From the NCBI RefSeq assembly GCF_019216885.1, contig NZ_JAAQRC020000001.1:5943501-6007500 (forward strand): a stretch of DNA of 64,000 nucleotides, given 5' to 3'. The notes below the pieces were generated by a model, which saw only the letters and a list, made by a program, of their open reading frames with translations, was not told the origin of the DNA and searched no databases. This document shows positions 1-64,000 of this stretch, piece by piece (the first letter of the stretch is position 1; every line of letters starts with the position of its first letter). The translations under genes were made by a program, and so were the position numbers. This DNA comes from Methylobacterium sp. SyP6R. GTDB lineage: Bacteria; Pseudomonadota; Alphaproteobacteria; Rhizobiales; Beijerinckiaceae.

Positions 1-2
1 CC

Positions 3-662
3 GACGTGGCGATCTCCTACCTGCCCTCCGAGCAGGGAGACGCCGAGGCGGTGGCCGGATGGGTCGAGAAGGCCGGGCGCCGGGCGCTGCTGCTGCCGGG
101 CGACCTCAAGGACAGGGCCTATTGCCGCGAGATCGTCGCCCGCACCGCCGAGACCTTCGGCCGTCTCGACGTGGTGGTCAACAACGGCGCCTTCCAGCAG
201 CCGAACCAGGACCTGGCATCGATCGACGACCAGGTCTTCGAGGACCATTTCCGCACCAACGTCTTCGGATCGTTCACCGTCACCAAGGCGGCGATGGCGC
301 ATCTCAAGCCCGGCGCCTCGGTGATCTTCACCTCGTCAGTGAATTCCAAGCACCCGATGCCGTCCCTGCTCGCCTACAGCGCCACCAAGGGGGCGCTCAG
401 CAACCTGGTGCTGAGCCTGGCGCAGCTCTTGGCCGAGAAGGGCGTGCGGGTGAACGGCGTGCTGCCGGGCCCGATCTGGACGCCGTTCATCCCGTCCGGG
501 ATGGAGGAGGATTCCGTCAAGTCCTTCGGCAGCCAGGTGCCGTTCGGCCGCCCCGGCCAGCCGGCGGAACTGGCCTCGGCCTACGTCATGCTGGCCTCGG
601 ACGAAAGCAGCTACACGTCGGGGGCGCTGGTGACGGTGGCGGGGGCGATGCCGGTGCTGTGA
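3..662 (+). CDS. SDR family oxidoreductase (5' truncated by window edge)
   Basis: NAD(P)-dependent short-chain dehydrogenase/reductase, about 220 residues visible. The reading frame is open to the first base of the window, so the N-terminal TGxxxGIG dinucleotide-binding loop lies outside it. Visible family marks are the NNGA variant of the NNAG structural motif (DVVVNNGAF), the catalytic Ser in FTSSVNS, the YSATK active-site Tyr/Lys, the PGPIWT segment after beta-6, and a C-terminus ending in a typical SDR strand (TSGALVTVAG). The closest type I can name is the glucose-1-dehydrogenase-like/YhdF group of general stress SDRs. Substrate cannot be told. A GTG at position 6 is in frame but too far into the fold to be the natural start. 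Confidence 0.9.
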   Translation, partial: DVAISYLPSEQGDAEAVAGWVEKAGRRALLLPGDLKDRAYCREIVARTAETFGRLDVVVNNGAFQQPNQDLASIDDQVFEDHFRTNVFGSFTVTKAAMAHLKPGASVIFTSSVNSKHPMPSLLAYSATKGALSNLVLSLAQLLAEKGVRVNGVLPGPIWTPFIPSGMEEDSVKSFGSQVPFGRPGQPAELASAYVMLASDESSYTSGALVTVAGAMPVL

Positions 663-713
663 GAGGATGAGACGAACGTCGCCGAGTGATTGACACACCG
701 AGCATGTCACGAC

Positions 714-860
714 GTGATCCCCGGGGCCCGTCGAAGACGAGAACCCGGGATCCATCACCGCCAGCGTAGAAGAAAAAAAGCGGAAACGACTCCGCTTCAT
801 CCTGTCTTGTCAGCGTTTATTGATCCCGGGTTCCGCTTCGCGGCCCCGGGATGACGACGG
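714..860. repeat. Pair of dispersed CCCGGGATGACG-type palindromic repeats
   Basis: Two related copies in opposite orientation, at about 714-759 and 821-858. Both carry the core 'cccggga' plus a GC-rich centre, and each is imperfectly self-complementary. The same family recurs at 5905-5956 and, degenerate, at about 12425-12466. Together they fill most of the gap between the SDR gene and the next gene. They could form a stem in RNA and act as a terminator for the SDR gene, but there is no U-tract. Confidence 0.6.
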
Positions 861-890
861 ATGCCTTCGTCTTGAGTCGAGACGAGCTTT

Positions 891-1106
891 TCACCGCGCG
901 CAGGCCGGCGCCCCATAGCCGGCATAGACCACCCGCACCGTCCGGCAGGCCGGAGCCGGCGCCTCGGGTGCGACCGTGGCTTCGGCGGCAACGGCGACGG
1001 CGACGGGCTCGCTCTTCGGCGCATCCGCACCCGCCCGCACCACCAGCGGGGTCGCGATCAGGGAGAGGAGAGCGGCGGTGGCAACCAAGGTCAGGCGGTT
1101 CGTCAC
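891..1106 (-). CDS. Small secreted hypothetical protein
   Basis: 71-residue protein of unknown function. The GTG start at 1106 is chosen because a good Shine-Dalgarno (GGGGAGA) sits about 6 bases upstream and the protein then begins directly with a signal peptide (MTNRLTL followed by an Ala/Leu-rich core, likely cleavage after VVRAGA). The mature part is an Ala/Val/Pro-rich spacer followed by a C-terminal CRTVRVVYAGYG...C segment with two Cys that could form a disulfide. A longer reading from 1235 has no ribosome binding site and an unlikely N-terminus. Small periplasmic proteins of this build are common in Methylobacteriaceae; no function is known to me. Confidence 0.6.
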   Translation of the reverse strand: MTNRLTLVATAALLSLIATPLVVRAGADAPKSEPVAVAVAAEATVAPEAPAPACRTVRVVYAGYGAPACAR

Positions 1107-1308
1107 GGACAGTCTCCCCGAGTTTCGCGCCAAGTCTCCGGACGCATCCGGCGGCGTCATCGTCTGATCTGTACTGTCAACGAGCTTGACCGTGCCACGG
1201 TTCCGCCACACCGGCGAACGGGTGCGGCGGCGCACGCCTGCTTGACTCGGGGGCTGCCGGTTCTAAGGCTCCCCGCCACGATAGCGCCCGAGCCGAACCC
1301 GCGAGACC

Positions 1309-2283
1309 ATGACCGCCACCGACGCCGACCTCCAGCCGACCCGCTCGTTCCAGGGGCTGATCCTGACGCTCCAGCGGTTCTGGGCCGCGCAGGGCTGCGT
1401 GATCCTCCAGCCCTACGACATGGAGGTCGGGGCAGGCACGTTCCATCCGGCCACCACCCTGCGGGCGCTCGGCCCCAAGCCCTGGAAGGCGGCCTACGTG
1501 CAGCCCTCGCGCCGGCCGAAGGACGGCCGCTACGGCGAGAACCCGAACCGGCTCCAGCACTATTACCAGTTCCAGGTGATCCTGAAGCCGAACCCGCCGA
1601 ACCTCCAGGACCTCTACCTCGATTCGCTGAAGGCGATCGGCGTCGATCTCGGGCTGCACGACATCCGCTTCGTCGAGGACGACTGGGAGAGCCCGACGCT
1701 CGGCGCCTGGGGGCTCGGCTGGGAATGCTGGTGCGACGGGATGGAGGTGAGCCAGTTCACCTACTTCCAGCAGGTCGCCGGCTTCGAATGCGCGCCGGTC
1801 GCCGGCGAGCTGACCTACGGACTCGAGCGCCTGGCGATGTACGTCCAGGGCGTTGAGAACGTCTACGACCTCAACTTCAATGGCCGCGAGGGCGACGAGA
1901 AGGTCACGTATGGCGACGTGTTCCTGCAAGCCGAGCAGGAATATTCGCGCCACAACTTCGAGGCCACCGATACCGAGATGCTCTTCCGGCAGTTCCGCGA
2001 CGCGGAAGCCGCCTGCCGGGCCTACCTCAAGGCCGGCGAGCCCGGGCCCAACGGCAACGATCCGCGCCACCGCATGGCGCAGCCGGCCTACGACCAGTGC
2101 ATCAAGGCCAGTCACGTCTTCAACCTGCTCGACGCGCGCGGGGTGATCTCGGTGACCGAGCGCCAGAGCTACATCCTGCGGGTGCGCGAGCTGGCCAAGG
2201 CCTGCGGCGAAGCCTGGCGGCGCACCGATGCGGGCGGGCTTGCCGGTGCGGGCGTCCTTGCCGGCGAATCACCCGTCGCCTGA
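1309..2283 (+). CDS. glyQ: Glycine--tRNA ligase alpha subunit
   Basis: Catalytic alpha subunit of the bacterial alpha2beta2 glycyl-tRNA synthetase, which charges tRNA-Gly. 324 residues, slightly longer than the ~300 of E. coli GlyQ. The hallmark N-terminal block is clear: [29 protein letters not shown], and the motif 2-like region [19 protein letters not shown], then [12 protein letters not shown]. The extension over E. coli is the Gly/Ala-rich C-terminus ([15 protein letters not shown]). glyS follows 85 bp downstream, so the two subunits are probably co-transcribed. Confidence 0.98.
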
Positions 2284-2368
2284 CAGCCGCGCCGCCCGGC
2301 TTTACACCGCCCGTCATACCCTTCTCTCGATTTCGGGCTCTCCTTGGTGAGAGCCTTGAGGCCGCCCG

Positions 2369-4483
2369 ATGCCCGACCTGCTGCTCGAACTCTTCTCCGA
2401 GGAAATCCCCGCCCGCATGCAGCGGCGCGCGGCCGAGGACCTGCGCAAGCTCGTCACCGACGCGCTGGTCGAGCGCGGCTTCCTGTACGAGGGCGCCAAG
2501 GCCTTCGCGACGCCCCGCCGCCTCGCCCTCCACGTCGCCGGCCTGCCGGCCCGCGGCCAGGACGTGCGTGAGGAGCGCAAAGGCCCCCGCGTCGGCGCCC
2601 CCGAGGGCGCGGTGCAGGGCTTCCTGAAGAGCGCCGGCCTCGCCAGCCTCGACGAGGCGAAGATCGTCTCCGATCCGAAGAAGGGCGAGTTCTACGTCGC
2701 GGTGATCGAGCGGCCCGGCCGCGAAACGATTGAGGTGCTGGCCGAGATCATCCCGGCCATCATCAAGAGCTTCCCCTGGCCGAAATCGATGCGCTGGGGC
2801 ACCGCCTCGCGCGAGCCCGGCTCCTTACGCTGGGTGCGGCCGCTGCACTCGATCGTCGCGAGCTTCGGCCCCGAGACCGAGACGCCCGAGGTGGTGCCGT
2901 TCACCATCGACGGGGTCGAGGTCGGGCTGACCACGCGGGGGCACCGCTTCCTGGCGCCGCAACCGATCGAGGTGCGCCGCTTCGCCGATTACCTGCCGGC
3001 CCTGGAGCGGGCCTTCGTGGTGCTCGATGCGGACCGGCGCAAGGACATCATCCTGCACGATGCCCGCGACCTCGCCTTCGCCCGCGGCCTCGACCTCGTC
3101 GAGGACGAGGGCCTGCTGGAAGAGGTGGCGGGCCTCGTCGAGTGGCCGGTGACCCTGATGGGCGCCTTCGACGAGCGCTTCCTGACGATTCCCCCGGAGG
3201 TGATCCGCGCCACGATCCGGGCGAACCAGAAGTGCTTCGTGCTGCGCAGGCCTCCCGGCCCGGACGGGCGCGAGCGCCTGGCCAATGCCTTCATCCTGGT
3301 CTCGAACCTCGTCGCCTCCGACGGCGGCGCGGCGATCGTCGCCGGCAACGAGCGGGTGGTGCGGGCGCGCCTCTCGGACGCGGCGTTCTTCTGGGAGACC
3401 GACCGCAAGGTGCGGCTGGAAGACCGGCTCGTTAAGCTCGACAACATCGTCTTCCACGAGAAGCTCGGCACGCAAGCCGCGCGGGTGGAGCGCATTGCCA
3501 GCCTCGCCCGGGCGCTGGCGCCGTCGGTCGGGGCAGATCCCGATCTCGCCGAGCGGGCCGCGCGGCTCGCCAAGGCCGACCTCGTCACCGAGATGGTCGG
3601 CGAGTTCCCCGAGTTGCAGGGCCTGATGGGCCGCTACTACGCCGCCGAGCAGGGCGAGGACCCGGCGGTCGCCGCGGCGATCGAGGACCATTACAAGCCC
3701 CTCGGCCCCAGCGACCGGGTGCCGTCCGAGCCGGTCTCGGCGGCGGTGGCGCTCGCCGACAAGCTCGACACCCTGGTCGGCTTCTGGGCGATCGACGAGA
3801 AGCCGACGGGGAGCAAGGACCCCTATGCGCTACGCCGCGCGGCGCTCGGCGTCATCCGTCTCATCCTGGCGAGCGAGGCCCGGCTGCCCCTGCGGGCGCA
3901 GATCGCCACCGCCGCCACCGGACACGGCCAGGCCTCGGAGGCTTTCGCGGGTGATCTCCTCGCCTTCTTCGCCGACCGGCTGAAGGTCTACCTGCGCGAC
4001 CAGGGCGCCCGCCACGACCTCATCGACGCCGTCTTCGCCCTGCCGGGCCAGGACGACCTCCTGATGGTGGTGCGCCGCGTCGAGGCGCTCGGTCGCTTCC
4101 TCGACACCGAGGACGGCAAGAACCTGCTCGCCGGCTCCCGCCGCGCCGCCAACATCCTGCGCATCGAGGAGAAGAAGGACGGCCGCGCCTACGACGCGGT
4201 GCCGGACCAAGGCCTCCTGAACCTGCCCGAGGAAGCGGCCCTCGCCGACGCCCTGCGAACAGCCGGCGCCGAAGCCGGCCGGGCGGTCGCGGTCGAGGAT
4301 TTCGAGGGCGCGATGCGGGCGCTCTCGAGCTTACGCGCGCCCGTCGACGCCTTCTTCGACAAGGTGACGGTGAACGCCGACGACGCGCAGTTGCGCGCCA
4401 ATCGTCTCGCTCTGCTCCATGCGCTCAGGGCGGCGACCCGGGAGGTGGCGGATTTCTCCCGCATCGGCGGCGAAGGTCGCTGA
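2369..4483 (+). CDS. glyS: Glycine--tRNA ligase beta subunit
   Basis: Beta (tRNA-binding) subunit of the heterotetrameric glycyl-tRNA synthetase. 704 residues, close to the usual ~690. It starts with the family signature [18 protein letters not shown] and contains the expected KSMRWG and GHRFLAP blocks, the HD-like motif region ([11 protein letters not shown]) and a C-terminal DALR-type anticodon-binding region ([20 protein letters not shown]). The ATG at 2369 is followed at once by the conserved N-terminus, so the start is secure. It lies directly downstream of glyQ. Confidence 0.98.
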
Positions 4484-4535
4484 GTTCGAAAACTAACATA
4501 AGATGCGTTGCACAAGAGCCTCAGCACTTCACCAG

Positions 4536-4599
4536 GGAACGGTTTAACGACTTTTTCATTGTTTGTCGGCGCCGGGAACCGGTACAACCTCAACCGGTT
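4536..4599 (+). promoter_or_regulatory. Possible EcfG (general stress sigma) promoters
   Basis: GGAAC occurs at 4536-4540 and at 4575-4579. The second is followed after 16 bases by GGTT (4596-4599), close to the alphaproteobacterial EcfG consensus GGAAC-N16/17-CGTT. The first has a TGTT 19 bases on, which is too far for a good match. Downstream lies a group of very small proteins, of the sort often controlled by PhyR/EcfG. The -10 mismatch and the lack of transcript data keep this tentative. Confidence 0.35.
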
Positions 4600-4748
4600 C
4601 GATTCTCATCAACAGGACACGTCGGCGCCGCGCTCCGGCGGAAGGGAATGCCCTGTGCCGTAGCGCACCGCGAGGTGACGCGGCCGGTGGTTCCCTGCGC
4701 GCAGGTTCTGAGAGTCGGACCGGTGATGGAAGGCAGGAGATAGCCACG

Positions 4749-4928
4749 ATGTCGCTCGGCGGGAAGGCTCGACCCACGGAGCAGAACGCTCCCCGGACGC
4801 CGGACGCATCCGCACCGCATGCGGGCGGCCGGGACGACGCAGGCGCCCAGGCGAGCGCCCGCATCCGCTCCCATGTGCGTCAGGTGCTGCTGCAGACGGG
4901 ATCCGGCCCCTCAACCCAGGGGAATTGA
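4749..4928 (+). CDS. Small hypothetical protein
   Basis: 59-residue hydrophilic, Ala/Pro/Gly-rich protein beginning MSLGGKARPTEQNAP. This ATG is chosen because GGCAGGAGA lies about 8 bases upstream; the longer reading from 4563 is Arg-rich and looks non-coding. The C-terminal half (RIRSHVRQVLLQTGSG) could form one amphipathic helix. No family recognised. Its 3' end overlaps the convergent DUF6894 gene by 18 bp, which lowers confidence in one of the two. A possible EcfG promoter lies upstream. Confidence 0.45.
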   Translation: MSLGGKARPTEQNAPRTPDASAPHAGGRDDAGAQASARIRSHVRQVLLQTGSGPSTQGN

Positions 4929-5129
4929 GCGCACCAGCCGTCCGGCCCCGTCGCGGATCTCCAGCTGCCAGCCCTCCCCGAGGAGCGGCAGGTCGCCGCT
5001 CACCCGCATCTCGGCGATGACCGCCCGCGCTTCGGTCTCAGCCTGGTCGGCCGTGTCGGCCTCGACGCCCGTCGGGTCCTCGATCGCACGCGCGGGGCCG
5101 ACCAGGTTGAAGAAATAGCGCTGCGGCAT
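4911..5129 (-). CDS. DUF6894 family protein
   Basis: 72-residue protein with the layout of the DUF6894 family common in Rhizobiales: MPQRYFFNL start, then a short strand with GVEADTADQAETEARAVIAEM, and an ending WQLEIRDGAGRLVRSIPL. The family's usual pattern is RYFFN..., a D/E-x-x-G-x-E turn, an Ala-rich helix and a final W-x-L-x-V-x-D-x-x-G-x-x-L strand, all present here. Function is unknown. The ATG at 5129 is chosen because the family always starts at this M-P-x-R-Y-F; no strong ribosome binding site is visible. Confidence 0.8.
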   Translation of the reverse strand: MPQRYFFNLVGPARAIEDPTGVEADTADQAETEARAVIAEMRVSGDLPLLGEGWQLEIRDGAGRLVRSIPLG

Positions 5130-5226
5130 GAGGTCTGACCACGGTCGGTGATCGGGACGCAGCCCGGTTCGGGTCTCTCCGCCCGGCCCGCGTCCGATCG
5201 ATTGCGAGTGCGACGCCCTGACGTTA

Positions 5227-5246
5227 CCAGCCCGGTTCCGGGCTGG
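5227..5246. promoter_or_regulatory. Perfect 9-bp inverted repeat
   Basis: ccagcccgg-tt-ccgggctgg, nine perfectly paired bases around a 2-base centre, located upstream of the DUF6894 gene (5129, minus strand) and of the plus-strand gene at 5393. Symmetry and position suit an operator as well as a cruciform or hairpin. No protein can be assigned to it. Confidence 0.35.
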
Positions 5247-5392
5247 CATGTCAGGGAAAAGGCGAGTTGCACGCTCAAGCGTGAGCGATTCCGCGCCTGC
5301 CGCGTTCCTCCGAAGGGAGAGGGCGGCCGCCCCCCTTCTCCCACCGCCTGCGGGCGGCCGACGGACCACGGCGCGGCGAAGGCAGGCCGACC

Positions 5393-5629
5393 ATGCAGCA
5401 CGATTCCGCCCGAGCGCATCCCGAGAAGCGGAGACATCCGGACAAGCCGGGGGCCTCGGCCCGCAGCATCGTGCTCACCCTGCTCGGCGTCGTGATCGGC
5501 AGCGCCGGCTACTATGCCTCCTGGCGCTTCCAGACCCCGATCGGCACCCTTGCGGGCATCGCCGGCCTGGCGCTCTGCGTGATCGGCACCAGCCACGGGC
5601 ATGACGGGGGCACGCGTCAGGTCGGATGA
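5393..5629 (+). CDS. Small two-helix membrane protein
   Basis: 78 residues. A charged N-terminus (HPEKRRHPDKPGASARS) is followed by two hydrophobic segments (IVLTLLGVVIGSAGYYASW and TPIGTLAGIAGLALCVIG) and a short His/Gly-rich tail. This suggests an inner-membrane hairpin. No family recognised. The ATG at 5393 is the first good start; the reading frame then stays open for the whole length. It belongs to the strip of small proteins between glyS and the DUF2155 gene. Confidence 0.55.
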   Translation: MQHDSARAHPEKRRHPDKPGASARSIVLTLLGVVIGSAGYYASWRFQTPIGTLAGIAGLALCVIGTSHGHDGGTRQVG

Positions 5630-5736
5630 TCGGCCCATGCGGCGAAACGCGGCCCGGGCGTGACCGATCCGGCGAGCCTCGGGAGACGTTGGTGCGGGAA
5701 TCCTCGGTCGCGAGGATCGTCGATCAGGAGAATCCC

Positions 5737-5871
5737 GTGAACGCCAATTCCCCCGAGCACCGCATCGGCCACGACGTCGATTCCGTCGATCAGGTCAGCA
5801 GCGTCACGCTCTTCGGCTTCGCCGTCGTCGGTGCGGCCCTGACGGTGGCGCTGAACGCGATGCTGGTCTGA
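5737..5871 (+). CDS. Very small single-pass membrane protein
   Basis: 44 residues starting at GTG 5737 (VNANSPEHRIGHDVDSV) and ending in one hydrophobic helix (SSVTLFGFAVVGAALTVALNAMLV). The start is chosen because AGGAG lies 6 bases upstream; the in-frame ATG at 5626 would overlap the preceding gene and add an unlikely Arg-rich leader. Function unknown. A soluble acidic head plus one C-terminal transmembrane helix suggests a tail-anchored or small regulatory membrane protein. Confidence 0.5.
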   Translation: MNANSPEHRIGHDVDSVDQVSSVTLFGFAVVGAALTVALNAMLV

Positions 5872-5904
5872 TAGCCTGTTTGATCGATCTCTCTCGATCC
5901 AGAA

Positions 5905-5956
5905 CCTTCCTCGTCATTCCAGGGCCGCGCAGCGGAGCCCGGGATGACGAGGAAGG
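5905..5956. repeat. Palindromic repeat (CCTCGTCAT...ATGACGAGG family)
   Basis: Perfect terminal inverted repeat of 13 bases (ccttcctcgtcat at 5905-5917 and atgacgaggaagg at 5944-5956) around a GC-rich centre. Related to the copies at 714-860. Downstream of the 44-residue membrane protein and convergent with the DUF2155 gene, so it may serve as a bidirectional terminator. Confidence 0.65.
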
Positions 5957-6095
5957 CATGAATACTGTCGATCAGGTCAAGCAGGCTTGAGGATCTTTCG
6001 GCCTCGGAACGAGCCCGCAGAGGTCGGAGCCGCGCAGCCCTGCGCAGCGGCTTCAGGCGCGGTCGGCGGCGATTGTTGCCAAATCCGCCGAGCGT

Positions 6096-6767
6096 TCAGC
6101 GCGGGTTCGGATCCATCGGGTCGACGCCGCCCGGCTTCGGCCCGTCATTGGTCGGGAAGAAGCGCCGCGACGGCGACTGACGTGGCTGCACCGGCGTGCC
6201 GCGCAGGGGCTCGACGTCGACCTGGCCCTGGCGGTTGACCTGGCGGCTGCGCGGCGCCTCGTCGCCGCCCCGCGCCTGCTCGCGGCGCTTGCGGCCCTCG
6301 GGCTTGGCGGCGGCCACCGGCGCGTCCTCCTGCTCCTTCGGCTCGGCCACGAGGTCGGTACCGCCTTTGCAGTCGACCAGCCACACGTCGTAGATCGGAT
6401 GCTCGATCGCGTGCAGGCCCGGACTCGAGGCGAACATCCAGCCGGTGAAGATCCGCCGGTACTTGTTCTCCAGCGTGACCTCGTCGACCTCCAGGAAGGC
6501 CGTGGTCTTGGCGCTCTCGGTCGGGGGACGGGTGTAACAGACCCGCGGGGTGAGCTGGAGCGCGCCGAACTGCACCGTCTCGTCCACCGCCACCTCGAAG
6601 GAGACGGTGCGGCCGGTGATCTTGTCGAGGCCGGCAAAGACCGCGGTCGGGTTGCGGATCTTGTCGGCCCGGGCCGGCGCAGAGGCGAACGAGCCTCCCA
6701 GGACGGCGCCGCCCAGAACGATACCGCGGAGGAGCAGGAAGGCGCCCGCGGCGCGGCGTGCGGTCAT
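6096..6767 (-). CDS. DUF2155 domain-containing secreted protein
   Basis: 223-residue exported protein of the DUF2155 family. The start at 6767 gives a textbook signal peptide (MTARRAAGAFLLLRG..., cleavage about at PARA-DK). The DUF2155 core runs from about residue 30 to 125: AVFAGLDKITGRTVSFEVAV, FGALQLTPRVCYTRP, then EVDEVTLENKYRRIFTGWMF and AIEHPIYDVWLVDC. Two conserved Cys (CYTRP and VDCKGG) could pair. The remaining tail is Lys/Arg/Pro-rich and disordered. In alphaproteobacteria this gene commonly lies beside the complex I NDUFA12 subunit, as here. Its role is unknown. Confidence 0.88.
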   Translation of the reverse strand: MTARRAAGAFLLLRGIVLGGAVLGGSFASAPARADKIRNPTAVFAGLDKITGRTVSFEVAVDETVQFGALQLTPRVCYTRPPTESAKTTAFLEVDEVTLENKYRRIFTGWMFASSPGLHAIEHPIYDVWLVDCKGGTDLVAEPKEQEDAPVAAAKPEGRKRREQARGGDEAPRSRQVNRQGQVDVEPLRGTPVQPRQSPSRRFFPTNDGPKPGGVDPMDPNPR

Positions 6768-6988
6768 GCGGCTCAAACCCAATCGCTCCCGGCTCGGTAG
6801 TCGGCGGCCATCTTGAAGGCCTCTCGCGCCCGGATCGACGGGGCGCGCGGGCAGGATCGGCCCGCCCGCGATAGACACAAGGAGGATGGTGGAAAAAGGG
6901 CGGCTTAGTGCACCTCACGAAACTCCCGCTGCGCCGATGCCGCCAGAAGCAGGCACCGGGCAGCGGGCGGGAGTTTCATGAGAGACAC

Positions 6989-7405
6989 TTACTCGCCCGG
7001 GACCCACGGCACGTAGTCGCCGGTCGCCGCCGGCCGCTGGCCGTAGGAGAGCTGCGAGCCCCGCGGCCGGTAGGCCGCCACGGTACCGGTCAGGTTCTCC
7101 TCGTGCGGCTTCTGCCACTCGCGCGGCACGTAGGTCTCCTCGGAGGGCGCGACATCGGTGGCGTGGCAGAGCCAGCCGCGCCAGCCCGGCGGCACCTTCG
7201 AGGCGTCGGCATAGCCGTTATAGATCACCCAGCGCCGCTCCGGGCCGACCGAGCGGTCGATCAGCGGGCCTTGCGCGCGGTGGTAGCGGTTGCCGAACTC
7301 GTCCTCGCCGACGAACTGGCCGTGGCGCTTGGTGTAGAATTCCAGGCTGACGGTCGAGCCGCTCCACCAGGTGAAGATCCGAAGCAGGGTGTCTTTCAGC
7401 GCCAT
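6989..7405 (-). CDS. NADH:ubiquinone oxidoreductase subunit NDUFA12 family
   Basis: 138-residue homologue of the mitochondrial complex I accessory subunit NDUFA12 (B17.2), peripheral to the matrix/cytoplasmic arm. Seen: MALKDTLLRIFTWWSG at the start, LEFYTKRHGQFVGEDEFGNRYHRA, the diagnostic ERRWVIYNGYADASKVPPGWRGWLCH, and PHEENLTGTVAAYRPRGS. This domain pattern (strands, then Y-N-G, then W-x-x-W-L-H) is the whole family. The gene lies away from the main nuo operon, beside DUF2155, as usual in alphaproteobacteria. Confidence 0.96.
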   Translation of the reverse strand: MALKDTLLRIFTWWSGSTVSLEFYTKRHGQFVGEDEFGNRYHRAQGPLIDRSVGPERRWVIYNGYADASKVPPGWRGWLCHATDVAPSEETYVPREWQKPHEENLTGTVAAYRPRGSQLSYGQRPAATGDYVPWVPGE

Positions 7406-7701
7406 CGCGACCGTCTCTGGGCTAACGCCCCCGGGGATTGGGAGGGAGGCCCCCCGTCGTCGCGCGGGACTATGGTGAGATGCCCCCCGGATGTCCAGCC
7501 TGTCCCGCGCCGCAGCATGGCGATCCTGCGCCGGGCGCGATCACGGCCGGGTTCGGGGCACGATTTGCTAACGATCTGTGAACAAGTCGGGGACCCGAGC
7601 TTGCGCCGGCTGTGGGCGGCGCGCAGCCCCGCCGCGATTCTTCCAAGCCCGTCCTGGGCTTAAGCCGGGCCTCGGCGCTATCCACAGGAATCAGGCCCTT
7701 A

Positions 7702-7749
7702 ACACTATATGTAGGGAGGAACGGAGTCCGTCGACACTAGTTGTTGACG
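7702..7749 (+). promoter_or_regulatory. Two tandem NrdR-box-like sites upstream of nrdJ
   Basis: acactatatgtaggga (7702-7717) matches the NrdR consensus acaCwAtATaTwgtgt at about 13 of 16 positions. A weaker copy, acactagttgttgacg, starts at 7734 (about 10 of 16). The two starts are 32 bp apart, about three helical turns, which is the phasing expected for cooperative NrdR binding. A DnaA-box-like ctatccaca lies just upstream at 7678-7686. The remainder of the gap 7406-7910 is GC-rich; no cobalamin riboswitch was recognisable. Confidence 0.6.
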
Positions 7750-7910
7750 TGTGGCCGCCAGCGTCGGTAGTTTCCGGGGCATCGGACGGGGGATCCCGGA
7801 TCGGGTTCGCCCGCATCCGCCGAACCTCCCGCGCCCCGCCCATCCCCTGTAACCGGCGGACCCCGCATGCCTGCGGGCGGCCCCGGCTGTTCGTGACCGG
7901 AGAGTATCCC

Positions 7911-10900
7911 ATGCGGTTCGAGCGTCGCATCACCACCGCGGGGCAGTCGCCCTACGCCAGCATCCCGTTCCGCAAGGCCGTGAGCGAGATCCGCAATCCG
8001 GACGGGTCGGTGGTGTTCCGCCTCGACGGCATCGACGTGCCGGAGGCCTGGAGCCAGGTCGCCTGCGACGTGCTGGCCCAGAAGTACTTCCGCAAGGCCG
8101 GCGTCCCGAAGGCGCTGAAGAAGGTCGAGGAGAACGGCGTTCCCTCCTTCCTGTGGCGCTCGGTTCCCGACGAGGCGGCCCTGGCCCACCTCCCCGAGGG
8201 TGAGCGCACCGGCTCCGAGGTCTCGGCGACGCAGGTCTTCGATCGGCTGGCCGGCTGCTGGACCTACTGGGGCTGGAAGGGCGGCTACTTCACCAGCGAG
8301 GAGGATGCGAGCGCCTTCCACGACGAGCTGCGCGCCATGCTCGCCCGCCAGATGGTGGCGCCGAACTCGCCGCAATGGTTCAACACCGGCCTGCACTGGG
8401 CCTACGGCATCGACGGCCCGGCGCAAGGGCACTTCTACGTCGACTACAAGACCGGCGAGCTGACCCAGTCGGCGACCGCCTACGAGCACCCGCAGCCCCA
8501 CGCCTGTTTCATCCAGTCCGTCGCCGACGACCTCGTCAACGAGGGCGGCATCATGGACCTGTGGGTGCGGGAAGCCCGCCTGTTCAAGTACGGCTCGGGC
8601 ACCGGCTCGAATTTTTCGCGCCTGCGCGGCGAGAACGAGAAGCTCGCCGGCGGCGGCAAGTCCTCGGGCCTGATGAGCTTCCTCAAGATCGGCGACCGGG
8701 CGGCCGGGGCGATCAAGTCCGGCGGCACGACGCGCCGCGCCGCCAAGATGGTGATCGTCGACATCGACCATCCGGACGTCGAGGCCTTCATCGACTGGAA
8801 GGTCAAGGAGGAGCAGAAGGTCGCGGCGCTCGTCACCGGGTCCAAGGTGGTGTCCAAGCACCTCAAGGCGGTGATGAAGGCCTGCGTCAACTGCGAGGCC
8901 GCCGGTGACGCCTGCTTCGATCCCGAGCGCAACCCGGCGCTGAAGCGCGAGGTCAAGGCCGCCCGCAAGGCGATGGTGCCGGATGCCGCGATCAAGCGGG
9001 TGATCCAGTATGCCCGCCAGGGCTACACCGACATCTCCTTCCCGATCTACGACACCGACTGGGATTCGGAAGCCTACCTCACCGTCGCCGGCCAGAACTC
9101 GAACAACTCGGTCTCGCTCACCGACGATTTTTTGCGCGCGGTTGACGCTGACGCCGACTGGACCCTGAGCCAGCGCACCACCGGCAAGCCGGCCAAGACC
9201 GTCAAGGCGGCGGAGCTGTGGGACAAGATCGCGGAGGCCGCCTGGGCCTCGGCCGATCCGGGCCTGCACTTCAACACCACGATGAACGACTGGCATACCT
9301 GCCCGGTGGGCGGGCGGATCCGGGCCTCGAACCCGTGCTCCGAGTACATGTTCCTCGACGACACCGCCTGCAACCTCGCCTCCGCGAACCTGCTGGCGCT
9401 CTACGACCGCGGGGCGAAGCGCTTCGACGTCGAGGGCTACGAGCACCTGTGCCGGCTCTGGACCGTGGTCCTCGAGATCTCGGTGCTGATGGCGCAGTTC
9501 CCGAGCCGCGAGATCGCCGATCTCTCCTACAAGTACCGCACGCTCGGCCTCGGCTACGCCAATATCGGCGGACTGCTCATGACCATGGGCCTGTCCTACG
9601 ATTCCCGTGAGGGCCGGGCTCTCGCCGGTGCGCTCACCGCCATCATGACCGGCGTGTCCTACGCCACCTCGGCCGAGATGGCGCGCGAGCTCGGGCCGTT
9701 CCCGGCCTACGAGGAGAATGCCGACGCGATGCTGCGGGTGATCCGCAACCATCGCCGCGCCGCCCACGGCGAGGCCACCGGCTACGAGTTCCTCAACACC
9801 AACCCGGTGCCGCTCGACCATGCCGGCTGCCCGCAGGGCGAGCTGGTGGAGCATGCGCGTGCCGCCTGGGACCGGGCGCTCGCGCTCGGCGAGGAGCACG
9901 GCTACCGCAACGCGCAATCCACCGTCATCGCGCCGACCGGCACGATCGGCCTCGTCATGGATTGCGACACCACCGGCATCGAGCCCGACTTCGCCCTGGT
10001 GAAGTTCAAGAAGCTGGCCGGCGGCGGCTACTTCAAGATCATCAACCGGGCGGTGCCGGATGCCCTGCGCAGCCTCGGCTACCGCGAGGCCGAGATCGCC
10101 GAGATCGAGGCCTACGCCGTCGGCCACGGCTCGCTCGGCCAGGCCCCGGCGATCAACCCGGGCAGCTTGCGCGCCAAGGGCTTCACCGACGACAAGATCG
10201 CGGCGGTGGAAGCGGGCCTGAAGTCGGCTTTCGACATCAAGTTCGTGTTCAACCGCTGGACGCTCGGCGAGGACTTCCTCACCCAGACCCTGAAGGTGCC
10301 GGCCGACAAGCTCGCCGACCCGTCCTTCGACCTGCTCTCGTTCCTGGGCTTCAGCCGCAAGGACATCGAGGCCGCCAACGTCCACGTGTGCGGGGCGATG
10401 ACGCTCGAGGGCGCGCCGCACCTCAAGGTGGAGCATTACCCGGTCTTCGACTGCGCCAATCCGTGCGGCCGGATCGGCAAGCGCTACCTCTCGGTCGAGA
10501 GCCACATCCGCATGATGGCGGCGGCGCAGCCCTTCATCTCGGGGGCGATCTCCAAGACCATCAACATGCCGAACGACGCCACGGTCGAGGATTGCAAGAA
10601 CGCCTACCGGCTGTCCTGGACCCTGGCGCTGAAGGCCAACGCCCTCTACCGCGACGGCTCGAAGCTGTCGCAGCCGCTCAACGCCGCCCTCATCAGCGAC
10701 GAGTCGGAGGACGAGGACGAGACGGTCGAGGCCATCCTGGCGCAGCCGGCGGTGGCGAAGACCGTGGCGGTGACGGAGAAGATCGTCGAGCGGATCGTCG
10801 AGCGCGTCGAGCGCCTGCGCTCCCAGGAGAAGCTCCCGAGCCGCCGCAAGGGCTACACCCAGAAGGCCAAGATCGGCGGCCACACCATCTTCCTGCGCAC

Positions 10901-11633
10901 CGGCGAGTACGACGACGGGCGTCTGGGGGAGATCTTCCTCGACATGAACAAGGAGGGCTCGGCGCTCCGGGCCTTCATCAACAACTTCGCGATCTCGGTC
11001 TCGCTCGGCCTGCAATACGGCGTGCCGCTGGAGGAGTACGTCGACGCCTTCACCTTCACCCGGTTCGAGCCGGCCGGCTTCGTCCAGGGCAACGACGCGA
11101 TCAAGAATGCCACCTCGGTCCTCGACTACGTGTTCCGCGAGCTGGCGATCTCGTATCTCGGCCGCAACGACCTCGCCCATGTCGACCTCTCGGAGATCGG
11201 CAACGCGGCGACCGGCGTGAGCCCGGCCAAGCCCTCGGCCTCGGATTCGGTGCCGGCCCACAACGTCGTGTCGCGCGGCCTGCTGCGCGGCTCCGGCGAC
11301 CGTCTGACCCTGATCCATGGCGGTCCCGGCGGCGCGACGGCCGGTGTTGCGGCCCCGAGCACGGGCCAGTCGGCTCCTGCGGGCGGGACGGTCGTGGCGG
11401 TGCGCGGTGCGGTGGCGCTCAAGACAGAACCAAACTCCGATATGGACAGTGTGAAGTTAGGGTTCTCGAGCCCTGACAGTGACAACAAGACGATGCTAGC
11501 CGCCAAACGCGTCGAGGCTCGCCTGAAAGGTTACGTTGGTGAGGCATGCCCCGAGTGCGCAAACTTCACATTGGTAAGAAATGGAACGTGCTTGAAGTGC
11601 GACACATGCGGGAGCACAACAGGCTGCTCATAA
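7911..11633 (+). CDS. nrdJ: Adenosylcobalamin-dependent ribonucleoside-diphosphate reductase (class II)
   Basis: Reduces ribonucleotides to deoxyribonucleotides using adenosylcobalamin. 1240 residues from ATG 7911 (MRFERRITT), chosen over the upstream in-frame start at 7578 because the added residues are Arg/Pro-rich and overlap the regulatory region. Seen in order: [24 protein letters not shown] with a redox Cys, [18 protein letters not shown] (the N-C-E radical-site block, about residue 473), [10 protein letters not shown] (about 850), a TSCPD-type domain (about 980-1090) and a C-terminal Cys ribbon CPECANF...CLKCDTCG that relays electrons to the active site. Odd: from about 11421 on, codon use becomes AT-rich while the protein stays family-like, as if the 3' end had been replaced by a foreign allele. 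The DNA remains AT-rich into the next gene. Confidence 0.97.
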
Positions 11634-11656
11634 AATGAGTCTTAAATAAATACGTT

Positions 11657-11686
11657 GGGTGCAGCCTGTTGTATCAGACTGCACCC
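11657..11686 (+). terminator. Hairpin after nrdJ
   Basis: gggtgcag (11657-11664) pairs perfectly with ctgcaccc (11679-11686) around a 14-base loop, 23 bp past the nrdJ stop. It is followed by aaaa rather than a T-run, so it is at best a weak intrinsic terminator; it may also limit translation from the GTG at 11659. Confidence 0.45.
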
Positions 11687-11712
11687 AAAATGATTCAAAT
11701 TCGGGGCATGAC

Positions 11713-12363
11713 GTGTTTAGCGACAGGCCAGCAAAATTCCGCAGTTATGATACTGTTGTAGGCATAGCGGAGAAGGCGCGCCAGAAGGCTGGCCTATCAA
11801 CTGAGATAAATGTAAACTTACCTGATTATATAAATGGCTTTTTGCGATTGAGGGTTGGCTTGCCTATAGAGGTCCGTATATTTTTAAAGGGCGAGCACAA
11901 TGCGCGAGCATTTGTTGAATTCAAGAAGGACGAAAACATAGTTTTAAATGTAGAAGATGCTACATGGTTTCAAGCCGAGAGAAATTTTCCCGACGCAAAA
12001 TTTGTGATGGCGCATGAAGTAGGCCACATCATTATGCACAGACATGACGCGCTTGCATACTCAGATGCTCCCTACTTTTTTATCAGGTCACTTACCGACG
12101 AGGAGCGGGTTGAGCCACAGGCGAACTGGTTCGCGGATGCCTTCATTGCGCCTATCAGCATGCTCGAAGGAATTCGAAACGTGTATGACGTAGCGGATCT
12201 TCTGAACGTTCCTGAGACATGTGCGCGTAGGCAATTGGAGCGCATGCTTGATGATCAAAGGCGCCGGGGATTGATCACCGGCTTTGATGACATGTGCTCG
12301 CAATGCGGCGGACTAACGGTTGATGGTAGCGGACAATGCATGAGCTGCCGCGGCTGCAAATAG
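11713..12363 (+). CDS. ImmA/IrrE family metallo-endopeptidase with C-terminal Cys ribbon
   Basis: About 216 residues from GTG 11713 (an in-frame GTG at 11659 is possible but falls inside a hairpin). The zinc protease core is clear: FVMAHEVGHIIMHRH gives the HExxH metal site, and VEPQANWFADAFIAPISML supplies the downstream Glu ligand of the ImmA/IrrE family, which cleaves phage or ICE repressors or DdrO-type regulators. A small wing-like helix region follows (VADLLNVPETCARRQLERML). The protein ends in CSQC-x10-CMSC-RG-CK (12295-12360), a ribbon with exactly the Cys spacing of the NrdJ tail encoded just upstream. The DNA is much AT-richer than neighbours, so horizontal origin is likely. No cognate repressor or integrase lies nearby, and no target can be named. 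Confidence 0.85.
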   Translation: MFSDRPAKFRSYDTVVGIAEKARQKAGLSTEINVNLPDYINGFLRLRVGLPIEVRIFLKGEHNARAFVEFKKDENIVLNVEDATWFQAERNFPDAKFVMAHEVGHIIMHRHDALAYSDAPYFFIRSLTDEERVEPQANWFADAFIAPISMLEGIRNVYDVADLLNVPETCARRQLERMLDDQRRRGLITGFDDMCSQCGGLTVDGSGQCMSCRGCK

Positions 12364-12424
12364 ATAAATCATAATAATTAAAATTTTCCGACTAATCAAT
12401 AACCGATCAGATCAAAAATCTCCA

Positions 12425-12466
12425 TGTCATACTAGCGCCGCGCAGAGGAACCAGAGATAACGAGGA
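12425..12466. repeat. Degenerate copy of the TCGTCATTCC...GGGATGACGAGG repeat
   Basis: The string catactagcgccgcgcagag and the following aaccagagataacgaggag resemble the repeat at 5905-5956 with many substitutions. It lies just past the AT-rich strip that follows the ImmA-like gene (12364-12424) and marks the return to GC-rich sequence. No gene is supported between 12364 and 12945. Confidence 0.4.
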
Positions 12467-12610
12467 GAGTTACAACTGTCGCTCCGACCCCCCTGGAAAG
12501 CGCCGCCCCAATCGGCGATGATCCTGCCCGTCGGCCGCCCCGCCCCATCCGGGGGTATCGGTTCCGCGGGTGGTATGGCTGTGCGGGGAAAGAAGAGGCG
12601 TAGGATTTCT

Positions 12611-12802
12611 CCTCTCCCCGCGGGCGGGGAGAGGGCCGTGTCGCCGTTCAGGGGACACGGCAAGCGGAGGCGAAGCCGGAGCGAGGGTGAGGGGGTGTCG
12701 CCGGAAGAGGCTCCTCCGGAGACACCCCCTCACCCTCGCCCTTCGGGCTACCTTCGCCCCCGACAAGGGGGGCGAAGGCCTCTCCCCGCCCGCGGGGAGA
12801 GG
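12611..12802. repeat. Long nested palindromic repeat, family 1 copy A
   Basis: About 190 bp. Outer arms cctctccccgcgggcgggga (from 12611) and its complement ending at 12802 are each themselves palindromic. Inner arms gcgagggtgagggggtgtc (12681-12699) and gacaccccctcaccctcgc (12721-12739) pair perfectly. The whole can fold into a multi-branched hairpin. A second copy with the same architecture lies at 52814-53031. No coding content; such elements in GC-rich alphaproteobacteria are dispersed intergenic repeats. Confidence 0.8.
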
Positions 12803-12945
12803 GGTTTCCTGCGTCACTTCTTTTCCAGACAGCTCTGCACGGGCGGAGACAGGAAAAATTCCGCGCTGAGCCCAGTCCCGGACGGTCTCTCCCCGAGAAA
12901 GTCGATACGAAACCCTGCGATGTGGTGGCGTTCCAGAGCGTATCG

Positions 12946-13653
12946 ATGATCGAAGCCCCCGTCGAAGCCTCCTCGGCAGGCTCGCTCCCGGCCTCCCCCG
13001 ATGCCCAGCCCCGCCCCTCCCTCACCGAGCAGGCCGCCGCCGCCCTGCGCCGGCTGATCCTGCTCAACCTGCTTCCCCCCGGCGAGGTCCTGAACGAGCC
13101 CGACCTGGTGGCCCGGCTCGGCGTCTCGCGGACGCCGGTGCGCGAGGCCCTGAAGCTGCTCGCCGGCGAGGGCCTGGTCACGCTCCGGCGCAACCGGGCG
13201 GCCCTGGTGGCGCGGCTCGATCCCGCCGACCTCGTGCCGCTGTTCGAGCTGGAAATGGCGCTGGAGAGCTTTTGCGCCGGGCTCGCGGCCGATCGGATGA
13301 CCACCGCCGAGATCGACCGGCTCGACCGGCTCCAGGCCGCCCTGGAGGCGGCGCGGGACGACCGCGACGCCTATACCCGCCTCAACCGCCAGGCCCACCG
13401 GCTGATCGTGACCGCCGCCCGCAGCCCGGCCATCGCCGAGGCCCATGGCCGGGCCTTCGCCCGGCTGGAGCGGGCGCGTAACTTCGCCCTCGCGGCCGAC
13501 GGACGGGTGGCGGAATCTTTGGCCGAGCACCGGGCGATCCTGGAGGCCTTGCGGGCCCGGGAGCCGGAGCGCGCCCGCACCCTGATGCAGGCCCATGTCG
13601 CCCGTACCCAATCCCTGCTGGTGGTGCGCCTGACCGAGGGACCGCGCCGATGA
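12946..13653 (+). CDS. GntR family transcriptional regulator (FadR/FCD type)
   Basis: 235 residues from ATG 12946 (an in-frame GTG at 12922 is possible). The N-terminal winged helix is clear: LTEQAAAALRRLILLNLLPPG, then ARLGVSRTPVREALKLLAGEGLV, the recognition helix of the GntR family, followed by RRNRAALVARL. The C-terminal half is the all-helical FCD ligand domain (FELEMALESFCAGLAADRM..., Asp/His-bearing helices such as RQAHRLIVTAARSPAI and AEHRAILEALRA). FCD regulators usually sense small carboxylic acids. It overlaps the next gene by 4 bp, so regulator and racemase-like enzyme form one unit. A palindrome at 14453-14470 upstream of the alcohol dehydrogenase is a candidate operator. Confidence 0.9.
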   Translation: MIEAPVEASSAGSLPASPDAQPRPSLTEQAAAALRRLILLNLLPPGEVLNEPDLVARLGVSRTPVREALKLLAGEGLVTLRRNRAALVARLDPADLVPLFELEMALESFCAGLAADRMTTAEIDRLDRLQAALEAARDDRDAYTRLNRQAHRLIVTAARSPAIAEAHGRAFARLERARNFALAADGRVAESLAEHRAILEALRAREPERARTLMQAHVARTQSLLVVRLTEGPRR

Positions 13654-14327
13654 CCGATACGACGGACGCTGCCCCCCTGGCCCTCGGGGTGATCCTGCCC
13701 TCGTCGAACCGGGTGGTGGAGCGGGCGACGGAAGCGCGGCTCGCCGGCCGGCCCGTCGCCGCCTGCTACGCCCGGGTGCCCTACGGGGCGATGCTCAGGG
13801 GCGAGGGTTACGACGAATCGGTCTTCCTCACCGCCGCCGATCTCCTGACGGATGCCGGCGTGGCGGCCCTGTGCTGGAACGCCACCCGCGGCGCCGCCCT
13901 CGGCTTCACGCCCGACGAGCGCCTGTGCGCGACCGTGACCCGCCGCACCGGCCTGCCGATGGTGACGACGGCGCTCGCGGCCCGCGATCGGATCCGCGAC
14001 GGCGGCTATCGCCGCCTCGGCCTCGTGGTGCAGGGCGGGACGGAGGAGGCCGAATTGGTCGGCGCCCGCTTCGCGCAAGCCGGCATCGCGATCGGCGCCG
14101 CCCGCACCCTCGGCATCACCGAGAACCGCCTGGCTGCCGCGGTGAGCCCGTCGCGCCTCGAAGCGGCGGCGCGGGAAGCGGCCCAAGGGTCCGACGCGGT
14201 GCTGATCTGGAGCACCAACCTCCCCGGCTGGCGCCTGCCGGCCGTGCTCGACGGCGTACCGCTCCTCGATGCGACGAGCCTCGGCACCGAGGCGCTGCTG
14301 AGGGCCGCCGGGCTGTCGGTCACCTGA
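13650..14327 (+). CDS. Asp/Glu racemase superfamily protein (maleate isomerase/arylmalonate decarboxylase-like)
   Basis: 225 residues. The opening LALGVILPSSNRVVE is the signature of the maleate cis-trans isomerase/arylmalonate decarboxylase branch of the Asp/Glu/hydantoin racemase superfamily. The first catalytic Cys position is filled in AALCWNATRGAALG. The second half has LIWSTNLPGW, where the usual C-T-N has become S-T-N, so this is a one-Cys enzyme unless another Cys substitutes; that argues against classical racemisation or maleate isomerisation. Lies in an operon (ATGA overlap) with the GntR regulator and upstream of an iron alcohol dehydrogenase. Substrate not assignable. Confidence 0.8.
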   Translation: MTDTTDAAPLALGVILPSSNRVVERATEARLAGRPVAACYARVPYGAMLRGEGYDESVFLTAADLLTDAGVAALCWNATRGAALGFTPDERLCATVTRRTGLPMVTTALAARDRIRDGGYRRLGLVVQGGTEEAELVGARFAQAGIAIGAARTLGITENRLAAAVSPSRLEAAAREAAQGSDAVLIWSTNLPGWRLPAVLDGVPLLDATSLGTEALLRAAGLSVT

Positions 14328-14452
14328 CGCAAATCCGTCATGGCATCCCTGCGGTGCGCCGCGCGGATCGCCCGTTCTGAGCAGGTTTCGCATAAGTGGC
14401 TGCCGGCTTTGCGATGGAAACCTGCGACGAAACAGGAATCTCAGCGGGCGAA

Positions 14453-14470
14453 GCGTTGGCGTACCAACGC
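14453..14470. promoter_or_regulatory. Candidate GntR/FCD operator palindrome
   Basis: gcgttgg-cgta-ccaacgc, 7-bp perfect arms with a 4-bp centre. TTGG-N4-CCAA resembles the TTGGTnnACCAA-like sites of FadR/FCD regulators. It lies 122 bp upstream of the iron alcohol dehydrogenase gene and downstream of the GntR gene. The rest of the gap 14328-14592 shows no gene. Confidence 0.35.
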
Positions 14471-14592
14471 AAGTCCGCTTAGGGTCGACCTACGCCCGGC
14501 AAGAGGCGCGCGGGAGGAGACGGGACGGGCGCCGCGGCACCGGCCCGCATCCGCGCGCCGCCTCTCGGGCTCCGGTCACAGCAGGCAGCCCC

Positions 14593-15738
14593 ATGAGCCT
14601 CATCACCTATCTCACCCGGATCCAGTTCGAGCGCGGCGCCGTCCGGCTGATCGGCGAGGAGCTGGCGCTTCTCGGCGCACGCCGGCCGCTCGTCGTCACC
14701 GATCGAGGCGTCGTGGCGGCCGGCCTGATCGCCCGCGTCCTCGACGCCGCCGGCCTGCCCGCCACCACCCCGGTCTTCGACGGCACGCCAGAGAACCCGA
14801 CCGAGGAGGCGACGCTGGAGGCCCGCGACCGCTTCAAGGTGGAAGGGTGCGATTCGGTGATCGCGGTCGGCGGCGGCTCGCCGCTGGACCTCGCCAAGGG
14901 CGTGGCCCTGCTCGCCACCCACGACGAGCCGCTGGCCACCTACGCCGCCATCCTCGGCGGCATCCCGCGCATCCGGGCCGACCAGCCTCCGGTGATCGCC
15001 GTGCCGACCACCGCCGGCACCGGGAGCGAGGTCGGCCGGGCGGCGCTGATCACGCTGGCCGACGGGCGCAAGCTCGGCTTCATCTCGCCCCACCTGATCC
15101 CGAACGTGGCGATCTGCGACCCCGAGCTGACGCTGGGCCTGCCCCCCGGCCTCACCGCCGCCACCGGCATGGACGCACTGACCCACTGCATCGAGACTTA
15201 CCTGAGCCCCCGCCACAACCCGCCGGCCGAGGCGATCGCCCTCGACGGGCTCGCCCGCGCCACCCGCTCGCTCGCCCGCGCGGTCCGCAACGGCGCCGAC
15301 ATCGAGGCGCGCGAGGACATGATGATGGCCGCGCTCGAAGGCGGCATGACCTTCCAGAAGGGTTTGGGCGCCGTCCACTCGATGTCGCACGCGCTCGGCG
15401 GCCTGAAGGCCAAGCGCCTGCATCACGGCACCCTCAACGCGGTGATCCTGCCCCACCTGCTGCGCTTCAACGCGCCGGCCTGCGAGGCGAAGTATGGTGC
15501 GCTGCGCCGGGCGATGGGTCTGCCCGAGGGCGCCGACCTCGCCGCCGCGATCGAGTCCCTAAACCGCGACCTCGGCCTGCCGACGGATCTTGCCGCCATG
15601 GGCGTGACGGAGGCCGATTGCGAGGCGCTGATCACGCGTGCGGTCGAGGACCACTCGACGGCGACCAACGGCCGGCCGGTCGGGGCGGAGGAGTTTCGGG
15701 CGTTGTTCCGGGCGTCGCTGCACGGGCGGGGGGTGTGA
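14593..15738 (+). CDS. Iron-containing alcohol dehydrogenase
   Basis: 381 residues, the standard length of the group III (Fe-dependent) alcohol dehydrogenases. N-terminal NAD-binding domain with VIAVGGGSPLDLAKGVALL and IAVPTTAGTGSEVGRAA; C-terminal metal domain with GMDALTHCIETYLSP (Asp/His ligands), a second His block VHSMSHALGG, and HHGTLNAVILPHLLRFN. The family oxidises alcohols or reduces aldehydes, including maleylacetate reductase members, which would fit a carboxylate catabolic cluster. The ATG at 14593 starts the conserved N-terminus. Neighbours are the racemase-like gene upstream and the LysR gene convergent downstream. Confidence 0.93.
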   Translation: MSLITYLTRIQFERGAVRLIGEELALLGARRPLVVTDRGVVAAGLIARVLDAAGLPATTPVFDGTPENPTEEATLEARDRFKVEGCDSVIAVGGGSPLDLAKGVALLATHDEPLATYAAILGGIPRIRADQPPVIAVPTTAGTGSEVGRAALITLADGRKLGFISPHLIPNVAICDPELTLGLPPGLTAATGMDALTHCIETYLSPRHNPPAEAIALDGLARATRSLARAVRNGADIEAREDMMMAALEGGMTFQKGLGAVHSMSHALGGLKAKRLHHGTLNAVILPHLLRFNAPACEAKYGALRRAMGLPEGADLAAAIESLNRDLGLPTDLAAMGVTEADCEALITRAVEDHSTATNGRPVGAEEFRALFRASLHGRGV

Positions 15739-15820
15739 GCGGCCTGCTTCGATAGAAGTCCGATCTTGAGAACGGCATCCTGACACACGTGTCGCGGAAA
15801 ATTTTTCAACCCCACCCGCG

Positions 15821-15950
15821 ACCTCATGCTGAGGTGCGGGCGATCGAAGATCGCTGAGCCTCGAAGGAGGGCTCCAGGGATCGCAGAGATTTCTGGAGCC
15901 CTCCTTCGAGGTCAGTCGATCTTTGATCGACTAACGCCTCAGGATGAGGT
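15821..15950. repeat. Palindromic repeat of the CTCATxCTGAGGTG family (copy 1)
   Basis: Outer arms acctcatgctgaggt (15821-15835) and cctcaggatgaggt (15937-15950). Inner arms tcgaaggagggctccag and ctggagccctccttcga pair perfectly, with a further gcgatcgaagatcgc stem. A second copy lies at 21449-21685 and is interrupted by another repeat. Located between convergent genes (alcohol dehydrogenase and LysR). Confidence 0.8.
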
Positions 15951-15985
15951 GGAGGATGGGATCGACAGGTGAGCCGCCCCATTTC

Positions 15986-16894
15986 TTACGCCGTCATCGA
16001 AAACTCCGCCGCCAGCGCCGGCACCAGCTCGCCCAAAAAATCCTCGGCCGCTGCCGGCAGCGTGCGGCCCGCCTTGGCGATGAGGCAGACGGGCCGGGAA
16101 AAGCTCGCCTCGGCGATCGGGCGCGAGCGCAAGGCGGGCTCGGCCCGGATCTCGCGGACAGAGCCCGGCAGGATGGTGAGGCCGAGCCCGGCCCGCACCA
16201 TGCCCAAAGCCGTCATCATGTAGGTGGCCTCGCAGGCCGTCACCGGCAGGCGGCCGGCGGCCACGAAGGCGGCGTCGACCACCGCGCGCACGCTGGTCTC
16301 GGCATCCATCAGCACCAGCGGGTACTCGGCCAGGGCTTCCAGCGTCACGATCTCGATGTCGCCGATCGGGTGGCCCTCGGGATGGACCACGTGCAGGGCA
16401 TCCGCCGCGCGGGCCAGCACCGTCACGTCGGGATCGCGCACCTCGCCGCCGGTCACCCCGAGATCGACCTCCTCGCGCCGCACCAGAGCCAGCACCCGCT
16501 CGGCGATGGCGTCCTTGACGACGAAGCCCATCCTCGGGTGCGCCGCCCGGAAGGCCGCGATCGCGTCCGGCAGCAGGCCCGCCGCCACCGAGGGCAGGGC
16601 CGCGATCCGCACCGTGCCGTGGCGGCGCGCGGCGAGGTCGCGGGTGTCGACGACGACGCTGTCGAGTTCGCGCAGCACCCGCTGGAATACCGGCAGCAAC
16701 TCGCGCCCGACCCGGGTCGGCGCGACGCTGCGGCTGTTGCGGTCGAGGAGCCGCACCGCCAGCGCCTCTTCCAGCCGGCGGATCTGCACGGTGAGGGCCG
16801 GCTGCGACAGGTTCAGGAGGGCGGCGGCCCGGGTGAAGCTGCGCAAGTGGGCCACCGACACGAAGGCGCGGACCTGGCGAAGGTTGAGATCCAT
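15986..16894 (-). CDS. LysR family transcriptional regulator
   Basis: 302 residues, the standard LTTR size. The N-terminal helix-turn-helix is textbook: NLRQVRAFVSVAHLRSFTRAAALLNLSQPALTVQIRRLEEAL, then a linker helix and the two-lobed inducer-binding domain from about residue 90 (GTVRIAALPSVAAGLLPDAIAAFRAAHP). Divergently transcribed from the CitMHS transporter with a 116-bp shared promoter region, the usual arrangement for a LysR protein controlling its divergent neighbour. Likely inducer is the carboxylate taken up by that transporter (inference). Confidence 0.95.
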   Translation of the reverse strand: MDLNLRQVRAFVSVAHLRSFTRAAALLNLSQPALTVQIRRLEEALAVRLLDRNSRSVAPTRVGRELLPVFQRVLRELDSVVVDTRDLAARRHGTVRIAALPSVAAGLLPDAIAAFRAAHPRMGFVVKDAIAERVLALVRREEVDLGVTGGEVRDPDVTVLARAADALHVVHPEGHPIGDIEIVTLEALAEYPLVLMDAETSVRAVVDAAFVAAGRLPVTACEATYMMTALGMVRAGLGLTILPGSVREIRAEPALRSRPIAEASFSRPVCLIAKAGRTLPAAAEDFLGELVPALAAEFSMTA

Positions 16895-17010
16895 AATGGA
16901 TCGTTATCCGGGCGATCCGATCTTTTCAATTGCCGGATTGCCGGCCACTTGGTGTGATTTGGCGACACTGAACGGCGCCACATCCGAGCGCCGCAATCTG
17001 GGAGGAAGCG

Positions 17011-18321
17011 ATGCTGGCCCTGCTCGGCCTGTGCACCATCGCGCTGCTGCTCGCCTGTATTCTGACGAAGCGCCTGTCGCCCCTGGTGGCGCTGATCGTG
17101 ATCCCGGTCGCCGCCGCGCTCGTCGGCGGATTCGGGCTCGAGACCGGCAAGTTCGTGCTCGCCGGCCTCCAGAGCCTGGCGCCGGTCGTCGGCATGTTCG
17201 TGTTCGCGATCCTGTTCTTCGGCATCGTCAGCGATGCCGGGCTCCTCGACCCGATCATCGACCGGATCCTCGCCACCGTCGGCACAAGGCCGAGCCGGAT
17301 CGTGCCCGGCACGACCTTGCTCGCGCTCCTGATCCATCTCGATGGCTCGGGCGCTGTGACCTTCCTCATCACCATTCCGGCCATGCTGCCGCTCTACGAC
17401 AGGGTCGGGATCGACCGGCGTATCCTGGCCTGCGCGGCCTCGCTGGCGGCGGGCGTGAACTTCCTGCCCTGGACCGGACCGATGATCCGGGCCTCCGCCG
17501 CGCTCAAGCTGCCGATCCCCGAGATCTTCTCGCCGCTGGTGCCGGTGCAGGCGGTCGGCCTCGTCTTCATCTTTGCGGTCTCGTACGGGCTCGGCCTGCG
17601 CGAGGAGCGCCGCCTGAAGCGGGCCGGGGCCGGCGCCGGGGAGGCCATCACGGCAGGCGGACGGACCTTGAGCGACGCGGAGCGCTCCTTGCGCCGGCCG
17701 GACCGGTTCTGGCTGAACCTCGTCCTGACCGTCGCGGTGCTCGGCACGATGGTGCTGATGGCGGAGAAGATACCCCCGGCGCTGATGTTCATGCTCGGCA
17801 CGGCGCTCGCGCTCGTCATCAACTATCCGAGCGTCGACGCGCAGCGCCAGCGCATCGATGCGCACGCCAAGGCGGCGGTGCTGATGGCCTCGATCCTGCT
17901 GGCGGCGGGCGTCTTCACCGGCATCATGCAGGGCACCGGCATGCTGAAGGCGATGGCGCAAGGCGCGGTGGCCTTCGTGCCGCCCGGCCTCGCCCCGCAC
18001 ATCCCCTTCGCGCTGGGCCTCGTCTCGATGCCGCTCAGCATGCTGTTCGACCCCGACTCGTTCTATTTCGGGGTGCTGCCGGTGGTGGCCGAGGTCGCCC
18101 ACCAGCTCGGCGTGCCGCCGTTGCAGGTGGCGCAAGGAGCCCTGCTCGGGCAGATGACCACCGGCTTCCCGGTGAGCCCGCTGACGCCGGCGACCTTCCT
18201 GGTCTGCGGCCTCACCGGCATCGACCTCGCCGACCACCAGAAATTCACCTTCCCGTTCCTGCTCGCGGCCTCCGTGGTGATGACCTTCGCGGCCGTCGCC
18301 TTCGGGGTGTTCCCACTGTGA
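17011..18321 (+). CDS. CitMHS family citrate/carboxylate-metal:H+ symporter
   Basis: 436-residue polytopic inner-membrane protein of the CitMHS family, whose known members import divalent-metal-complexed citrate with protons. About 11-12 hydrophobic segments can be counted. Family-type blocks: GLCTIALLLACILTKRLSPL, VFAILFFGIVSDAGLLDPII, LLIHLDGSGAVTFLITIPAMLPLY, ASLAAGVNFLPWTGP, and the C-terminal DPDSFYFGVLPVV and GFPVSPLTPATFL. A charged cytoplasmic loop (residues ~195-225) separates the halves. Divergent from a LysR regulator and 224 bp ahead of the AtuA gene. The real substrate may be another di- or tricarboxylate. Confidence 0.93.
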   Translation: MLALLGLCTIALLLACILTKRLSPLVALIVIPVAAALVGGFGLETGKFVLAGLQSLAPVVGMFVFAILFFGIVSDAGLLDPIIDRILATVGTRPSRIVPGTTLLALLIHLDGSGAVTFLITIPAMLPLYDRVGIDRRILACAASLAAGVNFLPWTGPMIRASAALKLPIPEIFSPLVPVQAVGLVFIFAVSYGLGLREERRLKRAGAGAGEAITAGGRTLSDAERSLRRPDRFWLNLVLTVAVLGTMVLMAEKIPPALMFMLGTALALVINYPSVDAQRQRIDAHAKAAVLMASILLAAGVFTGIMQGTGMLKAMAQGAVAFVPPGLAPHIPFALGLVSMPLSMLFDPDSFYFGVLPVVAEVAHQLGVPPLQVAQGALLGQMTTGFPVSPLTPATFLVCGLTGIDLADHQKFTFPFLLAASVVMTFAAVAFGVFPL

Positions 18322-18324
18322 TAC

Positions 18325-18529
18325 CAACGGCCCAAGATGCTGACGCATCGGGCCGTTGAGCCATCTCGAATTTTCGACACCAAGCCAAAGGCTTGGCGAA
18401 AATTCGAGAACGGAACCAAAGGTCGTTTTCAACGACCGTTGGTCTGAGTCCGCAGCACCCGCAGGGTGCTGTGCAAGCCCGAACGGGCGTCGGCGCCCAT
18501 GCGCCGGACGCCTTCGCCGGAGGCGAAGG
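18325..18529 (+). repeat. Array of consecutive hairpins between transporter and AtuA genes
   Basis: At least six back-to-back inverted repeats: caacggccc/gggccgttg (18325-18358, with an inner gatgc/gcatc), ctcgaattttcg/cgaaaattcgag with inner ccaagcc/ggcttgg (18365-18408), ggtcgtt/aacgacc (18421-18437), cagcaccc/gggtgctg (18453-18471), gcccg/cgggc (18477-18488) and ccttcgcc/ggcgaagg (18511-18529), with a weaker stem at about 18490-18510. The gap 18322-18545 is therefore almost wholly stem-forming. It could attenuate or stabilise the transcript and set the ratio of transporter to downstream enzymes, or be a mosaic of repeat debris. Confidence 0.7.
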
Positions 18530-18545
18530 CACAAGGAGGAGAATG

Positions 18546-19883
18546 ATGAAGTCCATCCGCCTGGGCGCCGGGGCCGGCTATGCCGGCGACCGGATCGAGC
18601 CCGCCATCGAGCTCGCCGAGCACGGCGCCCTCGATTACCTCGTCTTCGAGTGCCTGGCCGAGCGCACCATCGCGCTTGCCCAGCAGGCCCGCCTGCGCGA
18701 TCCCGCCGCCGGCTACGATCCGCTGCTGGAGGCCCGGATGCGGGCGGTGCTCGCGCCGTGCCGGAAGAACGGCACCCGCATCGTCACCAACATGGGCGCC
18801 GCCAACCCGCTGGCCGCGGCGGAGAAGACCCGGGCCATCGCCCGCGACCTCGGGCTCACCGGCCTCAAGGTGGCGGCGGTGATCGGCGACGACGTGCTTG
18901 AGGCGGTCGGCGCCGACGATTACGAGGTTCTGGAGACCGGCGGCCGGGTGCGCGACCTCGGGAACCGGGTGATCTCGGCCAATGCCTATCTCGGCGCCGG
19001 GCCGATCGCCGCGGCTCTGGACCAGGGCGCCGATGTCGTCATCACCGGCCGGGTCGGCGATCCGGCGCTCTTCCTCGCCCCGCTCATCCACGCCTTCGGC
19101 TGGGTCATGGACGATTGGGACCGGCTCGGGCGCGGCACGCTCGCCGGCCACCTCCTCGAATGCGCCGGCCAGGTCACCGGCGGCTACTTCGCCGATCCGG
19201 GGGTGAAGGACGTGGCGGGGCTCGCCCGCCTCGGCTTTCCGATCGGCATCGTGACCGAGGACGGCGACATCGAGATCACCAAGGTGCCGGGGTCGGGCGG
19301 ACGGGTGACGCTCGCCACCTGCAAGGAGCAATTGCTCTACGAGGTGCACGACCCCGCCCGTTACCTCCAGCCCGACGTGGTGGCGGATTTTTCCGAGGTC
19401 GCCATGGAGGCGATCGGCCCCGACCGGGTGCGGGTGACCGGCGGGCGCGGCGCACCGGCGACCGGGCTCCTCAAGGTCTCGGTCGGGCTGATCGATTCGT
19501 ATATCGGCGAGGGCCAGATCTCCTATGCGGGCCTGGGGGCCGTCGGGCGCGGGCGCCTCGCCCTCGACATCGTGCGCGAGCGCTTGCGCCTCACCGGGGT
19601 CCGGGCGAGCGAATTGCGCTTCGACCTGATCGGCGTCGATTCCCTGCACGGCTCGCATCTCGCCGGAGACACCGAGCCCTACGAGGTCCGCATCCGCGTC
19701 GCCGGACGCTGCGACAGCCTCGAGGAGGCGGCGCGGATCGGCAACGAGGTCGAGACGCTCTACACCAACGGCCCGGCCGGCGGCGGCGGCGCCTGGAAAT
19801 CGGCCCGCGAGGTGGTCGGCGTGCTCTCGGTGCTGGTGCCGGCAAGTCTCGCCCGGCCGAGCGTGCGGATGTTCGAGGCGTGA
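18546..19883 (+). CDS. AtuA family protein (DUF1446, acyclic terpene utilisation-like)
   Basis: 445 residues. The start at 18546 is chosen because AGGAGG (18535-18540) sits 5 bases upstream, ahead of a second ATG at 18543. Sequence follows the DUF1446/AtuA pattern: SIRLGAGAGYAGDRIEPAIELAEHG, DYLVFECLAERTIALAQ, TNMGAANPLAAAEKTR, VVITGRVGDPALFLAP, LLECAGQVTGGYFADPG, KVPGSGGRVTLATCKEQLLYEVHDP and YTNGPAGGGGAWKS. AtuA proteins occur in terpenoid and various carboxylate/CoA degradation clusters, but their reaction is not established. Followed 11 bp later by its ferredoxin-fold partner; many homologues are fused to that domain. Confidence 0.9.
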   Translation: MKSIRLGAGAGYAGDRIEPAIELAEHGALDYLVFECLAERTIALAQQARLRDPAAGYDPLLEARMRAVLAPCRKNGTRIVTNMGAANPLAAAEKTRAIARDLGLTGLKVAAVIGDDVLEAVGADDYEVLETGGRVRDLGNRVISANAYLGAGPIAAALDQGADVVITGRVGDPALFLAPLIHAFGWVMDDWDRLGRGTLAGHLLECAGQVTGGYFADPGVKDVAGLARLGFPIGIVTEDGDIEITKVPGSGGRVTLATCKEQLLYEVHDPARYLQPDVVADFSEVAMEAIGPDRVRVTGGRGAPATGLLKVSVGLIDSYIGEGQISYAGLGAVGRGRLALDIVRERLRLTGVRASELRFDLIGVDSLHGSHLAGDTEPYEVRIRVAGRCDSLEEAARIGNEVETLYTNGPAGGGGAWKSAREVVGVLSVLVPASLARPSVRMFEA

Positions 19884-19894
19884 AGGAGACGACG

Positions 19895-20236
19895 ATGAAG
19901 CTGCGCTCGCTCGCCCATTCCCGCACCGGCGACAAGGGCAACACCGCCAACATCTCGCTGATCGCCCACGATCCGGCGGATTATCCGCGCCTGGAGCGCG
20001 TTGTCACGGCCGAGCGGGTGCGGGCCCATTTCGCCGGCCTCGTCCGAGGCGAGGTGACGCGCTACGCCCTGCCCCGCCTCGGTGCCCTCAACTTCGTGAT
20101 GACGGAGGCCTTGGGCGGCGGCGTCACCCGCTCGCTGGCGCTCGACGCCCACGGCAAGGGGTTGAGTGCGGCGTTGCTCGACATGGAGGTTCCCGACGAG
20201 GCGGAGCCCTCCCCGGCAACCGGCTCTCAAGCTTAA
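19895..20236 (+). CDS. AtuA-associated ferredoxin-fold domain protein
   Basis: 113 residues, matching the small domain often fused to the C-terminus of AtuA proteins: MKLRSLAHSRTGDKGNTANISLIAHDP at the start, then RVVTAERVRAHFAGLVRGEVTRYALPRLGALNFVMTEALGGGVTRSLALDAHGKGLSAALLDMEV. It has no Cys clusters, so the name refers to the fold, not to an iron-sulfur centre. A GGAG ribosome binding site and an 11-bp spacing to the upstream gene indicate translational coupling. It presumably forms one functional unit with that protein (inference from fused homologues). Confidence 0.88.
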   Translation: MKLRSLAHSRTGDKGNTANISLIAHDPADYPRLERVVTAERVRAHFAGLVRGEVTRYALPRLGALNFVMTEALGGGVTRSLALDAHGKGLSAALLDMEVPDEAEPSPATGSQA

Positions 20237-20418
20237 GCTCGGGTGAGTCGAACCGGCGCAGTTTTCGGAGAACCCCTTCGCCTTCGCTGACCAGCCGAGC
20301 AGAGCTCTGGGGCTGGACTTGGCTCAGCTTCGTTTTCGGCTGGATCGGCGCTCACGCGCATGTTACCCGACAGATACGGAACCGATCTGGTTCGCCTCCC
20401 TCCTTGTCCGGAACTGCC

Positions 20419-21246
20419 ATGCTTCGCCGGTCTCACCTGGGCCGGATGGCCTGCCTCTCGGCGACCATCCTCGCCGGTCACCTCGTTGCGGTCCTCCCCG
20501 CCGCGGCGTGCCCGGCCTCGCTGCCGCCGGCGGCGGAGCGGATGAGCCTCGACGTGACCGAGGCCCATGTGGCGCGGCGCGAGGCGGTGCGGGTGCTCGC
20601 CATCGGCTCGTCCTCCACGGAGGGCATCGGCGCTTCCGCGCCGGACCGGACCTATCCCCATCTGCTGGAGCAGTCCCTGCGGACCGCCTGGCGCGGCACC
20701 CCGGTCGCGGTCACTAATGCGGGCATCGGCGGCGAGACCGCGGACCAGACGCTGGCGCGCCTCTCCGAGGCTCTCAAGCAGCCGGTCAAGCCCGACCTGG
20801 TGATCTGGCAGGTCGGCACCAACGACGCGATCACCGGCGGCAGCGAGGCGGCGTTCCGCGGCCGGCTGGAACAGGGCATCGCCCTCGTCCGCGCCGCCGG
20901 CAGCGACCTGATCATCCTCGACCAGCAATATTACCCGGCCATCCCCGACCACGCCCGTTACGAGCGCTTCGTCGGCCTGGTGGCCTCGGTGGCGACGGGG
21001 GCCGAGGTGCCGGTCTTCTCGCGCTACGCCCTGATGAAGGATTGGAACCGCCAGGATCCGGGCCTGCTCGACGGCATGCTGTCCTCCGACAAGTTCCACA
21101 TGGGCGACCAGGGCTATGCCTGCCTCGCCCAGGCGCTCGGCCGCGACATCCTGAACGCCGTGACCCCGCGGCCCGACCCGTTCCAGGCGGTCGCCCGCGC
21201 CAAGCGCGAGAAGCTGCCGGACCAGGTGACCCTGAAGCGGGGTTGA
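20419..21246 (+). CDS. Secreted SGNH/GDSL-type hydrolase
   Basis: 275 residues from ATG 20419 (the frame extends upstream only to a TTG). Signal peptide MLRRSHLGRMACLSATILAG..., likely cleavage around AAACPAS. Block I is RVLAIGSSSTEGIGASAP with the nucleophilic Ser, block II is the Gly in NAGIGGETADQTLARL, block III is IWQVGTNDA, and block V is the catalytic Asp/His pair SSDKFHMGDQGYACLA. This is an extracytoplasmic esterase/lipase-type SGNH hydrolase; the acyl substrate is unknown. Isolated gene, followed by a repeat-filled gap of almost 500 bp (21247-21739) with no gene. Confidence 0.9.
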   Translation: MLRRSHLGRMACLSATILAGHLVAVLPAAACPASLPPAAERMSLDVTEAHVARREAVRVLAIGSSSTEGIGASAPDRTYPHLLEQSLRTAWRGTPVAVTNAGIGGETADQTLARLSEALKQPVKPDLVIWQVGTNDAITGGSEAAFRGRLEQGIALVRAAGSDLIILDQQYYPAIPDHARYERFVGLVASVATGAEVPVFSRYALMKDWNRQDPGLLDGMLSSDKFHMGDQGYACLAQALGRDILNAVTPRPDPFQAVARAKREKLPDQVTLKRG

Positions 21247-21322
21247 CCGGAATAGAGCGTCAGGTTCGCACCCTCGAACGGAGATCGTTCGGGGGCGCAT
21301 GACTTCTCGACGTCCCGAATAC

Positions 21323-21427
21323 TAGAGTATTTTCCGACGAAGTGGACGCCGGTTCGTCGCAGAAAATGCGGCAAAATCAAAGATCTAGAGAGCTTCGCGA
21401 TTGCAATGCGATCGTGAAGTGCTCTAG
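21323..21427. repeat. MITE-like ~105-bp repeat (copy 1)
   Basis: Runs from ctagagtattttccgacgaa to gtgaagtgctctag. Copy 2 at 27965-28070 is nearly identical over the full length and has perfect 8-bp terminal inverted repeats (ctagagca/tgctctag). Small non-coding size, defined ends and terminal inverted repeats resemble a miniature inverted-repeat element. No target duplication could be established. Confidence 0.7.
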
Positions 21428-21448
21428 GACCAGCCCATCCCACCCACA

Positions 21449-21685
21449 GCCTCATCCTGAGGTGTCATACGCTTTCCGATTGATCGCTTCGCGATGCGGA
21501 AAGCGGCTTCGCTCAGGCGCCGCGCGGGCTGATGATACGAAATCCGGAAGTCATCTTCCGGATTTCGTATCACTCCATCGGAGATGGACTGACCTCGAAG
21601 GAGAGCTCCAGGGATCGCAGCGACATCTGGAGCCCTCCTTCGACGTCAGCCGATCTCGGATCGGCTAACACCTCAGGATGAGGTC
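21449..21685. repeat. CTCATxCTGAGGTG palindromic repeat (copy 2), interrupted
   Basis: Outer arms cctcatcctgaggtg (from about 21450) and cacctcaggatgaggt (to about 21684). The inner tcgaaggagagctccag and ctggagccctccttcga match the copy at 15821-15950. In place of the short left inner stem there is an unrelated ~108-bp element (21465-21572), so this copy appears to have received an insertion. Confidence 0.75.
21465..21572 (+). repeat. Nested ~108-bp repeat (TCATACGCTTTCCGATTGATC family, copy 1)
   Basis: Runs from tcatacgctttccgattgat to the end of a perfect hairpin, tgatacgaaatccggaag paired with cttccggatttcgtatca. An almost identical copy lies at 33524-33631 and a partial reverse-complement copy at 27866-27936. 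The short reading frame inside (MIASRCGKRLRSG) is repeat-derived, not a gene. Confidence 0.8.
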
Positions 21686-21739
21686 GTGGGAGGGATCGAA
21701 GCGGCATTTACGACGCTATACTCTTCGCTCCGCAAACAC

Positions 21740-23125
21740 TCATAATGTCGGCGCCCGCAGGTGCCACTCCGTCCCCCCCTGATATGCCTGCCCGATGCGG
21801 AGCGCCGTCGCCTCGTCGTAGCCGCGGCAGACGATCTGGAGCGAGAGCGGCAGGCCTTCCGGCGTGAATCCGTTCGGCAGCGCCAGGGCGCAGAGCTCCA
21901 GCAGGTTGCCGAAGCGGGTGAAGCGCGAGGGCAGCGCCGCCTGGTCGACCGCGTCGAGGGGAATCGCGGCGGTCTCGGTGGTCGGAGTCAGGAGCGCGTC
22001 GATCCCCTCCATCGCCCGGGCGAAGGCGGCCTTCATCTCCTGCTGCATCCGGCGCGTGCGCAGGTAGTCCTGCGCGCTCACCCCGGCCCCGGCAAGGATG
22101 CGCAGGCGGACATCCTCGTCGAGGAGCGAGGCCCGGTCCTCGGACAGCGCCCCATTGAAGAAGTAGCACTCGGCCATCACGATCGCCGAGGTCGTCAGCA
22201 GGTCGGCGAAGCGGAACGGCAGGTCGATCTCGACGATCTCGGCACCGAGTCTCGCCAGCACCTCCAGGGAGGCGTCGTAGGCATCGAGCATCTCGGGCGA
22301 GACGCCCGCCCGCTCGATGGCGGGCGTCCGGGCGAGCCGCATTCCCCGGACCCCGCGATGCAGCACCGGCATCGGGTCCTCAGGCTGGATGCCCCGCGTG
22401 TTCGGGTCGCGGGGATCGGGGCCCGACAGCAACGTGTAGAGGAGCGCCACGTCCTCGACGCTGCGGGCCATGGGCCCCGGCGTGTCGAGGGTGGTGCTCA
22501 GGGGCACGATGCCGGCGGTGCTGACCCGGCCGACCGTGACCTTGAGACCGGTCAGCCCGCAGAACGAGGCCGGCAGCCGCACCGAGCCGCCGGTATCGGT
22601 GCCGATCGCCCAGGGCGCCATCCGGGCCGCCACCGCGACGCCCGAGCCGCTCGACGAGCCGCCGGGCGTGCGCGGCGTCTCCCGGTCCCAGGGGTTCCAG
22701 GGCGTGCCCATGCGCTGGTTGGTGCCCCAGCCGCCATAGGCGAACTCGACCGTGTGGGTCTTGCCGAGCACGATCATGCCCTGCGCCAGCAGGCGCCGGG
22801 CGATGGTGGCGGTCTCGCTCGCGCGGCGCTCGCGGAAATGCGCCGAGCCGCCGGTGGTGATTCGGCCTTCGAGATCGATCAGGTCCTTGAGCGCCACCGG
22901 CACGCCGTGCAGCGGCCCGACGGCGTGGCCGGCGCGGATCATCCGGTCGGCGCCCTCGGCGGCGAGCCGCGCATCGTCGCCGTAGACGTCGACGAAGGCC
23001 CGGAGCTTCGGCTCGAGCCGGGCGATGCGGTCGAGATGCGCCTCCACGACCTCGACCGGCGAGATCTCGCGCGCCGCGATGGCGCGGGCGAGGAGGTGGG
23101 CGGGACGCTCGGTCGGGTCGGTCAC
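21740..23125 (-). CDS. Amidase (amidase signature family)
   Basis: 461 residues of the amidase-signature family, Ser-cisSer-Lys hydrolases of amides. Seen: catalytic Lys in VPVALKDLIDLEGRITTGGS, the Gly/Ser-rich signature TPGGSSSGSGVAVAARM followed by GTDTGGSVRLPASFCGLTGLK (the nucleophilic Ser in TDTGGS), and the C-terminal LCALALPNGFTPEGLPLSLQIV. The start at 23125 gives the usual N-terminus. The gene directly follows a peptide-type binding protein (12 bp gap), suggesting that the imported ligand is an amide or peptide derivative that this enzyme hydrolyses (inference). Confidence 0.93.
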   Translation of the reverse strand: MTDPTERPAHLLARAIAAREISPVEVVEAHLDRIARLEPKLRAFVDVYGDDARLAAEGADRMIRAGHAVGPLHGVPVALKDLIDLEGRITTGGSAHFRERRASETATIARRLLAQGMIVLGKTHTVEFAYGGWGTNQRMGTPWNPWDRETPRTPGGSSSGSGVAVAARMAPWAIGTDTGGSVRLPASFCGLTGLKVTVGRVSTAGIVPLSTTLDTPGPMARSVEDVALLYTLLSGPDPRDPNTRGIQPEDPMPVLHRGVRGMRLARTPAIERAGVSPEMLDAYDASLEVLARLGAEIVEIDLPFRFADLLTTSAIVMAECYFFNGALSEDRASLLDEDVRLRILAGAGVSAQDYLRTRRMQQEMKAAFARAMEGIDALLTPTTETAAIPLDAVDQAALPSRFTRFGNLLELCALALPNGFTPEGLPLSLQIVCRGYDEATALRIGQAYQGGTEWHLRAPTL

Positions 23126-23137
23126 GATGGCTGTCCT

Positions 23138-24754
23138 CTACTGTACGCTGATCCGGGTCATGTCGACGAACCACGACTGGGGCGAGACGAAGCCCTTCAC
23201 CCGCGGCGACATCGCCCTGGGGTTGAGATCATGCACGATGTACAGCCAGGGCGGATCATCGACCAGGCGCTCATGCGCGGCCCGCGTCGCCCGGGCGGCG
23301 GAATCGGGGTCGGTCGCGGCAGCAAGCTCACCCATCGCCGCATCGAACCGGGCATCCTGCCATTGCGGGAAGTTGAAGCCCTTCGGCGAGACGTTGGCCG
23401 AGGAGAAGTAGCGCGCCATCACGGCGACGTCCGAGGAGGGCGAGGACACGTTGAGCGCGTTCGCCCCTTGCAGGGCCGGCGCATCCGGCGCCGCCCGCCC
23501 GGCATTGAGCAGCACCTGCCACTCGACGACATTGAACGTGACGTCGACGTTGCAGGTCTGCTTCAGGTTCTCCTGCAGGAACTCGTTCATCGGCAGCGGC
23601 TGCATCTGGCCCGAGCCGGAGGTCGAGATCATCACCTTGAGCGACAGCGGAGCCTTGTCGGTGAAGCCGGCTTCCGCGAGCAGCGCCCTGCCCTTCTGGG
23701 GATCGAGGCGGTAGCGGTTCTGCGGCGCGCCGAAATTCGGATCGGACACTTTCAGCCAGCCGACGGCCGGCTCGGCGGTGCCGTTCAGGAAGGTCACCAG
23801 CCCGTCCCGGTCGATGCAGTAGTTGAGCGCCTGGCGCACCCGCACGTCCCTCACGGGGCTGTTCGCGGCGCCGATATTGTAGAACCACGGCCAGACATGC
23901 GGGTAGGAACCGGTGGTGATGGTGAACCCCGCCTGCCGCAGGGAGGCGAGACCGTCGGGTGCCGGCGCCTCGATCCAGTCGACCTGGCCCGCGCGGAGCG
24001 CCGCGATGCGGGCATTGGCCTCCGGGATCGGCATCAGCCGTACCTTGTCGACCTGGGCGAGGTGATCGCGGTCCCAGTAATCCGGGTTGCGGGCGAGTTC
24101 GACCGCCTCGCGCGGCCGCACCTGCGTGATGCGGAACGGTCCCGTCCCGGCGGCCGGCAGCATCGCGACCTTGGCCCAGTCCCGTCCCGCCCGCTCGAAC
24201 GAGGCCGGCGAGGTGAACAGCAGGTAGACCACCATGTAGGGGAAGTACGAGGCCGGAGCCGCGCTGGTGATGGCGACCGTCCGGTCGTCGATCTTGCGGT
24301 AGCGCGCCATGAGCGGCGCCCGCGCCCGGGTGATGCCGGCGGCCGGAAGCTCGTAATGCGGGCTGTCCGGCTTGAAGTAGCGGTCGAGATTCCAGATCAC
24401 CGCATCGGCATCGAAGGCGGTACCGTCATGGAAGCGCACGCCCTGGCGCAGGTGGAAAATCCAGGTCTTGGCGTCGTCCGGCGCCTGCTCCCAGCGTTCG
24501 GCGAGTCCCGGCCGCAACCCCGCCAGCCGGTCGGTGCGCGAGAGATCCCACAGCACCAACCCCTCGAAGACCGGGTAGCCGAGGAAGCGCATCCCCTCGA
24601 AGCCGTTATTCGGCATGCCGGTGGTGGTCGGCACGTCGGCGGCGGTCATGCCGATGCGCAGGATCGAGTCGGCCGAGACCGGTTGGGCGAAGACCGGCGC
24701 GAGCCCGAGGAGGAGAACAGAGAGGGCGACGGAGGAACAGAGCGGGCGGGACAT
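23138..24754 (-). CDS. ABC transporter substrate-binding protein, family 5 (DppA/OppA-like)
   Basis: 538-residue periplasmic solute-binding protein. The start at 24754 gives a clean signal peptide (MSRPLCSSVALSVLLLGLAPVFAQPVSA-DS). Family-5 signs: DSILRIGMTAADVPTTTG, ERWEQAPDDAKTWIFHLRQGVRFHDGTAFDADAVIWNLDRY (the SBP_bac_5 signature), VRDVRVRQALNYCIDRDGLVTFL and KGRALLAEAGFTDKAPLSL. Members bind peptides, nickel or opines. No matching permease or ATPase genes adjoin; the upstream ABC genes encode an ABC-2 exporter, so this binding protein looks orphaned. Paired with the amidase. Confidence 0.93.
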   Translation of the reverse strand: MSRPLCSSVALSVLLLGLAPVFAQPVSADSILRIGMTAADVPTTTGMPNNGFEGMRFLGYPVFEGLVLWDLSRTDRLAGLRPGLAERWEQAPDDAKTWIFHLRQGVRFHDGTAFDADAVIWNLDRYFKPDSPHYELPAAGITRARAPLMARYRKIDDRTVAITSAAPASYFPYMVVYLLFTSPASFERAGRDWAKVAMLPAAGTGPFRITQVRPREAVELARNPDYWDRDHLAQVDKVRLMPIPEANARIAALRAGQVDWIEAPAPDGLASLRQAGFTITTGSYPHVWPWFYNIGAANSPVRDVRVRQALNYCIDRDGLVTFLNGTAEPAVGWLKVSDPNFGAPQNRYRLDPQKGRALLAEAGFTDKAPLSLKVMISTSGSGQMQPLPMNEFLQENLKQTCNVDVTFNVVEWQVLLNAGRAAPDAPALQGANALNVSSPSSDVAVMARYFSSANVSPKGFNFPQWQDARFDAAMGELAAATDPDSAARATRAAHERLVDDPPWLYIVHDLNPRAMSPRVKGFVSPQSWFVDMTRISVQ

Positions 24755-24827
24755 GACGGCGGGCTCCGTGAAAGCCCCTCCGCCGCCGCAAGAGCCGGGC
24801 CAATCCGGCTCTTGCGACATCGAATTG

Positions 24828-25585
24828 TCAGCTCTTGAGCCGGTACCCCGTGCGGAAGATCCACGCCACCGCCGCCAGGCAGGCGACCAGGAACACCAGG
24901 GCCATGCCGAGGCTCACCGCCGGGTTGACGTCGGAATGGCCGTAGAAGCTCCAGCGGAAGCCACTGATCAGGTAGACCACCGGGTTGATCAGGCTCACAT
25001 TCCGCCACAGCGGCGGCAGCATGTCGATCGAGTAGAAGCTGCCGCCGAGGAATGTCAGCGGCGTGACGATGAGGAGCGGCACCAGCTGCAGCTTCTCGAA
25101 CCCGTCCGCCCACAGGCCGATCACGAAGCCGAACAGGCTGAAGGTGACGGCGGTAAGGACCAGGAACAGCACCATCACGAAAGGGTGCTCGATGCGCAAG
25201 GGCACGAACAGCGCCGAGGTCGCCAGGATGATCAGCCCGAGCATGATCGACTTGGTCGCCGCCGCCCCGACATAGCCGGCGACGATCTCGACCGCCGAGA
25301 TCGGCGCCGACAGGATCTCGTAGATCGTGCCGGAGAAGCGCGGGAAGTAGATGCCGAACGACGCGTTGGCGATGCTTTGCGTCAACAGCGTCAGCATGAT
25401 CAGCCCCGGCACGATGAAGGCGCCGTAGGGCACGCCGTCGACCGAGGTGATCCGCCCGCCGATCGCGGCGCCGAACACCACGAAGTAGAGCGAGGTCGAG
25501 ATCACCGGGGCGACGATGCTCTGGAGCAGCGTGCGGAAGGCGCGGTGCATCTCGAAGCCGTAGATGGCGCGGATGGCGGGCCAGT

Positions 25586-25589
<4 letters not shown>
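24828..25589 (-). CDS. ABC-2 type transporter permease
   Basis: 253-residue inner-membrane permease of the ABC-2 export family with six hydrophobic segments. It starts [32 protein letters not shown] and carries the family regions [53 protein letters not shown] and [45 protein letters not shown]. The start codon overlaps the stop of the ATPase gene by 4 bp, so the two form one exporter. Close relatives are the YadH/NodJ-type permeases. Substrate unknown. Confidence 0.93.
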
Positions 25590-26512
<923 letters not shown>

Positions 26513-26702
26513 CCGGTCCCGGGGCGTGTCAGGGCTGGCGGGGTGGCCGATCACCTAGGCCGCGGGAGGCCGGACCGCCACCATCCCGCGCCGGCAAGTC
26601 GTCGCGCCAGGCAGCGCGCGACGAGAAACCAGCCGGGTGTGGCCCGGATGTGCGCTCCTTCCCGCGTCCGGCCGGTGCGGCAGCGCACATGGCCGCGCGC
26701 GT

Positions 26703-27272
26703 TCAGGCGATCTTCTGGGAGCCGCCGCGGTCCCGGTCGTCCTCGTCGGCGACATCGTCGCCGTCATAGACGTCGTCCTCGGCGTCGCCCTGATCGTCCT
26801 CGTCTTCCTCCGCCCGCTCTACCTCGTCGTCCCGGGTGCGGATCTTGGTGTAGAAGTTGCCGACGAGCAGCGCCTCGCCGGCCGTCACCATGGAGCTGAG
26901 ATAGGCGTTGATGGTCGTCGGGGCGGCATCGGGCAGCGCGCGCAGGATCTGCGGCTGCGACAGGCCCTGCGGCCCGGCGCCGTCGATCAGGGCCTTGAGG
27001 CGGCCCTTGGTCGAGTTCGCCCGCGGGCCGCGCGGGCCGCGCCGGCCGCTCGCGCGGGGCTCGCCCCTTTCCGGACCGGCCACCGCCCCCCCGGAGGGCC
27101 GCGACAGGCCGAGATCCTCGATCGGCGTATCCTCGATGATGGCGCGCAACGCGTTCTCGGCCAGCCGGAGCTTGGCCAGCTCCGCCCCGATCCGCTCGTA
27201 CTCCGCCTCCAGCGCCGCTCGGCGTTCGCTCACATCAGCCAAGGCCTTCATGAGCGCATCATTCCCCGACAT
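26703..27272 (-). CDS. Hypothetical protein with coiled coil, helical domain and acidic tail
   Basis: 189 residues from ATG 27272 (MSGNDALMKALADVSERR). Layout: a coiled-coil helix (about 5-50, ERRAALEAEYERIGAELAKLRLAENALRAI), a basic Gly/Arg/Pro linker (GRRGPRGPRANSTKGR), a winged-helix-like segment (LSQPQILRALPDAAPTTINAYLSSMVTAGEALLVGNFYTKI) and a strongly acidic Asp/Glu-rich C-terminus. The helical segment resembles HTH domains, so DNA binding or a nucleoid role is possible but not shown. Not assigned to a named family. Confidence 0.7.
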   Translation of the reverse strand: MSGNDALMKALADVSERRAALEAEYERIGAELAKLRLAENALRAIIEDTPIEDLGLSRPSGGAVAGPERGEPRASGRRGPRGPRANSTKGRLKALIDGAGPQGLSQPQILRALPDAAPTTINAYLSSMVTAGEALLVGNFYTKIRTRDDEVERAEEDEDDQGDAEDDVYDGDDVADEDDRDRGGSQKIA

Positions 27273-27865
27273 CGCCCCTCCGGTGAAACTGGGCACCGGG
27301 TCCTTGCATAGGTGAGGTGCAGCGTCAACGAGGAAGCGCACAGGACCAGTGCCATCACCAATGGATATCATCACGCAGCGGATATCGGCGCCACAGTCTT
27401 GAATTCCCGTTCGCGCCCCTCCTTATGCCCGCACCATATCGAGGAGATTCTACGATATGCACATCGGATAGCGAGACATGAAGACCGTTCTCAAATAGAT
27501 TCTCGGCATGAAAATGGGCAAGTTGGCGATCCCCATCGTCACAGGCAGCATTACCAAACCGGTGCGCCGATCGCGACATTGGATCTGCCATTCAGCAGAC
27601 CGGCCGCGAAGGCAGAACTCCGGCGCGGCCTCGTAGAAAATCAGCCTGACTTGATGGCCAGAGCGCCGCTTCCCCGGCACTCCGCCGGACGAACGCTTCC
27701 ATCAAGCCTGCTTCTTGGTGATCGCTCGCCTGAGGCGAGGAGACGGTATGCGGGGTCCGGTCCGGCGGCCGGCGCGTCCGACCATTCGGCCCTTGCCCGG
27801 GCATGCCGGACCGCCGCGGCTCATCACACGGGGGATTGACGACCATCGATCCGGTCCCGGCCGTG
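27273..27865. other. Intergenic stretch without a supported gene
   Basis: Moderately lower GC than flanking DNA. Short reading frames exist on both strands but none has a ribosome binding site, recognisable motif or steady codon use; the minus-strand frames around 27355-27680 could be fragments of one decayed gene. This is the left part of the degraded strip that ends at tRNA-Lys. Confidence 0.5.
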
Positions 27866-27936
27866 TCACCAGCCCGCGCGGCGCCTGAGCGAAGCCGGTT
27901 TCCGCATCGCGAAGCGATCAATCGGAACCCGTATCA
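27866..27936 (-). repeat. Partial reverse copy of the TCATACGCTTTCCGATTGATC repeat
   Basis: The reverse complement reads tgatacgggttccgattgat and continues gcttcgcgatgcggaaaccg up to gcgcgggctgg, matching the left two thirds of the copies at 21465 and 33524 with a few substitutions. The 3' hairpin part is missing. Confidence 0.7.
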
Positions 27937-27964
27937 CAGTCTTCATGCCGAAACACAGTCAGAC

Positions 27965-28070
27965 CTAGAGCATTTTCCGACGAAGTGGATGCCGGTTCGT
28001 TGCAGAAAATGCGGCAAAATCAAAAACCTAGAGAGCTTCGCGATTGCAACGAGATCGTGAAGTGCTCTAG
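27965..28070. repeat. MITE-like ~105-bp repeat (copy 2)
   Basis: From ctagagcattttccgacgaa to cgtgaagtgctctag, with perfect 8-bp terminal inverted repeats ctagagca/tgctctag. Nearly identical to 21323-21427 over its full length. Lies in the decayed strip upstream of tRNA-Lys. Confidence 0.75.
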
Positions 28071-28313
28071 CCCGATGGATAACGACGAGAAGGCTGTCAT
28101 CCGCCTTGCCTGCCCGGCCTCCATCCTCAACCGAAACGAGTGGAGACAATTCTTCATTGGCCGTGCGCCTGTCCCACCGCCATCGAATCGTGTTGGCGGC
28201 ATTCCGCAGCGTCCTTACCGCTGCGAGACGCGGTGATGTAATGCAAAATTTCACTGCCGCAGCGATTGAAGCTGGGTCGGTCGCCCCGTCGATTTCGACG
28301 CTTTTTTGTTCTC

Positions 28314-28727
28314 ATGAACAGAGAGCACGCCATGAAAGAGGCAACAGCTGCGGAAGCCAAGCTCGCGGCAACGGATTTGATAAGTGAGCTAGAAAAAAGC
28401 GCAGACGGGGGCGTCGTCTTCGCCCTAACTCCAGAAAATTCGCGCAAACTGTCGGTAATAATAAATTTATATTTCGGAGATTCGAAGATATTTATCCTGT
28501 ATTCGAATAATATAACTTGCAAAAATCTCTCGATGATGCCGCGGTTCCCGTCCGGCTCCACCACTGAACGGGTGTTTTTATTTCGATTTATAAATCTCCG
28601 AACCGCACATAAGAGCGATGCGAGCGATCCGCATCACGAAAAAAATGACGGACATCCTTGCCCTTGCGCCATCAGGGCAAAAAGCTCGACTACCGGCACG
28701 AACCGCGACGTCGCTCGCTCATCATGA
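28314..28727 (+). CDS. Doubtful AT-rich hypothetical protein
   Basis: Up to 137 residues from ATG 28314 (MNREHAMKEATAAEAKL), or from the second ATG at 28332. The first ~75 residues look protein-like (helix, then SADGGVVFALTPENSRKLSVIINLYFGDSKIFILYSN, an alternating hydrophobic pattern). After about 28560 the composition turns Ser/Thr/His-rich and looks non-coding, suggesting a gene that has lost its proper 3' end. AT-rich relative to the chromosome. No family recognised. Confidence 0.3.
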   Translation: MNREHAMKEATAAEAKLAATDLISELEKSADGGVVFALTPENSRKLSVIINLYFGDSKIFILYSNNITCKNLSMMPRFPSGSTTERVFLFRFINLRTAHKSDASDPHHEKNDGHPCPCAIRAKSSTTGTNRDVARSS

Positions 28728-28789
28728 GCAAATCCCATTTTTCCGCGACTGTCGTTCGGCCGCTGCCATCATACACGGAACCATCCACC

Positions 28790-29468
28790 ATGAGCGATGA
28801 CAGAAAACAGCGGCTGGTCGAATTATGGTGTAAATTTCATAAACATAAGCACAGTCTGCCGCATGAGGCCCGTATCAAGCGGCATGTGAGATTAATTTCT
28901 GTAATCAACAACTTATCTCAAGCATCGATTGGCGCTTCAACCTATAGTTGTTCGCACATCGACACCGCGATCAAGCGGATCAGCCGCTATTGTTCCATCG
29001 CACACAGCGCCTCTCTCGGCGAGTTCGAACATCCAGCGGACCGCCTCACGACATCCGCAATCACATTCGGCTACGGAATGTTCGGAGAGGCCGCCATCGG
29101 CACGGACTATCAAACACAAGACTTCTCCAAAGACAGCCGGTTCTTTAAAAGAAATCGAGATCGAACATGATGTCTGGACCAGATCGGGACCTTATGTCCG
29201 AGCGGGGGTCAAGCTCGGGTCTGGCTGCATCATCGGCGGGCGAAGCTTCGTCACGAACGACATTTCACCTTATGCCGTCGTTGTCGGCAATCCCGGGCGC
29301 ATAGTCCGCTATATGTTCGACGACAAGACCATCGAACGACTTCTGGGGACCGAATGATGGCGCTATAAATTTACGGAATTTGCGGGGATCGATTTCAGAA
29401 ACATCAATCAGATCATCGATCTCGTGGACTCGGGCAAGCTTGCCCCCTTCGATGAAGTATTTTTTTGA
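28790..29468 (+). pseudogene. Broken CatB-type hexapeptide O-acetyltransferase
   Basis: Reads as a left-handed beta-helix acyltransferase of the CatB/xenobiotic acetyltransferase kind, with two lesions. Frame 1 from ATG 28790 gives ISRYCSIAHSASLGEFEHPADRLTTS...TDYQTQDFSKDSRFFKRN and then runs to a stop at about 29166. The continuation, EIEIEHDVWTRSGPYVRAGVKLGSGCIIGG...YAVVVGNPGRIVRY, is in another frame, so an indel lies near 29145-29155. At 29355 a TGA replaces the expected Trp codon (GTE-stop-WRYKFTEFAG), after which the same frame continues IDFRNINQIIDLVDSGKLAPFDE to 29468. Such enzymes modify sugars in surface polysaccharide or antibiotics. Confidence 0.85.
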
Positions 29469-29873
29469 GCACCACGCTTTGAACCCCCCTGCACTGAGAC
29501 CGGTCCAACGTCGACGCGACCGATGACGTCACCCGGGCAATGTCTTGCCGCCCTTCCTGTAACCGACTCGCACCTCCGGGACGGGTCGACGGCCTGACGC
29601 GTCAGCGTCCCAGGCCGTCGGCACGAGGCTGGTGCGTCATCGACGCCCACTCCATCCGATCGACCAAGCCGCGGCCATTCAGGCTCCCGAGGCACAGGCG
29701 AGGAGGACGGTGATCGGCCCCATGCCAGGGATCGCGCGCCTGAGCGGGCAAAGTCGGGAATGATGCCTGTGGTCTCTCTCGGGCAGACCGATCAAGATTT
29801 AATGCAGGACGCCAAGTCGATCGCCCCGACATCAGCGCGCAGCTGGATCGGCATCGGCGGTTCTCATGATATG
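29469..29873. other. Intergenic stretch next to the tRNA-Lys 3' end
   Basis: 405 bp with no supported gene. It holds a GC-rich imperfect stem (gacggcctgacgcg... with ...caggccgtc, about 29589-29621). No copy of the tRNA 3' end was spotted that would mark an attachment site. Confidence 0.5.
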
Positions 29874-29949
29874 TGGTGAGCGCGCTGGGACTCGAACCCA
29901 GGACCTACAGATTAAAAGTCCGTTGCTCTACCAGCTGAGCTACGCGCCC
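29874..29949 (-). tRNA. tRNA-Lys (anticodon TTT)
   Basis: 76-nt cloverleaf on the minus strand with CCA encoded. Acceptor GGGCGCG pairs with CGCGCTC (one G-T), D arm gctcagctggtagagc, anticodon stem ACGGA/TCTGT around loop CTTTTAA (TTT reads AAA/AAG), variable loop aggtc, T arm ctggg-ttcgagt-cccag, discriminator A. The 3' end faces the degraded low-GC strip at 27.3-29.9 kb, a typical orientation for island insertion. Confidence 0.97.
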
Positions 29950-30076
29950 GCGTCCCGGACGATGGCGCGGCGCTGGTGGGCCGGCCCGATCCTGCTTGGG
30001 ACAAGGGCGGACATAGGGGGTTGACGCGGCCGGGTCAACCGGGAGACCAGGGCCGCCCACATCAACCGGCGTCCCG

Positions 30077-31153
30077 ATGCTACGAGATACCGCAACGCCC
30101 GCCGCTCCCGCCCCCTGGCGGCGTTTCGCCGGCCTCCTCCTCGGCGCGGCCGGAGCCCTGGGGCTGGGCGTGCTCGCCTTCGTGACGATCCTCGACCCCT
30201 ACGGCCTGCGCGCCGCCCCGGGGCGGGCACCGGGACCGATCCTGGATCTCAACCAGCGCTTCATGTACCCGCAGGTGGTGCGGAGCGGCGCCTATGACGC
30301 GGCGGTGTTCGGGACCTCGACCGCTCGCCTCCTCGACCCGCAGGCCCTCGACCGGGCCTTCGGCGGCCGCTTCGCCAACCTCGCCATGAACGCGGCGACG
30401 CCCTGGGAACAGACGCAGCTCGCGCGGCTCTTCCTCGCGCGGGCGCCCGCGAAAGCGGTGCTGTTCGGCCTCGACGCACCGTGGTGCGAGGCGGATGCCG
30501 ACACGAAGCGCCTGACCTTCCGGGCCTTCCCGCCCTGGCTGTACCGGGAGCCGCTCGGTTGGGATGCGCCGTTCCGCCAGTGGAACCAGCAGAGCGCCGA
30601 GATCGCCGGCCGGGCGCTGCTCCACGCCCTCGGACGGATGCCGGCGCGCATCCGCGGCGACGGCTACGAGGTCTTCACGCCGCCGGAATCCCGCTACGAC
30701 GCCGCGCGGGCCGCCGCCCACATCCATGGCGACGGTTCCCCCCCCGGGACGACGGGCGATGCGAATGCCCCCGGGCAGGCCGTTTCCTTGCCGGCCCTGC
30801 CCTGGCTCGACGCACTCCTCGGCCTCGTCCCGGCGGACGGGCTCAAGCTCGTCGCCTTCATGCCGGTCAACGTGGCGGCGCAGCCAGAGCCCGGCAGCGC
30901 CGCCGCGGCGCGCGAGGCGACGTGCAAGGCGCAGGTCACCGCGATCGCCCGGCGGCACGGCGCGACCGTGGTCGATTTCCGCATCCCGTCGGCGGTGACG
31001 CGGGACGACACGAATTACTGGGACGCCCTGCATTACCGCCTGCCGGTCGCCGCCCGCATCGTCGCGGACTTGAAGCGGGCGGTGGCGGAGCCCCGCGACG
31101 ATCCGGACGGCGTCTACCGCGTGCTCGCGGCGCCGCCCGGCGCGACGAAGTAG
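30077..31153 (+). CDS. Membrane-anchored hypothetical protein, possibly SGNH-like
   Basis: 358 residues. An N-terminal transmembrane anchor (FAGLLLGAAGALGLGVLAFVTIL, about 16-38) is followed by an extracytoplasmic domain. Features hinting at an SGNH/AlgJ-like fold: AAVFGTSTARLLDPQ (GxS block after a strand), FANLAMNAATPWEQTQLA (Gly/Asn region), KAVLFGLDAPWCE and a C-terminal NYWDALHYRLPVAARIV with Asp and His positioned like the family's D-x-x-H. None of this is a firm assignment. Stands alone between tRNA-Lys and ispB. Confidence 0.7.
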   Translation: MLRDTATPAAPAPWRRFAGLLLGAAGALGLGVLAFVTILDPYGLRAAPGRAPGPILDLNQRFMYPQVVRSGAYDAAVFGTSTARLLDPQALDRAFGGRFANLAMNAATPWEQTQLARLFLARAPAKAVLFGLDAPWCEADADTKRLTFRAFPPWLYREPLGWDAPFRQWNQQSAEIAGRALLHALGRMPARIRGDGYEVFTPPESRYDAARAAAHIHGDGSPPGTTGDANAPGQAVSLPALPWLDALLGLVPADGLKLVAFMPVNVAAQPEPGSAAAAREATCKAQVTAIARRHGATVVDFRIPSAVTRDDTNYWDALHYRLPVAARIVADLKRAVAEPRDDPDGVYRVLAAPPGATK

Positions 31154-31229
31154 GAGACCCGTCCGGGCGACGGGCGCGTCACGGGCGGACCAGAGGCCTC
31201 GCCGGCCCGCGCCGGCTGCCGCGCCCGGT

Positions 31230-32258
31230 CTACCGGGCCCGCGCGATGCAGAAATCCACCGCCTCGATCAGCGCCTGCTTGATCGGCGAGGGCGGGAACA
31301 GCGCCAGCGCGTCCTTGGCCCGGTCGCCGTACTGACGCGCGCGCGCGATCGTGTCCTCGAGGGCGTGGTGGCGGCGCATGATCGCGATCGCCGTCTCGAG
31401 GTCGGCGGGCTCCGCGATCTCCTGGCGCTCCAGGGTGCGGCGCCAGAAGTCCTGCTCCTCGTCGCTGCCGCGGCGGAACGACAGCACCACCGGCAGGGTG
31501 ATCTTGCCCTCGCGAAAGTCGTCGCCGACGTTCTTGCCGAGATCGGCGCTGGTGCCGCCGTAATCGAGGGCGTCGTCGACGAGCTGGAAGGCGATGCCGA
31601 GATTCATGCCGTAGCTGCGGCAGGCGGCGATCTCAGGCATCGGGCGCGCGGCGATGACCGGGCCGACCTCGCAGGCGGCGGCGAACAATTCGGCGGTCTT
31701 CGCGCGGATCACCGCCAGGTACTCGTCCTCGGTGGTCTCGGTCGAGCGGGCGGCGGTGAGCTGCATCACCTCGCCCTCGGCGATCACCGAGGCGGCCGAC
31801 GAGAGAATGTCGAGGGCGCGCAGCGAGCCGACCTCGACCATCATCTTGAAGGCCTGACCGAGCAGAAAATCGCCGACGAGGACGCTGGCCTCGTTGCCCC
31901 ACTTGATCCGAGCCGCGACCTTGCCGCGGCGCATGTCGCTCTCGTCGACGACATCGTCGTGCAAAAGCGTCGCCGTGTGCATGAACTCGACGCTGGCGGC
32001 GAGCTTGACGTCGCCGTCGCTCGCCGGGTCGTAGCCCGACAGCGAGGCCGTGGCGAGGGTCAGGATCGGGCGCAGGCGCTTGCCGCCCGAGGAGATCAGG
32101 TGGTTGGCGACCTCCGGGATCATCGTCACGTCGGAGCCGGTGCGCGACAGGATCATCGCGTTGACGCGCTCCATCCCGCCGGCCACGAGCCCCACCAGGG
32201 CATCGAGGCTGGCCTCCGGATCGGAGGGTCTGTCCTGAAGGGAAAGTACGACGCCCAC
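31230..32258 (-). CDS. ispB: Polyprenyl (octaprenyl/decaprenyl) diphosphate synthase
   Basis: 342-residue trans-isoprenyl diphosphate synthase that makes the side chain of ubiquinone. First Asp-rich motif LLHDDVVDESDMRRG, second motif FQLVDDALDYGG, plus ISSGGKRLRPILTLATA and NEASVLVGDFLLGQAFKMM. The small residues before the first DDxxD suit a long-chain product; alphaproteobacteria of this group usually make Q-10, so decaprenyl is likely but the length cannot be read off. Divergent from the DUF2007 gene. Confidence 0.95.
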   Translation of the reverse strand: MGVVLSLQDRPSDPEASLDALVGLVAGGMERVNAMILSRTGSDVTMIPEVANHLISSGGKRLRPILTLATASLSGYDPASDGDVKLAASVEFMHTATLLHDDVVDESDMRRGKVAARIKWGNEASVLVGDFLLGQAFKMMVEVGSLRALDILSSAASVIAEGEVMQLTAARSTETTEDEYLAVIRAKTAELFAAACEVGPVIAARPMPEIAACRSYGMNLGIAFQLVDDALDYGGTSADLGKNVGDDFREGKITLPVVLSFRRGSDEEQDFWRRTLERQEIAEPADLETAIAIMRRHHALEDTIARARQYGDRAKDALALFPPSPIKQALIEAVDFCIARAR

Positions 32259-32459
32259 GCCCGCGCGATCTCCTCAGCGCCGCCCCGAACCCCGGGGCCT
32301 CGGTCTACTCCCGCCCCCTTTGGCACGCGAGCGCCCCCGGCGGCAACACGCAAGCTGCCGCAAGCCCTGGCGGCAGTGCCGCGGCCTGGGGATGCGCAGC
32401 AACCGGCGCGACACTGTGGTATGGCCGCCGCGATCCGAGCAGGAACCCGCGCAAACCCC

Positions 32460-32684
32460 ATGATCGAGCTGATCCGCACCAACGATCTCGTCCTGATCGG
32501 CTTCGCGGAATCCCTTCTCACCGGCGCCGAGATCCCGGTTCTGGTGGCCGACAACCACATCAGCGTGATGGAGGGCATGATCGGCGCCTTCCCGCGCCGG
32601 CTGCTGGTACCGGAGGACCATGCCCGCCAGGCCCGGCGCATCCTCACCGATGCGGGCCTCGCGCACGAGCTGCGGCACCCGTGA
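32460..32684 (+). CDS. DUF2007 domain protein (putative signal-transducing)
   Basis: 74 residues starting MIELIRTNDLVLIGFAESLLTGAEIPVLVADNHISVMEGMIGAFPRRLLVPEDHARQARRIL, the full DUF2007 pattern (N-terminal strand/helix, then V-x-D-x-x, then P-x-R-L-x-V-x-x-x-D-x-x-x-A). Function unknown. The stop overlaps the GTG start of the methyltransferase by 4 bp, so the two are translated together; this pairing is usual in alphaproteobacteria. Confidence 0.9.
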   Translation: MIELIRTNDLVLIGFAESLLTGAEIPVLVADNHISVMEGMIGAFPRRLLVPEDHARQARRILTDAGLAHELRHP

Positions 32685-33439
32685 GCGAGGCCCCTCCCCC
32701 CGCTGAATCCTGGCTCGGCGGACGGCTCACCTTGCGCCAGCCGCCGCGGGGCGCCCACCGGGCCGGGACCGACGCGGTGCTGCTCGCCGCGAGCGCCGGT
32801 GCCCGACCCGGCGAGACGGTGTGCGACCTCGGGGCCGGCACCGGCGCGGTCGGGCTCGCGGTCGCGCTGGCCTGCCCGGCGGCGCAGGTGATGCTGATCG
32901 AGCGCGACCCGGAGGCTGCGAATCTCGCGCGCGTCAACGTGCAGGAAAACGGGCTCGCCTCCCGCGTCCGGGTGATCGAGGCCGACGTGACCGCGCCGGG
33001 CCGCGAGCGCCGCGCCGCCGGTCTCCTGCCCGATTCGGTCGACCTGCTTCTCACCAACCCACCCTTCTTCGAGGCCGGGCGGCACCGCGCCTCGCCGGTC
33101 GCAGTCCGGGCCGCGGCGCACGGCTTCACGGAACCCGGCGGCCTGGAGGCGTGGCTTCGCACCTGCGCCGACCTGCTGCGCCCCGGCGGCCGGCTGGTGC
33201 TGATCCACCGGGCCGATGCCCTGCCGGCCTGCCTCGACGCCATGGCGGGCCGGTTCGGCTCGATCGAGGTCACGCCGATTCAGCCGCGGGCGGAGTCTCC
33301 GGCGATCCGCGTGCTCGTGGCGGGGGTGCGCGGCAGCCGGGCGCCCTTCGCTCTGGCGCCGGCCCTGGTGCTGCATGGGCCGGACGGACGATTTACGGAG
33401 CCGGTCGAGGCGATGCACCGGGGCGAGAGAATGTCATAG
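32681..33439 (+). CDS. tRNA1(Val) (adenine(37)-N6)-methyltransferase-like
   Basis: 252-residue SAM-dependent methyltransferase. Motif I VCDLGAGTGAVGLAVAL, acidic loop LIERDPEAANLARVNVQENGL, and the N6-adenine signature LLLTNPPFFEAG (NPPF). The TrmN6/YfiC family methylates A37 of tRNA1-Val; assignment to that exact substrate is by family resemblance. It starts at GTG 32681 inside an ATGA-like overlap with DUF2007. The N-terminal LTLRQPPRGAHRAGTDAVLLAA is typical of the group. Confidence 0.88.
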   Translation: MSEAPPPAESWLGGRLTLRQPPRGAHRAGTDAVLLAASAGARPGETVCDLGAGTGAVGLAVALACPAAQVMLIERDPEAANLARVNVQENGLASRVRVIEADVTAPGRERRAAGLLPDSVDLLLTNPPFFEAGRHRASPVAVRAAAHGFTEPGGLEAWLRTCADLLRPGGRLVLIHRADALPACLDAMAGRFGSIEVTPIQPRAESPAIRVLVAGVRGSRAPFALAPALVLHGPDGRFTEPVEAMHRGERMS

Positions 33440-33523
33440 AGTTTCCGCGAAACCAGGAAGTCGCGGGATCCCGTCTCCCGCACGGGAGAGGGGAAGCGCG
33501 CTCTTCTGGAGCGCCGATGCAAA

Positions 33524-33631
33524 TCATACGCTTTCCGATTGATCGCTTCGCGATGCGGAAAGCGGCTTCGCTCAGGCGCCGCGCGGGCTGATGATACGAA
33601 ATCCGGAAGTGATCTTCCGGATTTCGTATCA
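33524..33631 (+). repeat. ~108-bp TCATACGCTTTCCGATTGATC repeat (copy 2)
   Basis: Nearly identical to 21465-21572, including the terminal perfect hairpin tgatacgaaatccggaag/cttccggatttcgtatca. Sits between the methyltransferase and the convergent dprA gene, where it may terminate both. A REP-like cacgggagaggggaag lies just upstream (33481-33496). Confidence 0.8.
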
Positions 33632-33654
33632 CAGCGCGATTTCGCGCGCGCCTC

Positions 33655-34842
33655 TCATCGCAGCGACACCGCCCCACCCGGATGCCGCCAGATCTTCCCG
33701 TCGAGTTCCAGTTCCATCAACAAACCCTGGACCACCCGGGCCGACAGCCCGGCCTGCCGCGCCAGGGCATCGACCGGCACCGGCGACGGGCCGAGGAGTT
33801 CGAGGAGGATCGTCCGCTCGTCCTGGCGCAGCGAAACCGGCGGGGTCTCGTCGAGGAGGCGTTGCGCCGGCTCGGCCGCCATGGCGGTGACCGGCTCGGC
33901 GGAGAAATCAATCTCGTCCCAGTAGAGCGCCGGCTCCGGCCGGTCCGCCGCGTCCTCGGCTCCCGTGTCCGGCGCCGGCCCGCCGATCAGGGGGCCGAGC
34001 ACCGCCATGACGTGCTCGGGGGCGGCGCAGAGGGTGGCGCCGTCGCGGATCAGGTCGTTGGTGCCCTCCGCCCGGGGATCGAGGGGCGAGCCCGGCACGG
34101 CGAAGACCTCGCGGCCCTGCTCCAGGGCGAAGCGGGCGGTGATGAGCGAGCCGGAGCGCCGCGCCGCCTCGACCACGATCGTGCCGAGGGACAGCCCCGA
34201 GATGATGCGGTTGCGGCGCGGGAAGTCGCGGCCGCGGGGCTCCCAGCCCATCGGCATCTCGGCGACGATCGCACCACCATTGTCGAGGATGCGCGCGACC
34301 AGCTCCTCGTGCTCGGAGGGATAGATCCGGTCGTGCCCGCCGGCCAGAACCGCGACGGTGCCGGTCTGGAGCGCCGCCTTGTGCGCCCTCGCATCGACGC
34401 CGCGGGCCAATCCTGAGACGATCACCAGCCCTTCGCCGCCGAGCGCATGCGACAGGCGCTCGGTGAAGGTGAGACCGGCCGCGGACGCATTGCGCGAGCC
34501 GACGATGGCGACGGAGGGCCGCTTCAGGCAGGCGGAATCGCCGCGTAAGGAGAGCAGCGGCGGCGCATCGGCGGTGGCCTGGAGCGGCAGGGGATAATCG
34601 GGCTCGCCCATCGCCACGAAGCGGGCGCCGATCCGGGCCGCCGCCGCGATCTCGCGCTCGGCTTCCGCCTTGGTGATGACCCGGATCGGCTTGCCGCGGG
34701 ACTTGGCGAGGCCGGGCAAGGCCTTCAACGCCGGCCCCGCCCCGCCGAACTTGTTCACCAGGCCCCGGAAGGTGCGCGGCCCGACGCCCTCGGAGCGGAT
34801 CAGCCGGAGCCAGTCGAGGCGCTGCGCGTCGCTTAACTGCAA
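33655..34842 (-). CDS. dprA: DNA-processing protein DprA
   Basis: 395-residue ssDNA-binding protein that loads RecA on incoming DNA. Rossmann-type DprA core: SVAIVGSRNASAAGLTFTERL, VIVSGLARGVDARAHKAALQTGTVAVLAGGHDRIYPSEH, GWEPRGRDFPRRNRIISGLSLGTIVVEA, LITARFALEQGREVFAVPGSPLDPRAEGTNDLIRDGATL. The N-terminal helical region is SAM-like; the C-terminal ~65 residues are the DML1-type winged helix (LLELLGPSPVPVDALARQAGL...LMELELDGKIWRHPGGAV). Part of the minus-strand run pyrB to dprA. Confidence 0.97.
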   Translation of the reverse strand: MQLSDAQRLDWLRLIRSEGVGPRTFRGLVNKFGGAGPALKALPGLAKSRGKPIRVITKAEAEREIAAAARIGARFVAMGEPDYPLPLQATADAPPLLSLRGDSACLKRPSVAIVGSRNASAAGLTFTERLSHALGGEGLVIVSGLARGVDARAHKAALQTGTVAVLAGGHDRIYPSEHEELVARILDNGGAIVAEMPMGWEPRGRDFPRRNRIISGLSLGTIVVEAARRSGSLITARFALEQGREVFAVPGSPLDPRAEGTNDLIRDGATLCAAPEHVMAVLGPLIGGPAPDTGAEDAADRPEPALYWDEIDFSAEPVTAMAAEPAQRLLDETPPVSLRQDERTILLELLGPSPVPVDALARQAGLSARVVQGLLMELELDGKIWRHPGGAVSLR

Positions 34843-34885
34843 GACCCTCTCCCCTCGGCGATCCGCCGAACCTTGGGTGAGGGTC
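34843..34885. repeat. Inverted repeat between plsY and dprA
   Basis: gaccctc (34843-34849) pairs with gagggtc (34879-34885), and inner tcggcg (34855-34860) pairs with cgccga (34864-34869). Lies immediately upstream of the dprA start, in the plsY-dprA gap. Likely a REP-type element; could weaken read-through into dprA. Confidence 0.5.
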
Positions 34886-34897
34886 GTTGTCAGACCT

Positions 34898-35497
34898 TCA
34901 GCCCTTCTGCCCGATGCGCCCCTCCGTCCCCGCCACGAGGCGGCGGATATTGGGGGTGTGCTTCCACCATAGCAGCAGGGCGAGCACGCAGAACAGCACC
35001 GCGAGGCGCCCCTGACCGAGGGCCCACAGGGCGACGGGGGTGGCGGCCGATGCGGCGAGCGCGGACGCCGAGGAGTAGCGCAGCAGGAATGCGAGGCCGA
35101 TCCAGATCACGGCGAAGACCAGCACGCCGAGGGGAAACAGGCCGAGCAGCACGCCGATGAAGGTGGCGACGCCCTTGCCGCCCTTGAAGCCGAGCCAGAC
35201 CGGGAAGAGGTGGCCGAGGAAGGAGCCGAGTCCCGCCGCCATGGCCGCTTCCTGCCCGCCGAGGCGGGATGCGAGCACCACCGCGGCGGTGCCCTTCAGC
35301 GCGTCGCCCAGCAGCGTCGCGGCGGCGAGCCCTTTGCGGCCGGTGCGCAGCACGTTGGTGGCGCCGATATTGCCCGAGCCGATCGCCCGTACGTCGCCGA
35401 GGCCGGCAAAGCGCGTGAGGATGAGGCCGAAGGGAATCGCGCCGAAGAGGTAGCCGACGGCGAGCCAGAGGGCGATGAGCGTCCAGTCCGGCGCCAT
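34898..35497 (-). CDS. plsY: Glycerol-3-phosphate 1-O-acyltransferase PlsY
   Basis: 199-residue inner-membrane acyltransferase transferring acyl from acyl-phosphate to glycerol-3-phosphate, first step of phospholipid synthesis. The conserved loops are [52 protein letters not shown], the second motif [21 protein letters not shown], and the third near [19 protein letters not shown]. Five to six transmembrane helices. Its ATG overlaps the pyrC-like stop by one base (TGATG), so it is translationally coupled to it; the plsY-dprA order is common in alphaproteobacteria. Confidence 0.97.
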
Positions 35498-36798
35498 CAG
35501 CGCGTCTCCTCGCTGCGGTGGACGATGCGGCCGGCGACCATGGTCAGCGAGGCCAGCCCCTGCAGCCGCGCCTCGTCGAAGGGCGAGTTCTTCGAGCGCG
35601 ACTTCAGCTGGCGCTTGTCGAGGACGTAAGGAGCATCCGGGTCGATCAGCACGAGGTCGGCCGGAGCGCCGGGGCTAAGGCGTCCGGTCTCGCGGCCGAG
35701 CACCCGCGACGGGGCGGCGGAGAGGGCGGCAAGCAGCCGCGGCAGCGAGACGTCGCCGGCATGGACCAGGCGCAAAGCGGCGGCGAGCAGCGTCTCGATC
35801 CCGAGCGCCCCGTCGGCGGCCTCGGCGAAGGGCAGGCGCTTGGTCTCGACGTCCTGCGGGTTGTGATCGGAGACGATCACGTCGATCACGCCCTCGTTGA
35901 GCGCCGCGACCACCGCCTGCCGGTCGGCCTCGGTGCGGAGCGGCGGCGAGAGCTTGCAGAAGGTGCGGTAGTGGCCGATGTCGTTCTCGTTCAGCACCAG
36001 GTTGTTGACCGAGACGCCGCAGGTGACGGGAAGCCCGGCTTCCTTGGCGCGGCGCACGATCTCGACCGAGTCGGCGCACGAGATCATCGCCGCGTGGTAG
36101 CGCCCGCCGGTCAGGCGCACGAGGCGGATGTCGCGCTCGAGAAGGATCGTCTCGGCCTCCCGCGGGATGCCGTGGAGCCCCAGCCGCGAGGCCATCTCGC
36201 CCTCGTTCATCACCCCGTCGCCGACGAGCGTCGGCTCCTCGACGTGCTGCATCAGCAGGACGCCGAAATCGCGGGCATAGGTCAGGGCGCGGCGCATCAC
36301 CTGGGCGTTGGTGACGGCCTTGAGCCCATCGGTGAAGGCGACGGCGCCGGCCTCGGTGAGCAGGCCGAACTCGGTCATCACCTGGCCGGCGAGGCCCTTG
36401 GTGATCGCGGCGGCGGGCAAGACGTGGGTGCTGGCGGTGTCGCGGGCGCGCCGCAGCACGAAATCGACGATGGCCGGCTCGTCGATCGGCGGGTTGGTCT
36501 CGGGCATGCACACGAGCGTGGTCACGCCGCCGGCCGCGGCCGCCGCGCTGGCGCTCGCCAGGGTCTCGCGGTGCTCGGCGCCCGGCTCGCCCACGAAGGC
36601 GCGGAGATCCACGAGGCCGGCGGTGAGCACCTGGCCGCCGCACTCGATCACCTCGGCGCCCTCGGGCAGGGCGGCGGGTGTGCCCCAATGGACCTCGGCG
36701 ATCGATTGATCGCGGACGAGCACCGCGCCCGGGCCTTCGCGGCCGGTGGCGGGGTCGATCAGGTGGGCGTTGGTGAGGAGAAGGCAGGAGGGTGACAT
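35497..36798 (-). CDS. pyrC: Dihydroorotase-like protein, probably inactive PyrC partner of PyrB
   Basis: 433 residues of the type I dihydroorotase/amidohydrolase fold: [108 protein letters not shown]. In active enzymes the first segment reads D-x-H-x-H-x-R-E-P-G; here both metal-binding His and the Arg are replaced ([10 protein letters not shown]), and the later H-V-S block is MISCADS. So catalysis is unlikely. Inactive pyrC-like subunits are known that assemble with aspartate carbamoyltransferase, which suits the pyrB gene nearby. The start at 36798 gives the usual N-terminus [16 protein letters not shown]. Confidence 0.88.
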
Positions 36799-36842
36799 CG
36801 GCCTACGAAGCGGGAAGTAAGGAAGGAGAGACGCGGGCGGGA

Positions 36843-37229
36843 TCAGCCGGCGATCTCGTCGAGCACCAGCGCCCGCACGAGGCCGCTGCGCGTCAGGCCC
36901 CGCCGCTCGGCGGCCCGATCGACAGCGTGGAGCTGCGCGTCGTCGAGGCCGAGATCGTCGGCCGGCGGCCTGACGGCGACCGCGACGTGGCCCGCCGCGA
37001 GAGCACCGGCGACGTCCGGATCCGACCGCAGGACCTCGATGGAACGGGGCGCCGGCAGGACGGCGCCGTCCTCCCGCGCCAGGGCCGACCATTGCGCCAG
37101 CGCCTCGGCTCCTTGCGCCAGGGTCTCGTCGGCCGAATCACCGGCGGCGATGCAGCCCGGCAGGTCGGGGAACCAGAGGCCCCACAGGGTGCCGGGCTCC
37201 TTCTCCAGTATGCCGATATACGCGGTCAC
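36843..37229 (-). CDS. hicB: HicB family antitoxin
   Basis: 128 residues from GTG 37229 (VTAYIGILEKEPGTLWGLWFPDLPGCIAAGDSADETLAQGAEAL), the HicB partial RNase H-like fold with its FPDLPGC signature. The C-terminal part (DDAQLHAVDRAAERRGLTRSGLVRALVLDEI) is a ribbon-helix-helix DNA-binding domain, so it can repress its own promoter. The start overlaps the hicA stop by 4 bp. HicB neutralises the HicA mRNA interferase. Together they sit between pyrB and the pyrC-like gene. Confidence 0.88.
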   Translation of the reverse strand: MTAYIGILEKEPGTLWGLWFPDLPGCIAAGDSADETLAQGAEALAQWSALAREDGAVLPAPRSIEVLRSDPDVAGALAAGHVAVAVRPPADDLGLDDAQLHAVDRAAERRGLTRSGLVRALVLDEIAG

Positions 37230-37444
37230 GGCTCCTCGCTCCCGTCCAGCCACCCGGCGTGCCGCGCGATCGACCGGGCGGTCCCGGACGGCAGGCTGCC
37301 GCGGCCCCGGGGCACCGCGACGTGCGGGCGTCCCGGCATGGTGTAGATGTCGTGCGTGCCCTTCGAGGGCCGGATCCGCCAGCCCTCCCGCTCGAGGCGC
37401 CGCCGGATCGCCTGGATGTCAAGGTCGAAGGCCCGCGGCGGCAT
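37226..37444 (-). CDS. hicA: HicA family toxin (mRNA interferase)
   Basis: 72 residues with a double-stranded RNA-binding-like fold: DIQAIRRRLEREGWRIRPSKGTHDIYTMPGRPHVAVPRGRGSLPSGTARSIARHAGW. The usual catalytic His lies in the G-S/T-H motif, here KGTHDIY, and is present; the I/L-P-x-G-T-x-R-S-I ending also fits the family. HicA proteins cleave mRNA and are held in check by HicB. The gene begins 12 bp after the pyrB stop, so it appears to be read from the pyrB promoter or its own very compact one. Confidence 0.87.
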   Translation of the reverse strand: MPPRAFDLDIQAIRRRLEREGWRIRPSKGTHDIYTMPGRPHVAVPRGRGSLPSGTARSIARHAGWLDGSEEP

Positions 37445-37456
37445 GTCAAGCGGCGG

Positions 37457-38404
37457 TCACGCGTTCGGCAGGTGGGTCGCCAGCGCCTCCAGCACGGCCA
37501 TCCGCACCGCGACCCCCATCTCGACCTGCTCCCGGATCAGCGACTGCGCGCCATCCGCGACCTCGGACGAGATCTCGACGCCGCGGTTCATCGGGCCAGG
37601 ATGCATCACCAGCGCGTCGGGCTTGGCGTGGCGCAGCTTGTCGCCATCGAGGCCGAAATAGCGAAAATACTCCTTCACCGAGGGCACGAAGGAGCCGTTC
37701 ATCCGCTCGCGCTGGAGCCGCAGCATCATGACGATGTCGACGTCTGTCAGCCCCTTGCGCATGTCGGTGAACACCTCGACGCCGAAGCGGGCGAGGCCCG
37801 GCGGCAGCAGGGTCGAGGGGCCGATCACCCGCACCCGGGCGCCGAGCGCCATGAGCAGGATGATGTTCGAGCGCGCCACCCGCGAATGCAGGACGTCGCC
37901 GCAGATCGCCACCGTCAGCCCCTCGACCCGGCCCTTGTTGCGGCGGATGGTCAGCGCGTCGAGGAGCGCCTGGGTCGGGTGCTCGTGGGCGCCGTCGCCG
38001 GCATTGACCACGGAGCAATCGACCTTGCGGGCGAGCAGATGCACCGCGCCGGCCTGGTGGTGGCGCACCACGATGATGTCGGGGCGCATCGCGTTCAGGG
38101 TCGCGGCGGTGTCGATCAGGGTCTCGCCCTTTTTCACCGACGAGGAGGCGACCGACATGTTCATCACGTCGGCGCCGAGGCGCTTGCCGGCCAGCTCGAA
38201 CGAGGATTGGGTCCGCGTCGAAGGCTCGAAGAACAGGTTGATCTGGGTGCGTCCGCGCAACGTCGTGCGCTTCTTCTCGACCTGGCGGCTGATCTCGACG
38301 GCCTCGTCGGCACGGTCGAGGAGCGCCACGATGTCGAGGGGCGACAGACCCTCGATGCCGAGGAGGTGGCGGTGCGGGAAGCCGGGGGGTGCCTGGGTGC
38401 TCAT
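37457..38404 (-). CDS. pyrB: Aspartate carbamoyltransferase catalytic subunit
   Basis: 315 residues; condenses carbamoyl phosphate and aspartate in pyrimidine synthesis. Key motifs: [23 protein letters not shown] (carbamoyl-phosphate site S-T-R-T), [56 protein letters not shown] and [13 protein letters not shown]. The start at 38404 ([21 protein letters not shown]) gives the expected length. No pyrI regulatory gene is nearby; a pyrC-like gene follows after the inserted hicAB pair. Divergent from topA across about 200 bp. Confidence 0.97.
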
Positions 38405-38605
38405 CCTGAGACCAGGGCTATAGGAGGGCTCGGCGTCACCCGCAAGGACGGGCTTGCGGGAACGCTTCGGACCATCGGCGGTATTTGACAAGCGCCGCGT
38501 CATCACCCACTTGTCCGCTTCGCCGCGCGAAAATTCGCGCCAGCCGCCCCGCACAAGTTGAAGCCCGATCTGCCGCGGTGTGCTCTTCGAAGAGGCAACC
38601 CGTCC

Positions 38606-41374
38606 ATGAAAGTCGTCGTCGTCGAGTCGCCCGCGAAAGCCAAGACGATCAATAAATACCTCGGCAGCGACTACGAGGTGCTGGCCTCGTTCGGGCATAT
38701 CCGGGATCTTCCGGCGAAAGACGGCTCGGTCGATCCCGAGCAGGACTTCCATATGCTGTGGGAGCTGGAGGATCGCGGGGCCAAGCGCGTCGCCGAGATC
38801 GCGAAAGCCGTGAAGGGCGCCGACAAGCTGATCCTGGCGACCGACCCGGATCGCGAGGGCGAGGCGATCTCCTGGCACGTCCTGGAGGCGCTCCAGGCCA
38901 AGAAGGTGCTCAAGGACGTGCCCGTCGAGCGCGTCACCTTCAACGCCATCACCAAGGACGCGGTCGCGACCGCGATGGCCCAGCCGCGGGCGATCGACCA
39001 GGCGCTCGTCGACGCCTACCTGGCGCGCCGGGCGCTGGATTACCTCGTCGGCTTCAACCTCTCGCCGGTCCTGTGGCGCAAGCTCCCGGGCGCCCGCTCG
39101 GCGGGGCGCGTGCAGTCGGTGGCGCTCCGCCTCGTCTGCGACCGCGAGCGCGAGATCGAGACCTTCAAGCCGCGGGAATACTGGTCGATCGTCGCGACGC
39201 TCAAGACCGAGAGCGGCGCGGTGTTCGAGGCGCGGCTGGTGGGCGCCGACGGCAAGCGCATACAGCGCCTCGACGTCGGCACGGCAGACGAGGCCGAGGC
39301 CTTCCGGCGCGACCTGGAGCTTGCCACCTTCACGGTCGCGTCGGTCGAGGCCAAGCCCGCCAAGCGCCATCCTCAGCCGCCCTTCACCACCTCGACCTTG
39401 CAGCAGGAGGCCTCGCGCAAGCTCGGCCTCGCGCCGGCCCAGACCATGCGGGTGGCGCAGCGCCTCTACGAGGGCACCGAGATCGGCGGCGAGACCGTCG
39501 GCCTCATCACCTACATGCGGACCGACGGCGTCGACATGGCGCCGGAGGCGGTGGCCCAGGCGCGCCAGGTGATCGGCGCGGAGTATGGCGACGCCTACGT
39601 GCCGGGGGCGCCCCGCAAGTACAGCGTCAAGGCCAAGAACGCCCAGGAAGCCCACGAGGCGGTGCGCCCGACCGATCTCGCCCGGCTGCCGAAGGACGTC
39701 GCCCGCTTCCTCGAGCCGGAACAGGCCAAGCTCTACGAGCTGATCTGGATCCGCACCGTGGCGAGCCAGATGGAATCGGCGGAGCTGGAGCGCACCACGG
39801 TCGAGATCGCGGCGAATGTCGGTCCGCGCCGCATCGAGCTGCGCGCCACCGGCCAGGTGGTGAAGTTCGACGGCTTCCTCACCCTCTACCAGGAGGGCAA
39901 GGACGACGAGGAGGACGAGGAATCGCGCCGCCTGCCGCCGATGAAGGCCGGCGACGGGCTTACCCGCGAGCGCATCGCCGCGACCCAGCACTTCACCGAG
40001 CCGCCGCCGCGCTATTCCGAGGCGAGCTTGGTCAAGCGGATGGAGGAGCTCGGCATCGGCCGGCCCTCGACCTACGCCGCTGTGCTCCAGGTCCTGCGCG
40101 ACCGCGAATACGTCAAGATCGACAAGAAGCGCCTGGTGCCCGAGGACAAGGGCCGGATCGTCACCGGCTTCCTCGAGAGCTTCTTCCGCCGCTACGTCGA
40201 GTACGACTTCACCGCCGACCTAGAGAGCCAGCTCGACCGGGTCTCGAACGCCGAGATCGATTGGCGTGCGGTGCTGCGCGACTTCTGGCGCGACTTCTCC
40301 GCGGCGATCGCCGGCACCAAGGAACTGCGCACCACCGAGGTGCTGGAGGCGCTGAACGGGCTTCTGGCCGAGCACATCTTCCCGGCCAAGGCCGACGGCT
40401 CGAACCCGCGCGCTTGCCCGACCTGCGGCAGCGGCCAGCTCTCGCTCAAGCTCGGCAAGTTCGGCGCCTTCGTCGGTTGCTCGAACTATCCCGAGTGCAA
40501 GTACACCCGCCAGCTCAACGCCACCGGCCTCGACGGCGACGGCGAAGGGTCCGGCGAAGGCGGCCAGCCCGGCGTGCGGGTGCTCGGCGACGATCCCGAG
40601 ACCGGCCTGCCGGTGACCCTGCGCGACGGCCGCTTCGGCCCGTTCCTGCAGCTCGGCGAGGCTTCCGCCGAGAAGGGGGCGGAGAAGCCGAAGCGCTCCT
40701 CCCTGCCCAAGGGTCTGTCGCCGTCGGCGGTCGACCTGGAAAAGGCGCTCAAGCTCCTGTCGCTGCCGCGCGAGGTGGCGCGTCACCCGGAGACCGGCGA
40801 GCCGATCCTGGCCAATATCGGCCGCTACGGTCCTTACGTGCAGCACGGCAAGACCTACGCCAATCTCGGCAAGGACGACGACGTGCTGGAGGTCGGCGCC
40901 AACCGCGCCATCGACCTGATCGTCCAGAAGGAGCAGGGCGGCGGGCGGCGCCCGGCACAGGATCCCGGCCGCGTGATCGGCACCGCGCCGGGCAGCGACA
41001 CCCCGATCACCGTGAAGGCCGGCCGCTACGGCGCCTACGTCACCGACGGCGAGATCAACGCCACCCTGCCGAAGGGGGCGGACGCCGAGGCCGTGACGCT
41101 CGACGAGGCGTTGCGCCTGATCGCGGCGCGGCGCGAGGCCGGCGGCGGGACGAAGAAGAAGGCGGGCGCGCGCAAGGCGCCTGCCAAGGCGGCGACCAAG
41201 ACCGCGAAGGCCAAGACCGCGAAGGCGGAGGCGGCCGACGGGACCGAGGGCGAGGCGGCGACGCCCAAGCCGGTGGCCCGGAAGGCGGCGGCCAAGGCAC
41301 CCGCGACGAAGAGCACGACCGCCAAGAAGGCTCCGGCGAAGAAGTCGGCGGCGAAGAGCGCGGCCGGCGAGTAG
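38606..41374 (+). CDS. topA: DNA topoisomerase I
   Basis: 922 residues, type IA topoisomerase that relaxes negative supercoils. Start ATG 38606 ([20 protein letters not shown], the Toprim opening). Toprim acidic residues in [15 protein letters not shown]; active-site Tyr in [16 protein letters not shown] (about residue 305); [18 protein letters not shown] and [13 protein letters not shown]. One C-terminal zinc finger ([28 protein letters not shown], about 604-631) is followed by topA C-terminal repeats ([30 protein letters not shown]) and a Lys/Ala-rich basic tail from about residue 850, usual in this order. Confidence 0.98.
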
Positions 41375-41387
41375 AACGCGACGCGCG

Positions 41388-41563
41388 AACCCTTCCCCCC
41401 TCTGCGGGGGAGGGTGGACCCTGCGTCAGCAGGGGCCGGGAGAGGGGCAGCGCGACGGTGATCCAGAGGGCGCCCGTCATCACGGTCGCGACCTCTCCGG
41501 AAGCGTTGTCCCCTCTCCCGCCCCACTCCGTGGGGCACCCTCCCCCGCAGAGGGGGGAGGGTT
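41388..41563. repeat. Long nested palindromic repeat, family 2 (complete copy)
   Basis: Arms aacccttcccccctctgcgg (from 41388) and its counterpart caccctcccccgcagagggg (41536 to 41563), with an inner ccgggagagggg/cccctctcccg pair and a central gcgcccgtcatcacggtcgc segment. Lies between convergent topA and ruvX and could terminate both. A half copy is at 47319-47412. Confidence 0.75.
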
Positions 41564-41576
41564 GAAGTGGTGCGCC

Positions 41577-42071
41577 CTACTCCAGAAAATCCTCCTCCCC
41601 GTCCTCGCGCAGCCCGTCGAGCACATCCAGGCAGCCCTGCAGGATGTAGGCCGCCGCGAGCTTGTCGACGAGTTCGCCGCGCCGGGCCCGGGACGCGTCG
41701 GCCTCCAGCAGGGTGCGGGTGACGGCGGCCGTGGACAGGCGCTCGTCCCAGAACAGCACCGGCAGCGGCAGGATCGGTTTCAGGTTGCGCACGAAGGCGC
41801 GGGTCGATTGCACCCGCGGGCCCTCGCTGCCGTCCATGTTGAGGGGCAGCCCGACCACCAGCCCGCCGACCGCGTGTTTCGTCGCGATCGCCGCCAAGGC
41901 CGCGGCATCGGGCGTGAACTTGACCCGCCGGATCGTCTCCAGCGGCGAGGCGATCCGGCGCTGCACGTCCGAGAGGGCGAGCCCGATGGTCTTGGTGCCG
42001 AGGTCGAGCCCGAGCAGGCGGGCGCCGCCGCGCGACCCGGCGGCAAAAGCCGCGATGGTCTCCCGGTTCAC
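41577..42071 (-). CDS. ruvX: Putative Holliday junction resolvase / pre-16S rRNA nuclease (YqgF/RuvX)
   Basis: 164 residues with the YqgF RNase H-like fold: [30 protein letters not shown] (first catalytic Asp), [22 protein letters not shown], and [19 protein letters not shown], with the conserved D-E-R-L-S-T. The last acidic residue lies in the C-terminal [19 protein letters not shown]. YqgF matures the 5' end of 16S rRNA in E. coli. The start at 42071 gives a short N-terminal extension. Confidence 0.93.
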
Positions 42072-42175
42072 GGCCGGCCTCCGCGCGTTAGGTAGGCTGT
42101 GCCGGCCCCGCCCCGCCGCAGCGTCCGGGCGGTCGGCCGCCGATTCCGAAAAATCCTTCGCCCGGAGATCATCCG

Positions 42176-42874
42176 ATGCGCATCACCTGGTTCGGCCATT
42201 CCACCTTCCGCCTCGATTTCGGGTCCGCTCACGTGTTGATCGATCCGTTCTTCAGCGGCAACCCGGCCTTCGAGGGCGACCGCCAGGCGGCGACCGCGGG
42301 CGCGACCCATATCCTCATCACCCACGGCCACGGCGACCATGTCGGCGACACGGTCGAGATCGCCGCCGAGACCGGCGCCAAGGTCGTCACCAACTACGAC
42401 CTGTGCATGTGGCTGTCCTCGAAGGGCGTGACGAAACTGGAGCCGATGAATACCGGCGGCACGGTCGATGTCGGGGGGTTCCGGGTCAGCCTGGTGCGGG
42501 CCGACCACTCGGCCGGCATGAGCGAGGCCGGGGTGACGGTGCCGCTGGGACTGCCGAACGGCGTGATCGTGCGCGCCGAGGGCGAGCCGACGGTCTACCA
42601 CATGGGCGACACCGACATCTTCGGCGACATGGCGCTGATCCAGGAGATCTACCGGCCCGACGTGCTGATGGTGCCGATCGGCGACCGCTTCACCATGGGG
42701 GCGGAGACCGCGGCGCTGGCGGTCAAGCGCTTCTTCAAGCCGAAGGCCGTGATTCCCTGCCACTACGGCTCCTTCCCGATCGTCGACCAGAGCGCGGAGC
42801 GCTTCGTGTCCGCGCTCGACGGCAGCGGCGTGCAGGTGATCGTGCCGCACAAGGGCACCGCCGTCACGGTGTAG
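42176..42874 (+). CDS. UPF0173 metal-dependent hydrolase (metallo-beta-lactamase fold)
   Basis: 232 residues: [30 protein letters not shown], metal motif [14 protein letters not shown] (HxHxDH), [19 protein letters not shown] (Asp ligand) and [11 protein letters not shown] (last His). This is the full UPF0173/UlaG-like pattern. The natural substrate is not known. Divergent from ruvX across about 100 bp. Confidence 0.93.
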
Positions 42875-42977
42875 GACGAGGCGCGGCCGCCCTCCCCCGG
42901 GGGCGGCCGGCGCGGTCGAACGGCCGGCACCGTTAAGGTTAACGGAAGGTTGACGTGGCGGGGTGGCTCTGGCGGGA

Positions 42978-42992
42978 TTAACGAAACGTTAA
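42978..42992. promoter_or_regulatory. CtrA-binding consensus TTAA-N7-TTAA
   Basis: ttaacgaaacgttaa matches TTAA-N7-TTAA exactly, 28 bp upstream of the GTG of the next gene. A TTAAGGTTAA pair of half sites lies at 42933-42942. In alphaproteobacteria this is the recognition site of the cell-cycle response regulator CtrA. In ~70% GC DNA it is unlikely by chance. Confidence 0.6.
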
Positions 42993-43020
42993 CCTGTCGT
43001 GTCCCCGCATCGAGGTCGCC

Positions 43021-43461
43021 GTGGCTGCCGTCATCCTTCCCTTCTCGTCCGGCGCCGGCCGGCAGGATCGCTCCCCCGCGACGGAGCTTTCCCCGCCGAT
43101 GCAGGGCCGGATGACCCTCGACCTCGACGGGGGTTTGAGCCCGCTGCGGGGCAAGCTGCCCGCCGCCGGCGGGAGCTTCGCCCCGGCCGTCTCCCGCCGG
43201 GTGCCGGCCGACGCGATCCTGGCCATCGGCCGCCGGATCTGCCGGGCCGCTTCGCTCCCCGCCGAGCCGGCGCCGCAGGACGGCGCCCCCCGGCGGATGC
43301 CGCGCAAGCACAAGCTGATGCTGCTGACCGCGGCGGCCGTGCTCTATACGGGCGGCATGGAGGCGCGCCGGAACTTCAAGCCGCGCGCGGTGATGATCGA
43401 GGCGCCGGCGAGCCGGGCCCACGCCATCGCGGCGCTCCCGCTCCAGCGGCCGGCGGCCTGA
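43021..43461 (+). CDS. Hypothetical protein downstream of a CtrA-like site
   Basis: 146 residues from GTG 43021 (VAAVILPFSSGAG). Mostly Pro/Ala/Arg-rich; a short hydrophobic segment (KHKLMLLTAAAVLYTGGM, about 98-115) precedes a basic, weakly structured C-terminus. No family recognised and no strong ribosome binding site, but the frame is open and a CtrA-type site sits at the promoter position. Coding status moderately likely. Confidence 0.5.
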   Translation: MAAVILPFSSGAGRQDRSPATELSPPMQGRMTLDLDGGLSPLRGKLPAAGGSFAPAVSRRVPADAILAIGRRICRAASLPAEPAPQDGAPRRMPRKHKLMLLTAAAVLYTGGMEARRNFKPRAVMIEAPASRAHAIAALPLQRPAA

Positions 43462-43573
43462 CCCACCCCGCCCGTTGCGGCAGCGCGAAAGCCGGTGTTA
43501 TAGCGCCTCGCGGCCGTGAACCGGCCGCCGGGCTCGTCGAGCCCGGTTCCTCGCTTGTCCGAACGGAGTGCCC

Positions 43574-43861
43574 ATGTCGGTCGACGCCAAGACGGTCCGG
43601 CGCATCGCGCATCTGGCGCGGATCGCGGTCACCGACGACGAGGTGGCGCCGCTCCAGGACGAGTTGAACGCCATCCTGTCCTTCGTCGAGCAGCTCGACG
43701 CGGTCGACGTGTCGGGTGTCGAGCCGATGACCTCGGTGACCCCGATGGCGATGAAGAGCCGCGAGGACGTGATCACCGATGGCGGCCACGCCCGCGAGAT
43801 CGTGTTCAACGCGCCGCTGACCGAGGACAACTACTTCGTGGTGCCGAAGGTCGTCGAGTAA
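43574..43861 (+). CDS. gatC: Asp-tRNA(Asn)/Glu-tRNA(Gln) amidotransferase subunit C
   Basis: 95 residues from ATG 43574 (GGAG about 6 bases upstream; a GTG 6 bp earlier is also in frame). [24 protein letters not shown] at the N-terminus and [28 protein letters not shown] are the GatC signature; it wraps around GatA and GatB to hold the amidotransferase. Upstream of gatA by 73 bp. Confidence 0.96.
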
Positions 43862-43934
43862 TCTCGTTCGAGACCGCCGAGACCGCCGACAGCGCACCCA
43901 AGACGGCCGATGGCCGCGACAGGACGAGACGATC

Positions 43935-45428
43935 GTGAGCACCAAGCCGGCAGAGCTGACCGACCTCACCCTGGCGCAGGCCCGCGACGGGCTGCGGGCC
44001 AAGGATTTCTCCGCCCGGGAGCTGACGCAGGCCCATCTCTCGGCGATCGAGAAGGCGCGCGTGCTGAACGCCTACCTGCTCGAGACGTCCGACCGGGCGC
44101 TCGCCATGGCCGAGGTCGCCGACCAGAAGCTCGCCGCCGGCGAGGCCCGGCCGCTCGAGGGCCTGCCGCTCGGCATCAAGGACCTGTTCTGCACCCACGG
44201 GGTCACCACCACGGCGGGCTCGAAGATCCTCGAGGGCTTCCAGCCGCATTACGAATCCACCGTCACCCACAATCTGTGGCGTGACGGCGCGGTGATGCTC
44301 GGCAAGCTCAACCTCGACGAGTTCGCCATGGGCTCGTCGAACGAGACCAGCGCCTACGGCCCGGTGATCTCGCCCTGGCGCAGGCCCGGCGACGAGACCA
44401 GGCTGGTGCCCGGCGGCTCGTCGGGCGGCTCGGCCGCCGCGGTCGCGGCCCGCCTGTGCCTCGGCGCCACCGCCACCGATACCGGCGGCTCGATCCGCCA
44501 GCCGGCGGCCTTCACCGGCACGGTCGGGATCAAGCCCACTTACGGCCGCTGCTCGCGCTGGGGCACGGTCGCCTTCGCGTCGTCCCTCGACCAGGCCGGG
44601 CCGATCGCCCGCACGGTGCGCGACACCGCGATCCTGCTGACCTCGATGTCCGGCCACGACGACAAGGACACCACGTCCGTCAACCTGCCGGTGCCGGACT
44701 TCGAGGCGGCGGTGAACCGCGGCGTCAAGGGCCTGACCATCGGCATCCCGAAGGAGTACCGGGTCGACGGCATGCCGGCCGAGATCGAGCGGCTGTGGCA
44801 GCAGGGCGCCGACTGGCTGCGCGAGGCCGGCGCCAAGGTGGTCGAGGTCTCGCTGCCGCACACGAAGTACGCGCTGCCGGCCTACTACATCGTGGCGCCG
44901 GCCGAGGCGTCCTCGAACCTCGCCCGCTACGACGGCGTCCGCTACGGCCTGCGCGTTCCGGCGCGCGACATCGTCGGGATGTACGAGGGCACCCGCGCCG
45001 CCGGCTTCGGCCGCGAGGTCAAGCGCCGGATCATGATCGGCACCTACGTGCTCTCGGCCGGCTATTACGACGCCTATTACGTCCGGGCGCAGCAGATCCG
45101 CACGCTGATCAAGCGCGACTTCGAGCAGGTCTACGCCTCGGGCGTCGACGCGATCCTCACCCCCACCACCCCGTCGGCCGCCTTCGGCTTCGGCGAGAAG
45201 GCCAAGGCCGACCCGGTCGAGATGTACCTCCTCGACGTGTTCACCGTGACGGTGAACATGGCCGGTCTCCCGGGTCTCGCCGTTCCGGCGGGCCTCGACG
45301 CGCAGGGGCTGCCGCTCGGCCTCCAGCTGATCGGCCGGCCCTTCGACGAGGAGACGCTGTTTGCCGCCGGCCAGGTGATCGAGGAGGCGGCGGGCCGCAT
45401 CGCCCTGCCGCAGGCGTGGTGGGCGTGA
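43935..45428 (+). CDS. gatA: Asp-tRNA(Asn)/Glu-tRNA(Gln) amidotransferase subunit A
   Basis: 497 residues; releases ammonia from glutamine for transamidation of mischarged tRNA. Catalytic triad seen as Lys in [15 protein letters not shown], Ser in [38 protein letters not shown]. Also [12 protein letters not shown] and the C-terminal [34 protein letters not shown] start at 43935. Followed with a 4-bp overlap by a small membrane protein gene before gatB. Confidence 0.97.
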
Positions 45429-45733
45429 ACCACCCCACCGTCCCGTATTACCCGCCCGAAGTCTGGATCATGGCGGCGTTCGATCCCGTCCTGATCGGGC
45501 TCGCGCTGTTTCTCGGCTGGAAGGCGGACCAGTTCGGCAAGGTGGTGCTCGTCGCCATCATGGCGCTCGTCGCCTCTGTGCTGGTGTCGTGGGTGCTGAC
45601 CGGGATCGGCGTGCCGTGGCCGGCGCCGATCGGGCGGGAATTGCCCACCTTCTTTCCGGTGCGGACGGGTGCGGCGCTGATCTACGCGATCGTCGGCTAC
45701 TCCGCCCGCCGGGTGATCGCGCCGCGCGCTTGA
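45425..45733 (+). CDS. Small membrane protein between gatA and gatB
   Basis: 102 residues from GTG 45425, overlapping the gatA stop by 4 bp, so translationally coupled. Three hydrophobic segments ([62 protein letters not shown]) with Lys/Asp in the first loop (GWKADQFGK). Not a known Gat component; function unknown. Similar small membrane proteins occur between gat genes in related alphaproteobacteria, to my recollection. Confidence 0.75.
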
Positions 45734-45820
45734 CGGCTTCGCGCCGCCCTTCCTACTAGGCGCAATCGCTCCCCTCGCCCCACGGGAGAGGGGGGAAATC
45801 GCTTGAGAGACCTGACCCTC

Positions 45821-47293
45821 ATGAACGCTCCCGTGAACCCCAAGAAGCTGATCAAGGGCGCGCTGGGCGACTGGGAGGTGGTGATCGGCATGGAGATCCA
45901 TGCCCAGGTCACCAGCCGCTCGAAGCTGTTTTCCGGCGCGCCGACCGCCTTCGGGGCCGAGCCGAACGACAACGTCTCGCTGGTCGACGCCGCGATGCCC
46001 GGCATGCTGCCGGTGATCAACCGCGAATGCGTCGCGCAAGCCGTGCGCACCGGCCTCGGCCTCAAGGCGCAGATCAACCACCGCTCGGTGTTCGACCGGA
46101 AGAACTACTTCTACCCGGACCTGCCCCAGGGCTACCAGATCAGCCAGTACAAGAGCCCGATCGTCGGCGAGGGCGAGGTGCTGGTCGATCTCCCCGACGG
46201 CGAGAGCATCACGGTCGGGATCGAGCGCCTGCACCTCGAGCAGGATGCCGGCAAGTCGCTGCACGACCAGTCCCCGACGATGAGCTTCGTCGACCTCAAC
46301 CGGTCGGGCGTGGCGCTGATGGAGATCGTCTCGAAGCCGGACCTGCGCTCCTCGGAGGAGGCCAAGGCCTACGTGACGAAGCTGCGCACCATCCTGCGCT
46401 ACCTCGGCACCTGCGACGGCGACATGGAGAAGGGCTCCTTACGCGCCGACGTGAACGTGTCGGTGCGCAAGGTCGGCGACCCCTTCGGCACCCGCTGCGA
46501 GATCAAGAACGTCAACTCGATCCGCTTCATCGGCCAGGCGATCGAGGTCGAGGCGCGGCGCCAGATCGCCATCATCGAGGATGGCGGCACGATCGATCAG
46601 GAGACCCGCCTGTTCGACCCGACCAAGGGCGAGACACGCTCGATGCGCTCGAAGGAAGAGGCGCACGATTACCGCTACTTCCCCGATCCGGACCTGCTGC
46701 CGCTCGAATTCGACCAGGCCTTCGTCGATCGCCTGGCCGCCGGCCTGCCGGAACTGCCCGACGCCAAGAAGGCCCGCTTCATCGAGGCTTACGGCCTGTC
46801 GCCCTATGACGCGACGGTGCTGGTGGCCGAGCGCGCCTCCGCCGACTATTTCGAGGCGGTGGCCAAGGGCCGCGACGGCAAGATCGCGGCGAACTGGGTC
46901 ATCAACGAGCTGTTCGGCCGCCTGAACAAGGAGGGCAAGAGCATCGAGGACAGCCCGGTCTCGGCGGCTCAGCTCGGCGCGATCGTCGATCTGATCGGCG
47001 ACAACACCATCTCGGGCAAGATCGCCAAGGACGTGTTCGAGATCGTCTGGAGCGAAGGCGGCGAGCCGCGCCAGATCGTCGAGAGCCGGGGCTTGCGCCA
47101 GGTCACCGATACCGGGGCGATCGAGGCGGCGATCGACCAGATCATCGCGGCCAACCCCGACAAGGTCGAGCAGGCCAAGGCCAAGCCCACCCTGCTCGGC
47201 TGGTTCGTCGGCCAGACCATGAAGGCGACCGGCGGCAAGGCCAACCCGGCGGCGGTGAACGCGCTGCTCAAGGCGAAGCTCGGCATCGAGTAG
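45821..47293 (+). CDS. gatB: Asp-tRNA(Asn)/Glu-tRNA(Gln) amidotransferase subunit B
   Basis: 490 residues from ATG 45821 ([13 protein letters not shown]). Kinase-like and tRNA-recognition subunit. Signature blocks: [121 protein letters not shown] and the C-terminal YqeY/GatB domain ending [21 protein letters not shown]. An upstream in-frame TTG at 45803 is less likely. Confidence 0.97.
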
Positions 47294-47318
47294 CCAAACC
47301 TCGACGGCGCCGCCGCTG

Positions 47319-47412
47319 AACCCTCCCCCCTCTGCGGGCGAGGGTGGCGAACGAAGTGAGCCGGGAGAGGGGACGCCGCTTCCGGAGAGGTCGCGCCCGT
47401 GATGACGGGCGA
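47319..47412. repeat. Long palindromic repeat, family 2 (half copy)
   Basis: aaccctcccccctctgcggg and agccgggagaggggacgccg match the left arm of 41388-41563, then tccggagaggtcgcgcccgt matches the reverse complement of that element's centre. The right outer arm is missing, so this is a truncated or half-size copy after gatB. The rest of the gap 47294-47559 holds no gene. Confidence 0.65.
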
Positions 47413-47559
47413 CCCACCCGGTAACGTCGCGCCTCATTCGGCGGCGACGGCCGCGCGACAAACTGGCATGGGCGCTCCCGCGCCCTTGCCGGCTCATGCC
47501 GCGGCTCCCTACCCTCGCGGGTGGCCTCCCGGCGGGGCGGCCCGCCCCCGCGAGGCCGC

Positions 47560-48723
47560 ATGCCTGACCTGTTCAGCCCCTTCACCCTGAAGGACGTCAC
47601 GCTCCGCAACCGGATCGCGATGTCGCCGATGACCATGCATCGCTCGGTCGACGGGGCGATGGGCGACTACCACGTGATGCTCTACGGCTCGCGGGCGGCG
47701 GGCGGGTTCGGGCTCGTCTTCCCAGAACAGATCGCCATCACCCCGGAGGGGCGCACCACCAGCGCCTGCGCGGGCATCTGGGACGACCGTCACGTCGAGG
47801 GGCTCGCTCGGGTCACCCGCATCATCCGGGAGATGGGCGGGGTGCCGGCGATCCAGCTCGGCCATACCGGGCGCAAGGGCAGCGAGCAGAAACCCTGGGA
47901 GGGCAAGCTCCAGCTCCCGCCGGACCATCCCGACGGCTGGCAGCTCAAGGCCCCCTCCCCGATCTCCTATGGCGGCCGCTACACCTACCCGGTCGAGGAA
48001 CTGACGGTCGAGGAGATCGCCGGCATCCACCGAGCCTACGCGGACGCGGCGCGCCGGGCGCTCGACGCCGGGTTCGAGTGGCTGGAGATGCATTTCGCCC
48101 ACGGCTATCTCGGCGCCAGCTTCTTCTCTCCGCTCGCCAACCAGCGCACCGACCGCTACGGCGGGAGCCTCGACAACCGCTTGCGGTTCCACCTCGAAGC
48201 CCTCGACGCCGTGCGGGCGGTATGGCCCGAGCGCCTGCCCCTGACCATGCGGCTCGGCTCCGACGACCTCCACCCCGACGGCGTACAGTTCGACGAGGCT
48301 GTGGTGGCGGTCGCCAAGATGAAGGAGCACGGCCTCGACCTCGCCGACCTGTCGATCGGCTTCAATACCGACGCGATGACCGATCCGCCCTTCGCCCGGA
48401 TGTCGTTCATGGTCGAGCGCGGCACGCGGGTGCGGCGCGAGGTCGGGATCCCGGTGGGCGTCAGCTGGAATCTCGGCCTGCCGGCTTTGGCCGACCGGGT
48501 GATCCGCGACGAGTTGATCGACCTCGTCTTCCTCGGCCGGCCCGCCCTGTCGAACCCGCACTGGCCGGTCTGGGCGGCGCGGGAACTCGCGCATCCCGAC
48601 CCGTTCTCCCTGGTGCCGGAGGATTGGGGCTGGTGGCTGCGCAACTTCCGCGCCCATGAAGCCTGCATCGGCTGGCCTGCATCGGCTGGCCCGGCCCCGG
48701 GAGAGCGCCCCGACGCCGCCTGA
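47560..48723 (+). CDS. Old yellow enzyme-like NADH:flavin oxidoreductase
   Basis: 387-residue FMN-dependent ene-reductase of the OYE/YqjM-like family. MPDLFSPFTLKDVTLRNRIAMSPM is the typical N-terminus; then GVPAIQLGHTGRKGS (active-site His region), FEWLEMHFAHGYLGASFFSPLANQRTDRYGGSLDNRLRFHLEAL and LIDLVFLGRPALSNPHWP (FMN phosphate loop). The start at 47560 is chosen over an upstream GTG at 47521. Near the end a perfect 14-bp tandem duplication (48662-48689) makes the last ~15 residues read ACIGWPASAGP..., so the C-terminus may be altered by a frame change. Confidence 0.93.
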   Translation: MPDLFSPFTLKDVTLRNRIAMSPMTMHRSVDGAMGDYHVMLYGSRAAGGFGLVFPEQIAITPEGRTTSACAGIWDDRHVEGLARVTRIIREMGGVPAIQLGHTGRKGSEQKPWEGKLQLPPDHPDGWQLKAPSPISYGGRYTYPVEELTVEEIAGIHRAYADAARRALDAGFEWLEMHFAHGYLGASFFSPLANQRTDRYGGSLDNRLRFHLEALDAVRAVWPERLPLTMRLGSDDLHPDGVQFDEAVVAVAKMKEHGLDLADLSIGFNTDAMTDPPFARMSFMVERGTRVRREVGIPVGVSWNLGLPALADRVIRDELIDLVFLGRPALSNPHWPVWAARELAHPDPFSLVPEDWGWWLRNFRAHEACIGWPASAGPAPGERPDAA

Positions 48724-49085
48724 CGGGTTTCGGACCGGAACGCGCAGCGGCGGATCAGGGTCGCGCCACCCCCGGGCGAGGTTTGGATTCGTGAGCCTCG
48801 GCAGCGCCTTGACGTCTCGATTTACGGTGATGACAGGTGGTTTTTCGAGAGCTTTTTCAATCGTTCCGGCGATCTCCATAAATATTTTCGCGGTCGCCTT
48901 GCGCTCTGGCAAATTCTCGTTTAGAGATGATGAATCGATTGTTGGCCTGATTACCGAGCCTCTCCGCCGCGTTTCCGCTGGCGCACGCTCTGCCACTCGC
49001 TCCAAATCCGTCGATTGATTCGAGCCTTGGCGCCGCTGACAGCGTGCCGAGCTCCATCCTACGCTTGCAGATCATGGATACGACA
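48724..49085. other. Cold-shock gene leader region
   Basis: 362 bp without a supported gene. AT-richer than its surroundings around 48820-48950 (atttacggtgatgacaggtg, ctccataaatattttcgcgg). Long 5' leaders are typical of cold-shock mRNAs, so this may be a thermosensitive leader of the csp gene; minus-strand reading is possible but unconvincing. Confidence 0.35.
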
Positions 49086-49295
49086 ATGACTATCGGCACC
49101 GTGAAGTGGTTCAACGTCCAGAAGGGTTTCGGCTTCATCCAACCGGATGACGGCGGCAAGGACGTGTTCGTGCACATCTCTGCCGTCGAGCGGTCGGGCA
49201 TGCAGACCCTCAACGAGGGCCAGAAGATCTCCTACGAGATGGAGACCGACCGGCGCAGCGGCAAGCAATCCGCCGGCAACCTGCGCGCCGCGTAA
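49086..49295 (+). CDS. Cold-shock protein (CspA family)
   Basis: 69 residues. [72 protein letters not shown]-binding motifs RNP1 (KGFGFIQP) and RNP2 (VFVHIS) intact. Single cold-shock domain that melts RNA structure. The start at 49086 gives the family's N-terminus; an in-frame ATG at 49074 would add four residues. Confidence 0.95.
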
Positions 49296-49384
49296 CGGCT
49301 CGACGATCCGGGATGCGGAGGATTTCGTCCGCATCCCTCGCCCTGCGCCGCGGCGCGGGCCCGACCTCCAACGGATACTCTTGA

Positions 49385-49606
49385 GTGAATTTTACCTTCA
49401 GTTCGCAGTCCACGTCCCCGACCCCGGCGATCGAGCCCCCCACTTTCCAGGTGCGGCAGATCTGGCAGCAGGTCGATCATGAGAGCCGCGAGGTCAGCCA
49501 CCTGATCGACCGGACCTATCGGTATCACTCGGTCCGGGAGCTGCATTGGCACCTCGCCGACCGGTTCTCCCGCCCGATCCACTCCCTCGCCCTGCACAGG
49601 GTTTGA
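49385..49606 (+). CDS. Small hypothetical protein
   Basis: 73 residues from GTG 49385. A low-complexity start (Ser/Thr/Pro) is followed by a compact helical part rich in His and Arg: FQVRQIWQQVDHESREVSHLIDRTYRYHSVRELHWHLADRFSRPIHSLALHRV. No family recognised. Runs 3 bp ahead of the DUF6481 gene, same strand, so likely one transcript with it. Confidence 0.5.
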   Translation: MNFTFSSQSTSPTPAIEPPTFQVRQIWQQVDHESREVSHLIDRTYRYHSVRELHWHLADRFSRPIHSLALHRV

Positions 49607-49609
49607 GCG

Positions 49610-49993
49610 ATGGGCAAGTTCAAGGAAGCGCCGCTCGGCGACCGGCTGGGTTCGGCCGATGCCGCCCGCCGGGCCACGCTCGCCCGGTTCCAGGCGCGGG
49701 CCACCGACACCGACCCGACCCTCGCGGCACGCCGCGCCGCACGGCAGGCGATCACCGCAGCGCGGACCATCCGTCTCGCCGAGCGCGAGACCGAACGGGC
49801 TGCGCAGGAGGCCGCGCGGCTCGCGCGGGAAGCCGAGGCGGAGGCCGAAGCCACCCGTCTGCGTGAGATCGCCGCCGCCGAGGAGACGGAGCGCGCCGCC
49901 GAGGCAGAGCGGAATGCCGAGACGCTGCAAGCCGAGCAGAAAGCCGCGCGCGACGCCCGCTACGCCGCCCGCAAGGCACGCAAGCGGGGCTGA
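49610..49993 (+). CDS. DUF6481 family protein
   Basis: 127-residue, highly charged, almost wholly helical protein: MGKFKEAPLGDRLGSADAARRATLARFQARA, then an Ala/Arg/Glu-rich coiled coil (residues ~45-120) ending RYAARKARKRG. The N-terminal F-K-E-P-x-F/L-x-D-R motif and length suit DUF6481. Function unknown. Confidence 0.8.
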   Translation: MGKFKEAPLGDRLGSADAARRATLARFQARATDTDPTLAARRAARQAITAARTIRLAERETERAAQEAARLAREAEAEAEATRLREIAAAEETERAAEAERNAETLQAEQKAARDARYAARKARKRG

Positions 49994-50031
49994 ACGCCCC
50001 GCCGGCACCGATTGTCGAAAGGATCTGCGCG

Positions 50032-50229
50032 ATGACCTACAAGTTCAAGCTGAACCAGCGCGTGCGGATGGTGCGGTCCGGATCGTCCGACGCCCAGGCC
50101 AGCGACATGGATTCCTTCGAGGTCGTCCGCCTGATGCCGGAGGATCGCAGCGGCGAAGCCGCCTATCGCATCCGGTCGCGGATGGGCGAACGCGCGGTTC
50201 GGGAGAGCGAGATCGTCGCCCTACCGTAA
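50032..50229 (+). CDS. Small hypothetical protein
   Basis: 65 residues: MTYKFKLNQRVRMVRSGSSDAQASDMDSFEVVRLMPEDRSGEAAYRIRSRMGERAVRESEIVAL. The pattern V-x-x-L-P/M-x-D...Y-R-I-x-S-x-x-x-E-R-x-V-x-E-S-E-I is an all-beta mini-domain seen in small alphaproteobacterial proteins with a regulatory flavour; no name is secure. AAAGGATCT lies about 8 bases upstream of the ATG. Same strand and close behind DUF6481. Confidence 0.7.
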   Translation: MTYKFKLNQRVRMVRSGSSDAQASDMDSFEVVRLMPEDRSGEAAYRIRSRMGERAVRESEIVALP

Positions 50230-50392
50230 TGCCCGGATGTTCGACCACGATGCCGGGCGCCCGGTCGCGATGGATCACTGTGGTCTCCTCGGCCATCGCC
50301 GAGGCCGAGAAGCCGGCCAGGATGATCGCAGTCGCGCTGGCAGTAAAGACTGTCTGAATTGATGTTATTCTCAGTTCATCTGGGGATAACAA
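50209..50392 (-). pseudogene. Truncated gene for a small secreted protein
   Basis: Minus-strand frame from ATG 50392 gives a signal peptide (TVFTASATAIILAGFSASAMA-EE) and then ETTVIHRDRAPGIVVEHPGITVGRR, resembling the start of small periplasmic Rhizobiales proteins with V-x-E/H repeats. After about 50209 the frame continues only as the antisense of the preceding plus-strand gene, so the 3' part seems to be lost. The remaining gap to 50708 has no convincing gene. Confidence 0.4.
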
Positions 50393-50708
50393 CGTCGGTG
50401 CGGAAGATGAGTTTCAGATTTTCTGACTAGTCTGGCCCATCGGATAGCCTGATAGGATTATCATCTTCGCCGGGCAGCGCGGCGGGTACCGATGCGTCCA
50501 TGCATGGCGTTGAGATAGATTGCGGGCGCCGCGGAAGACCGCCTCGTCGCTCTGCAGATCGCCTGCAACGATCTGGAAATAGTGCCAGCTCATCCGGAAC
50601 GATGCGCCGTGACCCGAGGCCGGCTCCCTGAACCGGACCAGCGCCACGCCGGCCGCCTGGGCGGCGGTGGATCACATCATTTGCGTGAACCTGTCCGCAG
50701 GCCGGTGA

Positions 50709-51143
50709 TCAGGAGAGTAACGCGTCCCGGTCGAGCCCGAGCGCCGAGGCCACCTCGGTCAGGGCCCGGTGCTCGGAGGGGCTGATGCCCTCGAAATCCG
50801 CGACGTCGGCGGCGATCAGGAAGACGCTCTGGCGCTGCTCCGCCGGGCGCTCGGCCAGGGCTTCGATGAAGTGGATGTTCTGCATCCGCCCGGCGCGGGT
50901 ACGGGCGCGGCCGATCGCGTCGTAGAGCTCTTCCTCCAGCATCAGGCTGTCATAGCCCTTCTCGAGGATCGGATCGGCGAGCATGCCCTTCAGCGCCGCC
51001 TCGAACTCCGCTCCGGCGACCTCGCCATCGGCCACGATCACGTTGGCACAGGCCGACACCGCGGCCTTCATCAGCGGAGCGTCACCCGCATAGGCGGTCA
51101 CCGTCTGCTTGAACCGGCCGAAGGCCGCCTGGACGAGGCTCAT
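50709..51143 (-). CDS. TerB family tellurite resistance-like protein
   Basis: 144 residues, all-helical TerB fold: APLMKAAVSACANVIVADGEVAGAEFEAALKGMLADP in the first half and IAADVADFEGISPSEHRALTEVASALGLDRDALL in the second, each with the Asp-x-x-x-x acidic metal-binding turn (ADGEV, ADFEG). Stand-alone; no other ter genes are nearby, so a tellurite role is not implied. Confidence 0.92.
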   Translation of the reverse strand: MSLVQAAFGRFKQTVTAYAGDAPLMKAAVSACANVIVADGEVAGAEFEAALKGMLADPILEKGYDSLMLEEELYDAIGRARTRAGRMQNIHFIEALAERPAEQRQSVFLIAADVADFEGISPSEHRALTEVASALGLDRDALLS

Positions 51144-51385
51144 GGGACTCCCTTACGCGCATGCACGATACCCTCCTTAGCAAGCGCGGCGGTAAGAGAA
51201 AATCGGCAGGCTGCCGCAGCGCAGCATGTCGGCGTCGTCAGGGTTCCGGCCGCAGTTCCTAGCGGATTTGGGCATGCGCCGGGCGCGCGAACAGCCCGGC
51301 ACCTCCGGTCACGTTGCCAACCGGTTGCAGGCCGCCGCGCGCCGATGCTAACCCGTCGTTCAAGAACAGGACGGGGGAGGCAAGC

Positions 51386-52642
<1,257 letters not shown>

Positions 52643-52813
52643 GGGGCCCCGATCACCTGCTGACTCGCACACCCTTCGCCGTCATCCCTCGACTCTCCCC
52701 CCTACCCCACTTGCAGCCACATACTTCGGCCCTGAAGGTCAAGCGCTTGTAAAATTGGGTCTTTTTATCCCCATAGGGGCAGGACTGCACACGGAATCGT
52801 CGAGACAGGAATG

Positions 52814-53031
52814 GCGCGGGTTTCCTCCTCTCCCCGCGGGCGGGGAGAGGGCCGACGACACCTTGTCGTGTCGTCGGCAAGCGGAGGCGAAAGCCGTAGC
52901 GAGGGTGAGGGGGTCTCGACGGATGAGACTCCTCCGGACACACCCCCTCACCCTCGCCCTGCGGGCTTGCTGCATCTCCTGAACGGAGACGCAGCCCTCT
53001 CCCCGCCCGCGGGGAGAGGGGGAACCCGCGC
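52814..53031. repeat. Long nested palindromic repeat, family 1 copy B
   Basis: Outermost arms gcgcgggtt/aacccgcgc (52814-52822 and 53023-53031), next arms cctctccccgcgggcgggga (from 52827) and its complement (52994-53020), inner gcgagggtgaggggg (from about 52900) and cccctcaccctcgc (to about 52957). Same architecture as 12611-12802. It occupies most of the gap between the hydroxyacid oxidase and the convergent acyl-CoA ligase (52643-53084), which has no gene. Confidence 0.8.
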
Positions 53032-53084
53032 CTATTCTTGTCCCTGGACGACCCCATCCTCGGGAGCGAGCGCTGGCGCGCCGC

Positions 53085-54800
53085 TCACCCCACCGCCTCC
53101 CCGTCCCGCAAGGCCCGCCGCAGCACCTTGCCGACATTGGTCTTCGGCAGGCTGTCGCGGAAGACGATGCGGCGCGGCACCTTGTAGGCCGTGAGGCCTT
53201 CCCGGGCATAGGCGCGAAGCGCCTCCGCCGTCAGGTCGGGGTCGCGCCGGACCACGTGGGCGACGACGCTCTCGCCGGTCTCCGCCGCGGGCTCGCCCAC
53301 CACCGCCACTTCGAGCACGCCCGGATGGGCGGCGAGCACGTCCTCGACCTCGTTCGGATAGACGTTGAAGCCGGAGACCAGGATCATGTCCTTCATCCGG
53401 TCGACGATGCGGACCTGGCCGTCGGGCTCGATCACCGCGATGTCGCCGGTGCGGAAGAAGCCGTCCGGGGTCATCGCCCGGGCGGTCTCGTCGGGCCGGC
53501 CCCAGTAGCCGGCCATCACCTGCGGGCCGCGGACGCAGAGCTCGCCGGGCTGGCCCATCGGCAGGGTCGTGCCGGCGTCGTTGCGGATGCAGACCTCGGT
53601 CGAGGAGACCGGGTAGCCGATGGTGCCCGACCAGTCGTGCAGGTCCGGCGGGTTGATCGAGACCACCGGCGAGGTCTCCGACAGGCCGTAGCCCTCGATC
53701 ACCGTCTTGCCGGTCGCCGCCTTCCAGCGCTTTGCGACGGGTCCCTGCATCGCCATCCCACCGGCGATGGAATATTCGAGCCGCGACCAGTCGACCTTGG
53801 CAAGGTCGGGATGGTTGAGGAGCGCGTTGAACAGGGTGTTGACGCCCGACAGGTTGGTGAACCGGCTCTTGCGCAGCAACGTCACGAAGCCGCCGATGTC
53901 GCGCGGGTTCGGCACCAGCAGGCAGCAGGCCCCGAGCCGCATCATGAAGAAGAAGCAGCAGGTCAGCGCGAAGATGTGGTAGAGCGGCAGGGCCGTCACC
54001 ATCACCCGGCCGGGCCCCTCGTCGTCGCGCATGCGGAACCACACCCGGCTCTGCTCGACATTGGCGGCGACGTTGCGATGGGTCAGCATCGCCCCCTTCG
54101 ACACGCCGGTGGTGCCGCCGGTATATTGCAGGAAGGCGAGGTCGTCGGAACCGACCGCGACCGGCCGGAACGTCGCCTTGCGCCCCGCGGCGAGCGCCGC
54201 CTTGAAGTGCGTGCGGCGTGCGGCCGGCAGGCTGAAGGCCGGCACCGCCTTCTTCAGGTGGCGCGCCGCGAGCGTGATCAGCGAGCCCTTGAGCCCGAGC
54301 CCGTCGCCGGCGCCGGCCACCACCACCCGTTCGAGACCGGGCAGGTCGGGCAGCGCCTCGGCGACGGTGTGGCAAAAGTTCTCCAGCACGAAGAGCGCCC
54401 GGGCGCCGGCATCGCGCAGCTGGTGGGTGAGTTCGCGGGGGGTGTAGAGCGGGTTGACGTTGACCACCGTGGCGCCGGCGAGCAGCACCCCGACGAGCGC
54501 GATGGGAAAGGCCGGCACGTTCGGCATCATGATGGCGACCCGGTCGCCCTTGCCGATGCCGTGCGCCTGGAGCCAGGCCGCCACCGCCCCGCCCTCGCGC
54601 CGCAGGGCCGCATAGGTCAGCGAGGCCCCGAAACAGCTGATCGCCGGCCGGTCGGCGAAGCGTTGCGCACACGATTCGATCAGCTCGACCAGCGTGCCGA
54701 GGCCGTTCACGTCGATCTCCGCCGGGACGCCGGCCGGGTAGGCGGCGAGCCAGGGCCGCGGCGGGGTGTTCGGTTCCATCGCGCTCGACCCCTTGCCCAT
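53085..54800 (-). CDS. Long-chain fatty acid--CoA ligase (AMP-binding)
   Basis: 571 residues from ATG 54800, where AGGAG lies 3 bases upstream (ATG 54779 is the alternative). ANL superfamily, FadD-like. AMP-binding loop FLQYTGGTTGVSKGAMLTHRN, GYGLSETSPVVSINP, TGDIAVIEPDGQVRIVDRMKDMILVSGFNVYPNEVED and the C-terminal catalytic Lys in SLPKTNVGKVLRRALR are intact. Activates fatty acids to acyl-CoA. The enlarged N-terminal domain up to the P-loop is usual for FadD types. Confidence 0.95.
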   Translation of the reverse strand: MGKGSSAMEPNTPPRPWLAAYPAGVPAEIDVNGLGTLVELIESCAQRFADRPAISCFGASLTYAALRREGGAVAAWLQAHGIGKGDRVAIMMPNVPAFPIALVGVLLAGATVVNVNPLYTPRELTHQLRDAGARALFVLENFCHTVAEALPDLPGLERVVVAGAGDGLGLKGSLITLAARHLKKAVPAFSLPAARRTHFKAALAAGRKATFRPVAVGSDDLAFLQYTGGTTGVSKGAMLTHRNVAANVEQSRVWFRMRDDEGPGRVMVTALPLYHIFALTCCFFFMMRLGACCLLVPNPRDIGGFVTLLRKSRFTNLSGVNTLFNALLNHPDLAKVDWSRLEYSIAGGMAMQGPVAKRWKAATGKTVIEGYGLSETSPVVSINPPDLHDWSGTIGYPVSSTEVCIRNDAGTTLPMGQPGELCVRGPQVMAGYWGRPDETARAMTPDGFFRTGDIAVIEPDGQVRIVDRMKDMILVSGFNVYPNEVEDVLAAHPGVLEVAVVGEPAAETGESVVAHVVRRDPDLTAEALRAYAREGLTAYKVPRRIVFRDSLPKTNVGKVLRRALRDGEAVG

Positions 54801-54867
54801 GAACTCCTGCCCTCCCGGTGCCGGATGCCTCCTTGGATGCCACGCGGGGCTCCGGCTTACCTCTGGG

Positions 54868-55593
54868 TTAGCGCCTAGCCGAGGCCGTTTCAACCGACCC
54901 GCGAGGACCGGCGAGGCCGAGGATCGCATGGGGCAGGAACGCCGCGAGCACGATTCCCAGGGACACCATCGTTTGCGTACCGGCGAGCGGACGGCGTGGA
55001 AAACCCGAGAGGCCGAGATCCCGTGCCGCCGCCAGGAGGCCGAGGGCCCAGGCGAGCGCGACGAAGCGCAGAAGCCCCCGGACGAGGGCCCGGCGCCAGG
55101 TGCCGCGACGCGGCAGGCCGCGGGCGATCAGGGCGGCAAAGCCCAAGGCTCCGCCGAACACGGACGCCGCCACAACCGCGCCGAGCCCCTGCGCCAGGGC
55201 CATCGGCTGGCCGGACAGGAAGGCGACGCCTCCGACCGAGAAGCCGGCCCGCAGCACCAGCCCACCATAGGTCGGGTGCAGCGACAGGGCGACGACGAGG
55301 GCGACGCCGAAAACCGCCCCGAGCCAGCCCCGCCAGCCCGGCGCGGAGAGCGGCAGCAGGGCCGCCCGCACGACGCCGTACACGATGGCCGCGAAGAACA
55401 GCGGGTAGCGGTCGGCGAAGAAGCCGTAGACCCACGCGTCGAGGCCGGCCGAAGCCAGGCTGCCCTGCGTCGCGCCGGTCGCGGCGGCGAGCGCCACCGC
55501 GGCGAGGGCCGCCCCGAGCGGGATCAGGGCGGCGAGGTGCCCCGTCCGGGAGGATGTCCGGGCCCCCGGACGGTCTCCGGCCGCGGCGCTCAC
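54868..55593 (-). CDS. Multi-pass membrane protein of unknown function
   Basis: 241 residues from GTG 55593, which overlaps the pepA stop by 4 bp (GTGA), so coupled to pepA. Six or so hydrophobic segments (e.g. [104 protein letters not shown]) joined by short Arg/Pro loops. No family recognised. Placed downstream of pepA where other alphaproteobacteria often have holC. Confidence 0.7.
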
Positions 55594-57101
55594 GCCTCGT
55601 AGTGGTCGCGCACGAGCCGGTCGAGGAGGCGCACGCCCCAGCCCGAGCCCCAGGAGCGGTTGGTCTCGGTGGCCGGCGAGCCCATCCCGACGCCGGCGAT
55701 GTCGAGGTGGATCCACGGCACGTCGTTGACGTAGCGCTTGAGGAACTGGGCCGCCGTGGCCGAGCCGCCGTGCCGGCCGCCGGTGTTCTTCATGTCGGCG
55801 AATTTCGACTCGATCAGCTTGTCGAAGCCCGGCGCCAGCGGCATCCGCCAGACCTTCTCGCCGGTGGCCTCGCCCGCCGCCGAGAGGCGCTGCGCCAGCT
55901 CGTCGTTGTTCGAGAACATGCCGGCGAATTCCTGGCCGAGCGCCACCAGGATCGCGCCCGTCAGGGTCGCGAGATCGATCATGAACCGGGGCTTGTAGGT
56001 CTGCTGGACGTGCCAGAGCACGTCGGCGAGCACCAGGCGGCCTTCCGCGTCGGTGTTGATGATCTCGATCGTCTGGCCCGACATCGAGGTGACGATGTCG
56101 CCGGGGCGCTGGGCCTTGCCGTCGGGCATGTTCTCGACGAGACCGATGGCGCCGAGCGCGTTGACCTTGGCCTTGCGGCTGGCGAGCGCGTGCATCAGGC
56201 CGACGACGCAAGCCGCGCCCGCCATGTCGCCCTTCATGTCCTCCATGCCGCCGCTCCCCTTGATGGAGACGCCGCCGGAATCGAAGGTCACGCCCTTGCC
56301 GATGAAGGCCACCGGCGCCTCGGAGGCGTCCTCGCCGCCGTTCCAGCGCATGATGACGACCCGGGCCTCCTTGGCCGAGCCCTGCGCGACGGCGAGGAGC
56401 GCCCGCATGCCGAGCTTCTTCATGTCCTTCTCGTCGAGGATCTCGATCTCGACGCCGAGCTTCTCCAGGGCGGAGGCCCGCCGGGCGAACTCCTCCGGGT
56501 CGAGGACGTTCGGCGGCTCGTTGACGAGTTCGCGGGCGAGGATCACGCCCTCGGCCAGCCCCTCGGCGCCGCGCATGGCCTTCTTCAGCCCGGCATTCTC
56601 CGGCACCAGCAGGGTCAGGCGACCGTTGCCGCCCGTCTCCTCGCCGTCGGGCGACTTCTTGCTCTTGTAGCGGTCGAACTTGTAGGCGCGTAGCCGCGCC
56701 CCCGTCGAGAAGGCCGCGACCTCGTCGGTGCCGGGCGCGGTGCCGGGCCATTCGAGCACCAGGGTGGCCGAGCGGCTGCCGAGCTTGCCGGCGGTGTAGC
56801 CGCCCAGGCTCGCCCAGTCGCGCGCGGCCGCCTCGTCGGAGCCGGTGCCGATCACCACCAGCCGCTCGGCCGACAGGCCGGCCGGGGCGGTGAGCACCAT
56901 CGCGCTCGACGCCTTGCCCTTGAACCGCTCGACGCCGGCCGCCCGTGCCACCAGCTCGGCCGCGCCGGGCCCGGCGATCTCGGCCGCCCGCGGCGACAGC
57001 GCGAGGTCCTCGCCCACGAACAGCACGAGGTCGCCGCCGGGCTTGAGCGACGCCCCGGACGCGGCGAGGGATTCGATCTCGATGCTGATGCCGTCCGCCA
57101 T
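55590..57101 (-). CDS. pepA: Leucyl aminopeptidase (M17)
   Basis: 503 residues from ATG 57101 ([16 protein letters not shown]). Zn/Mn-dependent hexameric M17 aminopeptidase removing N-terminal residues. Signature in the C-terminal catalytic domain: [34 protein letters not shown], the hallmark [14 protein letters not shown], and [19 protein letters not shown]-terminal domain [13 protein letters not shown] also typical. Divergent from lptF; the two gene sets often adjoin in alphaproteobacteria. Confidence 0.97.
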
Positions 57102-57347
57102 GGCGCTGCTTTCGTCCCGTTCTTTTCGGTTTCGCGCGCGTCCCTTACGGCGCCGCGTCGGACCTGTGTAGCGGCCGGACGCCCGCGAGCGCAACGCGGC
57201 CGGGTGTGGCGAGAGGGGCGCGCCCGCCCGCAAAAGGCCGCACTTGCCGTGCTTCTTGCCGCGCTTGAGGGCACCCGGTGCTTGTGCGGCCGGCGGGGGG
57301 CGCCTAACCATCATCCACGCGGAAGGGGGCCCGACCGCAGCCGGCCG

Positions 57348-58514
57348 ATGAAGCAGATCGAGCGATACATCTTCCGCATCGCCCTCGGGGCCTTCCTGTC
57401 GTGCCTGATCGGCCTCACCGGCGTGATCTGGGTGACGCAGGCCCTGCGCGAGCTGGACCTCATCACGGCCAAGGGCCAGACCCTGCTGATCTTCTTCCTG
57501 ATCACCGGGCTGTCGCTGCCGACCCTGATCACCGTGATCGCGCCGGTCGCGCTGTTCATCGCGGTGGTCTACGCGCTGAACAAGCTCAACGGCGATTCCG
57601 AGCTGATCGTGATGAGCGCGGCCGGCATGTCGCCGCGCCACCTGATGCGGCCGTTCCTGACGCTGGCGCTGATCGTCAGCGCGGCGATCGGCTTCCTCAC
57701 CATCCAGGTGATGCCGTCGAGCTTCCAGGAATTGCGCGACGTGCTGACCCGGGTGCGGGGCGACTTCATCGCCAACGTGGTCAAGGAAGGACAGTTCACC
57801 AGCCTCGACAGCGGCATCACCTTCCATTTCCGCGAGCGGGCGCCGAACGGGGCCTTGCTCGGCATCTTCATGCAGGATCGGCGCGAAGCCGGGAAGACCG
57901 TGGTCTACCTCGCCGAGCGCGGCCAAGCGGTCGATCTCGACGGCCAGACCTACCTGGTGCTCGAGAAGGGCAGCATCCACCGCCAGCAGCCGGGCAGCCG
58001 CGATTCCTCGATCATCACCTTCCAGCGCTACGCCGTCGATCTGGCGGCGTTCACGCCGCCCGATGCCGACACGATCTACAAGCCGCGCGAGCGCTCGACC
58101 GTGCAGCTGATGTTCCCGGACTCGAACGAGACCTACTACAAGCTGACCAAGGGCCGGTTCCGGGCCGAACTGCACGACCGGCTCTCGTCCTGGCTCTATC
58201 CCCTGGCGCTCGGGCTGATCGCCTTCGCGGCGCTCGGCGATCCCCGCACCACCCGCCAGGGCCGCGGGCTCGCCGTGGCGGGCGCCATCGCCGCCGTGGT
58301 GGGGTTGCGGATCGCGGGCTTTGCCGCATCGAGCGCGGCGGTGCGCAGTCAAGGAGCGGTGATCGCGGTCTATGCCGTGCCGCTCGTCGCGATCGCCCTG
58401 TCCCTCCTCGTCGCCACTCAGGGCAACCGGGTGCGGGCCTTCAATGCCGGGATCGCCGCGCGACTGCGCCGGCTCTCGGGGGCGGTCCCGGTCCTGCGGA
58501 CCCGGACGAGCTGA
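57348..58514 (+). CDS. lptF: LPS export ABC transporter permease LptF
   Basis: 388 residues from ATG 57348 ([38 protein letters not shown]). Inner-membrane component of the LptB2FG motor that extracts LPS. Six transmembrane helices in two groups of three around a ~180-residue periplasmic jellyroll (about 125-290). An upstream in-frame GTG at 57204 would add Arg-rich residues and is unlikely. Followed 6 bp later by lptG. Confidence 0.95.
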
Positions 58515-58520
58515 ACCGCG

Positions 58521-59609
58521 ATGCTGATCGGCTTCACCCTCGGCCGCTATCTGGCGGCCCGCTTCCTGCGCATGATCCTGGGGGTCTTCCTCACGGTCTT
58601 CGCCCTCGTCTACACCCTCGACTTCGTCGAGCTGATGCGCCGGGCCGGCGACGCCGAGGGGGCGTCCGCCACCGTGATGGCGCGGCTGGCTTTGTTTCGC
58701 ACGCCCGCCGTAGCCGAGCAGGTGCTGCCCTTCGCGATCCTGTTCGGCGCCATGGCGGCTCTGCTCCAGCTCAGCCGCAAGCTCGAGCTGGTGGTGGCCC
58801 GCGCCGCCGGCATCTCGGCCTGGCAATTCCTCCAGCCCGGCGTTCTGGTGGCGCTCGGCATCGGCGCCTTCACGGTCGGGGTCTACAACCCGGTCTCGGC
58901 GGAGCTGAAGCAGCGCTCGACCGAGATCGAGGCCAAGATCTTCGCCAAATCCTCGAAGGCCGGCTCCGGCAAGGACCTGTGGATCCGCCAGCGCAGCCTC
59001 GACGGCCAGGCGATCATCCGGGCCGAGACCGCGATCGAGGGCACCACGACGCTCGCCGGCGTCGCGGTCTTCACCTTCGACGATGCGGGCGCCTTCACCC
59101 AGCAGATGCAGGCGGCCCGCGCCACCCTGCATGACGGCTACTGGGAATTGCAGGACGTGCGCGTGCAAGGCCTCGACCAGGAGCCGCAGAGCTACGACAC
59201 CTATCTGATCGCCTCGACGCTCGACCCCTCGCAGGTGCGCCAGCGCTTCACCCCACCCGAATCCGTGCCTTTCTGGCAACTGCGCCAGACGATCGCCCGG
59301 ACCGAGCGGGCGGGACTCGACGCCACGCGTTACCGTCTCCAGTACGACGTTCTGATGGCCCGGCCGGTGCTGTTCCTGGCGATGGTGCTGGTGGCGGCGT
59401 CGGTTTCGTTAAGGTTCTTCCGCTTTGGTGGCATCGGCAAGATGGTTCTCGGCGGCGTCGCGGCGGGCTTCGTGCTCTACGTGGCACGCCAGGTGATGGA
59501 GGGCCTCGGCGCCTCTGGATTGGTCGCGGCACCGGTGGCGGCGTGGTTCCCGGCCGTGGTAGGGAGTCTTCTCGGAACGCTCGCGCTTCTGCACCTGGAG
59601 GACGGCTGA
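58521..59609 (+). CDS. lptG: LPS export ABC transporter permease LptG
   Basis: 362 residues. [43 protein letters not shown] at the N-terminus, [34 protein letters not shown] (coupling-helix region), a periplasmic domain, then [51 protein letters not shown]. Partner of LptF. Its stop TGA overlaps the lptD ATG by one base (TGATG). Confidence 0.96.
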
Positions 59610-62272
59610 TGCCTGACCTCCGGAGGATGGGCGCGGGGCTAGCGGGTGCAGGGATGGGTCGAGTCGTGCGTAAGGCCGCGGGTGCCGCGGTCACGGGATC
59701 CCTGACGGTCATGCTGGCCGCTGCCGTGACGGCAGGCGTGGGCGGCCTTGCGCATGCGCAAGGCACGCTCAACGACCGCCTGGCGGCCGGATCGGCCAAG
59801 AACGCGGCCAAGGGCAACAACGAGCGGCTCCTCGTCGAGGCGAAGGAACTCGTCTACGACAACGACCGCAACACGGTCTCGGCGGTCGGCAACGCCGAGC
59901 TGCATTACGGCCCGCGCACCCTCCTGGCCGACCGCGTCCGCTACGACCGCAACACCGGCCGGGTCTTCGCCGAGGGCAATGTCCGCCTCACCGACGAGAC
60001 CGGCGCGGTCGTGACCGGCGACCGGATGGAGCTGACCGACGACTTCAAGTCCGGCTTCATCGATTCGCTGCGCATCCAGCAGACGATCGAGCAGCGCGGC
60101 CGCCCGGCCCGGGTGCGCTTCTCCGCCCCGCGGGCGGAGCGCGTCGAGGGCCAGACCACGACCTTCGAATACGGCACCTACACGGCCTGCGAGCCGTGCA
60201 AGGACCATCCCGAGCGGCCGCCCCTGTGGCAGGTCAAGGCGGCGCGGATCATCCACAACAACGAGGAACGCCGGATCTACTACGAGGATTCCTACCTCGA
60301 AGTGGCCGGCATCCCGGTCGCTTACCTGCCCTATTTCTACTCGCCCGACCCGACGGTGCGGCGCGATACCGGCTTCCTGGCGCCGCACTTCGTGTCCTCG
60401 AACGTGCTCGGCTACGGCATCGGCACGCCGTTCTTCTGGAACATCGCGCCCGATTACGACCTCACCGTCGAGCCGACCTTCCTGTCGAAGCAGGGCGTGC
60501 TCGGCCAGGCCGAGTGGCGCCAGCGGCTGGCCAACGGCTTCTACAACCTTCGCGTCAGCGGCATCTTCCAGTCGACGCCGAGCGCCTTCCTGCCCGGCCC
60601 CCTCGGCTCGGGCGACCGCGACTTTCGCGGATCGATCGAATCGGCCGGCCAGTTCTACCTCGCCCCGAACTGGCGCGCCGGCTGGGACGTCGTCGGCGTC
60701 ACCGACAAGTGGTTCCTCGACAATTACCGCATCCGCAACCAGACGATCAGCACGGATTACTTCCGTGAGGCCGTCTCCACCGCCTACCTGATCGGCCAGG
60801 GCGACCGCTCGTGGTTCGAGGCGCGGGGCTACTACTTCAAGGGCCTGTCGACGTTCGACTGGCAGAAGCAGCAGCCGGTCGTCGCCCCGGTGATCGACTA
60901 CGACAAGCGCCGCGACGGGCCCGACCCGATCGGCGGCGAGGTGCGGTTCCAGGCGAACTTCACCCACCTGACCCGGGACGCGACCCAGTACACCCAGATC
61001 CCGCGCACCGGCACCTACCTGCTCAGCCCGAGCGTCAACGGCATCACCTTCCCGCTCTACAGCACCTGCTCGGTGTTCGAGCGCGGGCAGTGCCTGGTGA
61101 GCGGGCTGGCCGGCGACACCACCCGGGCCACCGCCCAGGTGTCGTGGCGGCGCACCTTCACGGACGAGTTCGGCCAGCGCTGGCAGCCCTTCGCCTATCT
61201 GCGCGGCGACGCGTTCTTCGTGAACCCGAACACGACCGGCTACCAGAACAACGAAGTCACCAACCTGTTCTCGCCGGACTCGAACTTTTCCGGCCGGGTG
61301 ATGCCGGCGGTCGGCCTCGAATACCGCTATCCCTTCGTCGCCGACTTAGGGCCGCTCGGGGTCCACACGGTCTCGCCGATCGCCCAGGTGATCGCGCGGC
61401 CGAGCGAGACCCATATCGGCCGCCTGCCGAACGAGGACGCGCAGAGCCTCGTCTTCGACGACACCTCGCTGTTCGAGTGGGACAAGTTCTCGGGCTACGA
61501 CCGGGTCGAGGGCGGCGTGCGCGCCAATCTCGGCGCCGAGTACTCGATCACCGGCCGCAACGGCTTCTACATGAACGCGATGTTCGGCGAGTCGATCGCG
61601 CTCGCCGGCGTCAACTCGTTCCGCCGCGGCGACATCGACAATGTCGGCCGCGATTCGGGCCTCGAGACCACGCGTTCGGACTTCGTCTCGCGCTTCCAGG
61701 TCTCGCCGAACCAGAACATCAGCTTCATCACCCGGGCCCGGTTCGACAACGCCACCTTCGCGCTCAAGCGCTTCGAGAGCGGCATCACGGCGAAGTTCGC
61801 GCCGTTCCTGCCGCTCGAGACCTCGCTCATCTACGCCCGCTACGAAGCGCAGCCCGAGCTCGGTTACGACCGCCGCCGCGAGGGCCTGCAGGCCTCGGCC
61901 CTCTACAACATCACGCCGAACTGGTTCGTCACCGGCTCGGTGCTGTTCGACCTCTCGCACTACCTCCAGGTACGCGAGTTCTACGCCTCGGCGGCGCAGG
62001 CCTATTTCCTCAACCCGGTCGGCACCGCACCGGTCTACGAGCGGGCCGACAAGTTCTACGTCTCGTCGTCGGGCTTCGGCTTCGGCTATCGCGACGAGTG
62101 CACGACGATCTCGCTCAACTACCTGTCCTCTCCGATCGAGACCGCCTCGGGCCTGCGGGAGCGCAACCGCACCTTCCTGCTGCGGATCGAGCTACGCACC
62201 CTCGGCGAGGCGAATTTCCGCCAGAACCTCAGCACCACCACGACGGCGGACGGCATCGCCACCGCCCGGTGA
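59609..62272 (+). CDS. lptD: LPS-assembly protein LptD
   Basis: 887 residues. A Sec signal sequence (about 1-50, ...GGLAHA-QG) is followed by the OstA N-terminal periplasmic domain ([55 protein letters not shown]) and the large LptD beta barrel (from about residue 215, with [15 protein letters not shown]). Cys residues at [23 protein letters not shown] and RDECTT could form the stabilising disulfides. Inserts LPS into the outer leaflet. Overlaps lptG by one base; pdxA follows after 98 bp with no surA between. Confidence 0.96.
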
Positions 62273-62370
62273 CGGGCCGGTCGGGCCCTTCCCGCCGCCG
62301 GGGTGCTTGCCCACCGGAAGCCGGGATGCCATGGCGCGGGGACGCGCCACGACGGACGGGGATCCCCGCA

Positions 62371-63387
62371 ATGACCACAGCCCTCGCGCTGACACAGGGC
62401 GATCCGGCGGGGATCGGCCCGGAGATCACCCTGCGGGCCTGGCTCGCCCGGGAGGAGCACGGGCTCGCCCCGTTCTTCGTCATCGGCGACCCGGATTTCT
62501 TGAGCAAAATCGCGGCCCGGCTCGGCCTCGCGGTGCCCTTGTGCGAGGTCACGCCAGAGAGTGCGGCGCAGGCCTTTGCCCGGGCCTTGCCGGTGGTGCG
62601 GCTGCCCGGCGGCCTCACCGTCGCGGCGGAGCCCGGCGCCCCCGATCCGGCGAGCGCCGCCGGCACGCTCGCCTCGATCGACGAGGCGGTGCGGCTGGTG
62701 CAGGCGGGTCGCGCGCCGGCCCTCGTCACCAATCCGATCGCCAAGCACGTGCTCTACGAGGCGGGCTTCCGCCATCCCGGCCATACCGAGTATCTGGCGG
62801 CCCTCGCGGCCGAGCCCGGCGCGACCCCGCCGATGCCCGTGATGCTGCTGTGGTCCGAGGACCTGGCGGTGGTGCCGGTGACGATCCACGTGGCGTTGCG
62901 CCGGGTGCCGGAGCTCTTGACCGTAGACCTCGTGGTCGAGACCGCCCGCATCGTCGACCGCGACATGCGGGCCCGCTTCGGCCTGTCCGCCCCGCGCCTC
63001 GTGCTCGCCGGGCTCAACCCGCATGCGGGCGAGGCCGGCACGATGGGCCTGGAGGATCGCGACGTGCTGGCGCCCGCGATCGAGGCCTTGCGGGCGGAGG
63101 GCATCCGGATCACCGGCCCGCACCCGGCCGACACGCTGTTCCACGCCCGCGCCCGGGCCACCTACGACGTGGCGCTCGCCCCGACCCACGACCAGGCCCT
63201 GATCCCGATCAAGACACTCGCCTTCGACGAGGGCGTGAACGTGACCCTCGGGCTGCCGTTCCTGCGCACCTCGCCCGACCACGGCACCGCCTTCGATATC
63301 GCCGGCAAGGGCTTGGCCAAGCCCGACAGCCTGATCGCGGCCCTCAAGCTCGCCGGGCGGCTGACCCGGACGGGAGTGTCGGCATGA
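62371..63387 (+). CDS. pdxA: 4-hydroxythreonine-4-phosphate dehydrogenase
   Basis: 338 residues from ATG 62371; NAD-dependent step of pyridoxal phosphate synthesis. [143 protein letters not shown]. The metal-binding His and Asp positions are intact. Overlaps rsmA by 4 bp (ATGA). Confidence 0.97.
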
Positions 63388-64000
63388 GCGCGCCGGACGG
63401 TCTGCCGCCGCTGCGGGAGGTGGTGCAGGCGCACGACCTGATGCCCCGCCGCTCGCTCGGCCAGAATTTCCTGTTCGACCTGAACCTCACCGGCCGGATC
63501 GCCCGCTCCTCGGGACCGCTCGACGGGGTGACGGTGGTCGAGGTCGGCCCCGGCCCCGGCGGCCTGACCCGGGCGCTGCTGATGCACGGCGCGGCGCGTG
63601 TGATCGCGGTCGAGCGCGATCCCCGCGCCCTGCCGGCGCTCGCCGAAATCGCCGCCCATTATCCCGGCCGCCTGGAGGTGGTGGAGGCCGATGCGCTCGA
63701 ATTCGACCCGCGGCCGCTGATCGGCGAGGGCCCGGCCCGGATCGTCGCCAACCTCCCCTACAATGTCGGCACGCAGCTCCTCACCGGCTGGCTCACGGCG
63801 GAGGCCTGGCCGCCCTGGTGGGAGTCGCTGACCCTGATGTTCCAGCGCGAGGTGGCCGAGCGCATCGTCGCCGACGAGGGCGACCGGGCGAATTACGGCC
63901 GGCTCGGCGTGCTCTGCGGCTGGCGCACCAAGGCCCAGATCCTGTTCGACGTGCCGCCCGCGGCCTTCGTGCCGCCGCCCAAGGTGACGTCGAGCGTGGT
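63384..64000 (+). CDS. rsmA: 16S rRNA (adenine(1518)-N6/adenine(1519)-N6)-dimethyltransferase RsmA (3' truncated by window edge)
   Basis: About 205 residues visible; the gene runs off the window end. Seen: [22 protein letters not shown] motif [34 protein letters not shown], active-site [11 protein letters not shown] and [48 protein letters not shown]. Dimethylates A1518/A1519 of 16S rRNA. The start ATG at 63384 overlaps the pdxA stop. Confidence 0.97.

Follow-up and report, generated by a model that had tools for sequence, protein, structure and literature searches.

The class II ribonucleotide reductase gene (nrdJ) of Methylobacterium sp. SyP6R is, as judged from sequence, tail-swapped from about position 11433, and the gene behind it encodes a protease whose tail is, on the same kind of evidence, a redox-dead, worn-down copy of the NrdJ cysteine-rich domain (CRD). 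Our preferred reading, which we hold tentatively and at somewhat short of even chances, is that these parts form a mobile nrdJ-3' cassette whose CRD mimic docks the protease on NrdJ, with the protease cutting NrdJ. Such a module may represent a selfish or defensive device, as yet undescribed, that targets class II ribonucleotide reductase (RNR). We refer to the whole 64,000-nt stretch that was analysed (GCF_019216885.1, NZ_JAAQRC020000001.1, 5,943,501-6,007,500, forward strand) as the window; the locus within it has the following parts.

7911..11633, + strand: nrdJ, class II (B12-dependent) ribonucleotide reductase (NCBIfam PRK07562, 2286 bits, full model length)
11412..11436, + strand: junction, GGTGCGGTGGCGCTCAAGAC.GAACC, common to the window and same-genus locus L080, followed by divergence (sequence compared with L080 and further loci of the genus)
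11433..11630, + strand: foreign NrdJ C-terminus (linker plus CRD), read as cassette-supplied (GC 0.54; GC3 0.65 versus 0.95 in the body)
11457..11468, + strand: LGFS motif in the linker, matching the [LM]x[FY]S pattern of cassette-type tails
11547..11630, + strand: NrdJ CRD with six Cys (C-x2-C-x10-C-x2-C-x2-C, then x5-C)
11655..11688, + strand: hairpin between nrdJ and the protease gene (MFE -25.4 kcal/mol, z -3.4)
11713..12363, + strand: M78 metalloprotease of the ImmA/IrrE type, 216 aa from a GTG start (the longer ORF begins at 11659)
12013..12027, + strand: HEVGH metal-binding/catalytic motif (Glu134 codon at 12112-12114)
12295..12360, + strand: putative redox-dead CRD mimic in the protease (zinc quartet and third Cys kept, sixth Cys missing)
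12364..12470, + strand: remainder of the AT-rich patch, with a provisional right edge (GC 0.37)

A foreign-looking nrdJ end and a protease gene in one AT-rich patch

By reading, nrdJ starts at ATG 7911 and its native body extends to about 11432; GC3 is 0.95 in this body, 0.65 in the NrdJ tail and 0.50 in the protease gene. The first-pass annotation had placed two adjacent genes in a single AT-rich patch. Both genes do share the patch, but nrdJ does not lie inside it as a whole: the patch starts within nrdJ at about 11433, so that the NrdJ tail belongs to it. The linker of the window NrdJ is unlike those at eight same-genus loci that lack the protease (L080-L087) and resembles those of L292 and M. 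ajmalii L140, both of which carry it. The hairpin at 11655-11688 is also found in L292, with a compensatory T-A to C-G change; it is absent from the other 11 loci checked (5/11 list some other inverted repeat) and had no match in Rfam. The protease probably starts at GTG 11713, because this is the start predicted for the window's own protein (P0001) and, at the equivalent position, for P0002 and P0003. A blastn comparison with the eight same-genus loci and L115 revealed no tail remnant at 12301-13000, and no recombinase was recognised by reading in the window's AT-rich patch. Among the ORFs read at 7000-17000, nrdJ is the 5' neighbour of the protease gene and the ORF at 12922, on its 3' side, presumably encodes a GntR regulator; the latter and nine other window ORFs gave no PADLOC match to CBASS.

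A predicted protease with a CRD-like zinc ribbon

The window protease is a member of PF06114 (E 3.6e-8; Peptidase_M78 33.7 bits versus a Pfam cut-off of 22), and it has the HExxH motif and downstream Glu of a predicted protease. Across 24 family proteases, whose selection used the HExxH pattern and in part the ribbon itself, residues H101, E102, H105, H109 and E134 are invariant (24/24), of which only H109 and E134 count as independent because the rows were chosen by that pattern. Q136 and A137, which also lie outside the pattern, are likewise invariant in 24/24. The protease has a predicted CapP-like fold, with CapP and PprI as structural neighbours, and a Pfam scan to E 1 of the window protein and of proteins of 216-234 aa returned M78 and a weak M48 match only, with no HTH. 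Divergence within the family is strong: synonymous sites are saturated in six protease pairs (dN 0.24-0.45), hence no dN/dS figure is given, and at many loci the closest other protease reaches no more than 0.16-0.32 of the self score.

The Cys motifs that had been noticed at the ends of both proteins are present with identical spacing (C-x2-C-x10-C-x2-C-x2-C; NrdJ tail 11547-11630, protease tail 12295-12360), each with a Gly two residues ahead of the third Cys, and the protease ends one residue after its last ribbon Cys. According to passages of Loderer et al. 2017 (PMC5704485), four Cys of the NrdJ tail are assigned to zinc and two to electron transfer, with the third and sixth as the proposed redox pair. 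All six are invariant in 37/37 NrdJ tails. Among the proteases, the zinc positions (0, 3, 17 and 20) are exact in 19/24, shifted by one residue in 2/24 and affected by one missing or displaced ligand in 3/24, and the redox pair (14 and 26) is broken in 23/24; the window protease has Cys at 0, 3, 14, 17 and 20 and none at 26. The earlier proposal that the protease may mimic the NrdJ tail is supported as regards form, the zinc ligands being mostly kept, but not as regards likeness to an electron shuttle: as the protease lacks NrdJ's sixth Cys, what the two ribbons share is the zinc site. An intact electron shuttle on the protease is ruled out by the retention of both redox Cys in only 1/24.

The NrdJ model PRK07562 weakly matches the last 47 residues of the window protease (E 0.018), the only one of the 24 for which the match range was seen, and it matches 12/24 family proteases at E <= 0.1 (best 2.2e-14). 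A protease-family profile, one of whose 14 rows (L004) has a nearly intact NrdJ tail at its end, also matches the tail of NrdJ itself in many genomes (about 1e-7 to 3e-10). That the two zinc ribbons resemble each other by chance is ruled out by the 12/24 PRK07562 matches together with the strong nrdJ association described below. In a long M78 subfamily the ribbon is at most a candidate CRD homologue: of five stand-alone proteins, three gave NrdJ-model E values of 0.045, 0.12 and 0.13 and two gave no match. The ribbon sequence differs strongly between loci, and the ribbon models are of low confidence (protease ribbon block means 54-67; NrdJ tail mean pLDDT 58.6, pTM 0.29).

Recurrence of the ribbon protease beside nrdJ

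At the level of gene neighbourhoods and profile matches, the ribbon protease is confirmed as a family present in some relatives of Methylobacterium, more than the window's single case. Its gene lies <=0.5 kb 3' of nrdJ in 19/397 genomes, and nrdJ is within ~0.9 kb of 30/45 family-profile matches (E <= 1e-13 across the 397 genomes, G061 included). The 19 carrier genomes contain 49 PF06114 matches, of which 18 are the nrdJ-linked gene, one is nearby and 30 are elsewhere. A check suggested with the first-pass annotation came out in favour of its proposal, ribbon-bearing M78 proteases not being found far from nrdJ: counting distinct M78-like ORFs, nrdJ was in the same stretch for 28/30 with a ribbon versus 7/155 without, in a set enriched by fetching loci through family homology or nrdJ, and with three of the seven being ribbon loci (two ribbons missed by the pattern, one second M78 gene). 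Other M78 subfamilies also occur 3' or 5' of nrdJ, some nrdJ-linked M78 proteases have no ribbon, and one MAG encodes an in-frame NrdJ-M78 fusion. The ribbon is thus not needed for the nrdJ-M78 arrangement, since ribbonless M78 genes are found at nrdJ and one such locus (L123) has a tail copy behind its M78 gene.

A class I RNR small subunit was not found in 17/19 carrier genomes. By tblastn at 1e-3, the window protease had no close relatives on plasmids or phages. A profile scan of viral contigs found nrdJ in none of the best 80 of at least 86 loci, and the matches listed included a single M78 ORF, L215, whose C-terminal ribbon is of another kind; the same kind of scan of genome contigs yielded at least 68 loci, at least five of them with nrdJ. 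A global protein search returned three proteins by single sequence and six by profile at 1e-10, the window's own in both. In a literature search whose range excluded most subscription journals and all preprints, no paper among the matches listed treats an arrangement of nrdJ with an ImmA/IrrE protease, and nothing was found that joins B12-dependent RNR to a metallo-endopeptidase or nrdJ to a defence-island hotspot.

Tail swaps and displaced tails

By reading, NrdJ's own tail is foreign in 13/23 ribbon loci, and a native-type linker is kept beside an intact protease in 10/23. A GC drop of >= 0.07 is seen in 11/23 ribbon loci versus 0/28 nrdJ loci without M78 (p 2.8e-5). Four loci (L088, L098, L106 and L112) contain a displaced, host-like old tail that is separate from the protease ribbon; a substitute 3' end with the old end left downstream, as in 3'-end integrative elements, is present in these four. 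The cassette is located within the nrdJ linker or behind it, in many cases at the ALK-E codons; strict site-specific insertion there is not general, as the joins of L116, L138 and L299 lie further into the linker. These displaced tails directly support the first-pass idea of a selfish element that brings a new tail, but the idea does not hold as a rule, given the native-type linkers in 10/23 loci and the nrdJ-linked M78 genes that are ribbonless or 5'. Because of those 10 loci a matched tail is not obligatory, and the stricter statement that every protease brings its own resistant tail is ruled out.

Linker and protease appear to have travelled together in one case: the NrdJ body of L098 is closest to that of its congener L097, and its linker and protease are closest to L106/L301, suggesting co-transfer. 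L098 also has a small 67-aa ORF after the protease, with no Pfam match. Mantel tests of linker against protease similarity reached significance neither across all 23 loci (r 0.14, p 0.10) nor across the 13 with swapped tails (r 0.13, p 0.17), and L088 and L303 have a common linker type and unrelated proteases. The [LM]x[FY]S motif, identified post hoc, occurs in 12/12 cassette-type tails versus 1/25 other host tails in A3. At L114 (G075) the protease tail is host-like (74/87 to the best native, GC 0.63) and the nrdJ tail foreign (GC 0.47); from these values, the L114 protease tail is a direct capture of a host nrdJ end. Genome G100 keeps a cassette-type tail, with a broken protease 31 kb away.

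Proposed mechanism and competing explanations

In the mechanism that we favour, the cassette would consist of a new NrdJ linker, CRD and stop, followed by an M78 protease ending in the redox-dead CRD mimic. We infer that the mimic would dock the protease at the place of the NrdJ CRD, on its own or a neighbouring subunit of class II RNR, and that the protease would cut NrdJ, the likeliest site being the exposed linker that joins the body to the CRD. The cut would stop electron supply and with it dNTP synthesis. Activity would be conditional, by analogy with CapP and PprI, which are activated by single-stranded DNA; phage infection would be one possible trigger. The cassette-supplied tail would be the version that its own protease tolerates, and the candidate target is either the cell's own NrdJ or that of an incoming phage or plasmid.

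A defence role was weighed against the neighbourhood of nrdJ in general. PADLOC matches below 1e-8 were obtained for 6/27 non-M78 nrdJ flanks (one ORF each, not always the nearest, from 27 of 28 flanks) versus 3/20 ordinary window genes (20 of the 28 listed). The six include the dedicated families AbiU, PDC-S60, SAVED-HNH and TIR, and the three are a mad3/AriA-like ATPase, a mad2-like methyltransferase and a ShosA match that is probably DprA. A defence hotspot behind nrdJ is suggested only tentatively, the difference being not significant by eye. As this control weakened the hotspot, we rated the docking mechanism and the two defence readings given below (an integrated decoy and protein-level restriction) lower, and those of addiction, insertion by-product and regulation higher.

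The redox-dead CRD could instead be bait for a phage protein that binds or attacks the NrdJ CRD, with binding switching on a protease whose substrate need not be NrdJ; integrated decoys of this type are described in plant NLR receptors (PMC5067614). An enzymatically dead domain copy fused to an effector-type domain beside the copied gene, the strong variation of the ribbon between loci and the dedicated defence genes in some nrdJ flanks (AbiU, a CBASS SAVED-HNH effector) fit this reading. We nevertheless consider it unlikely, as the travelling NrdJ tail is left unexplained unless it is effector-resistant, ribbonless M78 genes occupy the same locus and the hotspot did not clearly exceed its control. 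Unlikely to the same degree is an addiction module with no need of a defence role, in which the protease would attack old-tail NrdJ, the cassette tail would resist it and loss of the cassette would restore the old tail for leftover protease to kill the cell. The displaced old tails downstream, the lack of a detected class I RNR in most carriers and the linker motif in all 12 cassette-type tails scored are consistent with addiction, but the motif was found post hoc, 10/23 loci pair an intact protease with a native-type tail and so have no candidate antidote tail, and G100, with its cassette-type tail and distant broken protease, fits only if the tail is harmless.

We regard as improbable that the arrangement is a by-product of insertion, in which a protease gene landed behind nrdJ, the displaced nrdJ 3' end came to be read as its C-terminus and the tail swap is a trace of recombination. 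The capture at L114 and the uptake of unrelated genes by the nrdJ flank argue for such an origin. However, the zinc quartet is mostly kept and the redox pair lost despite strong divergence (in a family whose ribbon was part of member selection), where passive tails should lose both alike; four loci have a displaced tail in addition to the ribbon; and no swap occurs in the 28 nrdJ loci that lack M78.

Protein-level restriction-modification, which we judge decidedly improbable, would have the protease, steered by its dead CRD, destroy class II RNRs with a non-cognate linker, above all NrdJ of phage or phage-like plasmid origin, and the cassette would give the cell's NrdJ a matching linker as its new tag. 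Bradyrhizobium phage BDU-MI-1, from a related host, and the Methylobacterium indicum phage-like plasmid pVL1_2 each encode an NrdJ whose CRD is complete, and IMG/VR holds CRD-type tails on 34 contigs (23 in frames >300 aa). A host-linker motif, chosen post hoc, is present in 0/29 distinct phage, plasmid and IMG/VR-type tails (36 loci) versus 31/37 host tails. Finally, it is very doubtful that the protease is a regulator tuning nrdJ expression or NrdJ level under DNA damage, as PprI does via DdrO: M78 relatives act on repressors (in passages of PMC10904395), the gene's position close to nrdJ on the same strand suggests that the two are co-transcribed and a hairpin precedes the protease gene in two species, but sporadic presence (19/397 genomes), strong divergence and cassette-like insertion are unlike core regulation, and no repressor partner was recognised by reading beside the protease.

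Implications

If the module acts on NrdJ as we propose, it would be a natural protease targeting the electron-delivery tail of an RNR, in hosts most of which appear dependent on class II RNR. It would offer a handle on the docking of the class II CRD and its supply with electrons, for which the native donor had not been found for the class II RNR studied in PMC5704485, according to passages of that paper, and on whether cells distinguish their own RNR from that of a phage. The swapped tails are ready natural variants for probing CRD docking and RNR self-recognition.

Comparison with known systems

The protease shares its M78 class with CapP, which controls some CBASS systems, and with PprI/IrrE, and it differs from these in its CRD-like ribbon end, its tie to nrdJ and the lack of a recognised repressor partner beside it. 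M78 is also shared with RosmerTA (RmrA) and spr1629, which P0001 matches at 1e-6 and ~1e-4, respectively, in the protease core only: the models span 357-400 (RmrA) and 377 (spr1629) residues, of which just the protease stretch matches, and the window protein, without an HTH match, is not of the antitoxin type that fuses an N-terminal HTH to M78. In CDI/Rhs toxins, a new C-terminal module and companion gene push the old tip downstream as an orphan; the nrdJ cassette differs in that it swaps the end of a housekeeping enzyme and has a protease as companion.

The CRD of class II RNR, as described in passages of PMC5704485, has four proposed zinc ligands with the Cys spacing and a similar sequence seen in the proteases, where the redox pair is broken in 23/24 and the domain is fused to a protease rather than to an RNR. 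Prophage e14 in icd of E. coli K-12 presents two versions of a 3' end (icdA and icdC, with 11-bp repeats and 12 nucleotide differences, from passages of PMC4759930), and the nrdJ cassette is like it in inserting towards the 3' terminus of a gene of central metabolism and in the two end versions. Whereas e14 is a prophage, the nrdJ cassettes span ~1 kb, no recombinase was recognised by reading in that of the window, and the end that they supply is strongly unlike the old one.

The nrdJ-protease locus

The locus comprises two genes on the same strand:

7911-11633, same strand as the protease gene: nrdJ
ORF 11659-12363 (probable start GTG 11713), same strand as nrdJ and 3' of it: M78 metalloprotease gene, a PF06114 member

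A first-pass annotation had noted equal cysteine spacing in the two C-termini, and we found that both (11547-11630 and 12295-12360) read C-x2-C-x10-C-x2-C-x2-C. The AT-rich patch that it had described across both genes is present, with its left edge lying within nrdJ and not at the protease gene: third-position GC falls from 0.95 in the nrdJ body to 0.65 from 11433 and to 0.50 in the protease gene. L080, a fetched locus of the same genus that contains no protease gene, matches the window until about 11436 and thereafter encodes a different, GC-rich linker, as we term the stretch between the NrdJ body and its C-terminal cysteine-rich domain (CRD). The fall in third-position GC and the comparison with L080 suggest that the window NrdJ carries a foreign C-terminus; no displaced old tail was found in the window. 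A hairpin between the two genes (11655-11688) has a counterpart after nrdJ in L292 and is kept between these two Methylobacterium loci with a compensatory pair change; it is perhaps an attenuator. A GC-rich palindromic repeat (12603-12804) has a copy about 150 bases behind nrdJ in L080.

Ribbon-type proteases are linked to nrdJ

A global protein search matched three proteins, the window's own included; distant relatives were present among 199 genomes of the window's taxonomic family, and the majority of the stronger matches lay immediately 3' of nrdJ. Using a family profile built from 14 rows (cut-off E <= 1e-13), we recovered 45 matches in 42 of 397 genomes, 30 of them within about 0.9 kb of nrdJ. 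All 19 intact genes whose product ends in the zinc ribbon sit 3' of nrdJ at less than 0.5 kb, and the other 11 linked matches belong mostly to a longer M78 subfamily, located 3' or 5' of nrdJ. The remainder were a broken copy 31 kb from nrdJ in genome G100, where nrdJ has a cassette-type linker (see below), and 14 matches elsewhere in the genome, away from nrdJ. Ribbon-type genes also lie behind nrdJ in three genomes of the order outside the family (L120, L121, L122) and in a Devosia metagenome-assembled genome (MAG; L142), giving a set of 23 ribbon loci. Named carriers include Methylobacterium ajmalii (L140), Methylosinus sp. Sm6 (L141), Salinarimonas ramus (P0004) and Devosia nanyangense (L142).

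Tabulating ribbon-bearing homologs against nrdJ, as the annotation had proposed, bore out the association: nrdJ was on the same stretch for 28/30 ribbon-bearing M78-like ORFs versus 7/155 without a ribbon among all fetched loci, a sample enriched by fetching on homology or nrdJ and scored by a pattern rule that overlooked the ribbons of L140/L292 and L300. As a control, 19 carrier genomes yielded 49 PF06114 matches, comprising 18 ribbon-type genes (the model missed that of G1018), one more nearby (G157) and 30 elsewhere.

Several loci depart from this arrangement. M78 genes lie 5' of nrdJ, not 3', in L307, L308, L309 and L317; the longer-subfamily proteins encoded 5' of nrdJ end in C-x2-C-x13-C-x2-C followed by DGD, and the L317 gene (genome G117), about 40 bases ahead of nrdJ, is ribbonless. 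In L313 (1-2037; MAG, 64% completeness) NrdJ and a long-type M78 protein are fused in frame, which may be genuine or an assembly effect. In L143 (genome G904) the ribbon-type gene is followed by another M78 gene; the label of this record, Frankia sp. RB7, looks wrong, the genome being placed in the window's order. A small ORF of about 67 amino acids follows the M78 gene in three genomes (L098, L106, L120); the L098 copy (2534-2737; GLDNRHRDKNGEIHRKRGNT...) had no match in Pfam, and the product is possibly a partner protein of the protease.

NrdJ tails have been exchanged and displaced

The proposal that the element supplies a new tail held in part. The linker and tail were judged cassette-type, that is, a new linker, CRD and stop followed by the protease gene, in 13 of the 23 ribbon loci, and 10 keep a native-type linker. 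GC dropped by at least 0.07 relative to the nrdJ body in 11 of the 13 (L116 is slightly under this mark, and the drop in L301 is confined to the linker) and in 0/28 nrdJ loci without M78 (Fisher p 2.8e-5 versus ribbon loci), controls chosen mostly from the same genera, with L138 (a relic locus) and two loci that hold M78 genes of other kinds excluded. In L088, L098, L106 and L112 the old tail sits behind the protease gene and is host-like, matching the best native tail at 74 to 78 of 87 bases and the best cassette-type tail at 65 to 69. A degenerate tail copy also follows the ribbonless protease gene of L123. By reading, the left junction falls at ALK-E codons in nine loci and further into the linker in L116, L299 and L138.

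L098 is one clear case of tail and protease belonging together: its NrdJ body is nearest to that of a congener (L097; 0.93 of self score), and its linker and protease are nearest to those of L106 and L301, from another genus. Mantel tests of tail versus protease similarity reached no significance overall, and in L088 and L303 a common linker type accompanies unrelated proteases.

The short motif [LMI]x[FWY][STAG] occurs between NrdJ body and CRD in 31/37 host tails, where shuffling predicts 1.7, and in 0/29 distinct phage or phage-plasmid tails. The form [LM]x[FY]S is present in 12/12 aligned cassette-type tails versus 1/25 other host tails, the exception being G157, which also holds a protease. 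Because the motif was picked out post hoc from the data used to score it, and because the tails are not independent by descent, p-values overstate the case.

The protease ribbon mostly lacks the NrdJ redox pair

Loderer et al. (PMC5704485) examined the C-terminal six-cysteine domain of Stackebrandtia NrdJ. They propose four cysteines as zinc ligands (zinc measurements fit three, with some doubt over the fourth) and the third and sixth as the redox pair; all six were required with the reductant TCEP, transfer between subunits is possible, and the thioredoxins and glutaredoxin tried gave no donor activity. Numbering from the first cysteine of the tail as 0, we found cysteines at 0, 3, 14, 17, 20 and 26 invariant in 37/37 aligned NrdJ tails, rows picked by a pattern holding three cysteines that lost 0/36 listed loci. 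Among 24 proteases (the 23 ribbon loci and P0002, on a short contig), cysteines 0 and 3 are kept in all; 19 have the zinc quartet 0, 3, 17, 20 exactly, two have it shifted by one residue, and three have a ligand missing or displaced. Cysteine 14 is kept in seven and cysteine 26 in five, both only in L114; the window protease has the former and lacks the latter. The suggested mimicry thus extends to form and mostly to the zinc quartet, but not to the redox pair. Judged from sequence, the ribbon is a putative redox-dead copy of the NrdJ tail. In L114 the protease's own end is host-like tail DNA and the nrdJ tail is foreign, which shows one route by which a protease can gain the ribbon.

Members were selected in part for having the ribbon and HExxH, so these features are to some extent built into the set. 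That selection does not account for the loss of the redox pair, nor for the invariance of H109, E134, Q136 and A137 across aligned proteases. Six pairs gave dN of 0.24-0.45 with saturated synonymous sites, which fits purifying selection on the protein.

Genomic setting

PADLOC was run on 27 of 28 nrdJ 3' flanks without M78 (one ORF each, not always the nearest; the 28th had no ORF passing the filter). Matches below 1e-8 were AbiU, PDC-S32, PDC-S60, ThsB-like TIR, LmuA-like and a CBASS SAVED-HNH effector, with two further weak matches. As 3/20 other window genes also matched below 1e-8, this count does not show a defence hotspot behind nrdJ. Defence-type genes, DUF4062 among them, lie 3' of nrdJ in L084, L089, L102, L103, L104, L115 and L118, from genomes that lack the M78 gene, and the Devosia locus has an OLD/GajA/AriA-type ATPase gene 3' of the protease gene. 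In the window, an ATPase-like ORF at 25589-26554 (PADLOC mad3, 9e-33; AriA, 2e-12), near an AT-rich stretch at 28-30 kb, possibly marks another island.

The class I RNR small subunit (PF00268) was not found in 17/19 carriers, four of the 19 genomes being 82-92% complete. A Bradyrhizobium phage carries an nrdJ gene whose product has a full CRD, as does pVL1_2, a phage-like plasmid of Methylobacterium indicum (L338; CRD 85% identical over 41 residues). With genes for RusA, YqaJ recombinase, SSB, MazG, thyA and DHFR, pVL1_2 looks like a phage-plasmid. CRD-type tails are encoded on 34 IMG/VR contigs, 33 with all six cysteines.

Proposed mechanism and relation to known systems

We tentatively favor, at less than even probability, a reading in which the protease would dock on NrdJ by its CRD mimic and cut within the linker, its activity would be conditional on a trigger, and the NrdJ tail supplied with the cassette would be tolerated. 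Either an addiction module or a decoy sensor, with the redox-dead CRD as bait, is an unlikely alternative, the two being equally so, and a by-product of insertion is slightly less likely again. Protein-level restriction-modification, telling NrdJ molecules apart by their tails, is a special form of the docking and cleavage reading to which we give a still lower probability. That the protease is a regulator is improbable.

Three parts of the arrangement are each of a known kind: its protease domain, its zinc ribbon and its insertion at the 3' end of a gene, the last exemplified by e14 in icd (PMC4759930). A swapped host RNR tail combined with a protease bearing a redox-dead tail copy was not found described in the literature searched. 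What appears to be new is this combination of an exchanged RNR tail and a mimic-bearing protease, and novelty of the mechanism itself is a real possibility.
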